Source of the DNA: a virus
Virus record (IMG/VR): IMGVR_UViG_3300027834_000301
Coordinates: 1 to 44,836 of that record
Length of the DNA: 44,836 bases
Direction: 5' to 3' (one strand)
The translations under genes and the position numbers were made by a program. A model generated the notes under the pieces. The model saw only the letters and a list, made by a program, of their open reading frames with translations. It had not been told where the DNA came from and did not search any database. Shown one piece after another: positions 1-44,836 of the stretch; positions within the stretch are counted from its first letter, which is position 1, and each line of letters begins with the position of its first letter.

Positions 1-288
1 ATGCATAAAGAGCGTATTGATTCTTTTTGTAATAATTACAGTTTGACCGAAGAGGAAGCGCTGAGTGCCATCGAATTGCTGGACGGTTATCTCGGTTATG
101 GATATGCGCAGGAGATAGTTTCGCTTGCATTAAAGAATGAAATCCAGGTTTCAAGACAAGTTGTCCGTAAGGTCAAATTGGGACATACTAAAAATCCAAA
201 AATTTTTAATCTCCTTTTAGAATATGCCGCTGAAGAAAAAGCGGAAGGGGTTGCAGCCCGAAAAATTCTAGAAGCTAATAAAGCATAA
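1..288 (+). CDS. small HTH-like DNA-binding protein (putative Cro-like regulator)
   Basis: A 95-residue protein whose reading frame opens with ATG at the first base of the window, so an upstream extension cannot be excluded. I do not recognise a named family. Residues about 45-80 (ALKNEIQVSRQVVRKVKLGH onward, then NPKIFNLLLEYA) have the spacing seen in small phage regulators, where a recognition helix with V..VRKVK.G is followed by N..I...L. From this I infer DNA binding, possibly as an early repressor or Cro-like protein. It sits 12 bp upstream of the next gene, so the two are probably co-transcribed. It is the only candidate in the window for a classical lysogeny-type regulator. Confidence 0.6.
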   Translation: MHKERIDSFCNNYSLTEEEALSAIELLDGYLGYGYAQEIVSLALKNEIQVSRQVVRKVKLGHTKNPKIFNLLLEYAAEEKAEGVAARKILEANKA

Positions 289-300
289 CACGTTTAAACT

Positions 301-867
301 ATGGAAACAACTACACAAAAATTTTACCCCGGCCTTTTGGGCCCAGACATTGAAATCTTCAATGACAAAGAACAATTAAAGATTTTGCACAATGGCCAGG
401 TAAAGCCCTTTAGTGCAGCTCCCTATTCGGTAATAGCAATATTACTGGAAAAGCTGGAGAGCGAACCAGAAACCAAAGCAATATTACAGGAATGGCACCC
501 GGACTCCACAATGAATCAAGTCCACCAATTCGCGAGGTGCCGATTTGGAGGCCTCGATTTTGAGGCTGACATTAGGGATAACCAACTGCAGGACGGCGAA
601 TATCACCCGTGTCCCCACCGCGGCAGCTGTTCTGCAGAAGGCATCCTTTGCCGACTGCCAATGGTAAACGGCACACGGTTAACCCTACAGCTCGTAAAAT
701 TGATGCGCCTGCTCTCCGGGACCGATACCAATGAGGTGATTGCCGAAAAAATGCAGATGCCCCTTGGCAGCTACCATCTTCTTAAAAAACAATTATACGC
801 CATCCTGGGTGGCGTACAGACAAAACAGGAAGTAGCCCTGAAAAGCCGCGACCTAACAATAGTGTAG
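301..867 (+). CDS. LuxR-type helix-turn-helix protein with cysteine cluster
   Basis: A 188-residue protein. The C-terminal part (about 124-185) follows the LuxR/GerE pattern: LTLQLVKLMRLLSG, then NEVIAEKMQM, then a recognition-helix stretch YHLLKKQLYAILGG and TKQEVALKSR. The middle holds C80, C104, H106, C110 and C117 (motif CPHRGSC..EGILC), a plausible metal or iron-sulfur ligand set. Known for the family: such HTH domains bind DNA as transcription factors. Inference: this could be an early or late transcription activator of the phage, and the cysteines could sense redox state or metal. It is followed at 945-973 by an intrinsic terminator, which closes this two-gene unit. Confidence 0.72.
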   Translation: METTTQKFYPGLLGPDIEIFNDKEQLKILHNGQVKPFSAAPYSVIAILLEKLESEPETKAILQEWHPDSTMNQVHQFARCRFGGLDFEADIRDNQLQDGEYHPCPHRGSCSAEGILCRLPMVNGTRLTLQLVKLMRLLSGTDTNEVIAEKMQMPLGSYHLLKKQLYAILGGVQTKQEVALKSRDLTIV

Positions 868-944
868 TTCGCCCTACACGCTACGTTCTTTTAATTACCC
901 TTTTTCTAATGCAATACTTAGAGATTGGTATTTGGTTATGTTGG

Positions 945-973
945 CCGCCCGGCTGAGGAGCTGGGCGGTTTTT
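945..973 (+). terminator. intrinsic terminator after the LuxR-like gene
   Basis: CCGCCCGGCT (945-954) can pair with AGCTGGGCGG (959-968) through ten pairs including one G-U, around a GAGG loop, and is followed by five T residues. It separates the two leftmost regulatory genes from the small-gene run that starts at 1013. Confidence 0.78.
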
Positions 974-976
974 AAA

Positions 977-1000
977 AAGTAACTCAAGTTTAATTTAATA
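977..1000 (+). repeat. 24-bp direct repeat, leader copy 1
   Basis: The 24 bp from 977 to 1000, beginning AAGTAACTCAAG and ending TTTAATTTAATA, recur identically at 1224-1247. Each copy ends 9-12 bp upstream of an ATG (1013 and 1257). It probably carries a shared translation-initiation or regulatory leader, or records a gene duplication or insertion. Confidence 0.85.
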
Positions 1001-1012
1001 ACACATAGTAAA

Positions 1013-1225
1013 ATGGGAAAAGCAAAAATTAATATTCAAATGGAATCAGATTCTCACGGTTGTAGTTCTTCCTCTGTTGAAGTAGAAGGTGATGCAGTAT
1101 CACTTATGGCTTTGTTCTGCCAAAACTTCGAAAAATCTAATTCTTTTTATGAGATAGTTAAAGCTTCAATTGAAGCATATCCTAGAATCAAAGCGATGAA
1201 GGAAGCAAGTAGAAATCAAAACTAA
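1013..1225 (+). CDS. small hypothetical protein, 70 aa
   Basis: No family recognised. The product is acidic at its N-terminus with a serine-rich patch (SHGCSSSS, residues 14-21) and then a helical stretch. The start is set by the repeated leader ending 12 bp upstream. The stop codon (1223-1225) overlaps the first bases of the second copy of the same leader, so this gene and the next are arranged as a repeated unit although their proteins are not alike. Confidence 0.65.
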   Translation: MGKAKINIQMESDSHGCSSSSVEVEGDAVSLMALFCQNFEKSNSFYEIVKASIEAYPRIKAMKEASRNQN

Positions 1226-1247
1226 GTAACTCAAGTTTAATTTAATA
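1224..1247 (+). repeat. 24-bp direct repeat, leader copy 2
   Basis: Exact second copy of the 977-1000 leader. It overlaps the stop codon of the upstream 70-aa gene and lies just ahead of the ATG at 1257. Confidence 0.85.
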
Positions 1248-1256
1248 CATATAACA

Positions 1257-1505
1257 ATGGCAATTTCAAAAGAAAACATGCAGAAAATTCAGCGAGGTTT
1301 CGCTGAGATCTTTGGAGACAAAGGCACAAACAAAACCAAGGGGCCCGATAACGATGGCCGCTTTACTGAGGTAAGCTGTCACGTAAAAGAACCTTTAAAC
1401 GAGCACCACCTGCGCAAGCTGCAGGAGTACAAGCAGTACGACGGCATCCCGCACGCTTATGAGTTGAAACGCTCCGGGGCTGGTATTACAATAGTATATC
1501 AATAA
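1257..1505 (+). CDS. small hypothetical protein, 82 aa
   Basis: No family recognised. The protein is hydrophilic, with a Gly/Asn/Lys-rich middle and a C-terminal half that looks like a compact alpha/beta domain (LRKLQEYKQYDGIPHAYELK). It is preceded by the second repeated leader. Its stop overlaps the next start in a TAATG arrangement at 1503-1507, which indicates translational coupling with the following gene. Confidence 0.68.
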   Translation: MAISKENMQKIQRGFAEIFGDKGTNKTKGPDNDGRFTEVSCHVKEPLNEHHLRKLQEYKQYDGIPHAYELKRSGAGITIVYQ

Positions 1506-1768
1506 TGCAGTGCGATTGCATAAAGGGTATCGAGAAGAAAATTCTTGATATGGAAAAATGGCAAGGAAAAACGATTGAAAAAGTGGAATTCGTTTCCAAA
1601 GCTCTCATTTTTTCAAACCCATTGGAAGTGTTGACTACTTCCGAAATTGAAATTAAAGTAGAGGGGCGCAAGTCGTCTTTGAAACAAAGTATAATGCATA
1701 CTTATTGCCCTTTTTGTGGTGTAAAAACAAAAAAGGAAGAAACAGTTAAAGGGAATACTGGTGAATAG
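1505..1768 (+). CDS. small zinc-ribbon-like protein, 87 aa
   Basis: Two cysteine pairs are visible: C3 and C5 at the N-terminus (MQCDC) and a knuckle CPFCG near residues 68-72. These could bind one zinc ion. The pattern is common in small phage early proteins that bind nucleic acid or host RNA polymerase, but no named family can be assigned. The start codon overlaps the upstream stop (TAATG). Directly downstream begins a 250-bp structured non-coding stretch rather than another gene. Confidence 0.65.
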   Translation: MQCDCIKGIEKKILDMEKWQGKTIEKVEFVSKALIFSNPLEVLTTSEIEIKVEGRKSSLKQSIMHTYCPFCGVKTKKEETVKGNTGE

Positions 1769-1770
1769 TA

Positions 1771-2003
1771 GGGGCTCTGGGTCTGCCAAAGTATAGCAGG
1801 CTACCAAACATCCCCCAAGACGTGGATGGTAATGCGACACGGTTAATAACATTCCAGACTTTGGCCGGGGACTGATAGGAACCCCACCTGGTCAAACAAA
1901 CGGGAGCATCAGGAGAAATGCTCCGGAAACAGGCTGAACCTTTTGCTTGAGTCATAACAAGCAATTGCTGAACCCTGTTCTTGGTTCGATTCCAAGCGTT
2001 TGG
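1771..2003 (+). ncRNA. structured RNA with tRNA-like cloverleaf
   Basis: No convincing ORF fills 1769-2023; instead hairpins follow each other. Upstream helices: 1780-1786 with 1796-1802, 1809-1813 with 1824-1828, and a long one 1860-1866 with 1890-1896 extended by 1867-1870 with 1882-1885. Directly stacked on this is a cloverleaf: closing stem 1897-1902 with 1997-2002 (CAAACG/CGTTTG); a 7-bp D-arm-like hairpin 1903-1909 with 1918-1924 whose loop contains GG; a long arm 1928-1933 with 1974-1979 capped by 1943-1949 with 1958-1964; and a 5-bp hairpin 1980-1984 with 1992-1996 whose loop is TTCGATT flanked by G and C, the canonical T-loop. It lacks U8/A9 and a 7-bp acceptor, and the anticodon-like arm is far too long, so it is tRNA-like, not a normal tRNA. 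Function unknown; it may also act as a leader of the gene at 2024. Only hand folding was done. Confidence 0.55.
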
Positions 2004-2023
2004 CGAAATAAAAATTATCAATT

Positions 2024-2254
2024 ATGAGTAAAAGACCTTTCCAAATAATGGATGAAATGAACATCGCGGATAGTGAAAATGGTACTAAATCCATTGGCGT
2101 ATGCACTGATATTATCGATATGAAAATGGTTGCCGGCGGTGCTACGGTTACAATTGGAATTCCTGGCGAATTAATGCACGAATTAATGAGAGGTGAACGA
2201 ATGGCATTTTTGGTTTTACCAATTAAGGATGATTATATAAATCGAAAAGGTTGA
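2024..2254 (+). CDS. small hypothetical protein, 76 aa
   Basis: No family recognised. The C-terminal half (TVTIGIPGELMHELMRGERMAFLVLP) suggests a small alpha/beta domain. The ATG lies 21 bp after the end of the tRNA-like fold, so the RNA could be its leader and control its translation; this is inference. Confidence 0.6.
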   Translation: MSKRPFQIMDEMNIADSENGTKSIGVCTDIIDMKMVAGGATVTIGIPGELMHELMRGERMAFLVLPIKDDYINRKG

Positions 2255-2257
2255 TTT

Positions 2258-2314
2258 ATGACACCCGAAAATCAAACCCAATCAAAACTAAAAAGATATG
2301 ATTATGGCAGATAA
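2258..2314 (+). pseudogene. truncated duplicate of the 5' end of the 56-aa gene at 2546
   Basis: Reading from ATG 2258 gives MTPENQTQSKLK and then an unrelated tail with a stop at 2312-2314. The intact gene at 2546 starts MTPDNPTQSKLN, and about 33 bp of DNA are nearly identical. The remnant lies exactly between the 76-aa gene and the 83-aa gene. The simplest reading is that the 83-aa gene was inserted by recombination that duplicated the beginning of the 56-aa gene. Confidence 0.6.
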
Positions 2315-2549
2315 TAAAATTACCGAAGCTCGAATAAAATATGAAGATGGCGAAATTACGGAAATCCAAGTATTGGTCCCGGACGGAACTTCATATAAAG
2401 CATATTCCGCAAATAGGGGAAGATTGAGCGGCTACTATTCCTTAAATGATAGCCCTAAGGCGTCAATTGAAACTAAGATTGATAACACGGTGCGATTTGG
2501 AATGAAAATTAGCGCGGTTCATCATTTCCCAAAATATTTTCAGAAATGA
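2298..2549 (+). CDS. small hypothetical protein, 83 aa
   Basis: No family recognised. A second in-frame ATG at 2304 (MADNK) is an equally likely start. The beta-rich sequence with regular ITEARIKYEDGEITEIQVLV spacing suggests a small sheet domain. The stop overlaps the next start (ATGA at 2546-2549). Its 5' end overlaps the truncated gene copy at 2258-2314, which suggests recent insertion. Confidence 0.62.
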   Translation: MIMADNKITEARIKYEDGEITEIQVLVPDGTSYKAYSANRGRLSGYYSLNDSPKASIETKIDNTVRFGMKISAVHHFPKYFQK

Positions 2550-2716
2550 CACCAGATAACCCAACCCAATCAAAACTAAACCTGCTCCGGGCAAGTTTAC
2601 AGCAGCTTTGCGACAGCGATTTATTCACCGTAACAGAGAAACAAAAGCTTGTTGCTCCCATTAAAAAGGAAATTGAAAAACTAACCAATAACCAAAAAGA
2701 AGCCCCAACAAAATGA
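2546..2716 (+). CDS. small hypothetical protein, 56 aa
   Basis: ATG 2546 to TGA 2716, starting MTPDNPTQSK. It is linked by ATGA overlaps both to the 83-aa gene upstream and to the primase-helicase gene downstream, which argues strongly that it is translated. The product is a mostly helical, Leu- and Lys-rich chain without a recognisable motif. Its position suggests a partner or loader of the primase-helicase, but this is only an inference from context. Confidence 0.68.
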   Translation: MTPDNPTQSKLNLLRASLQQLCDSDLFTVTEKQKLVAPIKKEIEKLTNNQKEAPTK

Positions 2717-5526
2717 GCTTTATAAAATGGCAAGACATCATCGAGCAGACCAACAATGGGCTGGATATCATCCTTAGTTATTATCCAGATGCCCGACAAG
2801 GCCTCGATAGAAAAGATAAAAAATTTAAGATCCGTGACGAAAAAACGGCCAGCGCTTCCATCCGATTCCACAATGGCGAATATAAGGTTACCGATTTTGG
2901 AGGTGATGAAAAGGAACGCAACGCTATTGGCGTGTGTATGCTGGAAACCAATAAGGATTTTAAGGAAGCCTGCAATTATCTGGCGGCGCATTTCAACATA
3001 AAAGGAGCAGAAAGCAATTGGACCCCAGCGAAACCAGACTTTGAAAGACGCCCCATAAAACAGGAAGAAAAGCCAGGGGAATATTCTTTAGAAACAAAGG
3101 ATTTTACAGACGAGGAGTTGAAAATTCTTGGGCCTTGTGTAGATGCTACCCATTGCCAGGATTATCAAATGTACAGTGTAAAAAGCTATTCATACGTAAA
3201 AGAAAACGAAGTGCTTACATTTTCATCCACAGACAACTTTCCCATTTTCGCATTCCAAGGTGAAGGCTGGGCGAAGCTATATAAGCCTCTGGATGACAAA
3301 AAATGGCGCTTCAGTTTTTTGGGCACGAAACCCGAGCGTTTTGTGTACGGAATGGCTTTGCTAAAAAAACAGTTCACCAAAAATAAGGAGCGTATTGATG
3401 AATTGATCCAGGACGAAACCCAAAAGTTGAGCAAGGAAGAAAAAGATCCGCGGGTAGATCAGGTTTTCATATGTTCCGGAGGTAGTGACGGTATGAACAT
3501 CCGCAGCTTTGGGTATATGGCCATCTGGTTCAATAGCGAAAGTGAGCAGATTAACTATGAGGAATATAGGCTCTTAAAAACTTGGGCAAAGAATATCATT
3601 TATGTTCCGGATCTGGACCATACCGGGATGCGCGTAAGTGTGGAACTCGGCTTAAAATATTTGGATATCAAATTAATGATTCTGCCGGCATACCTTAAAA
3701 ACTTCCGCGATAAGCGTGGCAATCCCTGCAAGGATTTCAAGGATTTTGTGGAGAAAATGTACGATTCGCGAAAGCCCAAAAAATTCAACTTTATGCTGGA
3801 TAAGCTTATTGAAAATGCTTTGCCCTGCGAATTTTGGGACTCTTCTTTTCAAGGCGAAAGAACAAAATATTACGTCCGTTGGACGCAGCTGTTCAATTTC
3901 CTTCGTCTGCAAGGTTACGGCCGCCATTCGGATGAGCAGACAAAGGATGGTTTCCAATATATAAAAGTTGACGGAAATATAATCCGTGTGGTACGCCCTT
4001 ACGAGATTGAAGCCTTTGTGCACACCTTTTTAAAGGAACGCCAAATGCCGATCGAGCTTCGCGATACGATGTATAAAACGTCGCTTTCGGATAGGGCGCT
4101 CACCAAATTGGACAGCATAGATGTAGATTTCAACATTGCCGATCGTAACCTGCAGTATATGTTTTTCAGCAACCAGGTTTGGGAAATTACTGCTGAAGGA
4201 ATTACCAATAAAAAAATGGGCGAAGTGGACCGTTACGTTTGGGAGAAAAAAGTTATCGAGCATACCGTTCATCTGCAGGACAATCATTTTGAAATTTCAA
4301 ATGACGTTCACGGCGATTGGGATATAAAAATACTGAAGGAAGACAATAAATTCCTTAACTATCTGGTGAACGTTTCCCGAATCCATTGGCGCAAGGATCT
4401 GGAAACTTTTTTTGAAGGTAAAAAAGCGGCCGCTAAAGAAGAATATTTCAGGCAGAACCAATTCAATATTGCCGCTCCAAATTTGAATGAAAATGAAATC
4501 CTTGAGCAGAAGCTTCACCTGATCAATAAAATTTACGCGCTGGGCTATATGCTGCACACCTATAAGAGTCCGCAACGCCCTTGGGCAGTTTACGCAATGG
4601 ACAATAAGGTGGCCGACATCAGCGAGAGCCACGGGGGTAGTGGTAAATCTGTATTTATGAAGAGCATTCAGCAGGTGTTGAAAGTGAATCACTACATAAA
4701 TGGCCGCGACAAGAACAAAACCCAGGACGATTTCATTTACCACGGCATTACGGACGAAACCGATTATACACTGGTGGACGACTGCCACCAATTTTTGGAT
4801 TACGGTTTCTTTTACAATGCCATTACCGGAGATTTGGACGTGAACAATAAGCAAGGAATGCGCTACATAATTCCTTTTGATAAATCGCCAAAGATTGGGT
4901 TTGCCAGTAACTTCCCTCCCAACAATATGGATCCATCGTTGGAGCGCAGATTATTGTTCATTGTTTTCAGTGATTACTATCACTACAACAAGGATGGCGA
5001 ATATGAGCAAACGCGTACCATAAGCGATGATTTTGAGGGAAAAACCCTGTTCAAGGATTTTACCGAAGATGATTGGAACGACTTCCTGAACCTATGTGGC
5101 CAGGCCATCCGTTTCTTTTTGTCTCAAAAGGAAAAAATAGATCCGCCAATGGGCAATGTAACCAAGCGAAACCTATTGAACGAAATGGGTGAGCCTTTTA
5201 AAAACTGGGCAGATGTTTTCTTCGCTTCCACTGATGATAATCCGTCGCCCAATTTGGATGCCTACGTTCAGAAAATACCAGCGCAAAAAGATTTCACCGA
5301 TACGGCTGGATGGAAGAGCGTGAGCTCGCAGAAGTTCAAGAAATTCCTCAAGGCATATTGTAGGTTGAATGGCTGGAACTATAATCCGGAAGCTGCAGGC
5401 GTGGATAGTGAAGGGCGTATACTGCACAACATTGAAGGCACTACTACCGAAATGTTTTACATAAAAACAAAGGAAAAAGTTAACACTCATAAACCTGGCG
5501 ATGATTTGCCATTTTATGAACAATAG
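2713..5526 (+). CDS. phage primase-helicase (primase-like N-terminus, TOPRIM-like domain, SF3-type helicase)
   Basis: A 937-residue replication protein. Residues about 10-100 resemble the N-terminal DNA-binding domain of CHC2-type primases (DEKTASASIRF, then ITDFGG-like KVTDFGGD) but lack the zinc-binding cysteines. Around residues 250-345 a TOPRIM-like region appears, with VFICSGGSDGMNIRSFG and YVPDLDHTG supplying acidic residues. The helicase part has Walker A GGSGKS (about 641-646), Walker B TLVDDC (about 685-690) and an SF3-like motif C/sensor GFASNFPPNN followed by ERRL (about 730-745), where the Arg can act as arginine finger. Known role: such proteins unwind and prime the phage origin. 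It is the only replication enzyme in the window, so the host polymerase must be used. Its start overlaps the 56-aa gene by ATGA. Confidence 0.85.
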   Translation: MSFIKWQDIIEQTNNGLDIILSYYPDARQGLDRKDKKFKIRDEKTASASIRFHNGEYKVTDFGGDEKERNAIGVCMLETNKDFKEACNYLAAHFNIKGAESNWTPAKPDFERRPIKQEEKPGEYSLETKDFTDEELKILGPCVDATHCQDYQMYSVKSYSYVKENEVLTFSSTDNFPIFAFQGEGWAKLYKPLDDKKWRFSFLGTKPERFVYGMALLKKQFTKNKERIDELIQDETQKLSKEEKDPRVDQVFICSGGSDGMNIRSFGYMAIWFNSESEQINYEEYRLLKTWAKNIIYVPDLDHTGMRVSVELGLKYLDIKLMILPAYLKNFRDKRGNPCKDFKDFVEKMYDSRKPKKFNFMLDKLIENALPCEFWDSSFQGERTKYYVRWTQLFNFLRLQGYGRHSDEQTKDGFQYIKVDGNIIRVVRPYEIEAFVHTFLKERQMPIELRDTMYKTSLSDRALTKLDSIDVDFNIADRNLQYMFFSNQVWEITAEGITNKKMGEVDRYVWEKKVIEHTVHLQDNHFEISNDVHGDWDIKILKEDNKFLNYLVNVSRIHWRKDLETFFEGKKAAAKEEYFRQNQFNIAAPNLNENEILEQKLHLINKIYALGYMLHTYKSPQRPWAVYAMDNKVADISESHGGSGKSVFMKSIQQVLKVNHYINGRDKNKTQDDFIYHGITDETDYTLVDDCHQFLDYGFFYNAITGDLDVNNKQGMRYIIPFDKSPKIGFASNFPPNNMDPSLERRLLFIVFSDYYHYNKDGEYEQTRTISDDFEGKTLFKDFTEDDWNDFLNLCGQAIRFFLSQKEKIDPPMGNVTKRNLLNEMGEPFKNWADVFFASTDDNPSPNLDAYVQKIPAQKDFTDTAGWKSVSSQKFKKFLKAYCRLNGWNYNPEAAGVDSEGRILHNIEGTTTEMFYIKTKEKVNTHKPGDDLPFYEQ

Positions 5527-5534
5527 CAAAGCGT

Positions 5535-5783
5535 ATGGAAATTTCAAAATTAAAGAAACCGGAAATAGTTCAGGTAACTATCAATCTTAGAAAAGCAGAA
5601 GTGGCAGATCTGGCCATCGACAAAAAGACGCTTAAACGCGGCCAACCCTTCTGGTTGAAAAGTATGATCACTGGCAAGTTTGATAACAAGCCCGAAATCA
5701 TTTCTCTAGAAACTGATCCTGTAGAATTAGCAGAATGGCTTCGTAATGATATGATCTATGTTCCAGCTTCATCAATTGAATAG
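5535..5783 (+). CDS. small hypothetical protein, 82 aa
   Basis: No family recognised. It begins 8 bp after the primase-helicase stop and is followed 2 bp later by another small gene, so it belongs to the same operon. The sequence is mixed alpha/beta, with VQVTINLRKAEVADLAI at the N-terminus. A role next to replication or DNA modification is suggested only by position. Confidence 0.65.
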   Translation: MEISKLKKPEIVQVTINLRKAEVADLAIDKKTLKRGQPFWLKSMITGKFDNKPEIISLETDPVELAEWLRNDMIYVPASSIE

Positions 5784-5785
5784 AT

Positions 5786-5968
5786 ATGTACGAAAAAATT
5801 GAAATAACGATACTTTACCTGAGGGCGAAAAACATCACAGAGGTTTTTAAAATCACCGAAATTTTGAAATGCGTGATGGCCGATTCTAAAAACTACAAAC
5901 ATTTGGAATTCATAAGGCGTGCCGCAAATAGAAGAATTGTAAAATTTAGTATGGAAAATAAATTATGA
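5786..5968 (+). CDS. small hypothetical protein, 60 aa
   Basis: Sixty residues, basic C-terminus (RRAANRRIVKFSMENKL), no family recognised. The stop overlaps the start of the cytosine methyltransferase gene (ATGA at 5965-5968), so translation is likely coupled to it. Confidence 0.6.
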   Translation: MYEKIEITILYLRAKNITEVFKITEILKCVMADSKNYKHLEFIRRAANRRIVKFSMENKL

Positions 5969-7785
5969 AAGAATTTGTAATAGACCTTTTTTGTGGTGCT
6001 GGCGGAACCAGTACCGGAATCCATTTAGCTAACTGCGATACCACGGTAACGGCCTGCGTAAACCACGATGCCAAAGCAATTGAAAGCCACCGCCGAAACC
6101 ATCCTTGGGCGAAACATTTTATTGAGGATATCCGCAACCCGGAAGTAGTGTTTTTTCTGAAGCTTCGCGTGGATGCGCTCCGCAAATTATATCCTAATTG
6201 TATTATTACTATCTGGGCAAGTCTGGAATGTACCAATTTTTCAAAAGCAAAAGGCGGTCTTCCACGGGATGCCGATAGCCGTACACTTGCAAACCATCTT
6301 TTAGAAATGGCTGATTACTTTAAAATATTACCAAACGGAAGAAGTAAGAAAATATCAAAAATTGAATTCTACCAAAAATCGCAAAATGAAAAAGTAATTA
6401 TCGAAGCGCCAAGTTATATGGATGCTCTCCAACCCGATTATTTGATGATCGAGAATGTAGAGGAATTTATGAGTTGGGGACCACTCGACAAAAACGGAAA
6501 GCCAGTATCTAAACACAAAGGTGAAGATTTTATAAAATGGCGCGATGCCATCAAATCCCGAAACTATAATTTTGAGGACAGATTAATTAATGCTGCAGAC
6601 CTTGGCGCCTTCACTTCACGCCGTAGGTACTTTGCGCAATTTGCGAAAGACGATCTTCCAATAAGTTGGCCATCACAAACACATGCTAAGTTTCCAGAAA
6701 AGGAAGCTCGGCCAATGAAGAAATGGAAAGCTGTAAAGGAAGTTTTGAATTTTGAAGAGGAAGGCAAGTCTATTTTCAATAGGAAAAAACCATTGGTTGA
6801 AAATACTTTGAAACGAATTTACGCCGGGCTATTAAAGTTTGTGGCTCAAGGTGATGAAAGTTTTATTCAGAAAAATTTCAGTGGTCGTCCGTGGGGAAAG
6901 GTTGTTTCGGTTGATGGACCTGCTGGAACTATTTTAACGAATGGATCTAATCAGGCTTTGGTTGATTGCAATTTTATTTTGAAATACAATTCAATGAGCA
7001 AAAACGGCGGCTACACACCGCCATCCGTTAACGATCCCTGCCCTACCGTTGTTTGTCAAAATAGATTGGGACTGGCGAATGTTTCGTTCATCAGCCAAAG
7101 AAATTCCGGAAATCCAAAATCAAAGGTTGTTTCAGTTGATGGCCCTGCCAGAACCATAACCGCTACTGCAGGAAATCAGGATTTGGTATTTCTAAATAGC
7201 TACTATGGAAATGGAGGTGCACATTCATCTGAAGAACCCTGCCCCACAATTTCAACAAAGGATCGATTCAGTAAAATAGAGAGCGTTTTCTTTGTCGATC
7301 AACAATACGGAAAAAGCAAACCCAAATCCATTGAAACGCCTTCCGGAAGTATTCCACAAAATCCAAAAGAAGCTTTGGTTGAAGCTTTTATTTATAATCC
7401 TCAATATTTTAACAAGGGCAATTCAATCGAAAAGCCTTGCCCGGTAATAATCGCACGACAGGATAAAATGCCTCTTGGATTAGTTATTTGCGATACAAGC
7501 GCCGAAAGCTTCGCCATTCCGATTTATGAAGACGATACCGAAACCATGGTAAAGATCAAACAGTTTATGGCCGCATACGGAATTGTGGATATCAAGATGC
7601 GGATGCTTTTGGTTGCGGAACTTTTGCGCATCCAAGGATTTCCGGAAGGATACGTGCTGGTAGGAAACCAAACCGATAAAAAGAAATTCATTGGTAACAG
7701 CGTGGAAGTAACCACGGCAAAGAAACTTTTTGAATCACATCACGGTGCATTGGTAGAATATTTTGAACTTAAAAACGCAGCATAA
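5965..7785 (+). CDS. DNA cytosine-C5 methyltransferase
   Basis: A 606-residue enzyme of the Dcm type. Motif I is VIDLFCGAGGTSTG (5-18, SAM binding). Motif IV carries the catalytic cysteine C89 in SLECTNFS, where the usual Pro before Cys is Glu. Motif VI is ENV (163-165), motif VIII is SRRRYF (218-223), and motif X is FIGNSVEV (575-582). Residues about 290-500 form the variable target-recognition part and contain repeated units of the form VVSVDGPA.TI and PCPTxxxxxR. The enzyme methylates C5 of cytosine in a sequence-specific way. No cognate restriction gene is adjacent, so it is an orphan, likely protecting phage DNA from host restriction or marking it for packaging or regulation. Its stop overlaps the next start (TAATG). 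Confidence 0.9.
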   Translation: MKEFVIDLFCGAGGTSTGIHLANCDTTVTACVNHDAKAIESHRRNHPWAKHFIEDIRNPEVVFFLKLRVDALRKLYPNCIITIWASLECTNFSKAKGGLPRDADSRTLANHLLEMADYFKILPNGRSKKISKIEFYQKSQNEKVIIEAPSYMDALQPDYLMIENVEEFMSWGPLDKNGKPVSKHKGEDFIKWRDAIKSRNYNFEDRLINAADLGAFTSRRRYFAQFAKDDLPISWPSQTHAKFPEKEARPMKKWKAVKEVLNFEEEGKSIFNRKKPLVENTLKRIYAGLLKFVAQGDESFIQKNFSGRPWGKVVSVDGPAGTILTNGSNQALVDCNFILKYNSMSKNGGYTPPSVNDPCPTVVCQNRLGLANVSFISQRNSGNPKSKVVSVDGPARTITATAGNQDLVFLNSYYGNGGAHSSEEPCPTISTKDRFSKIESVFFVDQQYGKSKPKSIETPSGSIPQNPKEALVEAFIYNPQYFNKGNSIEKPCPVIIARQDKMPLGLVICDTSAESFAIPIYEDDTETMVKIKQFMAAYGIVDIKMRMLLVAELLRIQGFPEGYVLVGNQTDKKKFIGNSVEVTTAKKLFESHHGALVEYFELKNAA

Positions 7786-8057
7786 TGAACCCAAAAACCC
7801 TAACCCTAACAACCCTATACATCCTATTGGCAATATTCACCTACCGCGTATGTTCGCCAAAAGGAGTGAGAAAAACAACGTTTGACAAAGTGCTGATTCC
7901 CCTTGTGGCAATATTCTGGCCCATCCCCTGGGCATTCATCTTTGCCAATGAAGTAGTAGGATTCTTCAATAGAAAAATTAAAGCCTACCAACGTAAAAGG
8001 CGCATTGCCAAAAAAGAAAAACAGCGTTTGGAACGCCTAAAAAGTATGAACCAATGA
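7785..8057 (+). CDS. small membrane protein with basic tail, 90 aa
   Basis: Two hydrophobic segments (about 7-24 and 38-60, the second containing AIFWPIPWAFIFANEVVGFF) are followed by a very basic tail (RKIKAYQRKRRIAKKEKQR). It is therefore probably an inner-membrane protein with a cytoplasmic nucleic-acid- or lipid-binding tail. Family unknown. It overlaps both neighbours (TAATG upstream, ATGA downstream). Confidence 0.68.
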   Translation: MNPKTLTLTTLYILLAIFTYRVCSPKGVRKTTFDKVLIPLVAIFWPIPWAFIFANEVVGFFNRKIKAYQRKRRIAKKEKQRLERLKSMNQ

Positions 8058-8176
8058 ACTGGATTTGGTACGCAATAATAATCTTCGTGGCCGTCTGCCT
8101 TTTGGTAGGCTGGCTCTGCCATCAATGCTTTGATGATGACGATGAAGATATGCCGTACAACGACAGTTACAAATAA
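8054..8176 (+). CDS. tiny membrane protein, 40 aa
   Basis: ATG 8054 overlaps the stop of the previous gene (ATGA). The product MNWIWYAIIIFVAVCLLVGW continues to CHQC and an acidic tail DDDDED. It is one transmembrane helix with an acidic cytoplasmic or periplasmic end, complementary in charge to the basic tail of the preceding 90-aa membrane protein. The two may form a membrane complex; that is inference. Confidence 0.6.
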   Translation: MNWIWYAIIIFVAVCLLVGWLCHQCFDDDDEDMPYNDSYK

Positions 8177-8246
8177 AAGCAAAGGGCGGCGCCCTAGGAA
8201 AGCACACCACCCTTCTAAATTAATAACCCTTAACAGATTAAAAATC

Positions 8247-8771
8247 ATGAAAACAAATGTAACAATTTTAAAAATGGCAATAGCCATCGTGCTATTGATG
8301 AACGCGACCTTCGTCACGGCACAGTTTCGCCTGGGCAAAACGGAAAGCTTTGCAGCTTCTTTGTATGTAGATCCAGGCGCAAGTATCAAAGAAAGCGGAT
8401 TGGATATCGGGATAGATATCGAATACAATGGCCCGGTCTACGTCCGTGCCGGCTTTGAAAGCTTTGCCGAACTTCCTGGAGGTTATTTTGATGTACACGG
8501 TTCTTTGGGTCCTCGCTTTACCATTGGAGAAAAAGAGCGAATTGCAATGTACCTGGGCGGTCGTGTAGGTGTAGCCTGGCGCAATGGTGCTGGCGGCAAT
8601 GCCATAGGCGGTTTTGAGGGCGGCGCGGAATATACCTTTCCTTCCGGAATATTCCTGGGCGTAAATGGATCCTACATGTACCGGGGAGATATGAAGGCGA
8701 TGCAGTGGCCAGAAATTTGGCGCGAGAATTTTTATTTAAAATTTGGGTACCGATGGAACTGGAGAAAATAA
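8247..8771 (+). CDS. secreted outer-membrane beta-barrel-like protein
   Basis: From ATG 8247 the protein has 174 residues with a clear signal peptide (ILKMAIAIVLLMNATFVTAQ, cleavage likely after VTA). The longer frame from 8130 would add a poor N-terminus and was not used. The mature part alternates Gly and aromatic residues (GLDIGIDIEYNGPVYVRAGF; AMYLGGRVGVAW; FLGVNGSYMYRGD; FYLKFGYRWNW), as in small 8-stranded outer-membrane barrels. A phage-encoded surface barrel suggests lysogenic conversion, for example receptor masking or superinfection exclusion; this is inferred from topology only. Confidence 0.68.
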   Translation: MKTNVTILKMAIAIVLLMNATFVTAQFRLGKTESFAASLYVDPGASIKESGLDIGIDIEYNGPVYVRAGFESFAELPGGYFDVHGSLGPRFTIGEKERIAMYLGGRVGVAWRNGAGGNAIGGFEGGAEYTFPSGIFLGVNGSYMYRGDMKAMQWPEIWRENFYLKFGYRWNWRK

Positions 8772-8911
8772 GTAACAGCAAATTTTGGATAACAGGAACC
8801 CATCCCATAGTGGGTGGGTATCTGCCAAGCGGTGGCACAGTTTCAAACTCAAAACAGTTTCACGAAAAGCAATTAAGAAAGAAAGTTAAACCTGAAAAAA
8901 AGTGGTTATGA
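8753..8911 (+). CDS. small basic protein, 52 aa
   Basis: ATG 8753 lies inside the last 19 bp of the beta-barrel gene in another frame, and the stop overlaps the next start (ATGA at 8908-8911). The product is basic (HEKQLRKKVKPEKKWL at the C-terminus). The coupling pattern supports real translation; function unknown. Confidence 0.45.
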   Translation: MELEKISNSKFWITGTHPIVGGYLPSGGTVSNSKQFHEKQLRKKVKPEKKWL

Positions 8912-9534
8912 AAACAAAACCCATATTATTTAGTACGTCGATGGTTCAGGCTATTTTGAAAAGTCGCAAAACGCAGACGAGGCGAATCATTAAAGGTTAT
9001 CCAACAAGCGATGAAGCCTTAAATATTAAAGATATTTTTGAACACAATTCTGATTATGTTATTTCTCAAAGTCCATACGGAAAAGTAGGCGATATTCTTT
9101 GGGTTCGGGAAACATTTCAGATAACTGACTTCTTACATCCTTCTGATGAAAATTATGGATATATCTATAAAGCTTCGGAAAATGGAAAAGATTGGGAAGA
9201 AAATAACGAGGGTTGGATTTGGAAACCATCCATCTTTATGCCCAAAGAAGCCTGCCGCATTTTCCTTGAAGTTACGGACGTTCGCGTGGAGCGGTTGCAG
9301 GATATTTCTGAAAGAGATTCAAGCAGAGAAGGTATAAAAATGAGGGTTGGAGGAGTTCCTCCATACGATTCATTTTACCAAATGCCTGGTTGCCCAAATC
9401 GATTTCAGACTGCAAAGCAAGCCTTTCATCATTTATGGGCATCCATCAATGGAAAGGAAAGCTGGCACCAAAACCCCTGGGTTTGGGTGTATGAATTTAA
9501 GCAAGTTGAAAAACCAAAAAACTTTTTAAAATGA
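8908..9534 (+). CDS. ASCH/PUA-like domain phage protein
   Basis: A 208-residue protein starting MKTKPILFSTSMVQAIL. It shows hallmarks of the phage ASCH-like family: SRKTQTRRIIK (18-28), YGKVGDILWVRETFQ (about 57-71), KPSIFMPKEACRIFLEV (about 107-123) and RVERLQDISERD. A GTG 6 bp upstream was rejected because ATG 8908 gives the ATGA overlap with the preceding gene. ASCH domains adopt a PUA-like fold and are thought to bind RNA or modified nucleobases; the role in phages is not settled. Proximity to the cytosine methyltransferase is compatible with a modified-DNA or RNA function. Confidence 0.75.
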   Translation: MKTKPILFSTSMVQAILKSRKTQTRRIIKGYPTSDEALNIKDIFEHNSDYVISQSPYGKVGDILWVRETFQITDFLHPSDENYGYIYKASENGKDWEENNEGWIWKPSIFMPKEACRIFLEVTDVRVERLQDISERDSSREGIKMRVGGVPPYDSFYQMPGCPNRFQTAKQAFHHLWASINGKESWHQNPWVWVYEFKQVEKPKNFLK

Positions 9535-9653
9535 CAGAACTAGAAAAAACATACCGAAACATAGGCTTTATAAAAGGTCTGGCTATCGGTTTCGCCCTGG
9601 GCGCCGCCTTTGTATGTGCCCTATTTTATTTTAACCCTTTAAATTTTTGCTAA
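9531..9653 (+). CDS. tiny membrane protein, 40 aa
   Basis: ATG 9531 overlaps the stop of the ASCH-like gene (ATGA). The product MTELEKTYRNIGFIKGLAIG continues with FALGAAFVCALFYF as one transmembrane helix. It is the last gene of the left plus-strand run; two hairpins with terminator character follow. Confidence 0.58.
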   Translation: MTELEKTYRNIGFIKGLAIGFALGAAFVCALFYFNPLNFC

Positions 9654-9659
9654 CACCAA

Positions 9660-9688
9660 GCTAAACGCCGTTTTAATGGCGCTTTAGC
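9660..9688 (+). terminator. hairpin after the early region
   Basis: GCTAAACGCC (9660-9669) pairs with GGCG and TTTAGC (9678-9688) with one bulged C. No long T run follows directly, so it may stabilise the mRNA end or act together with the next hairpin. Confidence 0.5.
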
Positions 9689-9710
9689 AACTGTTATCAG
9701 TTTTATTCCC

Positions 9711-9745
9711 AAAATCCCTGCAGTATTTTACTCCAGGGATTTTTA
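9711..9745. terminator. bidirectional intrinsic terminator
   Basis: AAAATCCCTG (9711-9720) is the exact inverse complement of CAGGGATTTT (9734-9743), with a 13-nt loop and T- and A-tracts on both sides. It can end the plus-strand early operon and also leftward transcripts from the gene at 9872-10057. The DNA from 9746 to 9871 shows only a short repeat (GAAATTAGTG twice) and nothing else that I can name. Confidence 0.72.
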
Positions 9746-9871
9746 ATTTTCAAATACGCGCTGAAATTAGTGCAGATAAACCGAACAAAGACTTGAGATA
9801 ATAAGCCCAGCCGAAATTAGTGATGGTTTTGTGAAAGTGTTCCAGATAAAGAAGCGGTAGCTCATTTCAAA

Positions 9872-10057
9872 TTAAAAATTATTCCAGGCAAAAATATACT
9901 CTTCATCACCCAGCTGGCCATCTACCAAAACAAAGCCGGTTCCCCTCACCCATTGCGCTTTTGCCTTCCTGGTTTCTCCTGAAGACATTTCTTTAATCTT
10001 TACATTGTACACAGCCTCCTCTTCCGGCTGGCCATCTTCTAAGTCTATATAGTCCAT
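9872..10057 (-). CDS. small acidic protein, 61 aa
   Basis: A minus-strand gene with protein-like composition (MDYIDLEDGQPEEEAVYNVK; later TGFVLVDGQLGDEEYIFAWN), acidic and probably a small beta domain. It is preceded on the minus strand by a perfect TAnnTTTG box (TACTTTTG, 10085-10092) embedded in a palindrome, which supports an independently regulated gene. No family can be named; DUF551-like proteins have a similar look, but this is weak. Confidence 0.55.
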   Translation of the reverse strand: MDYIDLEDGQPEEEAVYNVKIKEMSSGETRKAKAQWVRGTGFVLVDGQLGDEEYIFAWNNF

Positions 10058-10079
10058 TTCGTGATAGGTATTAGGTTAT

Positions 10080-10094
10080 AGTACCAAAAGTACT
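10080..10094 (-). promoter_or_regulatory. -7 box inside a palindromic operator
   Basis: AGTAC-CAAAA-GTACT is a perfect 5-bp inverted repeat around a 5-bp spacer. Read on the minus strand it contains TACTTTTG, matching the Bacteroidota TAnnTTTG -7 element, about 27 bp ahead of the minus-strand ATG at 10057. No good TTG at the expected distance was seen. Confidence 0.5.
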
Positions 10095-10173
10095 AAAAAA
10101 CGCAACTCGCACCCGCGTGTAGGGATCCTTTGTTTTCCCCTTTTACCCCATTCATTCAAAGGTCAAAAAAAAC

Positions 10174-10387
10174 TGTAACTTTGTAACCAATCACGACAAA
10201 GCTTGAAAACACTAATAGTTTAAGGTTACAGAATTATAATTGAATTGTAACTAAGGTTACAAAAAAACTGTAACTACTACTAGTGGTTACAAAATTGAAA
10301 ATTCCTTTTCCTTCTCGGTTACAAATCTCTTGTAACCAAAAAAAGCCTATAAACACTACCTTTTTCAGCTTTGGTTACAGAGTTACA
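10174..10387. repeat. array of GTTACA/TGTAAC boxes (iteron-like)
   Basis: Eleven copies of one hexamer family lie in 214 bp. Forward GTTACA boxes, mostly GGTTACA, start at 10224, 10255, 10285, 10317 and 10373, plus 10382 (GTTACA only). Reverse TGTAAC boxes start at 10174, 10182, 10246, 10269 and 10331. The first four forward boxes are 30-32 bp apart, close to three helical turns. Several pairs face each other as dyads (10246/10255, 10317/10331). The array ends 26 bp before the operator and promoter of the gene at 10488. It may be a replication origin bound by an initiator, a partition-type site, or a multi-site operator. Confidence 0.75.
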
Positions 10388-10412
10388 GAATTTTTCGGGT
10401 TTTTTGCAGTTA

Positions 10413-10471
10413 TGTCAATTAAGACAATCTTATTATTGTCATTGACACATAGGACATTTTTTCTATCTTTA
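10413..10471 (+). promoter_or_regulatory. Bacteroidota-type promoter with overlapping operator dyad
   Basis: TTG (10442-10444), a 19-nt spacer and TATCTTTA (10464-10471) match the TTG-N19-TAnnTTTG consensus, with the ATG of the next gene 17 bp downstream. A dyad overlaps the TTG: TGTCAAT plus GACAAT on the left (10413-10428, with a 3-nt insert) mirrors ATTGTC plus ATTGACA on the right (10435-10447). A repressor or activator dimer is therefore likely to control this promoter. Confidence 0.75.
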
Positions 10472-10487
10472 CCCAAACCTACCAGTA

Positions 10488-10988
10488 ATGGATCTGCTAC
10501 AAAAGCCTACCCTTATTCAAAATGTCTGCGAGATTCAGCTTGCTACATCTGCTGTTATCAAGCCAGCTCCATTTGGCAGCCTCCAGCCTTTTGCTAATAC
10601 GTATGTAGAAACTACCGCGGCCAAAGCTGTACATTTTGGGAAGAGCTCTGTAGCCTTGGCCCAAGAAGGAAAAACAACTAAAGCTGGTTTATTATGGGAA
10701 CAGACACTCAAGCTGCGTTTCCCAAATGGAGATCTGCTGCAGAGTGCCCGCATCCAGGAATATTGTAAAGTAAAATTTATCTACGTTAAAATGAGCGGCG
10801 GCCTGGTCTTCTTTTTTGGGAGAAATGATTATTTCCAAAATGCGCCCATCAGTGTAGATATAAAGAATACGCCAAATATAGTAGAAGTGTCCTATAAGTC
10901 ATCTTCTATATTTCCCATCGGTCTTACCAATGGCGCTGCAGATCATCTGCTGGGTGAAGATATACCTGTTAACTTTTTCAACTACTAG
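10488..10988 (+). CDS. hypothetical protein ahead of the tail fibre, 166 aa
   Basis: No family recognised. It is the first gene behind the strong promoter at 10413-10471 and sits 2 bp upstream of the tail-fibre-like gene. The C-terminal part alternates polar and hydrophobic residues (VFFFGRNDYFQNAPI; VSYKSSSIFPIGLTNG), as in beta-rich virion proteins. I infer a tail-tip or fibre-attachment component from position. The start at 10488 is set by the promoter; longer frames would begin upstream of the transcription start. Confidence 0.65.
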   Translation: MDLLQKPTLIQNVCEIQLATSAVIKPAPFGSLQPFANTYVETTAAKAVHFGKSSVALAQEGKTTKAGLLWEQTLKLRFPNGDLLQSARIQEYCKVKFIYVKMSGGLVFFFGRNDYFQNAPISVDIKNTPNIVEVSYKSSSIFPIGLTNGAADHLLGEDIPVNFFNY

Positions 10989-10990
10989 TT

Positions 10991-12643
10991 ATGGCCGCGA
11001 TACCTTATAATCCATTTCCTTTAAATATTGTAAGTAAAATTGACAGTTGGGATAAACTACAGCTGCTTCAATATATGGATCCTTCCCTAAAATTGGAAGC
11101 TGCAGAAATTAATAAAATAGTGCAGGCGCTAAATTGGCTTTACAATCAAACCAATGGGGGAACCATTATTGACGGCATCATTCAATTAGGAAATTTAACC
11201 ATTGTAGCTGATCCATTAAACCCTAGTGGCGTAGCGGTAAAAATTCCTATAATACCGCTTCCAGTTTGGCGTATAGCTGGAACAATACATACAAAACTTA
11301 CTGAAACCTATATTTCAATTCCTGCTGCGGCTTCAGATAAATATAGAATAGATTTTGTGGTTGCAAATTCATCAAACACATTTCAAAGAGTAGCAGGTGA
11401 AGAGCGCAGTGATGTTGGTATTCCACCACAATTACCGGAAAATGTAGTTTTTATTTCAGAGGTACATATTTTTGGAGATATTGTGGATACTCCCATACCA
11501 TCACCACAGGGGTACATTAGAAAAACTTCGAAAAAATATAGAAGCATCACACTTTTGGATGTAGAGCCGAAAGTAATGCAAGTATCTTCAGAGTATACCA
11601 CATTTCTAATTAAAAATGCAGCCGGAAGTGGTCTTGTGGCAGGTTTCACGACTGCTAGTATAAGCCAGATTGGAGATGTGCCGCATGATGGTATGGATAT
11701 CTATATCAAAAACTTTGGGCCAACCGCATTCACGCTGCAGCACAACAATATTGCTGATGCTGAAATTCCATTTTTCTTTTATAATGGTTTGGATTTAGAA
11801 GTACCAGTGGGTGCTATTCTTCATTTTAAATATAATATCGTTGGACGGGTTGAGCTTGTGGGTAATTCAGAATCATTTCCAGAAAAAACAGGAAGGACTA
11901 TAACATTTACGCATGATAAAGAATATACAAGCCCTTTAATTGGGGATATAATTATTGACCCAACTGGTGCGGTTCCTGGCACCTATCTTTTAGTTCACGT
12001 TAATTCAGATACTGAGCCATCTATTACAGGAGGTACAAGTATTATGCAAACAGGTAGTTTTGCTGTAAGTAGATTAAATTTATACCATTTTTTATGGAGC
12101 AATGCAGGCGGTTATAGTTTAGCGATTCAATCAGTTCCACAAACTTTTACTTCTCTTGACTTTACCACGTTAGGGATGCTTGAAAGCCCTGATAATGTTT
12201 TTGAAAACACTTCAGGAAGCACGTACGTCGCTTGTTATGGTGTTTCTACAGAAACTGTTACTGGAGATTTTATATATAAAATTCAAATTTCAGATTCTGA
12301 TTGTTACGGTTCAATGTTTGGACTTTCGACATTCGCCACAAACCGTTCTTATAATAACGCAACCCCTTGGAAATTTATGGCTTTTTGTGGTGCATTAGCC
12401 CCAATAGGAAAAGTTTATCAAGCGGTTGATGGTGGCACAATAGCAAACCCTTTAGATACCCCAACAGATATAATTGCTGGTGTTGGCGTTACAATGGAAT
12501 TAAGACGCATTTCTAATGATGTAAAACTGTATGCAAATGGTATTGAAATACATCATTTTGGAACTTTATCGGGAGCGGTTTACTTACACATTTCAACATT
12601 CTTAGATAAATTTATTAAATATCCACAAGTAACAATATTATGA
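10991..12643 (+). CDS. tail fibre / receptor-binding-like protein
   Basis: A 550-residue, beta-rich protein. The N-terminus (PYNPFPLNIVSKIDSWDKLQ) may attach to the virion. Around residues 80-200 there is a domain of the kind seen in fibres of Bacteroidota phages (IAGTIHTKLTETYISIPAAA, then YRIDFVVANSSNTFQ). The C-terminal third (ITFTHDKEYTSPLIGDIIID, later VTMELRRISNDVKLYANGIE) is reminiscent of lectin-like jelly-roll folds. Its stop overlaps the start of the SGNH hydrolase gene (ATGA), so the two are co-translated, which fits a fibre and an associated carbohydrate-modifying enzyme. Confidence 0.68.
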   Translation: MAAIPYNPFPLNIVSKIDSWDKLQLLQYMDPSLKLEAAEINKIVQALNWLYNQTNGGTIIDGIIQLGNLTIVADPLNPSGVAVKIPIIPLPVWRIAGTIHTKLTETYISIPAAASDKYRIDFVVANSSNTFQRVAGEERSDVGIPPQLPENVVFISEVHIFGDIVDTPIPSPQGYIRKTSKKYRSITLLDVEPKVMQVSSEYTTFLIKNAAGSGLVAGFTTASISQIGDVPHDGMDIYIKNFGPTAFTLQHNNIADAEIPFFFYNGLDLEVPVGAILHFKYNIVGRVELVGNSESFPEKTGRTITFTHDKEYTSPLIGDIIIDPTGAVPGTYLLVHVNSDTEPSITGGTSIMQTGSFAVSRLNLYHFLWSNAGGYSLAIQSVPQTFTSLDFTTLGMLESPDNVFENTSGSTYVACYGVSTETVTGDFIYKIQISDSDCYGSMFGLSTFATNRSYNNATPWKFMAFCGALAPIGKVYQAVDGGTIANPLDTPTDIIAGVGVTMELRRISNDVKLYANGIEIHHFGTLSGAVYLHISTFLDKFIKYPQVTIL

Positions 12644-13353
12644 CAAAATCATTTTTTTTTGCGGTTGCTGCCGTTGCTAATACATTAAAACAAAAGCAAA
12701 AATTAAACTTGGTTTTTGATGGGGATAGTTTAACGAGGGGGTTTAATAATTCTGGACAAGAACAATATTACCCAAACCTTGTTAAAGATGCCTTTTACGA
12801 AGATTATGATGTAACATTTAATTCTTTTGGGGTTTCTGGACAAAGGACGGAACAGATGATTGCAGATGCTGATACGCAAATTTATCCTTTAGCAGTTGAA
12901 GGAAGAATAAATATACTAATAGCTTGGGAGGACGCTAACGCTATAATTCAATTGGATAACGGCTACGATAATAGTAATACGGTGAGTGCTGAACAAAACT
13001 TTGATGATTTTGTAACCTATTTTGAAGGTGCAACAGGATTTCAGTATAAGATATTGATAACGGGTTACTACCCACGAAAAAATGGAAGTGGAGATTATGC
13101 TATTGGTGCTTATAAGGCTTTATTACCAAGTCTTGATGAGCAGGAAGCTTTTTTTGATTTAGTCGCCGTTGCTGACATTAACACAGTTCCGTGGACACAT
13201 CATATTGATTTAAGAAATGCCCCTAATATTGGTGGTGCAAAAGGGCAAAATGAAAACCCAACGTATTTTAATGACTACCTCCACTTAGAAGCTGCGGGTT
13301 ATGATATTGTGGCAGACGAAGTTATAAGTGTAATGAGTGGGATATTATCCTAA
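12640..13353 (+). CDS. SGNH/GDSL-family hydrolase, probable tail-associated esterase
   Basis: A 237-residue protein with the SGNH blocks: block I FDGDSLTRG with nucleophile S30, block II FGVSGQR with G67, block III IAWEDAN with N100 (usual form GxND), and block V DYLHL with D212 and H215. Known activities in this superfamily are ester hydrolysis and O-deacetylation of lipids or polysaccharides. Coupling to the fibre gene suggests deacetylation of capsular or cell-surface polysaccharide during adsorption; this is inference. No signal peptide is convincing, as expected for a virion protein, although the N-terminus is hydrophobic (SFFFAVAAVAN). Confidence 0.8.
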   Translation: MTKSFFFAVAAVANTLKQKQKLNLVFDGDSLTRGFNNSGQEQYYPNLVKDAFYEDYDVTFNSFGVSGQRTEQMIADADTQIYPLAVEGRINILIAWEDANAIIQLDNGYDNSNTVSAEQNFDDFVTYFEGATGFQYKILITGYYPRKNGSGDYAIGAYKALLPSLDEQEAFFDLVAVADINTVPWTHHIDLRNAPNIGGAKGQNENPTYFNDYLHLEAAGYDIVADEVISVMSGILS

Positions 13354-13538
13354 AAATTTTTTGAAGTATGGTTTTTTTGAAAAATATAAAATGAAATTAA
13401 AAGTATTAAAATCGGAAGCCAATAGCCTTTTAAAAATGAAGTGACTGTGTGATGCTCATTTAAAATGTAAATTTTACACATATAAATAAGTGGCAATATT
13501 GTAAAAGTGATGTTTAAAAGGGTTTTTATGAATTTCAT
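13350..13538 (-). CDS. possible small membrane protein, 62 aa
   Basis: A minus-strand frame in the 316-bp gap 13354-13669 encodes two hydrophobic segments (LLNITFTILPLIYMCKIYIL and YWLPILILLISFYIF). A TAATTTTG box precedes the ATG by 4 nt, which would give a leaderless mRNA. The very low GC content could also create such a frame by chance, so this call is weak. The remaining 13539-13669 shows no further gene. Confidence 0.33.
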   Translation of the reverse strand: MKFIKTLLNITFTILPLIYMCKIYILNEHHTVTSFLKGYWLPILILLISFYIFQKNHTSKNF

Positions 13539-13669
13539 AAAGCAAAATTACAAATTAATATAATACCAAAATAGCTAAGTTAAAAGAAACAAACAGCTAT
13601 TGAGAAGCAGTAAAAGGAAACCATTCAAGAAGTATTTTGAAACTTACAGATAAAAAAAAATAAATCCCT

Positions 13670-14233
13670 ATGTCCCAAACCCTAATTCCCGTACATATCA
13701 AGCCACACCTTATTCCGTTTCTTTTTAAGAAACTGAAGTGTGTGGATTGTACCTATGAGGGAAGAGCTGTAAAGGCGGCACGGGTAACCAATAAAACTTC
13801 ATTAGGAAGATGGATCAGGATTTTGTTAGAGAAATCACAAAAAAAAGTCCTATGTGACAATTCCTTACAAACTTTTTTAATGGTACAGGAAGTACCCGTA
13901 ATTGAAGCTTTTATGCGTACTTCCTATAAATATGAAGACGGCCGCAATGGTTTTTTAATTCTTCCAGACGGCGCTCAGAAGCTAATCAACGAATATTTAG
14001 AGGAAGAGTTTGAAACGGCCAGTATGTTTTTTATCCACAGTCGTCATCAAGCCGAGGGCGAAGGCAGTCTGGATTCGGCAATTCTGGAATTTTTTGGAAA
14101 ATACGATCTGGAGGAATTCAACTTCAATACCCTGCGCATTCGCCGTGCCTATTACCGCAAGCTGGAAAGCGGGTACTTTAAAGCCAAGGTAAAGTTCAAT
14201 CCCATCACCAATAAAGTAGAAGCTTCAGAATAG
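13670..14233 (+). CDS. hypothetical protein upstream of the lysis unit, 187 aa
   Basis: No family recognised. The N-terminal third (PVHIKPHLIPFLFKKLKC, then SLGRWIRILLEKSQKK) is basic and may bind nucleic acid. The C-terminus is mixed charged with a tyrosine-rich RRAYYRKLESGYFKAKVKF. It sits alone between the fibre genes and the first TGTCACA-type promoter. A regulatory role in late transcription is possible from position, but nothing in the sequence proves it. Confidence 0.65.
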   Translation: MSQTLIPVHIKPHLIPFLFKKLKCVDCTYEGRAVKAARVTNKTSLGRWIRILLEKSQKKVLCDNSLQTFLMVQEVPVIEAFMRTSYKYEDGRNGFLILPDGAQKLINEYLEEEFETASMFFIHSRHQAEGEGSLDSAILEFFGKYDLEEFNFNTLRIRRAYYRKLESGYFKAKVKFNPITNKVEASE

Positions 14234-14234
14234 T

Positions 14235-14270
14235 TGTCACAATTTCAAGGGGTTCACACCTTTACATTTA
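14235..14270 (+). promoter_or_regulatory. late-type promoter P1 (TGTCACA-N21-TACATTTA)
   Basis: TGTCACA at 14235-14241, exactly 21 nt, then TACATTTA at 14263-14270, 27 bp ahead of the first lysis gene at 14298. The same layout recurs at four other unit starts. The heptamer lies just upstream of where the -33 TTG would sit, so it likely replaces it or binds an activator. Confidence 0.7.
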
Positions 14271-14297
14271 CCCTAATAATAAAAGGAGCCCCTCACA

Positions 14298-14729
14298 ATG
14301 AAATTGAAAATGATATTTATATACATCTGCGCCTTCAGTTGGGGCGCACTGTATGCAAATCCGCTCATTGATGCCTATGATGGATTAGAGCCAATGGCAA
14401 CTAAATTTTTGGTAATGGGCGCGGTGGTTCCGTTTATAGCAATCTATATGCTCTTTCAGGACGAGAACCAAAAGAACCCTACCAAATTTGATATTGCTGT
14501 TACCGTAGTGCTATCAATGATTTTAGTGTGGATGGGTTATGAGGTAAGCCAGCAAACTGTAATACCAATGTGGCTTGGGCTTATTCTTTCCTTTATTCTT
14601 GGGCTTTTCTCGCTGAACTTAGTATTGCTCCTCAGAACAAAAATATTTGGAAAAGCCGGCTTGATTGACAGGCTTTTTAAAGAACTGGGAAATTACATAG
14701 CAAAAAAATTGGGCAATGGACAAGAATGA
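14298..14729 (+). CDS. four-helix membrane protein, holin candidate
   Basis: A 143-residue protein with hydrophobic segments at about 4-20, 36-54, 66-84 and 90-112, then a charged tail (RLFKELGNYIAKKLGNG). It is first in a unit that includes a muramidase-like amidase and a spanin-like protein, so holin function is the natural inference. The first segment could also be a cleaved signal. It overlaps the next gene by 14 bp. Confidence 0.62.
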   Translation: MKLKMIFIYICAFSWGALYANPLIDAYDGLEPMATKFLVMGAVVPFIAIYMLFQDENQKNPTKFDIAVTVVLSMILVWMGYEVSQQTVIPMWLGLILSFILGLFSLNLVLLLRTKIFGKAGLIDRLFKELGNYIAKKLGNGQE

Positions 14730-15084
14730 TATTTTCAGCACAGCAAATGCAACTTTGCGGAGTTTGCCTGAAGAAATCCACTTACTTACGTGGGTGGTGA
14801 TGCTCGCCCTATACGCACATCTTTTATATGGTGCATTCATAGAGCGAAAAAAATTAAAAATACACGTTCGTTGGTACCTTCAAATCCGCGGTTTTATAAT
14901 GCTTTTTTATCTCTGTGTTAAAGCCGTAGATGTTCGTTACGGAATGTTTGATCTCTTCCTTCCTATTTACCTACTCTTTTATATAGATGGTCTTATCATC
15001 GTGAAAGGCTATATGTTTCACCGTTGCGAAGGTTTTGTAGCTGCTATGAAACGCCTCACAAAATTTACATCCAAAGCCAAATGA
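14716..15084 (+). CDS. membrane protein of the lysis unit, 122 aa
   Basis: Three hydrophobic segments are visible (about 23-42 LLTWVVMLALYAHLLYG, 57-74 and 79-98 FDLFLPIYLLFYIDGLIIV), separated by basic loops. It lies between the holin candidate and the amidase and overlaps both. It could be a second holin, an antiholin or a lysis regulator; sequence alone does not decide. Confidence 0.65.
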   Translation: MDKNDIFSTANATLRSLPEEIHLLTWVVMLALYAHLLYGAFIERKKLKIHVRWYLQIRGFIMLFYLCVKAVDVRYGMFDLFLPIYLLFYIDGLIIVKGYMFHRCEGFVAAMKRLTKFTSKAK

Positions 15085-15608
15085 GAAAAATAACAAACAT
15101 CGTCATCCATTGCACAGCTGGGCACCAAAATGCCGATAAGGTGCAGGATTATTTTACCCGCCCTGTTTCCAAAGGTGGTCGTGGATGGAAAACAGGGGGG
15201 TATCATCGCATCGTTGAAAAGGACGGTACCATTCGTAAAATGTACGACTTTTCAAAAGTCACGAATGGTGTAAAGGGCCATAACTCAGATACAATTCATA
15301 TAGCCTATGTGGGCGGTGTGGATATTATTGATCTTACCAAAGCAAAAGATACCAGGAATGTATACCAAAAACCATCTATCGATACTTGCATTCAAGAAGC
15401 GATTCAATGGTGTAAGGACCAAGGGCAAGATGTTACCGTAAATCTGGGTGTGGTTGGCCATCGTGATTTCAGCAAAGACAATAATGCCAATGGTGTTATT
15501 GAGTCGTGGGAACGAATTAAAGAGTGCCCAAGCTTTGATGTGATACCGGAATACGGATTTATTTATTCCAGTAACGATCGGGAAGGAAAATTGCCATACC
15601 AAAAATGA
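15081..15608 (+). CDS. N-acetylmuramoyl-L-alanine amidase (endolysin, T7-lysozyme type)
   Basis: From ATG 15081, which overlaps the upstream stop as ATGA, the protein has 175 residues; an earlier in-frame start at 15024 was not used. The Amidase_2 zinc site is complete: H10 (IVIHCTAG), H127 (VVGHRDF) and C149 in KECPSFD, with K147 two residues before the cysteine as in T7 lysozyme, and Y41-H42 in the GGYHR motif. The enzyme cleaves the amide bond between MurNAc and L-Ala in peptidoglycan. No signal peptide is present, so release through the holin candidates upstream is expected. Confidence 0.9.
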   Translation: MRKITNIVIHCTAGHQNADKVQDYFTRPVSKGGRGWKTGGYHRIVEKDGTIRKMYDFSKVTNGVKGHNSDTIHIAYVGGVDIIDLTKAKDTRNVYQKPSIDTCIQEAIQWCKDQGQDVTVNLGVVGHRDFSKDNNANGVIESWERIKECPSFDVIPEYGFIYSSNDREGKLPYQK

Positions 15609-15688
15609 AATACGTAGAGCGCACCATATATGTTTTAGTTTTTATCCTAGCATTATTGCTACTCTATGTAACCTTTTATGTGAAATAA
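15605..15688 (+). CDS. tiny membrane peptide, 27 aa
   Basis: ATG 15605 overlaps the amidase stop (ATGA) and the TAA stop overlaps the next ATG (TAATG), so it is locked between the amidase and the spanin-like gene. The peptide is one transmembrane helix (TIYVLVFILALLLLYVTFY). It may tune holin or spanin action. Confidence 0.55.
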   Translation: MKYVERTIYVLVFILALLLLYVTFYVK

Positions 15689-16407
15689 TGAAAGCCAACT
15701 TCACCACTCCAGAAAAAACCATAAAGATTCCAGCCTTGCGGATATCTTGGTTGCATTTGCTAGTTGTGGTGTTGGCTATACTTTGGTTCCGAAGCTGTTC
15801 AGAAAAAAATAATCTTGAAAAGAATATTGCCAAAAATTCTGAAGTGCTGCAGGACACTATCCAATATTATAAAAACAAAAAAGGTGAGGAAGTTGCCACA
15901 CGTTTGGCAATGCAGGGAGAAAAACAAAGTTTGGAATTGTTGTTGGCATCACAAAAGGACAGTACCCAACAATTAAAAAGCCTGGTTAAATACTATAAAA
16001 AAGTAGCAGCTGCAGTCCGCTCGGAAACCATTACGAAGATAGACAGTATCGAGGTTCCTTATTTGATTGAAGGAAATGATTTCAGTATTCCCTTTTCCCT
16101 GCAGGAAAAATGGTACGGACTCTCTGGCCGATCAACAAACAAAGGTTTGTTCCTGGATAATCTAACTATACCAAATCAGCAGAGCATCGTAATTGGCGAT
16201 AAAAAAACAGGTTTCTTTAAAACCCAGTTTCGCATCGATGTCATCAACAGCAACCCTTACATAAAAACAACCAGCGTAGATGGCTACAGCCTTACCGAGC
16301 GTAGGAAGCGTTTGGGAATAGGCGTTTTTGCGGGTTATGGCTTTTCTTCTAACGGTCTTTCCCCTATTCTTGGATTGGGCGTTTCCTATAATTTATTTCA
16401 GTTCTAA
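15688..16407 (+). CDS. spanin-like envelope protein (TM, coiled coil, beta C-terminus)
   Basis: A 239-residue protein with an N-terminal transmembrane helix (about 19-36, WLHLLVVVLAILWF), a Lys/Glu/Gln-rich region predicted as coiled coil (about 38-110), a globular middle and a C-terminus GIGVFAGYGF ... LGLGVSYNLFQF. The last part alternates like outer-membrane beta strands and ends in Phe, the usual outer-membrane barrel signal. In its lysis context this suggests a protein spanning inner and outer membrane, which would do the job of a spanin in one chain. Homologous Bacteroidota phage proteins exist as unnamed families; the spanin role is inference. Confidence 0.62.
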   Translation: MKANFTTPEKTIKIPALRISWLHLLVVVLAILWFRSCSEKNNLEKNIAKNSEVLQDTIQYYKNKKGEEVATRLAMQGEKQSLELLLASQKDSTQQLKSLVKYYKKVAAAVRSETITKIDSIEVPYLIEGNDFSIPFSLQEKWYGLSGRSTNKGLFLDNLTIPNQQSIVIGDKKTGFFKTQFRIDVINSNPYIKTTSVDGYSLTERRKRLGIGVFAGYGFSSNGLSPILGLGVSYNLFQF

Positions 16408-16412
16408 ATAGT

Positions 16413-16448
16413 TGTCACAGCGGAAGTGTGGAGCGTTTACGAAGTTTG
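16413..16448 (+). promoter_or_regulatory. late-type promoter P2 (TGTCACA-N21-GAAGTTTG)
   Basis: TGTCACA at 16413-16419, 21 nt, then GAAGTTTG at 16441-16448, which matches TAnnTTTG except for the first base. It starts 6 bp after the spanin-like gene and lies 18 bp ahead of the head protease gene. Confidence 0.65.
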
Positions 16449-16466
16449 GTGTAAATCATTCAGAAA

Positions 16467-17348
16467 ATGTATACCAACTCTCAATTACTTCACGAAATCG
16501 TCACGGGACAATGGCTAATGGATTTTAGCGATTTGGTTCAGCTGCGTCATTTTTTTGACAATGTTGTGGCCAAAGGTGAAGACCGGAAGAAAGAAGAAAA
16601 ACCGGAACATCTGATGATGTCTTTTTTCAATGAGGAATTGGAAAGGATCAATCCCCGGGAAATTTCAGAAATACCCAAAGGCTCAATAGCATTTATAAAG
16701 GCTATTGGACCAATGATGAAATATGGTGGGTATTGGTTTCTTGGTGCAGATGAAGTGGTTGCGCAATTGGATTTTGCTAACAATCAGCAAAACATAGCGG
16801 CAACTGTCCTTTATACGGATGGTCCTGGCGGTTCCGTTTCTGCCATCAATCCATTTATAGAATTTGCTTCAAGAAAAAGAAAGCCAATTGTTTCACTGGC
16901 GGATCAAAGCTTGAGCCTGCACAAATGGATTCCCTCTGCAGTGGCAGATTATCAAATGGCAGACAACAATATTACTGCACGTTTCGGCAGTATTGGTGTA
17001 TTAAGTTCCTGGATGGATTTCAGTAAATATTATGAGGATCTAAAAATTATTCTGGAGGAAGTTTATTCAGACCACAGCCAGCACAAAAATGAAATTTGGA
17101 GAGCCTATAAGGATGATCCGGAAAAAGGCCGCCAAATGTTGCGTGATATGCAATTGAACCCAATGGCAAAAAAATTCCAAGAAGCTATTAAAGCAGCACA
17201 TCCCAATCTAATTGAAGAAGAAGGCGTATTGACAGGAAGGGTATTCGGCGCTGAAGATGCAGTAAGGTTAGGAATGATCAATAAGATTGGAACCTTAAAA
17301 GAGGCTATGCAGATAGCGCAAGGCCTCGCAGAAATGAGTAATTATTAA
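16467..17348 (+). CDS. S49-type (SppA/ClpP-like) prohead protease
   Basis: A 293-residue protein. VLYTDGPGGSVSAINPF (115-130) matches the S49 oxyanion region, and ADQSLSLHKW is aligned with the SppA AASGGYY nucleophile motif, placing the catalytic serine at S150 (or S148). FGSIGVLSSW (173-182) is the highly conserved GSIGV segment, and SQHKNEI carries the likely catalytic lysine K207. Such enzymes mature phage proheads by cleaving scaffold and capsid N-termini. The adjacent capsid gene carries an extended N-terminal scaffold-like region, its expected substrate. Confidence 0.82.
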   Translation: MYTNSQLLHEIVTGQWLMDFSDLVQLRHFFDNVVAKGEDRKKEEKPEHLMMSFFNEELERINPREISEIPKGSIAFIKAIGPMMKYGGYWFLGADEVVAQLDFANNQQNIAATVLYTDGPGGSVSAINPFIEFASRKRKPIVSLADQSLSLHKWIPSAVADYQMADNNITARFGSIGVLSSWMDFSKYYEDLKIILEEVYSDHSQHKNEIWRAYKDDPEKGRQMLRDMQLNPMAKKFQEAIKAAHPNLIEEEGVLTGRVFGAEDAVRLGMINKIGTLKEAMQIAQGLAEMSNY

Positions 17349-17377
17349 ACCTAAATACTAATTAAATTCAAAAACAA

Positions 17378-19528
17378 ATGAAGAAAGCAATCACGCTGAT
17401 TTTGGCCGTTCTAGGCATCAGCAAATTACCTGTTAAGGATGCTGCTACTGATTTTACACCCGAACAGCTCAAAGCATTGGAAGATGCGCTGGAAGGTAAA
17501 GTTGACGTTGCCCAAATGTTGGAAATGGTCAACAAAGAATTAGCAGCTGCAGCCGAAAAAATTTCAGACGATGATCAACGATTGATTGATGCAAAAACTG
17601 AAATTGAAGAAATGTTACGCGCTCACGGAATGAGCCAAGAAGATTTGGAACAAGCTCAAGAGGATAATAAAATTGATGCCTCTGAGATTGGAAAAATCAA
17701 AGCTATGATTGAAAGCTATTCCAAAAAAATGGATGCTAATCTACAAAAGCTCTTGTCTACCGCTGAAGGCGATTCTCCTTTGGAAATTATCCATTCAAAA
17801 ACAGACAAGAATATGCAACACTCAAAAACACACCTTTTCGGCTCCAAAAAGGAATACGATGCCTTTGAGGGCCGTCCTTGGAACCAAATGGCAAAAGGAG
17901 AGCAGGTTGCAATGCCTACGTTTGCAGCCGACTCTTTGGAAGTCCAAAAACTACAGAGCGATGCCGATCTGTATTACCAGGAAGTTAAGGCCGATGTAAA
18001 ATCCTTAAATCGCGATTTCTTAAAACTTCCTTCTTTTTGGCCTATACGTACCAATGTAGTAGATAGAATTGCCGATGGTAATATCGTTACTGCGGAAGTT
18101 ACTCAGGCACGTAAGAAAAATTGGTTGCCAAAAAACAAGCAACTTATCCAGCCGGAAGAAGCTAAGATCTATCCAGTACAGGTAGATATTGAGCACGCAG
18201 GATATTTGTTGCAAACCTTACTTACTTCTTGGTTGCACCAATACAATAAGGAAGGCTCACAGGCTTACAAATGGAGTTTTGTAAAATTCCTTTTGGTAGA
18301 GCTTGATAAACGTGCACGTCAAGAAGATAGAATTGTGGCAGTGAAAGGGGTGTATGTTCCTACGCCTGACACAACTCAAATACCAGGTTTGGCCATTCAT
18401 CGTAGTGATGGAATTTTAATCAAACTTTGGAGAGCTTACTTCCTTGAGAAAAAATTCAAGTCTGCCCAGATTGGCGCTCCATCCAATAGTAATATCGTTG
18501 ATTATGTTAAAAATTTGCTTGAGAAGAACGTTCCTCTGGAGGAAATCAACAGCGCAAACCTTATCCTTTATCTTTCTCCGGAGTGGATTCGTCGTCACGT
18601 AGAGCGTAAGCGTGTGCTTTTTGGCCACGATAACAATTACACGGGTCAGGAATTAATGGAGATTGAAAACTTCCCGAACGTGAAGCTCTGCCCATTGTCT
18701 GAACTTTCCGGAAGCGATTTTATGTTTATCACTTATGATGATAACATTGAGATTTTGGAAAACATTCCTGCGGAAAAATCAATGTACCATATGGAATCAT
18801 TGAAGCGCGACATGTACATTTTTGCCGATTATAAATTCGGTGTACGTGTTCGCCACATTGGTACCAAAGTTAAGGATGGAGATCCTGCAGCTTTCAAGGT
18901 GCAAACTGTATGGACCAATGGAATGCCAATTTTCAATGAAAATTTCTTTGTTCGTCTTTATGACTATGGAACTGGAGAAATCAACATCAATGAATTCTAC
19001 AGCAACATTACCATTACCAATGATTATGCTACAAACATTGAAACCATCAATGGTGCGTATGAAGGGCAGATAATCAAAATACAAGGTAATACTGCGGTTG
19101 GTGCTGGCGTAAAGGTTGTTGATGATGGTAACATCACCCTTGCAGGCAATGCCGATTTTGCCCTAAACAGTGGCGGAATCTTGACATTGCGTGCTACCAC
19201 TGCCACAACTTTTACAGAAGTGAAACGTACCACATCGCCTCCAGCTGCTCCAGAAGCAGATGTAGATTTCAGCAGTGCTACTTTAGATGCTGATCTTGGT
19301 TACGAATTTAACTATACCGGTGGTGTTGATACCCTTGATGAAATAGTTGGAGGCGTAGAAGGCCAAGAGATTGTGATCAATGGCGGTGCCGGTGGCGCGC
19401 TAACCCTACAAGATGTAACGGGTAATATAAATGTTGGTGCAGGCGCAGTACTTGCCGACGGTGCAGATAACATCACGTTGACAAAAATTGACGGCGTGTG
19501 GGAAGAAGTAGCGAGAACCATCGCTTAA
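17378..19528 (+). CDS. major capsid protein with fused scaffold-like N-terminus and two C-terminal surface domains
   Basis: A 716-residue protein. Residues 1 to about 145 are charged and helical (ALEDALEGKVDVAQMLEMVN; IKAMIESYSKKM), like a scaffold or delta domain. The probable capsid core runs from about 147 to 550. The end carries two related beta domains, about 556-622 (GQIIKIQGNTAVGAG onward) and 640-716 (GQEIVINGGAGGALT onward), each ending in a TEVKR/EEVAR-like strand. Their sequence suggests exposed decoration domains. Placement directly after the S49 protease and before a decoration-like gene supports the capsid call. The length greatly exceeds a plain HK97-fold protein (about 300-400), as expected of a three-part fusion. 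Confidence 0.72.
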   Translation: MKKAITLILAVLGISKLPVKDAATDFTPEQLKALEDALEGKVDVAQMLEMVNKELAAAAEKISDDDQRLIDAKTEIEEMLRAHGMSQEDLEQAQEDNKIDASEIGKIKAMIESYSKKMDANLQKLLSTAEGDSPLEIIHSKTDKNMQHSKTHLFGSKKEYDAFEGRPWNQMAKGEQVAMPTFAADSLEVQKLQSDADLYYQEVKADVKSLNRDFLKLPSFWPIRTNVVDRIADGNIVTAEVTQARKKNWLPKNKQLIQPEEAKIYPVQVDIEHAGYLLQTLLTSWLHQYNKEGSQAYKWSFVKFLLVELDKRARQEDRIVAVKGVYVPTPDTTQIPGLAIHRSDGILIKLWRAYFLEKKFKSAQIGAPSNSNIVDYVKNLLEKNVPLEEINSANLILYLSPEWIRRHVERKRVLFGHDNNYTGQELMEIENFPNVKLCPLSELSGSDFMFITYDDNIEILENIPAEKSMYHMESLKRDMYIFADYKFGVRVRHIGTKVKDGDPAAFKVQTVWTNGMPIFNENFFVRLYDYGTGEININEFYSNITITNDYATNIETINGAYEGQIIKIQGNTAVGAGVKVVDDGNITLAGNADFALNSGGILTLRATTATTFTEVKRTTSPPAAPEADVDFSSATLDADLGYEFNYTGGVDTLDEIVGGVEGQEIVINGGAGGALTLQDVTGNINVGAGAVLADGADNITLTKIDGVWEEVARTIA

Positions 19529-19555
19529 TCGTATAACCTTTAAAAAAGAGAAATT

Positions 19556-20371
19556 ATGTGGCAACCACAAAATGTAGTCAAAAGCGGTCCCGGAGCGGGG
19601 GCCGCCGCGGCTAACAAACCGAATGTAACATTTTTCAGAATGGAAGATGTTCTTGTTTTCCCTCCACGCGATAGCAAAGGTGTTCGTGTAGTTGGAGATA
19701 TTGTATTGAGGCCAGGCGCAAAAATGTTTACCGTTTATTGCACCCCTTCAAAACAGGTAAAATCCTACACCACCGAAGGTGATGAGGATATGGAAACTAT
19801 CAAACAAAAGTTTGAAGCTTCCACGCCTGGAGATGTACTGGAGCTTTCTGAATTTATTCAGAACAATCTAGGAGTAGATTATGGCATTCTTGCCAATAAC
19901 TGTATTGATTCGCGTAAGCGTCTATACGGAACTCCTTGCGCTCCTATGAAGCTAAAAGCCGAGCAAACCGATGACAGCAGCGGACGAATGATCAAAATGA
20001 CTTTTGAGCAGATTGTTGGCTCAAAGTATGTTCCTGGCCATTACGAAGGCAATGAATCTTTTGCAGCTCCAACTGCAACTGATGAAACCATTGACCTTAC
20101 CGTTGCAAACGGCAATCAATTTAAGATTGATGCCGATGAGCTTGGCGCAGCCATAGCGATAGCAAGCACAGACAGAGCTACCGGAGATGTAGTTACCTTG
20201 ATTGGTAGCGGTGGCGGTGATCCATCAACTTTAGCAAATGGAGCCAGCACAGCTGCTACCGTTTTATTGAAAGACGGTACTACCTGGACCGCGCTTGAAA
20301 ATGCCACAATCACTTTTGAAGTGTTTGACGATGGTACAACTGTATATTTAATTGAACGTGCCCGCACGTAA
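19556..20371 (+). CDS. capsid-associated or decoration-like protein with the same C-terminal beta domain
   Basis: A 271-residue protein. Residues 1-165 form an unknown domain (VVGDIVLRPGAKMFTVYC; KMTFEQIVGSKYVPGHY). Residues about 172-271 (IDLTVANGNQFKIDA, LLKDGTTWT, ending YLIERART) resemble the tandem surface domains of the preceding capsid protein. It may be a head decoration or a tail tube protein whose outer face carries the same domain. It is the last gene before a strong terminator. Confidence 0.6.
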   Translation: MWQPQNVVKSGPGAGAAAANKPNVTFFRMEDVLVFPPRDSKGVRVVGDIVLRPGAKMFTVYCTPSKQVKSYTTEGDEDMETIKQKFEASTPGDVLELSEFIQNNLGVDYGILANNCIDSRKRLYGTPCAPMKLKAEQTDDSSGRMIKMTFEQIVGSKYVPGHYEGNESFAAPTATDETIDLTVANGNQFKIDADELGAAIAIASTDRATGDVVTLIGSGGGDPSTLANGASTAATVLLKDGTTWTALENATITFEVFDDGTTVYLIERART

Positions 20372-20395
20372 AAGTGCAGCCTTGAATTTGCCATA

Positions 20396-20425
20396 AAAAG
20401 CCACTCCTAAGCGAGTGGCTTTTTT
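20396..20425 (+). terminator. intrinsic terminator after the head unit
   Basis: AGCCACTC (20399-20406) and GAGTGGCT (20413-20420) are perfect inverted repeats with a six-base loop, followed by TTTTT. The next TGTCACA promoter begins two bases after it, making a compact terminator-promoter boundary. Confidence 0.9.
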
Positions 20426-20427
20426 GT

Positions 20428-20463
20428 TGTCACAGCTTTTGCAAAAATGCAATTGCATATTTG
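20428..20463 (+). promoter_or_regulatory. late-type promoter P3 (TGTCACA-N21-CATATTTG)
   Basis: TGTCACA at 20428-20434, 21 nt, then CATATTTG at 20456-20463, which matches TAnnTTTG except for the first base. A decamer palindrome TGCAATTGCA (20448-20457) lies between the two boxes. The start codon at 20495 follows 31 bp later. Confidence 0.68.
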
Positions 20464-20494
20464 AGTCACTAATTAGTAATTAATACCAGACACC

Positions 20495-21673
20495 ATGGAA
20501 AAAAAGAAAGTAATTGAGGCCCTCAATAAAAATGATGAGCCACAAAAGCAATTTAATGAATTGCTCCAGCTGTTCATAAAACATCCCCATCACGGCCCAT
20601 CGTTGGCAAAATATTACAATGCCAGTGGTTTCAGTAAAGCCAATTTGGACACGTTGAAATATGACATCAAGCAAACTTATGGCATCACTGATGCTGAAGT
20701 GCGCAATTTTGTGCCGGAGAAAAAGCAACCAGTTAATGATGCTAAATCGCGTGAGGAAAAAGTTATGGAGATAGATTTTGAAAATTCCTCTGAAGCTGAT
20801 TTGATAAAGCAAGCTGAAGAATTGATTGAGTTTTCAAACATAGAGGATCTTATTCCTGCAGCAATTCCAAAATTTGCAAAAGGTTTGCCAGGAAATAAGG
20901 AAATGCTTGCTTGGTTATCGGAAAGGGAAATTACTCCAGAGTCAAAAAAGAGCGATGATCTAAAAGCTTTAATTGAAAAAACACAGAGCCAGTTGGAAAG
21001 CCAGGCTAAACAAAAAGCTGTGGAGAATTTGAAAAAAGCGCAGGCGTCTTTACTTGGCTCCATTGAAGTGAATGAAGAAACTTCAGAAACTGAAGAAACT
21101 GAAGCAGCTCAAGGTAAAAAGGAAATTCAAAAGGCTGAAGCTTCAGAAAAACAACTTCCTGTTCCTGGAGACGAAGCGCAGGAAAAGAAAAAACTGCGCG
21201 AGGAATTTCCGTTCTTAAATGAAAAGGATTGCCCGGATAAATTCAAAATCCTTGTGGCCGATAAATATTCGGCGTTGAAAGCATATCACGATGCTTTCGA
21301 GGAAATTCAGCGAAAGAAAAAAGCTGGAGACAATGAAGGCCTTTTTGAACTTGGCAAAACAGCTACGGAAAATTGGGAGCTGAACCAACTTATCTATGAT
21401 GAGTTGAACTACTACCAAGAGCATAAACAGATCCTTGGCAATCATCCCATTTTTGTTGACGATGTGCTTCAGAAAAAAGTTGCTGCCTATTCCACCCAGG
21501 AGGCTATGAAGCGCCAGGGCAATCTGCGCTCCTACATTTCGCGCGACACCAAGAAACTGGAAGGCATCAAGGATGCCAAGAAAAAGGAAAATGCCGAGGC
21601 CAAAATAAAGGAATGGCAGGACGAACTGGATTTAATCGATAAAAGATTGAATGCAGATGCTGAAAAGAAATAG
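20495..21673 (+). CDS. charged coiled-coil-rich protein of the packaging unit, 392 aa
   Basis: No family recognised. It is highly charged, with long helical stretches (ADLIKQAEELIEFSN; LIEKTQSQLESQAKQK), an acidic linker around residues 190-225 (NEETSETEETEAAQ) and a Lys/Glu-rich C-terminus. The second half (PDKFKILVADKYSALKAYHD ... YYQEHKQILGNHPIF) looks like a separate helical domain. Two domains joined by an acidic linker suggest a virion-assembly or DNA-handling factor. It is the first gene behind promoter P3 and overlaps the PLD-like gene. Confidence 0.68.
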   Translation: MEKKKVIEALNKNDEPQKQFNELLQLFIKHPHHGPSLAKYYNASGFSKANLDTLKYDIKQTYGITDAEVRNFVPEKKQPVNDAKSREEKVMEIDFENSSEADLIKQAEELIEFSNIEDLIPAAIPKFAKGLPGNKEMLAWLSEREITPESKKSDDLKALIEKTQSQLESQAKQKAVENLKKAQASLLGSIEVNEETSETEETEAAQGKKEIQKAEASEKQLPVPGDEAQEKKKLREEFPFLNEKDCPDKFKILVADKYSALKAYHDAFEEIQRKKKAGDNEGLFELGKTATENWELNQLIYDELNYYQEHKQILGNHPIFVDDVLQKKVAAYSTQEAMKRQGNLRSYISRDTKKLEGIKDAKKKENAEAKIKEWQDELDLIDKRLNADAEKK

Positions 21674-22289
21674 ATTGTTCAAGCTTCCGTCTTCTAGTGG
21701 TGTTTCCGAGCCCGCATCATCTGAAAATCACGGAAGCTTTGTTTCAAAATACCTGGCTGCGCACTACCAAAAAGTTGCCAAGCTGGAGGCAGACATAAAA
21801 CGGCTTCCGGAAAAGGAAGAGTTTTTCTTCCTGCAGAGTGACAATTCGTTTAATGCCTTCACTTTTATTCCGTGGATCTGTAAGCAGACCACAGTTAAGC
21901 ATCTGTACGCCACAACATACAGCATCAATAAAAGGGTAATTACGGCATTAATGGAATTGCACAGGCAAGGGTTTGTGGACCAAATAACGCTTTTAGTGAG
22001 CGATACGATGTTGAAACGAAACCCGATAACAGCAGACCTGCTATCGGCGAGCGCCAAAGAGAATCCGAACCTAAATGTGTTGTTCGCCTGGGTACACGCC
22101 AAGGTGTGTTTGCTGGAAACCGAGAAAGGACATTTTGTAATTGAAGGTTCCGGCAATTGGAGCGAAAATGCGTATTACGAACAATATGCCTTTGCCAACT
22201 GCAAGGGGTTGTTTGATTTTAGGATGAAACTCTTTACTGAAGTGGATATCCGGTATAAAGCTTTGAACGGGGTTGTAATTAAAAATTAA
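21651..22289 (+). CDS. phospholipase-D-like (HxK) domain protein
   Basis: A 212-residue protein with one PLD half-site: H149-A-K151, then a downstream G-S-G-N at 166-169 in IEGSGNWSENAYYEQY. This is the HxK...GSxN layout of the nuclease branch of the PLD superfamily; the Asp of HKD is not in the standard place. Such enzymes act as dimers on phosphodiesters of DNA, RNA or lipid. Within a packaging unit a DNA nuclease or end-processing role is plausible but inferred. It overlaps the upstream gene by 23 bp; a second ATG at 21657 is a possible alternative start. Confidence 0.7.
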   Translation: MQMLKRNRLFKLPSSSGVSEPASSENHGSFVSKYLAAHYQKVAKLEADIKRLPEKEEFFFLQSDNSFNAFTFIPWICKQTTVKHLYATTYSINKRVITALMELHRQGFVDQITLLVSDTMLKRNPITADLLSASAKENPNLNVLFAWVHAKVCLLETEKGHFVIEGSGNWSENAYYEQYAFANCKGLFDFRMKLFTEVDIRYKALNGVVIKN

Positions 22290-22292
22290 ACT

Positions 22293-22514
22293 ATGAAAGC
22301 AATAGATTTTTTAAGAAAGAAAAAAATGTTGGACAAGAAATGTACTGAATTTGAAATTTCAGGAGATTTCGGCAAAGTGTCTCTTCCGGATTTACTGGAA
22401 GAATTTGGAGATAAGAAACAGATAAAGCTACGAGCATTTAAGTATGTTTTATTGGTTCTGTGTTTTCTCAGCACTTTAGCGCTGATTGGGTTTTGCTTTT
22501 ACATTAAAAATTGA
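22293..22514 (+). CDS. small protein with C-terminal transmembrane helix, 73 aa
   Basis: A basic N-terminal part (FLRKKKMLDKKC) is followed by one hydrophobic segment (YVLLVLCFLSTLALIGFCFY, about 51-70). No family recognised. A membrane-anchored protein inside the packaging unit is unusual; it might be an accessory gene such as an exclusion factor. Confidence 0.6.
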   Translation: MKAIDFLRKKKMLDKKCTEFEISGDFGKVSLPDLLEEFGDKKQIKLRAFKYVLLVLCFLSTLALIGFCFYIKN

Positions 22515-22518
22515 GATT

Positions 22519-22818
22519 ATGTGGAATCCAAATGATGAAGCAGAAATGCTTAGGAATGCTAATCCTCAGAATGAAAATGTCCTTGAGGAATTGGTTACAA
22601 AACTAAATGAAAAGGTTGTTGCCGATTCTAAAAAGGGGTATCCCTTTGCTCCAGTTCCATATTGTGAAGATGATTATAAATCCGGATTGGGTGGGATTTT
22701 TTCAAATACTAAAAAATTCAAAAAAAACTTTCATCCAAAACCAAAGAAGCCGACAATGACATTTTCGGTTCCTTTATCAATATATGAAAAATGGCAAGAG
22801 ATGAAGAAAAGGAAATAG
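22519..22818 (+). CDS. small hypothetical protein, 99 aa
   Basis: ATG 22519 lies just after the stop of the preceding gene; a longer frame from 22486 would overlap its membrane segment and was not used. The chain is hydrophilic, begins MWNPNDEAEMLRNANPQNEN and ends in a basic tail (YEKWQEMKKRK). It overlaps the TerS candidate gene by 28 bp. Function unknown. Confidence 0.62.
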   Translation: MWNPNDEAEMLRNANPQNENVLEELVTKLNEKVVADSKKGYPFAPVPYCEDDYKSGLGGIFSNTKKFKKNFHPKPKKPTMTFSVPLSIYEKWQEMKKRK

Positions 22819-23114
22819 CGCCGCTTTCTGAAGAAGAAGAAATTTCGCGTATGGCCGCCTGCGGGTTTACCCATACCGAAATGGCTTTGGCATTGGGGTA
22901 TGATGTAAAAGCTTTTAAGGTCCTGGCTGCAGAAGTGGATTCCAAAATTTGGACGGCCATACAAGCCGGAAAGCTCCAGAGCGAATTTTTGTTGATTGAC
23001 AAACAACGCCAACTTGCCGAAAGCGGAAATATTACTGCAGTGCAGATTTTTGAGAAGCTTGCTAAAAAGAAAAAGGTTCAGGAATTAAAAGAACAGATTT
23101 ACTTTGGAATTTAA
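22791..23114 (+). CDS. HTH protein, terminase small subunit candidate
   Basis: A 107-residue protein with a helix-turn-helix-like stretch at about residues 17-45 (EISRMAACGFTHTEMALALG), then a helical region ending in Lys-rich EKLAKKKKVQ. Terminase small subunits recognise the packaging site through such an N-terminal HTH, and this gene lies two genes upstream of TerL. The similar position and pattern support TerS, though a transcription factor cannot be excluded. Confidence 0.6.
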   Translation: MARDEEKEIAPLSEEEEISRMAACGFTHTEMALALGYDVKAFKVLAAEVDSKIWTAIQAGKLQSEFLLIDKQRQLAESGNITAVQIFEKLAKKKKVQELKEQIYFGI

Positions 23115-23751
23115 GTTTGAAAATATTGAGGATATTAATCTGGAAGACATCTATGATTACCTAGAGAATGGTTCAAGAGATGAGGATCCTCCATCCAACC
23201 TTTATTTATATATGCGTGCAATGGAGCGCGTGTATATGATGCATAATCGCATCGATACGTATGGTAGCAGGGATGCTATTGTTCGCCATCTTGAAAAATT
23301 TGAGGGCCTCTCCTATTATTTAGCCAATAAACTTTACAATCAAACTGTAGAATATTTTTATTGCGATTCCGAGATAAGTAAGGAAGCCTGGATGCAGAAA
23401 ATTGCAGAAGGCCAGGAAAAAGATATCAATTTGGCTAGAAATATTGCCGAAGACGTTACAGATTTATCTAAAATCAGCGGTATGTGGAAAAATCTTCGGG
23501 AAACGATAGAAAAGGCGTTTCCTGATGGCGATGCTCCCACTGAAGATATTATGCCACGCTGGTTAAAGGTGTATACCCAAACTCCTGAAGATGTTGGTAT
23601 TCCTTCCGTAAACAGAAGGGAATTGTCCGCTTGGATTGATGATAACCTTGCAGATGTTAGTGAGATTGTCAAGGAACGGATAAAAATTGAAGCTGGAATT
23701 CTTCCAGGAAACTTTTTCCTTGAGGAAAAAAATAATCCACGAAAACTTTAA
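23104..23751 (+). CDS. packaging-unit protein, 215 aa, TTG start
   Basis: The frame opens with TTG at 23104; the first ATG is some 100 bp downstream inside a helical segment, so TTG is the likelier start and gives an 11-bp overlap with the TerS candidate. It is acidic at the N-terminus (FENIEDINLEDIYDYLENG) and mostly helical. It ends 2 bp before TerL. It probably assists the terminase; no named family was recognised. Confidence 0.62.
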   Translation: MEFKFENIEDINLEDIYDYLENGSRDEDPPSNLYLYMRAMERVYMMHNRIDTYGSRDAIVRHLEKFEGLSYYLANKLYNQTVEYFYCDSEISKEAWMQKIAEGQEKDINLARNIAEDVTDLSKISGMWKNLRETIEKAFPDGDAPTEDIMPRWLKVYTQTPEDVGIPSVNRRELSAWIDDNLADVSEIVKERIKIEAGILPGNFFLEEKNNPRKL

Positions 23752-23753
23752 AA

Positions 23754-25439
23754 ATGAGTTTTACTTCAGAAGATCAATTTGTAGAAATGCGCTTGGCAAA
23801 TTGGCTGAGCCAAATGATTGCATATATAGCCCCACAACATTTACAAATAGTAGCCGGCCGTGGAGTATCGAAAACGACACAAATACAGGCGGAACGTATG
23901 CAGGAAGTAGTGTTGGATATGCCGGGAAGCCTTCAGATTTTGGTGTGTAATACATATACAAATGCTAGGACTAATATTGTACCATCTCTTTTGGAAGGGT
24001 TTCAGAATTACAAAGGATGGTATGAGGGAAAAGATTTTGTTGTTGGTGTTAGGCCTCCAACTTGGTTTAAAAGATGCTTTAAACCATTGGTTAGTTATAA
24101 AAATGTTATATCCTTCGCTAATGGTGCTTGTGTGGTTGTTGGTTCGTTAGAAATGATTTCTGGACTTGCAGGAAACTCCTATCAACACCTTTATGCTGAT
24201 GAAGTAAAGTATGACGATAAGAGCAAGATGAATGTTATATTTCCAGCATTGCGAGGCAATAATAAATATCCACATTCTCCATATTACCTTGGTACAACTT
24301 TCACTACGGATTTACCTGACATTAATTTGGGAAACCACGATTGGATTATGGACTATGAGAAGGAAATGGATTTGGAACGGGTGAAAGCATCCTATTACTG
24401 CGGATATGAAATTAATAAAATTAATTTAGAAATAGTTAGGGCTGTTCGATTCAGACAGAAAAAAAAGATCAAAAAATTAATAGCCAATAAGGCTAGATGG
24501 ATGCTGAAACATTATAAAATTAGGAAAGGATTGTCTTTTTTCTATGTAACATCCACATTTGCCAATATAGATGCGCTCACAAACGAAGTAGTTTATAACA
24601 TGCTGAAGTCTTTAGGAAAGGAAACTTTTAAACAAAGTGTTCTTTCTTTAAAGAGTAAATTGGAGGAAGGTGATCGTTTCTATCAAGGTTTGGCAGATAA
24701 GCATTTCTATGAAGCTGAATATGCAGAATATTCAGAAAGTATCGGTTTGAAGGGTATGCCTACTTGTAAAGTATTAAAATTTTATGATCCAAAAGAACCA
24801 TTGGAATGTGGGATGGATTTTGGGAAAATGATTAGCGCAGTTTTTGGACAGCCTTTTGGGAAGGAGTATCATATTTTTAAAAATATTTATGCGGTAGTAC
24901 CCGAGAAAACTCGCGAATGGGCAGATAAATTTTTAAAATTTTTCCAGGATCACGATTACAGGGTTTTAAATTTATATTATGATCGCTCCGGAAATCAATA
25001 TGGTTCCAGTGGTCGTGATTGGGCCAGTGAGGTTAAAGATTCAATTGAATTGGACGGTGATGGTAAAAGAACTGGATGGCGTGTTAATTTAATGAGCCGT
25101 GGCCAAAGAACTATATTTCATAGCGATGAATATTTTTTAATGAAACAAGTGCTTTCAGAGGAACTTGAGGGGCTACCTATTTTAAGAATAGAAAAAATGC
25201 AATGCAGGGAGTTAAAAAGCTCAATGGAGTTGAGTAAAATTCTTTTAAAAATTGATTATAAAACTGGAAAGAAAACTATCCATAAGGATAAATCTTCAGA
25301 AAGTTTGCCGCCAAGTAAATTGCCGATGCAATCAACAAATATGAGTGATGCTTTAAAATACTTGATGTATCGAGAAGAATGGGTAAAAATTGTAAAGCGA
25401 AAGAAAAGCGTTATTATTACTGCGCTGGATGGGATGTAG
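23754..25439 (+). CDS. terminase large subunit
   Basis: A 561-residue packaging motor. The ATPase has a Walker A variant AGRGVSKT (34-41), coupling-type QILVCNTYTNAR (61-72) and Walker B LYADE (146-150) with the catalytic glutamate. The C-terminal RNase-H-like nuclease shows GMDFGK (D about 355) and YYDRSGNQYG (D about 410). Together these identify TerL, which pumps and cuts concatemeric DNA. Its 3' end overlaps by 23 bp a convergent minus-strand gene. The portal is not next to it, as usual, but 3.6 kb further on, behind a minus-strand accessory block. Confidence 0.85.
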   Translation: MSFTSEDQFVEMRLANWLSQMIAYIAPQHLQIVAGRGVSKTTQIQAERMQEVVLDMPGSLQILVCNTYTNARTNIVPSLLEGFQNYKGWYEGKDFVVGVRPPTWFKRCFKPLVSYKNVISFANGACVVVGSLEMISGLAGNSYQHLYADEVKYDDKSKMNVIFPALRGNNKYPHSPYYLGTTFTTDLPDINLGNHDWIMDYEKEMDLERVKASYYCGYEINKINLEIVRAVRFRQKKKIKKLIANKARWMLKHYKIRKGLSFFYVTSTFANIDALTNEVVYNMLKSLGKETFKQSVLSLKSKLEEGDRFYQGLADKHFYEAEYAEYSESIGLKGMPTCKVLKFYDPKEPLECGMDFGKMISAVFGQPFGKEYHIFKNIYAVVPEKTREWADKFLKFFQDHDYRVLNLYYDRSGNQYGSSGRDWASEVKDSIELDGDGKRTGWRVNLMSRGQRTIFHSDEYFLMKQVLSEELEGLPILRIEKMQCRELKSSMELSKILLKIDYKTGKKTIHKDKSSESLPPSKLPMQSTNMSDALKYLMYREEWVKIVKRKKSVIITALDGM

Positions 25440-25569
25440 GTTTTTCTTTAATTACAGGTTCGAAAAATATAGGATTGCCAAATATTCCTCCTTTTTTAAT
25501 AGGAATATATACAGCCTTTACCCCGCATTTATTGATGAATTCGCTCACTTTTTGGTAATGCCTATCCAT
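25417..25569 (-). CDS. small hypothetical protein, 50 aa, overlapping terL
   Basis: Minus-strand ATG at 25569, stop at 25417-25419. The product (MDRHYQKVSEFINKCGVKAV continuing with a Lys/Gly-rich YIPIKKGGIFGNPIFFEPVI) has natural composition and follows the 89-aa gene with a 4-bp gap. Its last 23 bp overlap the end of terL on the other strand. It is the third gene of a minus-strand operon; function unknown. Confidence 0.55.
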   Translation of the reverse strand: MDRHYQKVSEFINKCGVKAVYIPIKKGGIFGNPIFFEPVIKEKPTSHPAQ

Positions 25570-25573
25570 AATA

Positions 25574-25843
25574 CTACTTTAAAAGATTTTCTAATTCAAA
25601 ATCAAATTTTTCTGTAAAACTTTTTGGAACAATCCAGTATTGGCCACAATTTGATTTTATGAATGAAATTCTAAATTGTGTTTCAATTTCTTCAAAATGA
25701 AATTTTCCTGTTAAAACGTCTGGATCTTTATTTATCCATTTCACTGTATGTGGCACAGTGATTATATTTTCAGGATATGATTTTGCGTCTGGAAGCTTCG
25801 CAATTACTTTTTCAAGAATTTCTTTTTTAGATTCTTGTTTCAT
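25574..25843 (-). CDS. hypothetical protein, 89 aa, minus-strand operon
   Basis: An 89-residue protein beginning MKQESKKEILEKVIAKLPDA, alpha/beta in look, with a conserved-looking FRISFIKSNCGQYWIVPKSF strand pair. No family recognised. It starts 1 bp after the stop of the 128-aa gene and ends 4 bp before the 50-aa gene, so all three are one transcript. Confidence 0.66.
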   Translation of the reverse strand: MKQESKKEILEKVIAKLPDAKSYPENIITVPHTVKWINKDPDVLTGKFHFEEIETQFRISFIKSNCGQYWIVPKSFTEKFDFELENLLK

Positions 25844-25844
25844 A

Positions 25845-26231
25845 CTAATTCTTTTGATGGGAGTTGGAAGAAAATGAATTTAAATAGTTTTTTGCTGGAT
25901 GGAATTTCATCGTAGCCATTACTGAAAAATCTTCTTGTCTGATTTGCGTAATAATTGAACCTAAGTAAATTCCGCTATAACTTATTTTTTTATTCCAAAG
26001 TTGTTCGGAGAATAAATTTATTTTTTCTGGGTGGAATTCGTCAAACTCAGGAGAATTATTAACGAAACGTTCGCAAACTTCTGCTACAAATTTGCTGAGT
26101 GAATTTTGATGAATTTCAACTATTGGGGAATAATCAAACGAGGAAATGAAATCTTTTTCCATTAATTTATTTTCGAATTTTTTAAAATCGAAATCAATAA
26201 GTTTGGGTACTATATCTATCTTCTTCTCCAT
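25845..26231 (-). CDS. hypothetical protein, 128 aa, first gene of a minus-strand operon
   Basis: A 128-residue hydrophilic protein (PKLIDFDFKKFENKLMEKDF; later EIHQNSLSKFVAEVCERFVN). No family recognised. It is headed by a near-consensus promoter (26236-26264) giving a short leader. A compact, independently promoted set of three unknown genes on the opposite strand to the structural genes is typical of phage accessory (moron) cargo such as immunity or anti-phage functions; this is inference. Confidence 0.66.
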   Translation of the reverse strand: MEKKIDIVPKLIDFDFKKFENKLMEKDFISSFDYSPIVEIHQNSLSKFVAEVCERFVNNSPEFDEFHPEKINLFSEQLWNKKISYSGIYLGSIITQIRQEDFSVMATMKFHPAKNYLNSFSSNSHQKN

Positions 26232-26235
26232 AAAT

Positions 26236-26264
26236 CAAAGATAATCAAAAATTTGTTCGCACAA
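26236..26264 (-). promoter_or_regulatory. promoter of the three-gene minus-strand operon
   Basis: On the minus strand TTG (26264-26262), an 18-nt spacer, then TATCTTTG (26243-26236), a perfect TAnnTTTG. The start codon at 26231 is only 4 nt further, so the mRNA is leaderless or nearly so. A 10-bp dyad with one wobble (26284-26293 against 26315-26324) lies upstream and could be its operator. Confidence 0.68.
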
Positions 26265-26323
26265 TTGTTAGGAAAATACTATATATGTGCGTATTTAGTA
26301 AAATATTTATAATGTATGCACAT

Positions 26324-26394
26324 AAAAAAACGCCTTACGATTGCAGCGTAAGGCGTTCACGGAAAACAACTAAAAGGGGATCTTAATCCCCTTT
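26324..26394 (-). terminator. terminator region of the second minus-strand operon
   Basis: AACGCCTTAC (26329-26338) and GTAAGGCGTT (26348-26357) are perfect inverted repeats with a 9-nt loop, followed on the minus strand by seven T residues (26330-26324). A second perfect hairpin, AAAGGGGAT (26373-26381) with ATCCCCTTT (26386-26394) around CTTA, overlaps the stop of the methylase-like gene. Together they insulate the two minus-strand operons from each other. Confidence 0.88.
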
Positions 26395-27039
26395 GTTGAT
26401 TTTATAAACAAATGGAGTTTTTGTTTTCCAATAGTCGTGGTTAATTATGTAACTATTCCAAGGCGTATTATTCTGCAGGCTGTCCATGTGATGGACTTCT
26501 GCCTTTACGCCGTGCATTGCCAAGTTTATGCAAGTCATTTTCACGCATATATGGTCCATATCCTGTGCTACATAGTAGTTACCGGGAGCGTGTATGTGGG
26601 TTGCCAATATCATACGGCCACTACCGCAGGTGGGTTCGTTGATATTCTTTCCGAAAGTTCCTTTTGGAATTATCATTTGGGCGCACATTGTGCAAATCGC
26701 TTGAGGGGTGAAGAATTGCCCAAGGCCACTTTTTTTATAGTTGCCGGCAATGGCTTCATAAAAAGAGCCGAGAGGGTCTGTCCATTCGCCCGCTCTGCGG
26801 GCGTTTTCATAAATAATGAACAAACTGCCCAGCATTTTGGGAAATCTATTTATCTCGTCTTCGCTGTATTTTCTTATGGTACTGAGGTACCAGTCCTCTT
26901 GTGTTTGTCGTGCGAGCACACAAATAACAAGGGTTAGAAAATCGTCGAAGACGCGCGCGGCATCGTGGCGCATCGCTATAAAGGAAAAGAGGGAATTAAA
27001 TTCCCTCAAATCCTGTGGTATATCTGTTGATTTAGGCAC
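26383..27039 (-). CDS. N6-adenine DNA methylase-like protein lacking a normal catalytic motif
   Basis: A 218-residue protein resembling HsdM-type N6 methylases. Present are GQFFTPQAICTMCAQMI (about 105-121) and the SAM motif NEPTCGSGRM (about 133-142). The expected catalytic (D/N)PP(Y/F) that should follow MDSLQNN is replaced by INHDYW, so classical methyl transfer is doubtful, unless N-H-D-Y works as a variant. The protein is also much shorter than HsdM. Similar short proteins accompany mobile elements of Bacteroidota. It overlaps the ArdC-like gene by 8 bp, so they are translated together. Confidence 0.7.
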   Translation of the reverse strand: MPKSTDIPQDLREFNSLFSFIAMRHDAARVFDDFLTLVICVLARQTQEDWYLSTIRKYSEDEINRFPKMLGSLFIIYENARRAGEWTDPLGSFYEAIAGNYKKSGLGQFFTPQAICTMCAQMIIPKGTFGKNINEPTCGSGRMILATHIHAPGNYYVAQDMDHICVKMTCINLAMHGVKAEVHHMDSLQNNTPWNSYIINHDYWKTKTPFVYKINKGD

Positions 27040-27406
27040 TTTCTTTCTTTTTTAGGGGTTCAACTTGCGCATTGCTGAAAATGTAGGCTAAAGGGTAAAA
27101 TTTAGATTTTTTGCCCTGCTCCTCGTTTTCCTCTTGGGGGTCGGTTTCTTTTTTATCTCTAGGCTTTCCCCAGATGCAAAAAGCCTTTTCACCTTTCTTT
27201 ACTGCAAAGCCGTTTTTCATCCATCCTTTGAAGCTTTTAAATTCTTGGTGGGTTTCATTTGTATAGAAGTGATTTATCACGATTTCGTTAACGTTCCCTT
27301 CTTCCATTGCTTCGGTTTGAAGCATCATTTTTGCCACTTTTGAAATTTCCCTCAAGGCTTGGCGTTTCTTTTGTACTGGCGTTAATTCTTTACTTTGTGT
27401 TTCCAT
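27032..27406 (-). CDS. ArdC-like N-terminal (ssDNA-binding) domain protein
   Basis: A 124-residue protein. FKSFKGWMKNGFAVKKGEKA (about 57-76) followed by FCIWGKP and later FYPLAYIFSNAQVE is the pattern of the ArdC N-terminal domain, which binds single-stranded DNA and in plasmids is part of an antirestriction protein. The C-terminal metalloprotease domain of full ArdC is absent. In this block it may protect incoming DNA or bind replication intermediates; inference. It overlaps the methylase-like gene and has its own AT-rich leader. Confidence 0.68.
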   Translation of the reverse strand: METQSKELTPVQKKRQALREISKVAKMMLQTEAMEEGNVNEIVINHFYTNETHQEFKSFKGWMKNGFAVKKGEKAFCIWGKPRDKKETDPQEENEEQGKKSKFYPLAYIFSNAQVEPLKKKESA

Positions 27407-27571
27407 GATATATAATTTTGAAGTGTTGGAATTAAAGTTTTGAAGCGTGTATCGTTTCGCCTGTCGGCTAATTCCTTACCAATATTGTACGTTAGGCGTT
27501 TTCAGGTTTTTGCTAACGGGGTGCATCCTCAAAAGCCGTTATACAAAATTCCTCCCCGACCACGTGTATTT
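27407..27571 (-). other. 165-bp non-coding leader with imperfect palindrome
   Basis: Between two minus-strand genes the segment 27485-27546 forms imperfect inverted repeats: TTGTA (27485-27489) with TACAA (27542-27546), and GGCGTTTT-like bases (27495-27502) with AAAAGCC (27531-27537). GTTAGGC and CCGTTA-like cores inside resemble cassette recombination (attC-type) sites in layout only. It could also be a structured mRNA leader of the ArdC-like gene. Confidence 0.35.
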
Positions 27572-27799
27572 TTAAAAAATGTACTCGTTAAAATCGTTGT
27601 GCTGTGGTTCTGCTTCGGCTCGGAATTTCTCCGCTATGGCTTGCGCTTTATTGAATGCGTTTTTGCATTGCTCTTTAAAAAATTTATAATCGTCATAATT
27701 GAAGATTGACGAAAAACCCTGTTTTTGTAGAATGCTTTTAACTTGCTCGGAAAGCAAAAAAGGGTTAGTTTTACGGCTGTTCAATGTGTTGTTTTCCAT
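27572..27799 (-). CDS. hypothetical protein, 75 aa
   Basis: A 75-residue helical protein (MENNTLNSRKTNPFLLSEQV; later FFKEQCKNAFNKAQAIAEKF). No family recognised. Its leader shares AACAC-TTCAAA and ATCATGGAAA with the ArdC-like gene leader, which suggests a common translation or regulatory signal. A terminator-like hairpin separates it from the gene upstream in transcription. Confidence 0.65.
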   Translation of the reverse strand: MENNTLNSRKTNPFLLSEQVKSILQKQGFSSIFNYDDYKFFKEQCKNAFNKAQAIAEKFRAEAEPQHNDFNEYIF

Positions 27800-27816
27800 G
27801 ATACTTTGAATGTGTT

Positions 27817-27854
27817 ATAAAAACCCCTATCGCCCTGCAACGGCTTTAGGGGTT
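27817..27854 (-). terminator. intrinsic terminator or attenuator inside the minus-strand block
   Basis: AACCCCT (27822-27828) and AGGGGTT (27848-27854) pair, and minus-strand transcription then enters a run of five T. It lies between the 140-aa and 75-aa genes, so it would reduce expression of the downstream three genes. Confidence 0.72.
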
Positions 27855-27865
27855 CTTTGTTAATA

Positions 27866-28288
27866 TTAGATTTGGAAGTTTAAAATTTCCTTGTCTGTCT
27901 GCGTTTGAAGTGTGGAAAGTTCTTTTTCCACTACGTCCAAAAGCATGTTAATAGTTAGGGGGTTGCTAATCTTGAAGCGGTAGCCATTCCCTGCGGAAAA
28001 TTCCATTTTGGCTTCGGTTCCGTCTTGCCCAACTCGGAAACTGGTTAACTCGTCCAGCTTGGTATCAATCCGGTTTTTCTTGTCGGCTAACTTGTTAAAG
28101 ATTTCAAGTTTTTTAACTCTGCTTTCTGCAGTAGGGTTCAAAATTTGGTCGATTGTGGTACCTGCTTTTTCCACGTTTGCCGTTTTAGTTTCCTGTGCTG
28201 TTTGCTTTGGTTCTGCTTTTGCAGTTCCATTTTTAGCGGTTGCACTTTTTTTGTTGTTTGTGGCTTTCGCCTCTTTCAATTTTTCCAT
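27866..28288 (-). CDS. hypothetical protein with low-complexity Lys/Ala/Thr N-terminus, 140 aa
   Basis: The first 45 residues are Lys-, Ala- and Thr-rich (EAKATNNKKSATAKNGTAKA), likely disordered and nucleic-acid-binding. The rest (SRVKKLEIFNKLADKKNRID; YRFKISNPLTINMLLDVVEK) looks like a compact helical-beta domain. Similar proteins occur in Bacteroidota mobile elements, but I cannot name the family. It is the first gene of the four-gene minus-strand unit. Confidence 0.66.
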   Translation of the reverse strand: MEKLKEAKATNNKKSATAKNGTAKAEPKQTAQETKTANVEKAGTTIDQILNPTAESRVKKLEIFNKLADKKNRIDTKLDELTSFRVGQDGTEAKMEFSAGNGYRFKISNPLTINMLLDVVEKELSTLQTQTDKEILNFQI

Positions 28289-28320
28289 GATGTATGGTTT
28301 TAAGGGTTATTATTATAACT

Positions 28321-28352
28321 TAAAGATACGAAAAAAAGTCGGAATTTCCGAC
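28321..28352 (-). promoter_or_regulatory. -7 box and palindromic terminator/operator upstream of the minus-strand unit
   Basis: On the minus strand TATCTTTA (28328-28321) is a TAnnTTTG-like box 32 bp before ATG 28288. Just upstream GTCGGAA-T-TTCCGAC (28338-28352) is a perfect 15-bp palindrome followed on the minus strand by seven T, so it can act as a terminator of leftward readthrough or as an operator. A near copy is found at 33213-33227. Confidence 0.5.
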
Positions 28353-28509
28353 CTTTAAACACGCCAAATATCTATATTTTACAGGGGTTTAGGCTAATTT
28401 TTACTTATTCTAAATAACATATTTTTAAAACAAAAAACCCTCAAAAATTTCATTCCATTAAAAATCAAAAAAACCTAATTAACTGAATTTCAGCAAACAA
28501 ACCCAAAAC

Positions 28510-28530
28510 AAAAACCCGCATCGGGTTTTT
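28510..28530. terminator. bidirectional intrinsic terminator between divergent units
   Basis: AAAACCCG (28511-28518) and CGGGTTTT (28522-28529) pair around CAT with A and T tracts on either side. It lies in the 450-bp gap between the minus-strand unit and promoter P4. The AT-rich DNA at 28353-28509 shows nothing else I can name. Confidence 0.85.
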
Positions 28531-28635
28531 GAAGCATCGCAGATACCGTCCCGCTCAATGGCGTTATTGCAATTGCATAAAGGCTTTTTTCTTAGATATA
28601 TGACGAATGCCCATAAATAAAGGGCTTGCACGCCC

Positions 28636-28690
28636 AACCACTTAGGTCTTAACCACTACAACCACTTATTCGGTTTTAGTGGTTATAACC
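28636..28690. repeat. AACCACT repeat cluster with dyad upstream of P4
   Basis: AACCACT occurs at 28636, 28651 and 28660, and its inverse AGTGGTT at 28678. The 14-bp arms 28645-28658 and 28677-28690 are inverted repeats with two mismatches. The cluster ends 10 bp before the TGTCACA box of P4, so it is a good candidate operator or activator site specific to this late promoter. Confidence 0.62.
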
Positions 28691-28700
28691 ATTAATTACC

Positions 28701-28736
28701 TGTCACAATCAAGCCAACCATTATGTTATATAATTG
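28701..28736 (+). promoter_or_regulatory. late-type promoter P4 (TGTCACA-N21-TATAATTG)
   Basis: TGTCACA at 28701-28707, 21 nt, then TATAATTG at 28729-28736. It implies transcription starting near 28741, which excludes an ATG at 28723 as a start codon for the following gene. Confidence 0.7.
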
Positions 28737-28740
28737 TGGA

Positions 28741-29025
28741 ATGATTGCAATTGCACATTACGAAGCTTTAAAGCAAATGAGGAAGTTGTCTGAAGACAAC
28801 ATACCTTTTTCATTTTCATTTTTAGGATGCAACTTATCTACTCGCCAGAGCGATGGGTTCAAGGAAATAAAAAAAGCAAAGCTTCGGGTGGGGCTATCAT
28901 CTGAGCACGGTATTAAATCTCGTAGCCTTATAGGCTATACCGATCTAGAAACAAACCAAGATCGTTGGTTCTACTTTCCGTTGCTTACCTCGTTTAACCA
29001 ATATGAAATCAAATGTTCGAAGTAG
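28741..29025 (+). CDS. hypothetical protein ahead of the portal, 94 aa
   Basis: The start was moved to ATG 28741 because an upstream ATG (28723) lies within the P4 -7 box; ATG 28777 (MRKLSEDNIPFSF) is another option giving a normal leader. The core LSEDNIPFSFSFLGCN ... RVGL ... IGYTDLETNQDRWFYFPLL looks like a conserved small domain in Bacteroidota phages, of unknown role. It overlaps the portal gene by 13 bp. Confidence 0.62.
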   Translation: MIAIAHYEALKQMRKLSEDNIPFSFSFLGCNLSTRQSDGFKEIKKAKLRVGLSSEHGIKSRSLIGYTDLETNQDRWFYFPLLTSFNQYEIKCSK

Positions 29026-30389
29026 AAATGATCCGCGACAATGGCGGCTTAGTTACAACCAGTGAGGCTTCATTTACGTTTGAAGCTGTCGATAACCCTA
29101 GAGATCTAGATAACAAGCGTAATGAAGGGAAATCATTTGATTGGACTTCTCAATCATACGAATTACAGGGTTATACAATTTTTCCTTACGGCAAGACAGA
29201 TGATTTGCCTAGAGAAATAAGAGATGTTGTTCTTGACAACAACATAGCTCCCGGTATATTAAGGAAGAAAACACAGCTTCTCTGGGGAAAGGGTGGGCTT
29301 CTGTATACAGAGGAGTTTGATGAAAAAGGAAAACTATACAGGAAGTGGGTAAAGGACAATGAAATATCCGATTGGTTATACAGTTGGGACGCAGACACCT
29401 ATATTACTAAAGCGTGTGTTGATTATGATTATGCTGAAGGGGTTGGCACTATGTTTAAGCTAAACAGAGGGCCACGTATTGGTGGTCGTCCATTTATAGC
29501 TGAATTGGAGCATAGAAACCTAATTGAGCATAGATTGGCTAAGGAGTCTTCTGATAAAGGAAAAAAAGCTACTCGTTGTATTTATACTCCTGATAATACA
29601 GATCCGCATACATTAGGAAATGAACATAGCGTTTATCCCCTATTTGATTTTAGAGATCCCTTCAAATATAAAAATGCTTACTTCTACAGTAGTATGTACT
29701 CCTTTTGTAGTGAGCACTATGCCATTCCTTCAATTTACGGTTCATTGAATTGGCTGCGTCGTTCTACGGCTGTCCCTTTAATACTGGAAGCATACATTAA
29801 AAATGGAATTAATGTAAAGTATCACGTTATTTCCCCTGCAAAGTTTTGGGAAAAAATGGAAGATGAATTAAAGGAAAAATGCAGGCTGGATAACAAAAAG
29901 TATGATGCGTCAATGCTCCTTACCGAGAGGACTAAGTATTTACGAAAAGTAACTAAAGCTCTTTCGGGAGCAGATAACACAGGTAAGTTCTGGCATACAG
30001 TTAAGTATGTTGAAGTAGACGGAAACAACATTCTAGAGCACGGATGGGAGATAAAGGAGATACCAGGAAAGATTAAAGATTTAATAAATGGGAATCTTGA
30101 AATTGGAAGAGAAGCTAATCGTGCTACTGCTGCCGGTGTAGGTATGCACCCAGCATTAGGCGGAGCAGGTGAAAGTGGAAAGTCCGATTCCGGAAGTGAG
30201 CAGCTGTACGCTCTTAAAAACTATCTAATCACCGGTATCGATATCCCTGAAATGATAGTATGCAAAGCTTTGAACTACGCCATTAAAGCCAACTGGCCAG
30301 AAAAGGAAGTAAAAATCGGCTTCTATCACATAGCCCCGCAAAGGGAAGAAGACACAACAAGTACAGATCGCGTTAAAAACAAAGTATAA
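29013..30389 (+). CDS. portal protein (probable)
   Basis: A 458-residue protein. Features compatible with a portal: YTIFPYGKTDDLPREIRDVV near the N-terminus, a long helical part (LILEAYIKNGINVKYHVISP) and the C-terminal EIGREANRATAAGVGMHPAL with a conserved-looking GAGESGKSDSGSEQLYALKN, then IGFYHIAPQREEDTT. The length and position at the head of the connector genes support portal, the dodecameric DNA channel of the head. The Gly-rich AGESGKS is not a Walker A context. It is followed directly by a connector-like gene (ATGA-type contact at 30389). Confidence 0.68.
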   Translation: MFEVEMIRDNGGLVTTSEASFTFEAVDNPRDLDNKRNEGKSFDWTSQSYELQGYTIFPYGKTDDLPREIRDVVLDNNIAPGILRKKTQLLWGKGGLLYTEEFDEKGKLYRKWVKDNEISDWLYSWDADTYITKACVDYDYAEGVGTMFKLNRGPRIGGRPFIAELEHRNLIEHRLAKESSDKGKKATRCIYTPDNTDPHTLGNEHSVYPLFDFRDPFKYKNAYFYSSMYSFCSEHYAIPSIYGSLNWLRRSTAVPLILEAYIKNGINVKYHVISPAKFWEKMEDELKEKCRLDNKKYDASMLLTERTKYLRKVTKALSGADNTGKFWHTVKYVEVDGNNILEHGWEIKEIPGKIKDLINGNLEIGREANRATAAGVGMHPALGGAGESGKSDSGSEQLYALKNYLITGIDIPEMIVCKALNYAIKANWPEKEVKIGFYHIAPQREEDTTSTDRVKNKV

Positions 30390-31366
30390 TGAAACTACTA
30401 TTCAATAAAGCAGGAGCCGATTTTAGCAAAGAGTTCAAGGATGCCCTTGGGTTCGTGGATGCCGATTTCAAATTTCAGAAAATAAAGCCTGATCTTGTGA
30501 ATGCCACTCAAGAGATTGCCAGCTTCCTTGGCAATGCTACTTATTTGGAAATTGTAGCTACCTATGAGAGCAATTTTGATTACGAAACCACAGCTGGGCA
30601 GATCCTCCAGTTTGCACAAAACGCCATTGCCAATCTCGCTTACCGATATTTTGCTCCAAGCAATGACCTTCAGCACGGTACCAACGGCCGTAAGATGCTA
30701 ACCAGTGAGGATAGCAAAACGCCATTTGAATATATGATTGTTGCTAGCAACGACGAATTGGAGCGCCGCTCCCATCGTGCTATGGACAATCTCATAAACC
30801 TATTGGATGAAAGTTCAAATACCTGGAAGGCTTCAGATAATTACAAGGCCACACATCGCCTATTTGTACGCACTGTTAAAGAGTTCAACCAATTTTATAC
30901 AATCAATTCGCGATACTTATTGGAAAAACTTTCTCCTGGCATCGCCATGGCGGAAAAACGTTTGATCATTCCTAGAATTGGACAAACTGCCTATGATGCG
31001 CTGAAGGCGAAAAGAAAGGATGGTTCCGCTTTATCTGCAGATGAAGAAACCCTGCTTTTAATGATTCAGGAAGCAACCGTGTACGCTGCACTTGCCTGGG
31101 GCGTTATCCGTCTGCAGGTAACATTGTTTCCAGACAGTATATCTCAAGCTGTGCGTGGTGATAGCGCTACGATTAAAGGCAGAATGCCAATAGTAAATAA
31201 TCTATTGGACCAGCTGGAGCAAAAATTCAAAGAAGACACAGCACAAGTGCTTTTGGATATCGAAGCCGCCGTTAAGGAACCGGATCCAGAACCAACCACT
31301 CAAACAACCAATTGCCCCGATGAAGACAAGTTCGGTTTTAGAACCGATGATGGCTTCGTAGGATAA
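30389..31366 (+). CDS. head-tail connector-like protein (DUF6712-like)
   Basis: A 325-residue, mostly helical protein; VRTVKEFNQFYTINSRYLLE and RLIIPRIGQTAYDALKAKRK are followed by LLLMIQEATVYAALAWGVIR. This resembles a family of Bacteroidota phage proteins placed after the portal that I associate with DUF6712, probably adaptor/connector proteins. The final 30 residues are acidic and Pro-rich. Family assignment is from memory of pattern and should be treated as tentative. Confidence 0.55.
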   Translation: MKLLFNKAGADFSKEFKDALGFVDADFKFQKIKPDLVNATQEIASFLGNATYLEIVATYESNFDYETTAGQILQFAQNAIANLAYRYFAPSNDLQHGTNGRKMLTSEDSKTPFEYMIVASNDELERRSHRAMDNLINLLDESSNTWKASDNYKATHRLFVRTVKEFNQFYTINSRYLLEKLSPGIAMAEKRLIIPRIGQTAYDALKAKRKDGSALSADEETLLLMIQEATVYAALAWGVIRLQVTLFPDSISQAVRGDSATIKGRMPIVNNLLDQLEQKFKEDTAQVLLDIEAAVKEPDPEPTTQTTNCPDEDKFGFRTDDGFVG

Positions 31367-31392
31367 AAAATCAACCTATAAGTTTACTTTCT

Positions 31393-31677
31393 ATGATAAA
31401 AAGAATAATCAAATTTTTAAAGCGCCTTCGCCGTCGTTGGTTTTTGTCTCGCCAGGCAAAAGCAATGCAGCCAATCGTTGATCAAATGATTAAAGATCGT
31501 AAAGCATTGCGACGGGACATTAATCAATTCCTCCGGAAATATTTCAAAATAGATGCCCGAAGCAAATACATTCCTGCAGACTTCAAAAACAAAGAGGAAG
31601 TGAAGTTGGCAATTTTGGACAAATTCAGTCCAAAAATGGAAGAACTGAATGTAACATATGAGCAGCTGTTCAAATGA
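31393..31677 (+). CDS. small basic protein, 94 aa
   Basis: A strongly basic N-terminus (IKRIIKFLKRLRRRWFLSRQ) and a helical remainder; no family recognised. The basic patch could bind DNA or membranes. It overlaps the following 299-aa gene by 4 bp. Confidence 0.6.
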   Translation: MIKRIIKFLKRLRRRWFLSRQAKAMQPIVDQMIKDRKALRRDINQFLRKYFKIDARSKYIPADFKNKEEVKLAILDKFSPKMEELNVTYEQLFK

Positions 31678-32573
31678 CAGATTTCCCCGAAATATTGCCC
31701 ATACAAATACCTGAGCTAAATAAATGGCTGTATTTGCCATTGTGCCTGGAGAAAATGGACCAACGGCAATACATCGCATTTTTCAGCCTTGTGTACCGAA
31801 TGGAAACCAAGGAAATCGATTACTATGAATTTGCAACTTTGGCGGTTTACGAATTGCTGGAGCTTAAAAAAGGCGATCGTAAGTTGCCGGAAGAGGAGCT
31901 GGAGGAAGCATTGAGCAATATTGCGATGTTATCAGAATATATTGCGGCTTACTTCAATAGAAATGACAACGTAATTTCGTTAAAGCTGGAATATACTCGC
32001 AACTACATAGATTGCGTTACACTTCCCTTCAACAAAAAATACTATGGTCCATCCCAATGGTTTCGCGATGTTGATTTTGGCGAATATGAAGACGGATTGA
32101 ACCGTTTCCTGCAATATAATGAAACGCCTTGCCGTGAATTGCTCCAGGAACTAATGGCCACCTTCTACCGGGAAAAAAGAAACGGCAAGCGCTTTGGATA
32201 TCTTTCTTCTGAAATTGAAAGTGCAGCACATAGCTTCTCACAGGTTCCGATTGGTGCACTATATGGCTTTTACTACAACTTTGCAATGTTCCATACCTAT
32301 TTCAGCGGTTCGCAGGTGTATTATAGCGGTCAGCTTATAGATCTGTCCATTCTTTTCACCAACCAACCTGCAGATGAAAGTTCCAGTTACGAAAGTCCAT
32401 ATCCTTCGCTTGGCATCAAGTCCACGGGAATAGAGATTGCAAAAACAGGGGTTTTGGGCAATTTAAAGCAAGTGCGTGGCACAAAGCTTTGGGATGTGGC
32501 CTTGCTCCTTTACGATATGCGAAAAAAGGATTTGGACGAACGCGAAAAACAAAAATTAGCTAAAAAAGAATAG
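31674..32573 (+). CDS. hypothetical structural-region protein, 299 aa
   Basis: No family recognised. It is rich in Tyr and Phe (AHSFSQVPIGALYGFYYNFA), has an acidic helical segment (KLPEEELEEALSNIAMLSEY) and ends in a Lys-rich helix (LYDMRKKDLDEREKQKLAKK). Position between connector and tail genes suggests a role in head completion or tail assembly. Confidence 0.65.
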   Translation: MTDFPEILPIQIPELNKWLYLPLCLEKMDQRQYIAFFSLVYRMETKEIDYYEFATLAVYELLELKKGDRKLPEEELEEALSNIAMLSEYIAAYFNRNDNVISLKLEYTRNYIDCVTLPFNKKYYGPSQWFRDVDFGEYEDGLNRFLQYNETPCRELLQELMATFYREKRNGKRFGYLSSEIESAAHSFSQVPIGALYGFYYNFAMFHTYFSGSQVYYSGQLIDLSILFTNQPADESSSYESPYPSLGIKSTGIEIAKTGVLGNLKQVRGTKLWDVALLLYDMRKKDLDEREKQKLAKKE

Positions 32574-32575
32574 GT

Positions 32576-32752
32576 ATGTATCAAGATTTAAGCCCATTGT
32601 TCGAAAAACTACATCAAAAATTTGTAAATGATGTTATGCAGGAAGAAGATATTCAAGTTCTAACGCAGCGACTTTTGAATACACATAATCCTTTGAAAAA
32701 AGAACTTATTCAGGCGAGGATTGAAAATATTAACCACAAAAGCACAAACTAA
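32576..32752 (+). CDS. small hypothetical protein, 58 aa
   Basis: ATG 32576 is 2 bp after the preceding stop, and its TAA overlaps the next ATG (TAATG at 32750-32754). The product is a helical 58-mer (MYQDLSPLFEKLHQKFVNDV; later LLNTHNPLKKELIQARIEN). The tight spacing supports translation; function unknown. Confidence 0.6.
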   Translation: MYQDLSPLFEKLHQKFVNDVMQEEDIQVLTQRLLNTHNPLKKELIQARIENINHKSTN

Positions 32753-33204
32753 TGGCAGCAATACAGGATTTTAAGAATTATATGGACGAGATTCAGGAGC
32801 AAATAGCCGGGATCAACCTAAATAAAGTGGTAACATCTGAAAAGCAGCTTACCAAATACCTAAGCGATTTAGAGCGTGATCAAAACGCATTGATGATCGG
32901 CCTTATGCCAAATTTCGGCAATAACAGTCCATCGAGCGGCGATGCCTTTCGTTTAAAAGGCTTCACGGAATTAATGATCTTTGAAAAAACTGATTTTTCT
33001 GAATTAACCGAGGAAAAATACGTTTCCCAAAGCGATCGCCTTTTCGCCATTGCACAATTAGTTAATGATAAGCTGCTGGAAGATCATTTGAAAGGTTCCT
33101 GCAACATTATGCGTTTTCTCGATCCCACCAGCATTCAGATTGTGGATGTGTACAACAATAGCCAGTGTAATGGTTGGACGGTTGTATTTACATTTGATAT
33201 TTAA
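32752..33204 (+). CDS. tail completion-type hypothetical protein, 150 aa
   Basis: A 150-residue protein; an N-terminal helix (FKNYMDEIQEQIAGINLNKV) and a beta-rich end (CNIMRFLDPTSIQIVDVYNN, then GWTVVFTFDI). Size and place before tail genes match tail-terminator or neck proteins, but no family was recognised. Confidence 0.6.
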   Translation: MAAIQDFKNYMDEIQEQIAGINLNKVVTSEKQLTKYLSDLERDQNALMIGLMPNFGNNSPSSGDAFRLKGFTELMIFEKTDFSELTEEKYVSQSDRLFAIAQLVNDKLLEDHLKGSCNIMRFLDPTSIQIVDVYNNSQCNGWTVVFTFDI

Positions 33205-33212
33205 GTATAAAA

Positions 33213-33227
33213 GTCGTAAATTCCGAC
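33213..33227. promoter_or_regulatory. second copy of the GTCGGAA-type palindrome
   Basis: GTCGTAA-A-TTCCGAC differs by two bases, the central one included, from the perfect palindrome at 28338-28352. It lies in a 39-bp gap between two structural genes, 16 bp before ATG 33244. It may be an operator, a weak minus-strand terminator, or a processing hairpin. Confidence 0.45.
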
Positions 33228-33243
33228 CATAAAAAGGAAATTT

Positions 33244-33435
33244 ATGACACTCACGGATATCGATAAAGCAATTTCAAAAATTTTGGCGAGCGATGAGCTC
33301 CAAAAAAACGCTGGAATTGATAAAAGACTAAAATATGAATTGCTTAACCAGGATAAGCGAATTGTTTCAGTTTCAAAAAAACTGGAAATACTCTGGAAAG
33401 CCGGAATGCTAAAATTAACCGATGGCACAAAATGA
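33244..33435 (+). CDS. small hypothetical protein, 63 aa
   Basis: Helical 63-mer (MTLTDIDKAISKILASDELQ) with no recognised family. It overlaps the next gene by 14 bp. Confidence 0.58.
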   Translation: MTLTDIDKAISKILASDELQKNAGIDKRLKYELLNQDKRIVSVSKKLEILWKAGMLKLTDGTK

Positions 33436-33778
33436 TGATGTATTAAAAGGCCGTTTTATGTCACGAATTCTTCGTGAGGAGGGTCAAAACATAGAGCAGG
33501 CAAAATTAAAGGAGGTTAGTAAATTTGCCAGCCGCAATAATTTTGCCGCACAATACACCAATGACGAAACTAAGTTGGTAATGCGCCACCCCATTGCGCT
33601 GCGCTTTATTGATATGAAAACCCGAAATACTAAAGAGGGCAAGATCCGCAAAGTTTCACATCCGGTACATAACAAAATAGTAATGGGCCACGCCAATAAC
33701 ATTGTACGCCGTGCTTCTTTTGAGTACACTTCAGCGATGAAAGAGACCCTTTTAAAGGATTTTCCACAAAACCTATAA
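33422..33778 (+). CDS. hypothetical structural-region protein, 118 aa
   Basis: Basic 118-residue protein (AKLKEVSKFASRNNFAAQYT; RNTKEGKIRKVSHPVHNKIV). Size and position resemble neck or HK97 gp10-like proteins, but no diagnostic motif is visible. The final residues LLKDFPQNL precede a short untranslated gap. Confidence 0.6.
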   Translation: MAQNDDVLKGRFMSRILREEGQNIEQAKLKEVSKFASRNNFAAQYTNDETKLVMRHPIALRFIDMKTRNTKEGKIRKVSHPVHNKIVMGHANNIVRRASFEYTSAMKETLLKDFPQNL

Positions 33779-33820
33779 AGTTTTAAATATATTGGGTAGT
33801 CATTTTTAAAACTAACCAAT

Positions 33821-33997
33821 ATGAATCAAAATTTTGAAACCTGGCAGGATGAGCTCCTCGCGGTAGACTCCTCAGAAAACCACAAGCAAACGATTGCTGA
33901 AATCGAAATCTCAATTCTAGAAAGCCCCGCGGCAGATGACTGCGCCTTTCGCCTAAAGGCCTTTTGGCTATTGCGCCACCTGGCGCGCCTTGTGTAG
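33821..33997 (+). CDS. small acidic protein, 58 aa
   Basis: ATG 33821 to TAG 33997. The product MNQNFETWQDELLAVDSSEN continues to an Ile/Glu-rich helix and ends WLLRHLARLV. Composition and codon use are natural although GC is higher than in neighbouring genes. A GCGCC/GGCGC hairpin occurs at its 3' end. No family recognised. Confidence 0.52.
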   Translation: MNQNFETWQDELLAVDSSENHKQTIAEIEISILESPAADDCAFRLKAFWLLRHLARLV

Positions 33998-34002
33998 TAA
34001 CA

Positions 34003-34032
34003 TTATCTCCCCGATTTATTTTGCTATATTTA
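34003..34032 (+). promoter_or_regulatory. probable promoter of the DUF4468-like gene
   Basis: TTA (34003-34005), 19 nt, TATATTTA (34025-34032), then ATG 34059. This is the ordinary Bacteroidota promoter layout with one mismatch in each box and no TGTCACA, so the accessory gene is probably expressed independently of the late promoters, perhaps in the lysogen. Confidence 0.55.
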
Positions 34033-34058
34033 TTGTCTAACCGTAATATATATCGATT

Positions 34059-34601
34059 ATGAAAAAATTTACACTACTACTCTTATTGTGCAGCACTTTC
34101 ATTTTTGCTCAGAACCAAGTGGACCGTTTTGAAGCTACGGCTGAAGGATTTCCAAATTATGTGGTTCTGGAATTTTCTGAGAAATCTGCAAATGAAATAT
34201 TCACACAGGTCCAAAAATGGGCTCAATACAATCTTCGCAATTCAAAAGATGCCACTTACAGTGAAATCGAGAATGAATATATTGCATATTCACTTTTTAT
34301 TGATCGAGCCTTTAAAGTAGATGCTTTTTATGGTATCGATTATGATTTGGAACTCCGAATTAAGGAAGGAAAGCTTCGCATAGATTTAAAGGTGAAATCT
34401 ATGCCGCTAGATCCAATTTCTACAGGTGCTGATTTAACCTTCAGCAAAGGATTAAATTCTATGTTTAAAAACAACGGTGAACCAAGAAGCTTAAAAGACA
34501 GACAACTAAAACGTCAAGCGATCGAAGATTTTGCAAATGGTTTGGTTGCTTCAATTAACAATGCTGTATTAGGTAAAACGGATTTAAAAGATGATTGGTA
34601 A
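34059..34601 (+). CDS. secreted DUF4468-like protein
   Basis: A 180-residue protein with a classical signal peptide (MKKFTLLLLLCSTFIFAQ). The mature part (FPNYVVLEFSEKSANEIFTQ; YDLELRIKEGKLRIDLKVKS) follows the DUF4468 pattern, a Bacteroidota family with a TBP-like fold found in periplasmic or lipid-linked proteins of unknown function. The family is normally chromosomal, so its presence between tail genes marks it as accessory cargo. It has its own promoter at 34003-34032. Confidence 0.68.
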   Translation: MKKFTLLLLLCSTFIFAQNQVDRFEATAEGFPNYVVLEFSEKSANEIFTQVQKWAQYNLRNSKDATYSEIENEYIAYSLFIDRAFKVDAFYGIDYDLELRIKEGKLRIDLKVKSMPLDPISTGADLTFSKGLNSMFKNNGEPRSLKDRQLKRQAIEDFANGLVASINNAVLGKTDLKDDW

Positions 34602-34619
34602 AATTTGTTATATTTGTTG

Positions 34620-34758
34620 TGCAGAACACATCAAATATGACCTTAAACAATTTTAATCTAGCCCAAGAGAGAGCCAGTTGGACTGGCAACTTCGTCTATT
34701 TGATGTTGTTCTGCAGCTCTCTTGGGTCTATTAAACAAAATTATGCAGAACAACATCA
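34620..34758 (+). ncRNA. interleaved inverted repeats (pseudoknot) with alternative partner over a start codon
   Basis: Four pairing elements alternate: A 34620-34637, B 34662-34671, A' 34697-34715, B' 34717-34726. A pairs with A' along 18 bp with one bulge and B with B' along 10 bp, giving an A-B-A'-B' pseudoknot; a small hairpin 34673-34678 with 34682-34687 sits inside. In addition 34744-34758, at the start codon of the next gene, is a perfect 15-bp complement to A', so A' can choose between two partners. This looks like an RNA switch or attenuator controlling the gene at 34743, or a recombination site folded from single-stranded DNA. Confidence 0.55.
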
Positions 34759-34922
34759 CAAAATTTTACCGGAACAAAATTGAACTTACCTCTATAGAAG
34801 GTATCGAAGTAGACGAAGGTTCACTTTGGAAACTAAATCCCGAACAAAACCTATTAGTTTTGGAAGACGAAGATCAATATGCAACCGCACAATTAAATGA
34901 CAAATTTGAGGAATCAATTTGA
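34743..34922 (+). CDS. small acidic hypothetical protein, 59 aa
   Basis: ATG 34743 lies within the A'' segment of the structured region, giving MQNNITKFYRNKIELTSIEG and an acidic tail (LEDEDQYATAQLNDKFEES). A TTG start at 34722 is possible but falls in the B' arm. No family recognised. It may be an accessory gene whose translation is masked by the adjacent RNA structure. Confidence 0.55.
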   Translation: MQNNITKFYRNKIELTSIEGIEVDEGSLWKLNPEQNLLVLEDEDQYATAQLNDKFEESI

Positions 34923-34939
34923 TTTTTGATAACGGCTTT

Positions 34940-35021
34940 AATAAAATGCAGTAGCGCACAACCGAACCAATGAACAGATGCAGAACGCCAACCTGCGCTA
35001 TTCATTTTATTTATTGTTGGC
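34940..35021 (+). ncRNA. second interleaved inverted-repeat structure
   Basis: C (34940-34958) pairs imperfectly with C' (34994-35012), and D (GCCAAC, 34987-34992) pairs with D' (GTTGGC, 35016-35021), again in C-D-C'-D' order. It also contains another GCAGAAC word shared with the first structure (34621, 34745, 34980). It fills the 115-bp gap before the DUF4031-like gene. Confidence 0.42.
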
Positions 35022-35037
35022 ATTTCGTTTTTGAGCG

Positions 35038-35289
35038 ATGGCAGTTTATGTAGGAACTCGAGAATATAAATACGGCAGAATGCTTATGAGTCATATGGCG
35101 GCTGATACCTTAGAAGAACTTCACCAAATGGCACAAAGTGTAGGGGTAGCCAAGCGACATTTCCAAAATAAGGAAGGAAAGCCGCACTATGATATTTGCA
35201 AACAGAATAAGCTAAAAGCGATTGAACTGGGAGCGATTGAAGTAAACGACAGGCAAATTATAGAACTGTACCGAGCGTTGGCCAAATGA
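35038..35289 (+). CDS. DUF4031-like protein
   Basis: An 83-residue protein matching the DUF4031 pattern: MAVYVGTREYKYGRMLMSHM, AADTLEELHQMAQSVGVAKR, then HYDICKQNKLKAIELGAIEV. The family is small, widespread and of unknown biochemical role; conserved His, Asp and Lys suggest a nucleotide- or metal-binding site. It is the last accessory gene before a strong terminator and the tape-measure promoter. Confidence 0.75.
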   Translation: MAVYVGTREYKYGRMLMSHMAADTLEELHQMAQSVGVAKRHFQNKEGKPHYDICKQNKLKAIELGAIEVNDRQIIELYRALAK

Positions 35290-35305
35290 ATGCCAACTAG
35301 CTGCT

Positions 35306-35331
35306 AAGCCCACCCTCCGGTGGGCTTTTTT
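35306..35331 (+). terminator. intrinsic terminator after the accessory genes
   Basis: AAGCCCACC (35306-35314) and GGTGGGCTT (35319-35327) are perfect inverted repeats around a 4-nt loop, followed by T residues. It isolates the accessory genes from the tape-measure unit driven by P5. Confidence 0.92.
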
Positions 35332-35345
35332 ATTGTTTGCACTGG

Positions 35346-35381
35346 TGTCACAACTTTCCCCACCGCCTTTTTATAACATTG
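35346..35381 (+). promoter_or_regulatory. late-type promoter P5 (TGTCACA-N21-TAACATTG)
   Basis: TGTCACA at 35346-35352, 21 nt, then TAACATTG at 35374-35381, 18 bp before the tape-measure start. It shares heptamer, spacing and -7 box type with the other four late promoters. Confidence 0.7.
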
Positions 35382-35399
35382 AGGTAAAATCTACCCTCA

Positions 35400-38300
35400 A
35401 TGGCAAAGCGAATAGTTGATGAAGAAATGCGGTTTACAGTCGTTGTTAATGGCAATGCTGCACAAAAGGAACTCTATGAATTAGAACAGGCTAATCGTAA
35501 ATTGAAATCAGCAAATACTGATTTAAGAAAAGAACGAGCGCAACTTTTTCGCGAAGGAAAAAAGGGTACTGCTGAATATAAGGCTCTTACCGACCAGATA
35601 AATAAAAATTCAGTAGTAATTGGAGCGAATGCAAAAAGAATGGATGCGCTTCAAAAGGAGATTGGGATTACTGGTCTTTCACTGAATCAGCTAAGACGAC
35701 GGGCAGCGATACTTGGTACCCAATTGCGAAATATGATTCCCGGCTCAGCCGACTTTAATCGTATTCAAGCTGAATTGAAGCAAGTTACTGCCCGTATGAG
35801 AGAATTGCAGGCCGCTTCTCGTAATACAGAAGGAAGCTTATCAAAAATTGCAGGCGGTTTTAATAAGTATGCTGTACTTGGAACATCAATTATTGCATCT
35901 TTCACTGGAATAGCCATTTCATTGCAAAAGACAATAGATTATCAAAAGGAATTTTCAGACGCTTTATCCGACGTCCAGAAAACGACTGGAATGACTAAAA
36001 AGGAAGTGGATGATTTATCACGTACCTTCGGATTTTTAAATACCCGCACCTCGCGTATTGATTTATTAAAAATTGCTGAAGAGGGCGGCCGAATAGGGAT
36101 AGCTAAAGATGAAATTGGCGAATTTGTAAAGGTTATGGATAAAGCGGTGGTCGCTTTATCAGATTCATTTCCTGGAGGAGTAGAGGAAACCGCCTCTAAA
36201 CTTGGAAAGTTAAAGTTGCTCTTTAAAGAAACAAAAGATCAAGGAGTGGATAAGGCATACAACGCTATAGGTTCAGCAATTAATGAACTGGGCGCAAACG
36301 GTGTTGCCACGGAAAATAATATTGCGGAATTTGCTACACGTGTTGGTTCATTGCCCGAATCTATGAAACCATCAATAGCAGATGCGTTAGCTTTAGGTGC
36401 CGCCTTTGAAGAATCTGGAATTCAGGCCGAGATTGCGGCACGGGCGTATGGAATTGTATTAAAGCAAGCTGCGGAAGAAAGCGCAAAGTTTGCAGAAGTA
36501 ATGGGAATTACTAATCAAGAAGTAAAGGACTTGATTAATGAGGATCCATTGGAATTTATGATAAAATTCGCCCAAGGCTTAAAGGGAATGAATGCAACTG
36601 ATACTGCAAACACTTTAAACTATTTGGGCGTTTCAGCTGATGGGGCGAACAAAGTTTTAGGTGCGGTCTCAAATAATACCGCACGTTTCCGCGAACAGTT
36701 GGCACTTTCCTCAAAAGCAATGAGGGAAGCAACTTCATTGACAAATGAATTTAATACCAAAAACAATAATCTTGCGGCAAATTTAGATAAGATTAAAAAA
36801 ACCTTGATTGGTGCCTTCAATTCCGAAGCGCTGACAAAAGCATTATCTGGATTAACGTCGTGGTTTGGAAGATTAATCGGCGCAATTAAAGACACTACGG
36901 ATGCTGCTGTACAAGAGCGCAATGAGTTATTCAAGCTTGAATCAATGATTTTCAACGTGAATACAACCACCGCTGATCGTGTGAAACTTATAAATAAATT
37001 AAAGACTCTTTATCCCGATTTATTAAAAGATATTAATGCCGAAACTGTTTCCAATGAGCAGCTAAAAGTAGCCTTGAAGGCTGTCAATGACCAATTAATA
37101 AATAAAATAATAATTGCGCGTGAGCAGGATAAAATTGATAGACAGAATGAAAAAACCGCAGATCGTCTTCAAACTTATTTGGAAAAAGAAATGGAGTTGC
37201 GGGAAGCCGTTGGCGCTATGGCTGGAGACACAAAAGGTTTTAGTTTTGATTCCAATAAATCAGAACTCGAAAATGCGATTGCGTTAGCCGACCAATATTT
37301 AAAAAATGCGGGTAGAACTCCATCCGTTATCAAGCAAGTTTCCGATGGATATTTTGCGCTAAAAAATTCAATTTCAGCTTATAAATCGGCACAATATCAA
37401 TTAAATCGCGAGCAAAAGGAAGGAAATATTCTTTTAAATGAGCGGGAAGCTCTAATGAAAAGGTTGGGTATAAGTGATGCTCCAGCACCTTCATCAACTT
37501 CTACCACTACTGATACTACCGAAACAGCTACATCAACTTTTAATGTTGGAGGGAATAAAGAAAATGATAAAAAAGCTGCAGAGGAAAAACTGAAGTTAAT
37601 CAAGTCTTTAAATGAAGACATTGCAGAAGCCAACAAAAAAGCCGAGGATGAAAGATTGGCATTATTGGATGCGGGTTATTTAAAAGAACTTCAAAAATTA
37701 AAACTGGCGCACGATAGAGAGAAAGCTGCGCTTTGGGCACAAATCAAAACCAAGGAAGAGTTGGCTGAAATGGATCCTGAAGTTGCTGAAAAATACTTAG
37801 AGAGAAATGAGGCTTTGTTAAATCAAATGTTAGCTCAAGATACTTCCTACCATTTAGAAAGAGCAACTATTATTGAAAAAGGAATAACAGACTACATACA
37901 ATCCCTGGAAGATGAATATCAAAGGGCAAAATCGGCAAGAGAGACTGCTTTTAATAATGAACTTGCTCTTTTAGGTGACAATGAGAAAGCAAAAGAACAA
38001 TTAAAAAAGGAATATCAGGCAGAAGAATTAGCAGCTGATAAAGCCCACTTAGAAGAGTTGATGACTCAACTAAAAACTATCATTTCTGAAGAAGAATTCG
38101 AGGGTTTCAAACTAGACTTGTTTTCAGAGGAACAAAAACAGAATTTAATAAAAAGACTTGAAGAAGCTGGATTAAAATTAAGTGAAATTCAAGCTATAAT
38201 GGCTGCTCTTCAAGGAAAAGGTGGCGGCACTGAAAGTGGTTTAGATATTCAAAATGAAAAGACCGACTTCTTTGGTTTTACTGCAGATGAATGGCTAAAT

Positions 38301-39212
38301 GTTTTCAAAAATCTTGATGATACTCGAGAGCGGTTTAACGCTATGATAATGACTATAGGAGTTTTGCGTTCTGCGTGGAGCGATTATAATAATTATCTCA
38401 AGGCTGGTGAGGATGCCAAAATAAAACAATACGAGCGCAATCAGCAAAGAATGAAAGCTGTTTTAGACCAACGCCTTGCTTCTGGAATGATCAACCAGCG
38501 CCAATACGATCAAGCAGTAAAAGCGGGCGAAGAACAAGTGGCCAAGCAAAAAGCCGAGATTGAATACAAACAAGCAAAAAGGGAAAAAGCCCAAAAAATC
38601 GTTGATACAATTATAAATACATCTGTTGCTATTATGCAAGGTTACGCTCAATTGGGTCCGATTGGGGGAACTATTGCCGCGGTTTTAATAGGAACTTTGG
38701 GTGCCCTTCAAATTGCAACTATTGCAAGGCAACCATTGCCCGCAAAAGGTTTCCAAACAGGATATTATGACAGTTTTCCGGTAGAAAGGGAACAGGATGG
38801 AAAGCTTTTTAATGCGTCTTTCGGCGGACAATCGAGAAGTGGTATGGTTTCAAAACCAACTGTATTCTTGGCTGGAGAGCAAGGCCAACATTTCCCAGAA
38901 TTAATTGTTTCCGGTCCCGACCTCAAAAAATTCGACCCTGAAGTGGTAAGTTCCATTGGCCGTGAGATTCGCAGGGTAAAAGGCTACGAGCAGGGCTACA
39001 CTTCACCTGCGGTGGCAAGGGCAGAAAGTCCGGCAGCCGTTGCTCAGGATAACTCAGCTTTATTGGCGGTGCTTTCAGAAGTTAGCCAAACAATGCGAGA
39101 AATTAAAGAAAAAGGGTTGAACGCCTGGCTTGTGCGCGATATGGAAAACGCAAAAAAAATGCAGGACGATCTGGACAAACTAAAAAAATACAAACAAAAA
39201 AGCCAAGTATAA
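35400..39212 (+). CDS. phage tail tape measure protein (TP901 type)
   Basis: A 1270-residue protein. The N-terminal coiled coil (LYELEQANRKLKSANTDLRK) leads to the TP901 core (about residues 170-480, FSDALSDVQKTTGMTKKEVD, AEEGGRIGIAKDEIGEFVKV, SLPESMKPSIADALALGAAF). A linker rich in Thr and Ser (about 700-715) is followed by Lys/Glu coiled coils and a hydrophobic stretch near residues 1085-1110 (YAQLGPIGGTIAAVLIGTLG), then a Gly-rich end. Tape measures set tail length and help DNA passage; at roughly 1.5 angstrom per residue this one suggests a tail near 190 nm, a rule-of-thumb estimate. It overlaps the following gene by one base (TAATG). Confidence 0.9.
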   Translation: MAKRIVDEEMRFTVVVNGNAAQKELYELEQANRKLKSANTDLRKERAQLFREGKKGTAEYKALTDQINKNSVVIGANAKRMDALQKEIGITGLSLNQLRRRAAILGTQLRNMIPGSADFNRIQAELKQVTARMRELQAASRNTEGSLSKIAGGFNKYAVLGTSIIASFTGIAISLQKTIDYQKEFSDALSDVQKTTGMTKKEVDDLSRTFGFLNTRTSRIDLLKIAEEGGRIGIAKDEIGEFVKVMDKAVVALSDSFPGGVEETASKLGKLKLLFKETKDQGVDKAYNAIGSAINELGANGVATENNIAEFATRVGSLPESMKPSIADALALGAAFEESGIQAEIAARAYGIVLKQAAEESAKFAEVMGITNQEVKDLINEDPLEFMIKFAQGLKGMNATDTANTLNYLGVSADGANKVLGAVSNNTARFREQLALSSKAMREATSLTNEFNTKNNNLAANLDKIKKTLIGAFNSEALTKALSGLTSWFGRLIGAIKDTTDAAVQERNELFKLESMIFNVNTTTADRVKLINKLKTLYPDLLKDINAETVSNEQLKVALKAVNDQLINKIIIAREQDKIDRQNEKTADRLQTYLEKEMELREAVGAMAGDTKGFSFDSNKSELENAIALADQYLKNAGRTPSVIKQVSDGYFALKNSISAYKSAQYQLNREQKEGNILLNEREALMKRLGISDAPAPSSTSTTTDTTETATSTFNVGGNKENDKKAAEEKLKLIKSLNEDIAEANKKAEDERLALLDAGYLKELQKLKLAHDREKAALWAQIKTKEELAEMDPEVAEKYLERNEALLNQMLAQDTSYHLERATIIEKGITDYIQSLEDEYQRAKSARETAFNNELALLGDNEKAKEQLKKEYQAEELAADKAHLEELMTQLKTIISEEEFEGFKLDLFSEEQKQNLIKRLEEAGLKLSEIQAIMAALQGKGGGTESGLDIQNEKTDFFGFTADEWLNVFKNLDDTRERFNAMIMTIGVLRSAWSDYNNYLKAGEDAKIKQYERNQQRMKAVLDQRLASGMINQRQYDQAVKAGEEQVAKQKAEIEYKQAKREKAQKIVDTIINTSVAIMQGYAQLGPIGGTIAAVLIGTLGALQIATIARQPLPAKGFQTGYYDSFPVEREQDGKLFNASFGGQSRSGMVSKPTVFLAGEQGQHFPELIVSGPDLKKFDPEVVSSIGREIRRVKGYEQGYTSPAVARAESPAAVAQDNSALLAVLSEVSQTMREIKEKGLNAWLVRDMENAKKMQDDLDKLKKYKQKSQV

Positions 39213-39616
39213 TGTACCAAGTTTATACAGACAATCAAGTTTTTGAGGATGGCACCGCAAACATTGCGTGCAATCTTATTCACCAATATTTAATAGACGA
39301 GTTTGATGCGCCTACCATTGCGGCAAATTTTTTCTTAACGGGAATGCCTGCCAGAATTATTCAAGGAGATCCAGACACTGATGTTTCAGTTATTTCCTTT
39401 GGGACATCTCAGGATGCTATTTTTGAGTTTTGTGTAAGCAAAATAGCCGAAAAGTTAAATGCTTCCGGCACGGTTCGTTTTAACGACCAAGGACAAATGG
39501 TTTATAATGAACAAATTTTTGTAGAGTTCTGGCTACTTCTATCTCCGGGTACACTTGTTACTGAAAATGATATAGTAATGCAGGATAAAGCAAATATTCC
39601 GGCTTATATAATTTAA
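39212..39616 (+). CDS. hypothetical tail protein, 134 aa
   Basis: Begins in a TAATG overlap with the tape-measure stop. Alpha/beta sequence (CNLIHQYLIDEFDAPTIAAN; then a beta-rich VRFNDQGQMVYNEQIFVEFW). Location after the tape measure suggests distal-tail function. No family recognised. Confidence 0.6.
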   Translation: MYQVYTDNQVFEDGTANIACNLIHQYLIDEFDAPTIAANFFLTGMPARIIQGDPDTDVSVISFGTSQDAIFEFCVSKIAEKLNASGTVRFNDQGQMVYNEQIFVEFWLLLSPGTLVTENDIVMQDKANIPAYII

Positions 39617-39621
39617 AAGAT

Positions 39622-41847
39622 ATGTATAATATTTCACTTTCTGCTGCGCAGGCATTTAATAACAATCCTGCATCCAAACCACCACAAACCGGATGGATAT
39701 TCAGCCCGCCATCTCCCTACACTATTTATAGTTTTATTGGTAACCCAATGCCTCCAGATTTAACCATTCAATCCTTTATAAAAGATTATATCTTTTCAAT
39801 GGGCACGAATACCTATACTGATTACTATGTAAAAATGAGCATAGCCCATCCTGTTTTAAATGGGCAAAGGGTTCCAATGTTCGATATTTCGGGGCCTATT
39901 GCAGATGCAACTGGTGATGGCTATCATTTAACGCAAGCAAATCTGGACGTAGATCATATCCTTGATTTTGATTTTATAAACTTTCCCGCAGGTAATTACC
40001 GTGCTCAAATATTATTCCTGGTATACGGCAAGATTGAAGATTTCTTTTTTGAATTTATTGAAACGGTACGTTTCAATGTAGACCTGGTGCGTCTTAATGT
40101 GGGTGATATTTACATTACTCCTGCAGAAGCTGTAGAGATGCACTATCTTTTGGGAGGTACGCTTCCTTCAAGCGTTTCCCGCAACCTTTATGTAAACGGT
40201 GCCTTTACGGTAACGGTAGGAGATCATATTGCGCTCTCGGGTGGCAACTTAGTTTTGGTTAGTGATATTGACGGCGTTAAAACCTACTCAGGTAGTGGTA
40301 ATCAGACCATTAATTTCACGCTTGAGAGTTCCATAAATTCGCTTCCCGATCCTGGCGACCTTTACGAAGTACAGGCGCTTTTTAATGTTCCAACAATGAT
40401 TTTGGCCGTTGATGTAAAGATTCATCTTTACGAGGCCGGAAATAATCGGGTTTTCCCAGAATTGTTGCGCTTCACTTCCGTAAAGGGAGTGCTTGAGGCA
40501 CCATACCAAAGCTTCACGATTGAAGGTTTTGGTGCTTTTACGATTACGCATCCCAATTGGTTGGAACTTGAGGGTTCCGCATCGGGAAACAATACCACGA
40601 CAAAGAGCATCAAGCCAATTCACTCCGACAATTTAAACCCTGGTTTTTATTCCGGAAAAATCAAAGTGGTGTTCGCTTCTGAAAATTATTTTATTGATGT
40701 TTTGCTTGAGGTTGTAGATAGTCTGCAGTCTGGGTTCTCGAAAACAGGAATAAACTTTACCAAGGACCGTGATGGAATTTCAACCATCTATGGTAATAAT
40801 TTAAATAAGGTACAGCTTTTAATGAGTATTGAAAGCTATTTTTATAATTCTTCTGAGTCAAAAATTTTACCTGCAGATTTTACCAAGGGTATTTTCAATG
40901 GCCTTTCAGATTTTTGGCTCGGCGACATTGCGCATAAGGCAATGCCATCTCTTAAAAAACTTACGGATATCGGCTTTAGGTTTTTCCAAAACCCTGGTGG
41001 CGGTGCAGATTTATTTGGGTATAAAGTTTTTAAATATTATAACCCGGCCAAAGTTTATTTTTTAATGAAATACATAAGCCGTGAAACTGGTGATCAAGTA
41101 GGTCCTTCAAAGGAATATCATGACATCCAATTTTTAAAAGGCAGAAAGCCCAAACGTTTTTTCTCAAGCTTTGGAATCGTTGATTTTAAGGAATCTCCAA
41201 TTCGTGTAACCAAAAAATCATTTACACTACTGCCGGTTTTCCGGAACAACTCAATGTCATTGATAGAAATCTACAGAAATGGAATCCTTTACAAAAAAAT
41301 CTATCCAGATCGCGGAAGTGCACAGCTCTTTGGTGTGCAATTGTCATTTGCTCCATTTGCCCCGGGCGATATGATTGAGGCACGTGTTGTCAACCTGACT
41401 ACTCAAGAAGATGAGCACCCTTATTTTTCGCAATATTATATCCTATTCGAAGAAGGAAAGAAAAGTTATCATCTTGTGTGGGAAAATGAACATGGTATTT
41501 TAGAAGCTTTTGAATTCACCGGTGATTATGAATTTAAAAGTGAGCACAAAGGCGTTATTGCACGTTCATTTGAAAGATATCTGGAATATACCGAAAAGGT
41601 TGCAACAGAACGAACGGTTCAATTTTCCGCAAATACAGGATGGATTTTAAAAAGCAATCAGGAGCGCATCGATAGTCTTGCCGATGCCAACCGTGCGTGG
41701 ATTGTATTTACAGAAGATCGCGAACCAATTCAGTTGGTGCCAAATGATTCAAAGTTAACCAATGTAGATTCAGAAGCCAGAACGTATCAATACGATGTGG
41801 CTTTCACTATAAACCCAACACATGAACTTGAAAATAATACATTCTGA
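39622..41847 (+). CDS. large tail tip / baseplate-like protein, 741 aa
   Basis: Beta-rich protein with probable Ig-like domains in its middle (about 250-380, VPTMILAVDVKIHLYEAGNN; GFYSGKIKVVFASENYFIDV). The C-terminal part (SNQERIDSLADANRAWIVFT, then YDVAFTINPTHE) looks like a conserved domain of Bacteroidota tail proteins near the tail tip. Likely a distal tail or baseplate element. It overlaps the next gene by 26 bp. Confidence 0.62.
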   Translation: MYNISLSAAQAFNNNPASKPPQTGWIFSPPSPYTIYSFIGNPMPPDLTIQSFIKDYIFSMGTNTYTDYYVKMSIAHPVLNGQRVPMFDISGPIADATGDGYHLTQANLDVDHILDFDFINFPAGNYRAQILFLVYGKIEDFFFEFIETVRFNVDLVRLNVGDIYITPAEAVEMHYLLGGTLPSSVSRNLYVNGAFTVTVGDHIALSGGNLVLVSDIDGVKTYSGSGNQTINFTLESSINSLPDPGDLYEVQALFNVPTMILAVDVKIHLYEAGNNRVFPELLRFTSVKGVLEAPYQSFTIEGFGAFTITHPNWLELEGSASGNNTTTKSIKPIHSDNLNPGFYSGKIKVVFASENYFIDVLLEVVDSLQSGFSKTGINFTKDRDGISTIYGNNLNKVQLLMSIESYFYNSSESKILPADFTKGIFNGLSDFWLGDIAHKAMPSLKKLTDIGFRFFQNPGGGADLFGYKVFKYYNPAKVYFLMKYISRETGDQVGPSKEYHDIQFLKGRKPKRFFSSFGIVDFKESPIRVTKKSFTLLPVFRNNSMSLIEIYRNGILYKKIYPDRGSAQLFGVQLSFAPFAPGDMIEARVVNLTTQEDEHPYFSQYYILFEEGKKSYHLVWENEHGILEAFEFTGDYEFKSEHKGVIARSFERYLEYTEKVATERTVQFSANTGWILKSNQERIDSLADANRAWIVFTEDREPIQLVPNDSKLTNVDSEARTYQYDVAFTINPTHELENNTF

Positions 41848-43660
41848 TTTTCAATTGAATCTTATTGACACCTCTTTCACAATGGTAGAGGAAAACAATT
41901 GGTTCAGCGATAAAATCTTTTCAAAATATACCTTCCCTATCAGCAAAACATTGACTGATCAAGAGGATGCAGCTTTTAAGTTTATAAGCCAATATGCATC
42001 GCGCAATGTGCAGACAATTTTTAATGTGATTTTTTATGTTTTGGACGTTGAGCACGAAGCGGTAATGGAAATTGAAAAAATTATTGGCCGAAAGATTGAG
42101 TTTCAAATAAGATATGGATTTGAGGAGTTTCCAAATTTCGACAAGAAGCTGGCGCAGCTACCGCTCCATAAGTTTGAACTTACTGGAGAAACTATCTTTG
42201 AACATGCTGAAGATAGAATTGACTTGGCCTATCCCGCCACGGACTATAATTTTCCCACCATTTTTACAGATAAATTTGATACAGAAAGTCCGCAATGGGA
42301 ATTTTTTGAAGGGAGAATAAACAATCACAACGGTACTGCATTTCTTGAAAATGAATATGATGTTGTAGAAGATGTGCAGATAAACCGTAACGTTATGCAG
42401 CCACTACCTTCGCTTTTATATGTATTAAAAACGGGTTTTGCTGATAAAGGCTATACGCTTGCTGGCGATATTCTGGAGGATCCGGAATTTAAAAACGCCT
42501 GGCTTTACTCCCTTAGTGATTTTTACAGTACCATAACTGATGATGGTAAACAGGAAATGATTGTAAAAACGGATGAAGAAATTGAAATTATTGATGGTTT
42601 TGGACGATACGAAAGTGATCTCACCCTTACGGAACCAGGCAGGTATGCCGTAAGGGGCAATTTGTTTGTGAGGAGCGAGGGAACGCACTTGTTTCAAGCC
42701 TTTGCTAAATTTTTTTACAAAGGTCAACAGATAGGGTTTTGGCAAGTGGAGCAAGGCGAATTTTTTGTAATGGTAGATTTAATTTTGGAAATGTTCCCAG
42801 GAGATACGCCTCCGGTATTTCAATTTCAATCTGTACAGTTGCCATATCAACATTCTGGAGGTGGTATTATTTATGACGCTACCATATTAGATGTTACCAT
42901 TTCCCAACTGACTAAGTACAATCCAGACGGTTCTGCAACGCCTACTTTAATATTGCCGAATGAAATTGATTTAACCAAATGTGTGCCCGATGTTACATTT
43001 GGTGATTTATTTAAAGCGGTAAAGCTTTGGAAAAATTATGGGGTATCAATAAGCGGAAACGTTGTTTCAATTGATTTGGTAAAAAATCAAATCGGCAAAA
43101 CCGCCGTCAAAGATTTAAGTCAACGCGAGGTGATGGAGCCAGAACGAAGTTTTAACCAGGGAAAAACTTTTGAACTGAAATTTACGGAAATAGAATCTGC
43201 AGATTATGAATTTCCATCTTTCTACATTGATCATAATGGGATAACTCAATCCCCTTATGTAGCCAAAGAAGGTACAGAGGAAATAATTATTGATGCCGTA
43301 CCCCTGCCACTAAAATCAAAAAATACCGTACTTACGGCGCACGGTTTCTTAGATGACAAGCAAAAAATTCAGCTAGTTCTTTATGACGGACTGATAGGTA
43401 CGCTGAATTTAACCAGAGACCCGAGCAACTTGATGATACCCGCAGTATATGAGAATGATTATAAGGAATGGATTGATTTTCTATTAAAAGCTGTTGGGTA
43501 TCTGTGGACCTTTAACGATTATGATTTAAACGTGCGCGATTTGCAAGTGCGCAGCACGATATTTGCCTATGGAATTTATCATGCGGTTGTTAGCTTGTCT
43601 AAAAAGAATGTTGCTCCTGGAATTATTCAAACCGAAATTGAAACACTTTCAATTGAATAG
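41822..43660 (+). CDS. tail tip / baseplate hub-like protein, 612 aa
   Basis: Starts MNLKIIHSDFQLNLIDTSFT followed by MVEENNWFSDKIFSKYTFPI, an N-terminal pattern I associate with Bacteroidota tail-tip proteins. The middle has LLYVLKTGFADKGYTLAGDI and a beta-rich stretch; VTFGDLFKAVKLWKNYGVSI and KTFELKFTEIESADYEFPSF follow. This looks like a hub or tail-tip protein after the large baseplate-like protein. Its last 12 bp overlap the convergent integrase gene. Confidence 0.6.
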   Translation: MNLKIIHSDFQLNLIDTSFTMVEENNWFSDKIFSKYTFPISKTLTDQEDAAFKFISQYASRNVQTIFNVIFYVLDVEHEAVMEIEKIIGRKIEFQIRYGFEEFPNFDKKLAQLPLHKFELTGETIFEHAEDRIDLAYPATDYNFPTIFTDKFDTESPQWEFFEGRINNHNGTAFLENEYDVVEDVQINRNVMQPLPSLLYVLKTGFADKGYTLAGDILEDPEFKNAWLYSLSDFYSTITDDGKQEMIVKTDEEIEIIDGFGRYESDLTLTEPGRYAVRGNLFVRSEGTHLFQAFAKFFYKGQQIGFWQVEQGEFFVMVDLILEMFPGDTPPVFQFQSVQLPYQHSGGGIIYDATILDVTISQLTKYNPDGSATPTLILPNEIDLTKCVPDVTFGDLFKAVKLWKNYGVSISGNVVSIDLVKNQIGKTAVKDLSQREVMEPERSFNQGKTFELKFTEIESADYEFPSFYIDHNGITQSPYVAKEGTEEIIIDAVPLPLKSKNTVLTAHGFLDDKQKIQLVLYDGLIGTLNLTRDPSNLMIPAVYENDYKEWIDFLLKAVGYLWTFNDYDLNVRDLQVRSTIFAYGIYHAVVSLSKKNVAPGIIQTEIETLSIE

Positions 43661-44836
43661 TTTGTCGATGATGAAAACCTTTTCGTTCACTTCGCTTTCT
43701 ACAATGTGAACGTAAATCATTGTTTGCTTTATGCTACTATGGCCCAAAAGGTTCTGAAGCGAAACCACATCGCCTCCAGCTCTCAAGAAGTTGGTGGCAA
43801 AAGTATGCCGCCCAACGTGGAATGAAATCTTCTTTGAAATGCCGCAAGTATTGGCTATCACTTTTATTTGACGGTTCATATAGATAGGATCCTTCTTTTC
43901 CACAAAAAGGTTTTCGCAATGCTGAAGTAATGTCCTGGTACTTGCATTAATATTTCGGCGCTGCATCCGGTTCTTTTTCATTTCGAAATATTCAAAGAAA
44001 CCTTCATCGAATTGCGTCCGCTCGATGGACATTACTTCAGAAACTCGCAGCCCAGTAAAACAGCTGAAAAGAAAATAGCCCAAAACCAATTGGTTGTAAG
44101 GTGCAATAAAGGACGATTTGTAATATTCAAATAGTCTATTCACTTCTGAAGCTTTTAGGTCTGTTCTATTGCCTGTTGTGTTGCCCACTTTAATATCATC
44201 AATTTCTATGGGTAAAAGAATGCCCTGTTTTTTGGCCGCGTTCAAAAACTTTTTGAAAGTGGAAATGTTCCCTTCAATTGTTGTTTTTTGATTTCCCTGC
44301 TTGGCCATCCATTGCCGAAGATTCAGGATTAATTTATGGTCAATCTCTGTGAAGTATATTTTCTCTCGGAAACGTTTCATTTTCTGAAGCGTTAACTTCT
44401 GTTTTTTATAAGTGCCTTTGGCCAGCTGTCCTTTTTGTTTCTCAAGAAACCAATCTGCAAACGCAAAGAAATTTACTCTTGGAATCCCATTTATAAATTC
44501 TTCAGTCAAGGAATCCACATCCAATTTTTTATTGGCCAGCCGATAGGTGGTTTTTATAGAAGTGATTTTACTCTGGAGGTTATCGATAATTAAATTGAGA
44601 TCCTTCGAATGCTGGTCCGTCGATTTTAAGCGCTGCAGTGTGGTGCAAAAATCTTCCGGAGGCAAATAGATATCCAGGGGAATTCGATTTCGCTTTTGAT
44701 CACCGGTAATGTGAAGATAGAGTAGGGAAAGCCCCTCTCTATTTTTATAACTGCGCGGAATGAATTTAGTTTTTACTGACACAAACAATTTCTTTGTGTC
44801 AACTCTTGTGTCAAAAATAGCTTCGGAAGTAACCAT
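43649..44836 (-). CDS. tyrosine site-specific recombinase (phage integrase)
   Basis: A 395-residue integrase, read from ATG at the right window edge. The N-terminus (about 17-60, FVSVKTKFIPRSYKNREGLS) is an arm-type DNA-binding region, the core-binding SAM-like domain spans about 120-225, and the catalytic domain has R264 (TGLRVSEVM), K287 in EMKKNR, H340 and R343 in HVGRHTFAT, H366 in LLGHSSIKQT, and the nucleophile Y375. All catalytic residues are present, so it should be active. It inserts phage DNA into the host attachment site. It runs opposite to the tail genes; its promoter and any attachment site must lie just beyond 44836. Confidence 0.9.
   Translation of the reverse strand: MVTSEAIFDTRVDTKKLFVSVKTKFIPRSYKNREGLSLLYLHITGDQKRNRIPLDIYLPPEDFCTTLQRLKSTDQHSKDLNLIIDNLQSKITSIKTTYRLANKKLDVDSLTEEFINGIPRVNFFAFADWFLEKQKGQLAKGTYKKQKLTLQKMKRFREKIYFTEIDHKLILNLRQWMAKQGNQKTTIEGNISTFKKFLNAAKKQGILLPIEIDDIKVGNTTGNRTDLKASEVNRLFEYYKSSFIAPYNQLVLGYFLFSCFTGLRVSEVMSIERTQFDEGFFEYFEMKKNRMQRRNINASTRTLLQHCENLFVEKKDPIYMNRQIKVIANTCGISKKISFHVGRHTFATNFLRAGGDVVSLQNLLGHSSIKQTMIYVHIVESEVNEKVFIIDKLFN
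44777..44813. repeat. three TTGTGTCA boxes in the 5' end of the integrase gene
   Basis: TGACACAA (44777-44784) is the inverse of TTGTGTCA at 44794-44801 and 44806-44813. All three octamers fall in 37 bp within the first 20 codons of the integrase. They could be arm-type integrase sites or an autoregulatory operator; coding-sequence coincidence is possible because they encode the repeated DTK and LFVS stretch. Confidence 0.4.

Follow-up and report, generated by a model that had tools for sequence, protein, structure and literature searches.

Bacterial defences that target tRNA are common, and phages are known to answer them with ordinary tRNAs. Small stable phage RNAs of another kind, RNAs C and D of phage T4, are associated with tRNAs, and their function is unclear. 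The use of phage tRNAs against tRNA-cutting defences has been documented (PMC11555353): the tRNA-Tyr of phage T5 counters retron-Eco7, and tRNA-Lys counters PrrC170 (PMC11555353). Many host factors bind tRNA at its elbow. Mimics of viral origin preserve this elbow while altering the rest (PMC4810234). At the locus described here, the presence of a structured, conserved tRNA-like RNA is well supported.

The locus lies in a 44.8-kb virus record (IMGVR_UViG_3300027834_000301 of IMG/VR, positions 1-44,836), which is referred to here as the window. The record belongs to a temperate tailed Bacteroidota phage with a tyrosine integrase, a head maturation protease, a tape measure protein and a methyltransferase. 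Among named phages, Polaribacter phage Leef_1 and Bacteroides phage BT-TP2 come closest to it when judged by the primase-like gene (2713-5526). The early rightward operon comprises, in this order, a 95-aa gene, a regulator (301-867, PHROG 10300), a terminator-like hairpin, two small genes and an 87-aa ORF, followed by the RNA, another two small genes and the primase. A promoter of flavobacterial type (TTTG, TACATTTG) was found ahead of the first gene in two relatives, and the window begins downstream of that promoter.

The terminator-like hairpin with its T run (945-973, plus strand; 10 bp, loop GAGG) was read from the sequence. It is positioned 3' of the early regulator and upstream of the segment holding the RNA, and L008, one of two further IMG/VR phages (L008 and L012) that carry the element, has one too. 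A terminator scan did not flag this hairpin and found no strong terminator in the early operon downstream of the RNA. All three phages have a small conserved 82-aa gene (1257-1505, plus strand) upstream of the RNA. One more gene stands between the two in the window, the 87-aa ORF (1505-1768, plus strand), which is confined to the window when compared with L008 and L012, and the 3' end of which overlaps the RNA block. Downstream of the RNA follows a 76-aa gene (2024-2254, plus strand), in place of which L008 and L012 have unrelated genes. Two repeats were also observed in this region: a leader repeat, AAGTAACTCAAGTTTAATTTAATA, ahead of two small early genes (977-1003 and 1224-1250), and near-identical copies of ATGACACCCGAAAATCAAACCCAATCAAAACTAAA at two gene starts (2257-2292 and 2545-2580).

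The whole conserved RNA block, as determined by blastn, nhmmer and alignment, spans ~272 nt (1745-2016, plus strand), and its start at ~1745 lies upstream of the interval 1771-2003 given in the original prediction. In the minimum-free-energy fold of the whole, the 5' domain (1771-1816, plus strand) consists of a GGGG/CCCC helix (1771-1774/1813-1816) enclosing a hairpin (1778-1786/1796-1806). A further helix (1860-1896, plus strand) is formed by 1860-1866/1890-1896 together with 1867-1870/1882-1885 and carries the loop ACUGAUAGGAA; pair probabilities were 0.66-0.98 for the outer helix and ~0.2 for the inner 4 bp, and the sequence is invariant in all three phages. The outer helix ends at the base directly preceding the closing stem of the cloverleaf, in line with the stacking that had been proposed.

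The 3' part is a tRNA-like cloverleaf with a four-way junction (1897-2002, plus strand), in which only three bases are unpaired. Each of the helices predicted for it was recovered: a 6-bp closing stem (CAAACG 1897-1902 / CGUUUG 1997-2002), a GG-containing D-arm-like hairpin (1903-1924, plus strand; 7 bp, loop NAGGAGAR with the GG conserved, pair probability 0.85-1.0), a long compound arm replacing the anticodon arm (1928-1979, plus strand), and a T arm (1980-1996, plus strand; CUUGG-UUCGAUU-CCAAG) with the perfect T loop UUCGAUU. The T-arm 19-mer CTTGGTTCGATTCCAAGCG is present in 50 IMG/VR contigs, mostly within tRNAs. As a separate observation, hairpins with GAAAGA (or GAAAAGA) loops were seen to precede tRNA genes or tRNA-like genes of phages by 2-5 nt (L068 3158, L069 290, L070 ~5770, L037 11567 and L004 ~5564); the window loop carries GACTGATAGGAA, a partial match to loops of this type.

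The element is tRNA-like and yet not a functional tRNA, as had been anticipated. The covariance-model search suggested for it returned no family: no match was obtained at gathering score in Rfam 15, matches at a permissive threshold were at chance level, and ARAGORN made no call at the element. The gathering score for tRNA (RF00005) was not reached, the best result being tRNA-Sec with 17.9 bits in L008 compared to a gathering score of 47. The T arm agrees with the tRNA T-loop consensus. A 5-bp anticodon stem with a 7-nt loop and U33 is missing, as the loop in the anticodon position measures 8 nt in L008 and is extended by 34 nt in the window and L012. The acceptor-like stem has 6 bp instead of 7, there are no U8/A9 spacer bases and no variable loop, and no 3' CCA is encoded, GCGAAA coming next. 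A T loop and a loop with conserved GG, between which an elbow like that of viral tRNA-like structures could form, are both present, as read from the sequence and the predicted fold.

When 1771-2003 was shuffled 20,000 times with dinucleotides preserved, a perfect T arm turned up 12 times and in no case together with a 6-bp closing stem abutting it. The T arm at 1980-1996 is the sole one in the 44.8-kb window, with both strands scanned. Comparison of folding energies with shuffled sequence, which had been named as a way to refute the structure, gave a divided result. The 3' 150 nt folded better than shuffles (z -2.73; 1/200), whereas stability was not above that of shuffled sequence for the whole 233 nt (z -0.73; 47/200) or for the 5' 89 nt (z +0.30), and for the 5' helices the argument therefore comes from conservation only. 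The minus strand of the whole element folded at least equally well (z -2.73). RNAfold favoured an alternative closing stem, 1854-1859/1998-2003 (~0.88), over 1897-1902/1997-2002 (~0.11); the energy model used gives no reward for coaxial stacking, which bears on this preference, and both stems may exist.

Between the window and the phages L008 and L012, identity was at least 97.5% over 1745-2016 outside one 34-nt indel. By comparison, fourfold degenerate sites in the flanking genes differed at ~30-50% overall, with 28-32% in the adjacent 82-aa gene and ~52% in the regulator. The gene at 1013-1225 is likewise nearly identical between the window and L008 (1/24 fourfold sites differ), and some of the RNA conservation may accordingly be due to recent exchange. 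The 100 nt upstream of the cloverleaf were conserved to the same extent as the cloverleaf itself.

Not one of the 55 modelled pairs is lost in any of the three phages. The proposed check for compensatory changes showed no covariation among these pairs, the three homologues compared being too alike. The sole variable pair is U1782-G1800, which becomes U-A in L012. The remaining substitutions fall in loops or unpaired stretches, and the L012 changes at 1910 and 1917 are both inside the loop of the D-arm-like hairpin.

DNA-pattern searches of IMG/VR yielded L008 and L012 as the only homologues, other matches being due to chance or to tRNAs. Protein-guided searches (6, 2 and 15 loci) revealed no diverged copy of the RNA. 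The RNA was absent from the examined stretches of L001-L003, L005, L006, L083-L088 and Leef_1. A 29-mer gave no match in GTDB genomes, and a gapped pattern gave four chance matches. No homologue was found by blastn against phages and plasmids; a Limosilactobacillus match was rejected, being a T arm within a tRNA array. In the tRNA array of a Limosilactobacillus plasmid (L017), two tRNA-like genes with middles too short or too long (943-1000 and 1601-1690) received no ARAGORN call.

The 34 nt that L008 lacks relative to the window and L012 sit in the anticodon-like loop. The window and L012 read AACAG-GCTGAACC-(26 nt)-GCTGAACC-CTGTT, and L008 reads AACAG-CCCATACC-CTGTT, with the 8-nt loop CCCAUACC in the anticodon position. 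In the window, the hairpin-forming 26 nt (1941-1966) are flanked by the two direct repeats (1933-1940 and 1967-1974). The L008 cloverleaf has the size of a canonical tRNA, and its 5' closing strand is located 54 nt ahead of the T loop, as in canonical tRNAs. From this alignment, the compound arm looks like a hairpin insertion with an 8-bp direct repeat into the anticodon-like loop, and the 26-nt insert within 1933-1974 looks like the product of a template switch or of an insertion accompanied by duplication. A CAU anticodon considered in the long arm was dropped, because the arm appears to be an insertion with flanking direct repeats. The indel takes out one nested hairpin whole, and its length is not divisible by three, which speaks against coding and for a noncoding RNA.

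The same RNA is directly followed by three different genes in the three phages, neither of its direct neighbours is constant among them, and the primase of L008 and L012 is of a different kind from that of the window. Since the RNA remains constant while the adjacent genes and the primase change, it is, judged by sequence comparison, a unit of its own. This makes both a leader of the gene at 2024 and an origin dependent on a single initiator less plausible.

Other tRNA-like RNAs were compared after the fact. Outside the tRNAs called by ARAGORN, a strict scan of 610 kb for T arms directly adjoined by an acceptor gave four matches (two of them copies of one RNA), compared to 0.9 expected. A T-arm pattern search of 23 related records gave 25 matches, compared to 4 for a control pattern. 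A loose tRNA-like scan of 27 loci was close to expectation (9 matches vs. 6.8), and only the strict matches were therefore used.

In BT-TP2 (L080 365-434, plus strand), an unannotated RNA with a 7-bp acceptor and a T arm, and without a D arm, was found 15 nt upstream of the first small gene gp1, in the same early slot ahead of the homologous primase. The prophage L004 carries a tRNA-Leu-like RNA (5582-5738, plus strand), missed by ARAGORN, with a perfect acceptor, a D arm and a T arm, in which an arm of ~100 nt replaces the anticodon and variable arms. The RNA of L092/L094 scored 50.5 bits with the tRNA model, has an over-long anticodon arm and elicited no ARAGORN call. Riemerella phage PJN03 has, at ~22.7 kb (L125 1090-1230, plus strand), an unannotated RNA with the acceptor GAAGUGG/CCACUUC, a D arm, a T arm and an expanded middle, ~40 nt in excess even of a tRNA with a long variable arm.

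A further RNA of ~200 nt is intergenic in the Riemerella phages PJN03, CRP19, PJA1, CRP6 and GRAP2 (L126 26739-26978, minus strand; L128 33470-33712, minus strand; L152-L154). It contains two T-loop hairpins, each in a short CUCCG/CGGAG-like stem with a GG, and maintains at least 96% identity while the flanking genes change; it is unannotated or lies under a hypothetical ORF. L090 was noted as a further candidate with a weak tmRNA score (21.1 bits). Several loci were rejected: L124, a tmRNA near the record edge (150 bits); L083 3645, inside an integrase gene; L100, L103-L105 and L112, with imperfect stems or no acceptor support; and L110, with an imperfect T stem.

The RNAs of the window, BT-TP2, L004, L092/L094 and the Riemerella phages appear to have in common an elbow-like part without a decoding arm, a trait that does not imply homology among them. 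Bacteroidota phages probably have several unannotated tRNA look-alikes, the window RNA among them. A wider generalization is doubtful: temperate Bacteroidota phages would possess an unrecognised and diverse class of RNAs that do not decode, retain the elbow, have the anticodon arm replaced, occupy variable slots of the early operon and serve to distract or recruit host factors acting on tRNA, with the window family, BT-TP2, L004, L092/L094 and the Riemerella double-T-loop RNA as members.

For the window RNA itself, the reading we put forward, tentatively and at somewhat less than an even chance, is a plus-strand noncoding RNA of ~230-270 nt of the early operon that acts in trans, through a tRNA-like elbow, as a decoy or recruiter of host tRNA-acting factors. 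Transcription of the early operon's plus strand would yield this RNA, which would be stable. Its 3' part, a predicted tRNA-sized four-way junction, can form a tRNA-like elbow, because the T arm is intact and a GG-bearing loop is present, and we infer that it does so. Missing from it are the parts needed for decoding: a 7-nt anticodon loop, U8/A9, a variable loop and CCA. The elbow may then bind, in trans, host proteins or RNAs that act on tRNA, such as defence nucleases or processing or modifying enzymes, and these factors would be occupied or recruited early in infection. A decoy or recruiter fits an early RNA in which the elbow is retained and the means to decode are lacking, and the idea gains strength from the further tRNA-like RNAs without a decoding arm that related phages carry.

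The main rival, rather unlikely in our estimation, is a cis-acting processing or stability element, i.e., tRNA-like punctuation in the early polycistronic mRNA, where cutting by host RNase P/RNase Z would create a fresh 5' end near the downstream start codon. Consistent with it, the tRNA-like part ends ~15-30 nt upstream of an ATG in the window family, BT-TP2 and the Riemerella RNA, its orientation is that of the operon, and tracking with a particular gene would not be required. However, the conservation of the upstream 100 nt, equal to that of the cloverleaf, goes beyond the needs of a cut site, the acceptor has 6 bp and no CCA, and the L092 RNA has no directly following gene, the next ATG opening a 5-codon frame.

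Lower probabilities attach to three further rivals: antitermination, a DNA-level site and a tRNA remnant. An RNA acting in cis on RNA polymerase in the early operon, modifying it as HK022 put does, would account for the early-operon position, the independence from the adjacent gene and the conservation, and a terminator-like hairpin does occur within the same operon. That clear terminator, however, lies upstream of the RNA, with no strong one detected downstream in the early operon, and a tRNA-like fold is not part of put RNA as known, which makes antitermination improbable. Distinctly improbable, too, is a replication origin or recombination site merely resembling an RNA: the element is near replication genes and its minus strand folds at least as well as the plus strand, but L008 and L012 keep it despite a different primase gene, the pairs U1782-G1800 (U-A in L012) and G1864-U1892 can form only in plus-strand RNA, and no iterons were noticed.

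A decayed tRNA gene or phage attachment site, which had also been suggested, would explain a T arm identical to that of many tRNAs in a phage with a tyrosine integrase. This origin is very unlikely: the element is located within the early operon, ~2 kb away from the integrase; among ~50 loci with the identical T arm, none of the fetched tRNAs shares the acceptor strand CGTTTGG; conservation far exceeds that of nearby fourfold sites; and the keeping of every helix is unexpected for a remnant. A regulatory leader controlling translation of the gene at 2024, an earlier idea for this element directly ahead of that gene's start codon, is equally improbable, and so is a riboswitch, because the flanking genes change and the three phages have different downstream genes behind the same element.

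When compared with known systems, the window RNA is outside all Rfam families and is akin to viral tRNA-like RNAs. It resembles tmRNA (RF00023) in combining a long extra arm with a T arm and an acceptor, but no tag ORF was found, and neither the window nor L008 matched the tmRNA model. The likeness to RNAs C and D of phage T4 is one of description, and the hosts differ. Like the put RNA of HK022 (PMC9378689), it is a structured RNA of a phage early operon; put, however, acts on the polymerase transcribing it and has no known tRNA-like fold. The Bacillus cereus pseudo-tRNA tRNA-Other (PMC3399842) is also a bacterial tRNA-like RNA, located next to mobile DNA and non-working in translation, but is a predicted chromosomal pseudo-tRNA, again likened by description. 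The tRNA-like structures of viruses, that of TYMV for example (PMC4810234, PMC5723415), mimic the elbow with divergent topology elsewhere, as the window RNA may do; they are parts of RNA virus genomes, whereas the window RNA is intergenic in a DNA phage and has no chargeable end.

With the anti-defence tRNAs of phages (PMC11555353), it shares its origin as a phage RNA, the T arm, a putative tRNA-like elbow and a possible anti-defence role. In contrast to those canonical and functional tRNAs, it has no decoding anticodon arm, U8/A9, variable loop or CCA, and it possesses a 5' domain. If the proposed role is true, non-decoding tRNA look-alikes overlooked by gene finders would constitute a different phage answer to tRNA-targeting defences, and the carriers BT-TP2 and the Riemerella phages, being isolated phages, make tests of it practicable.
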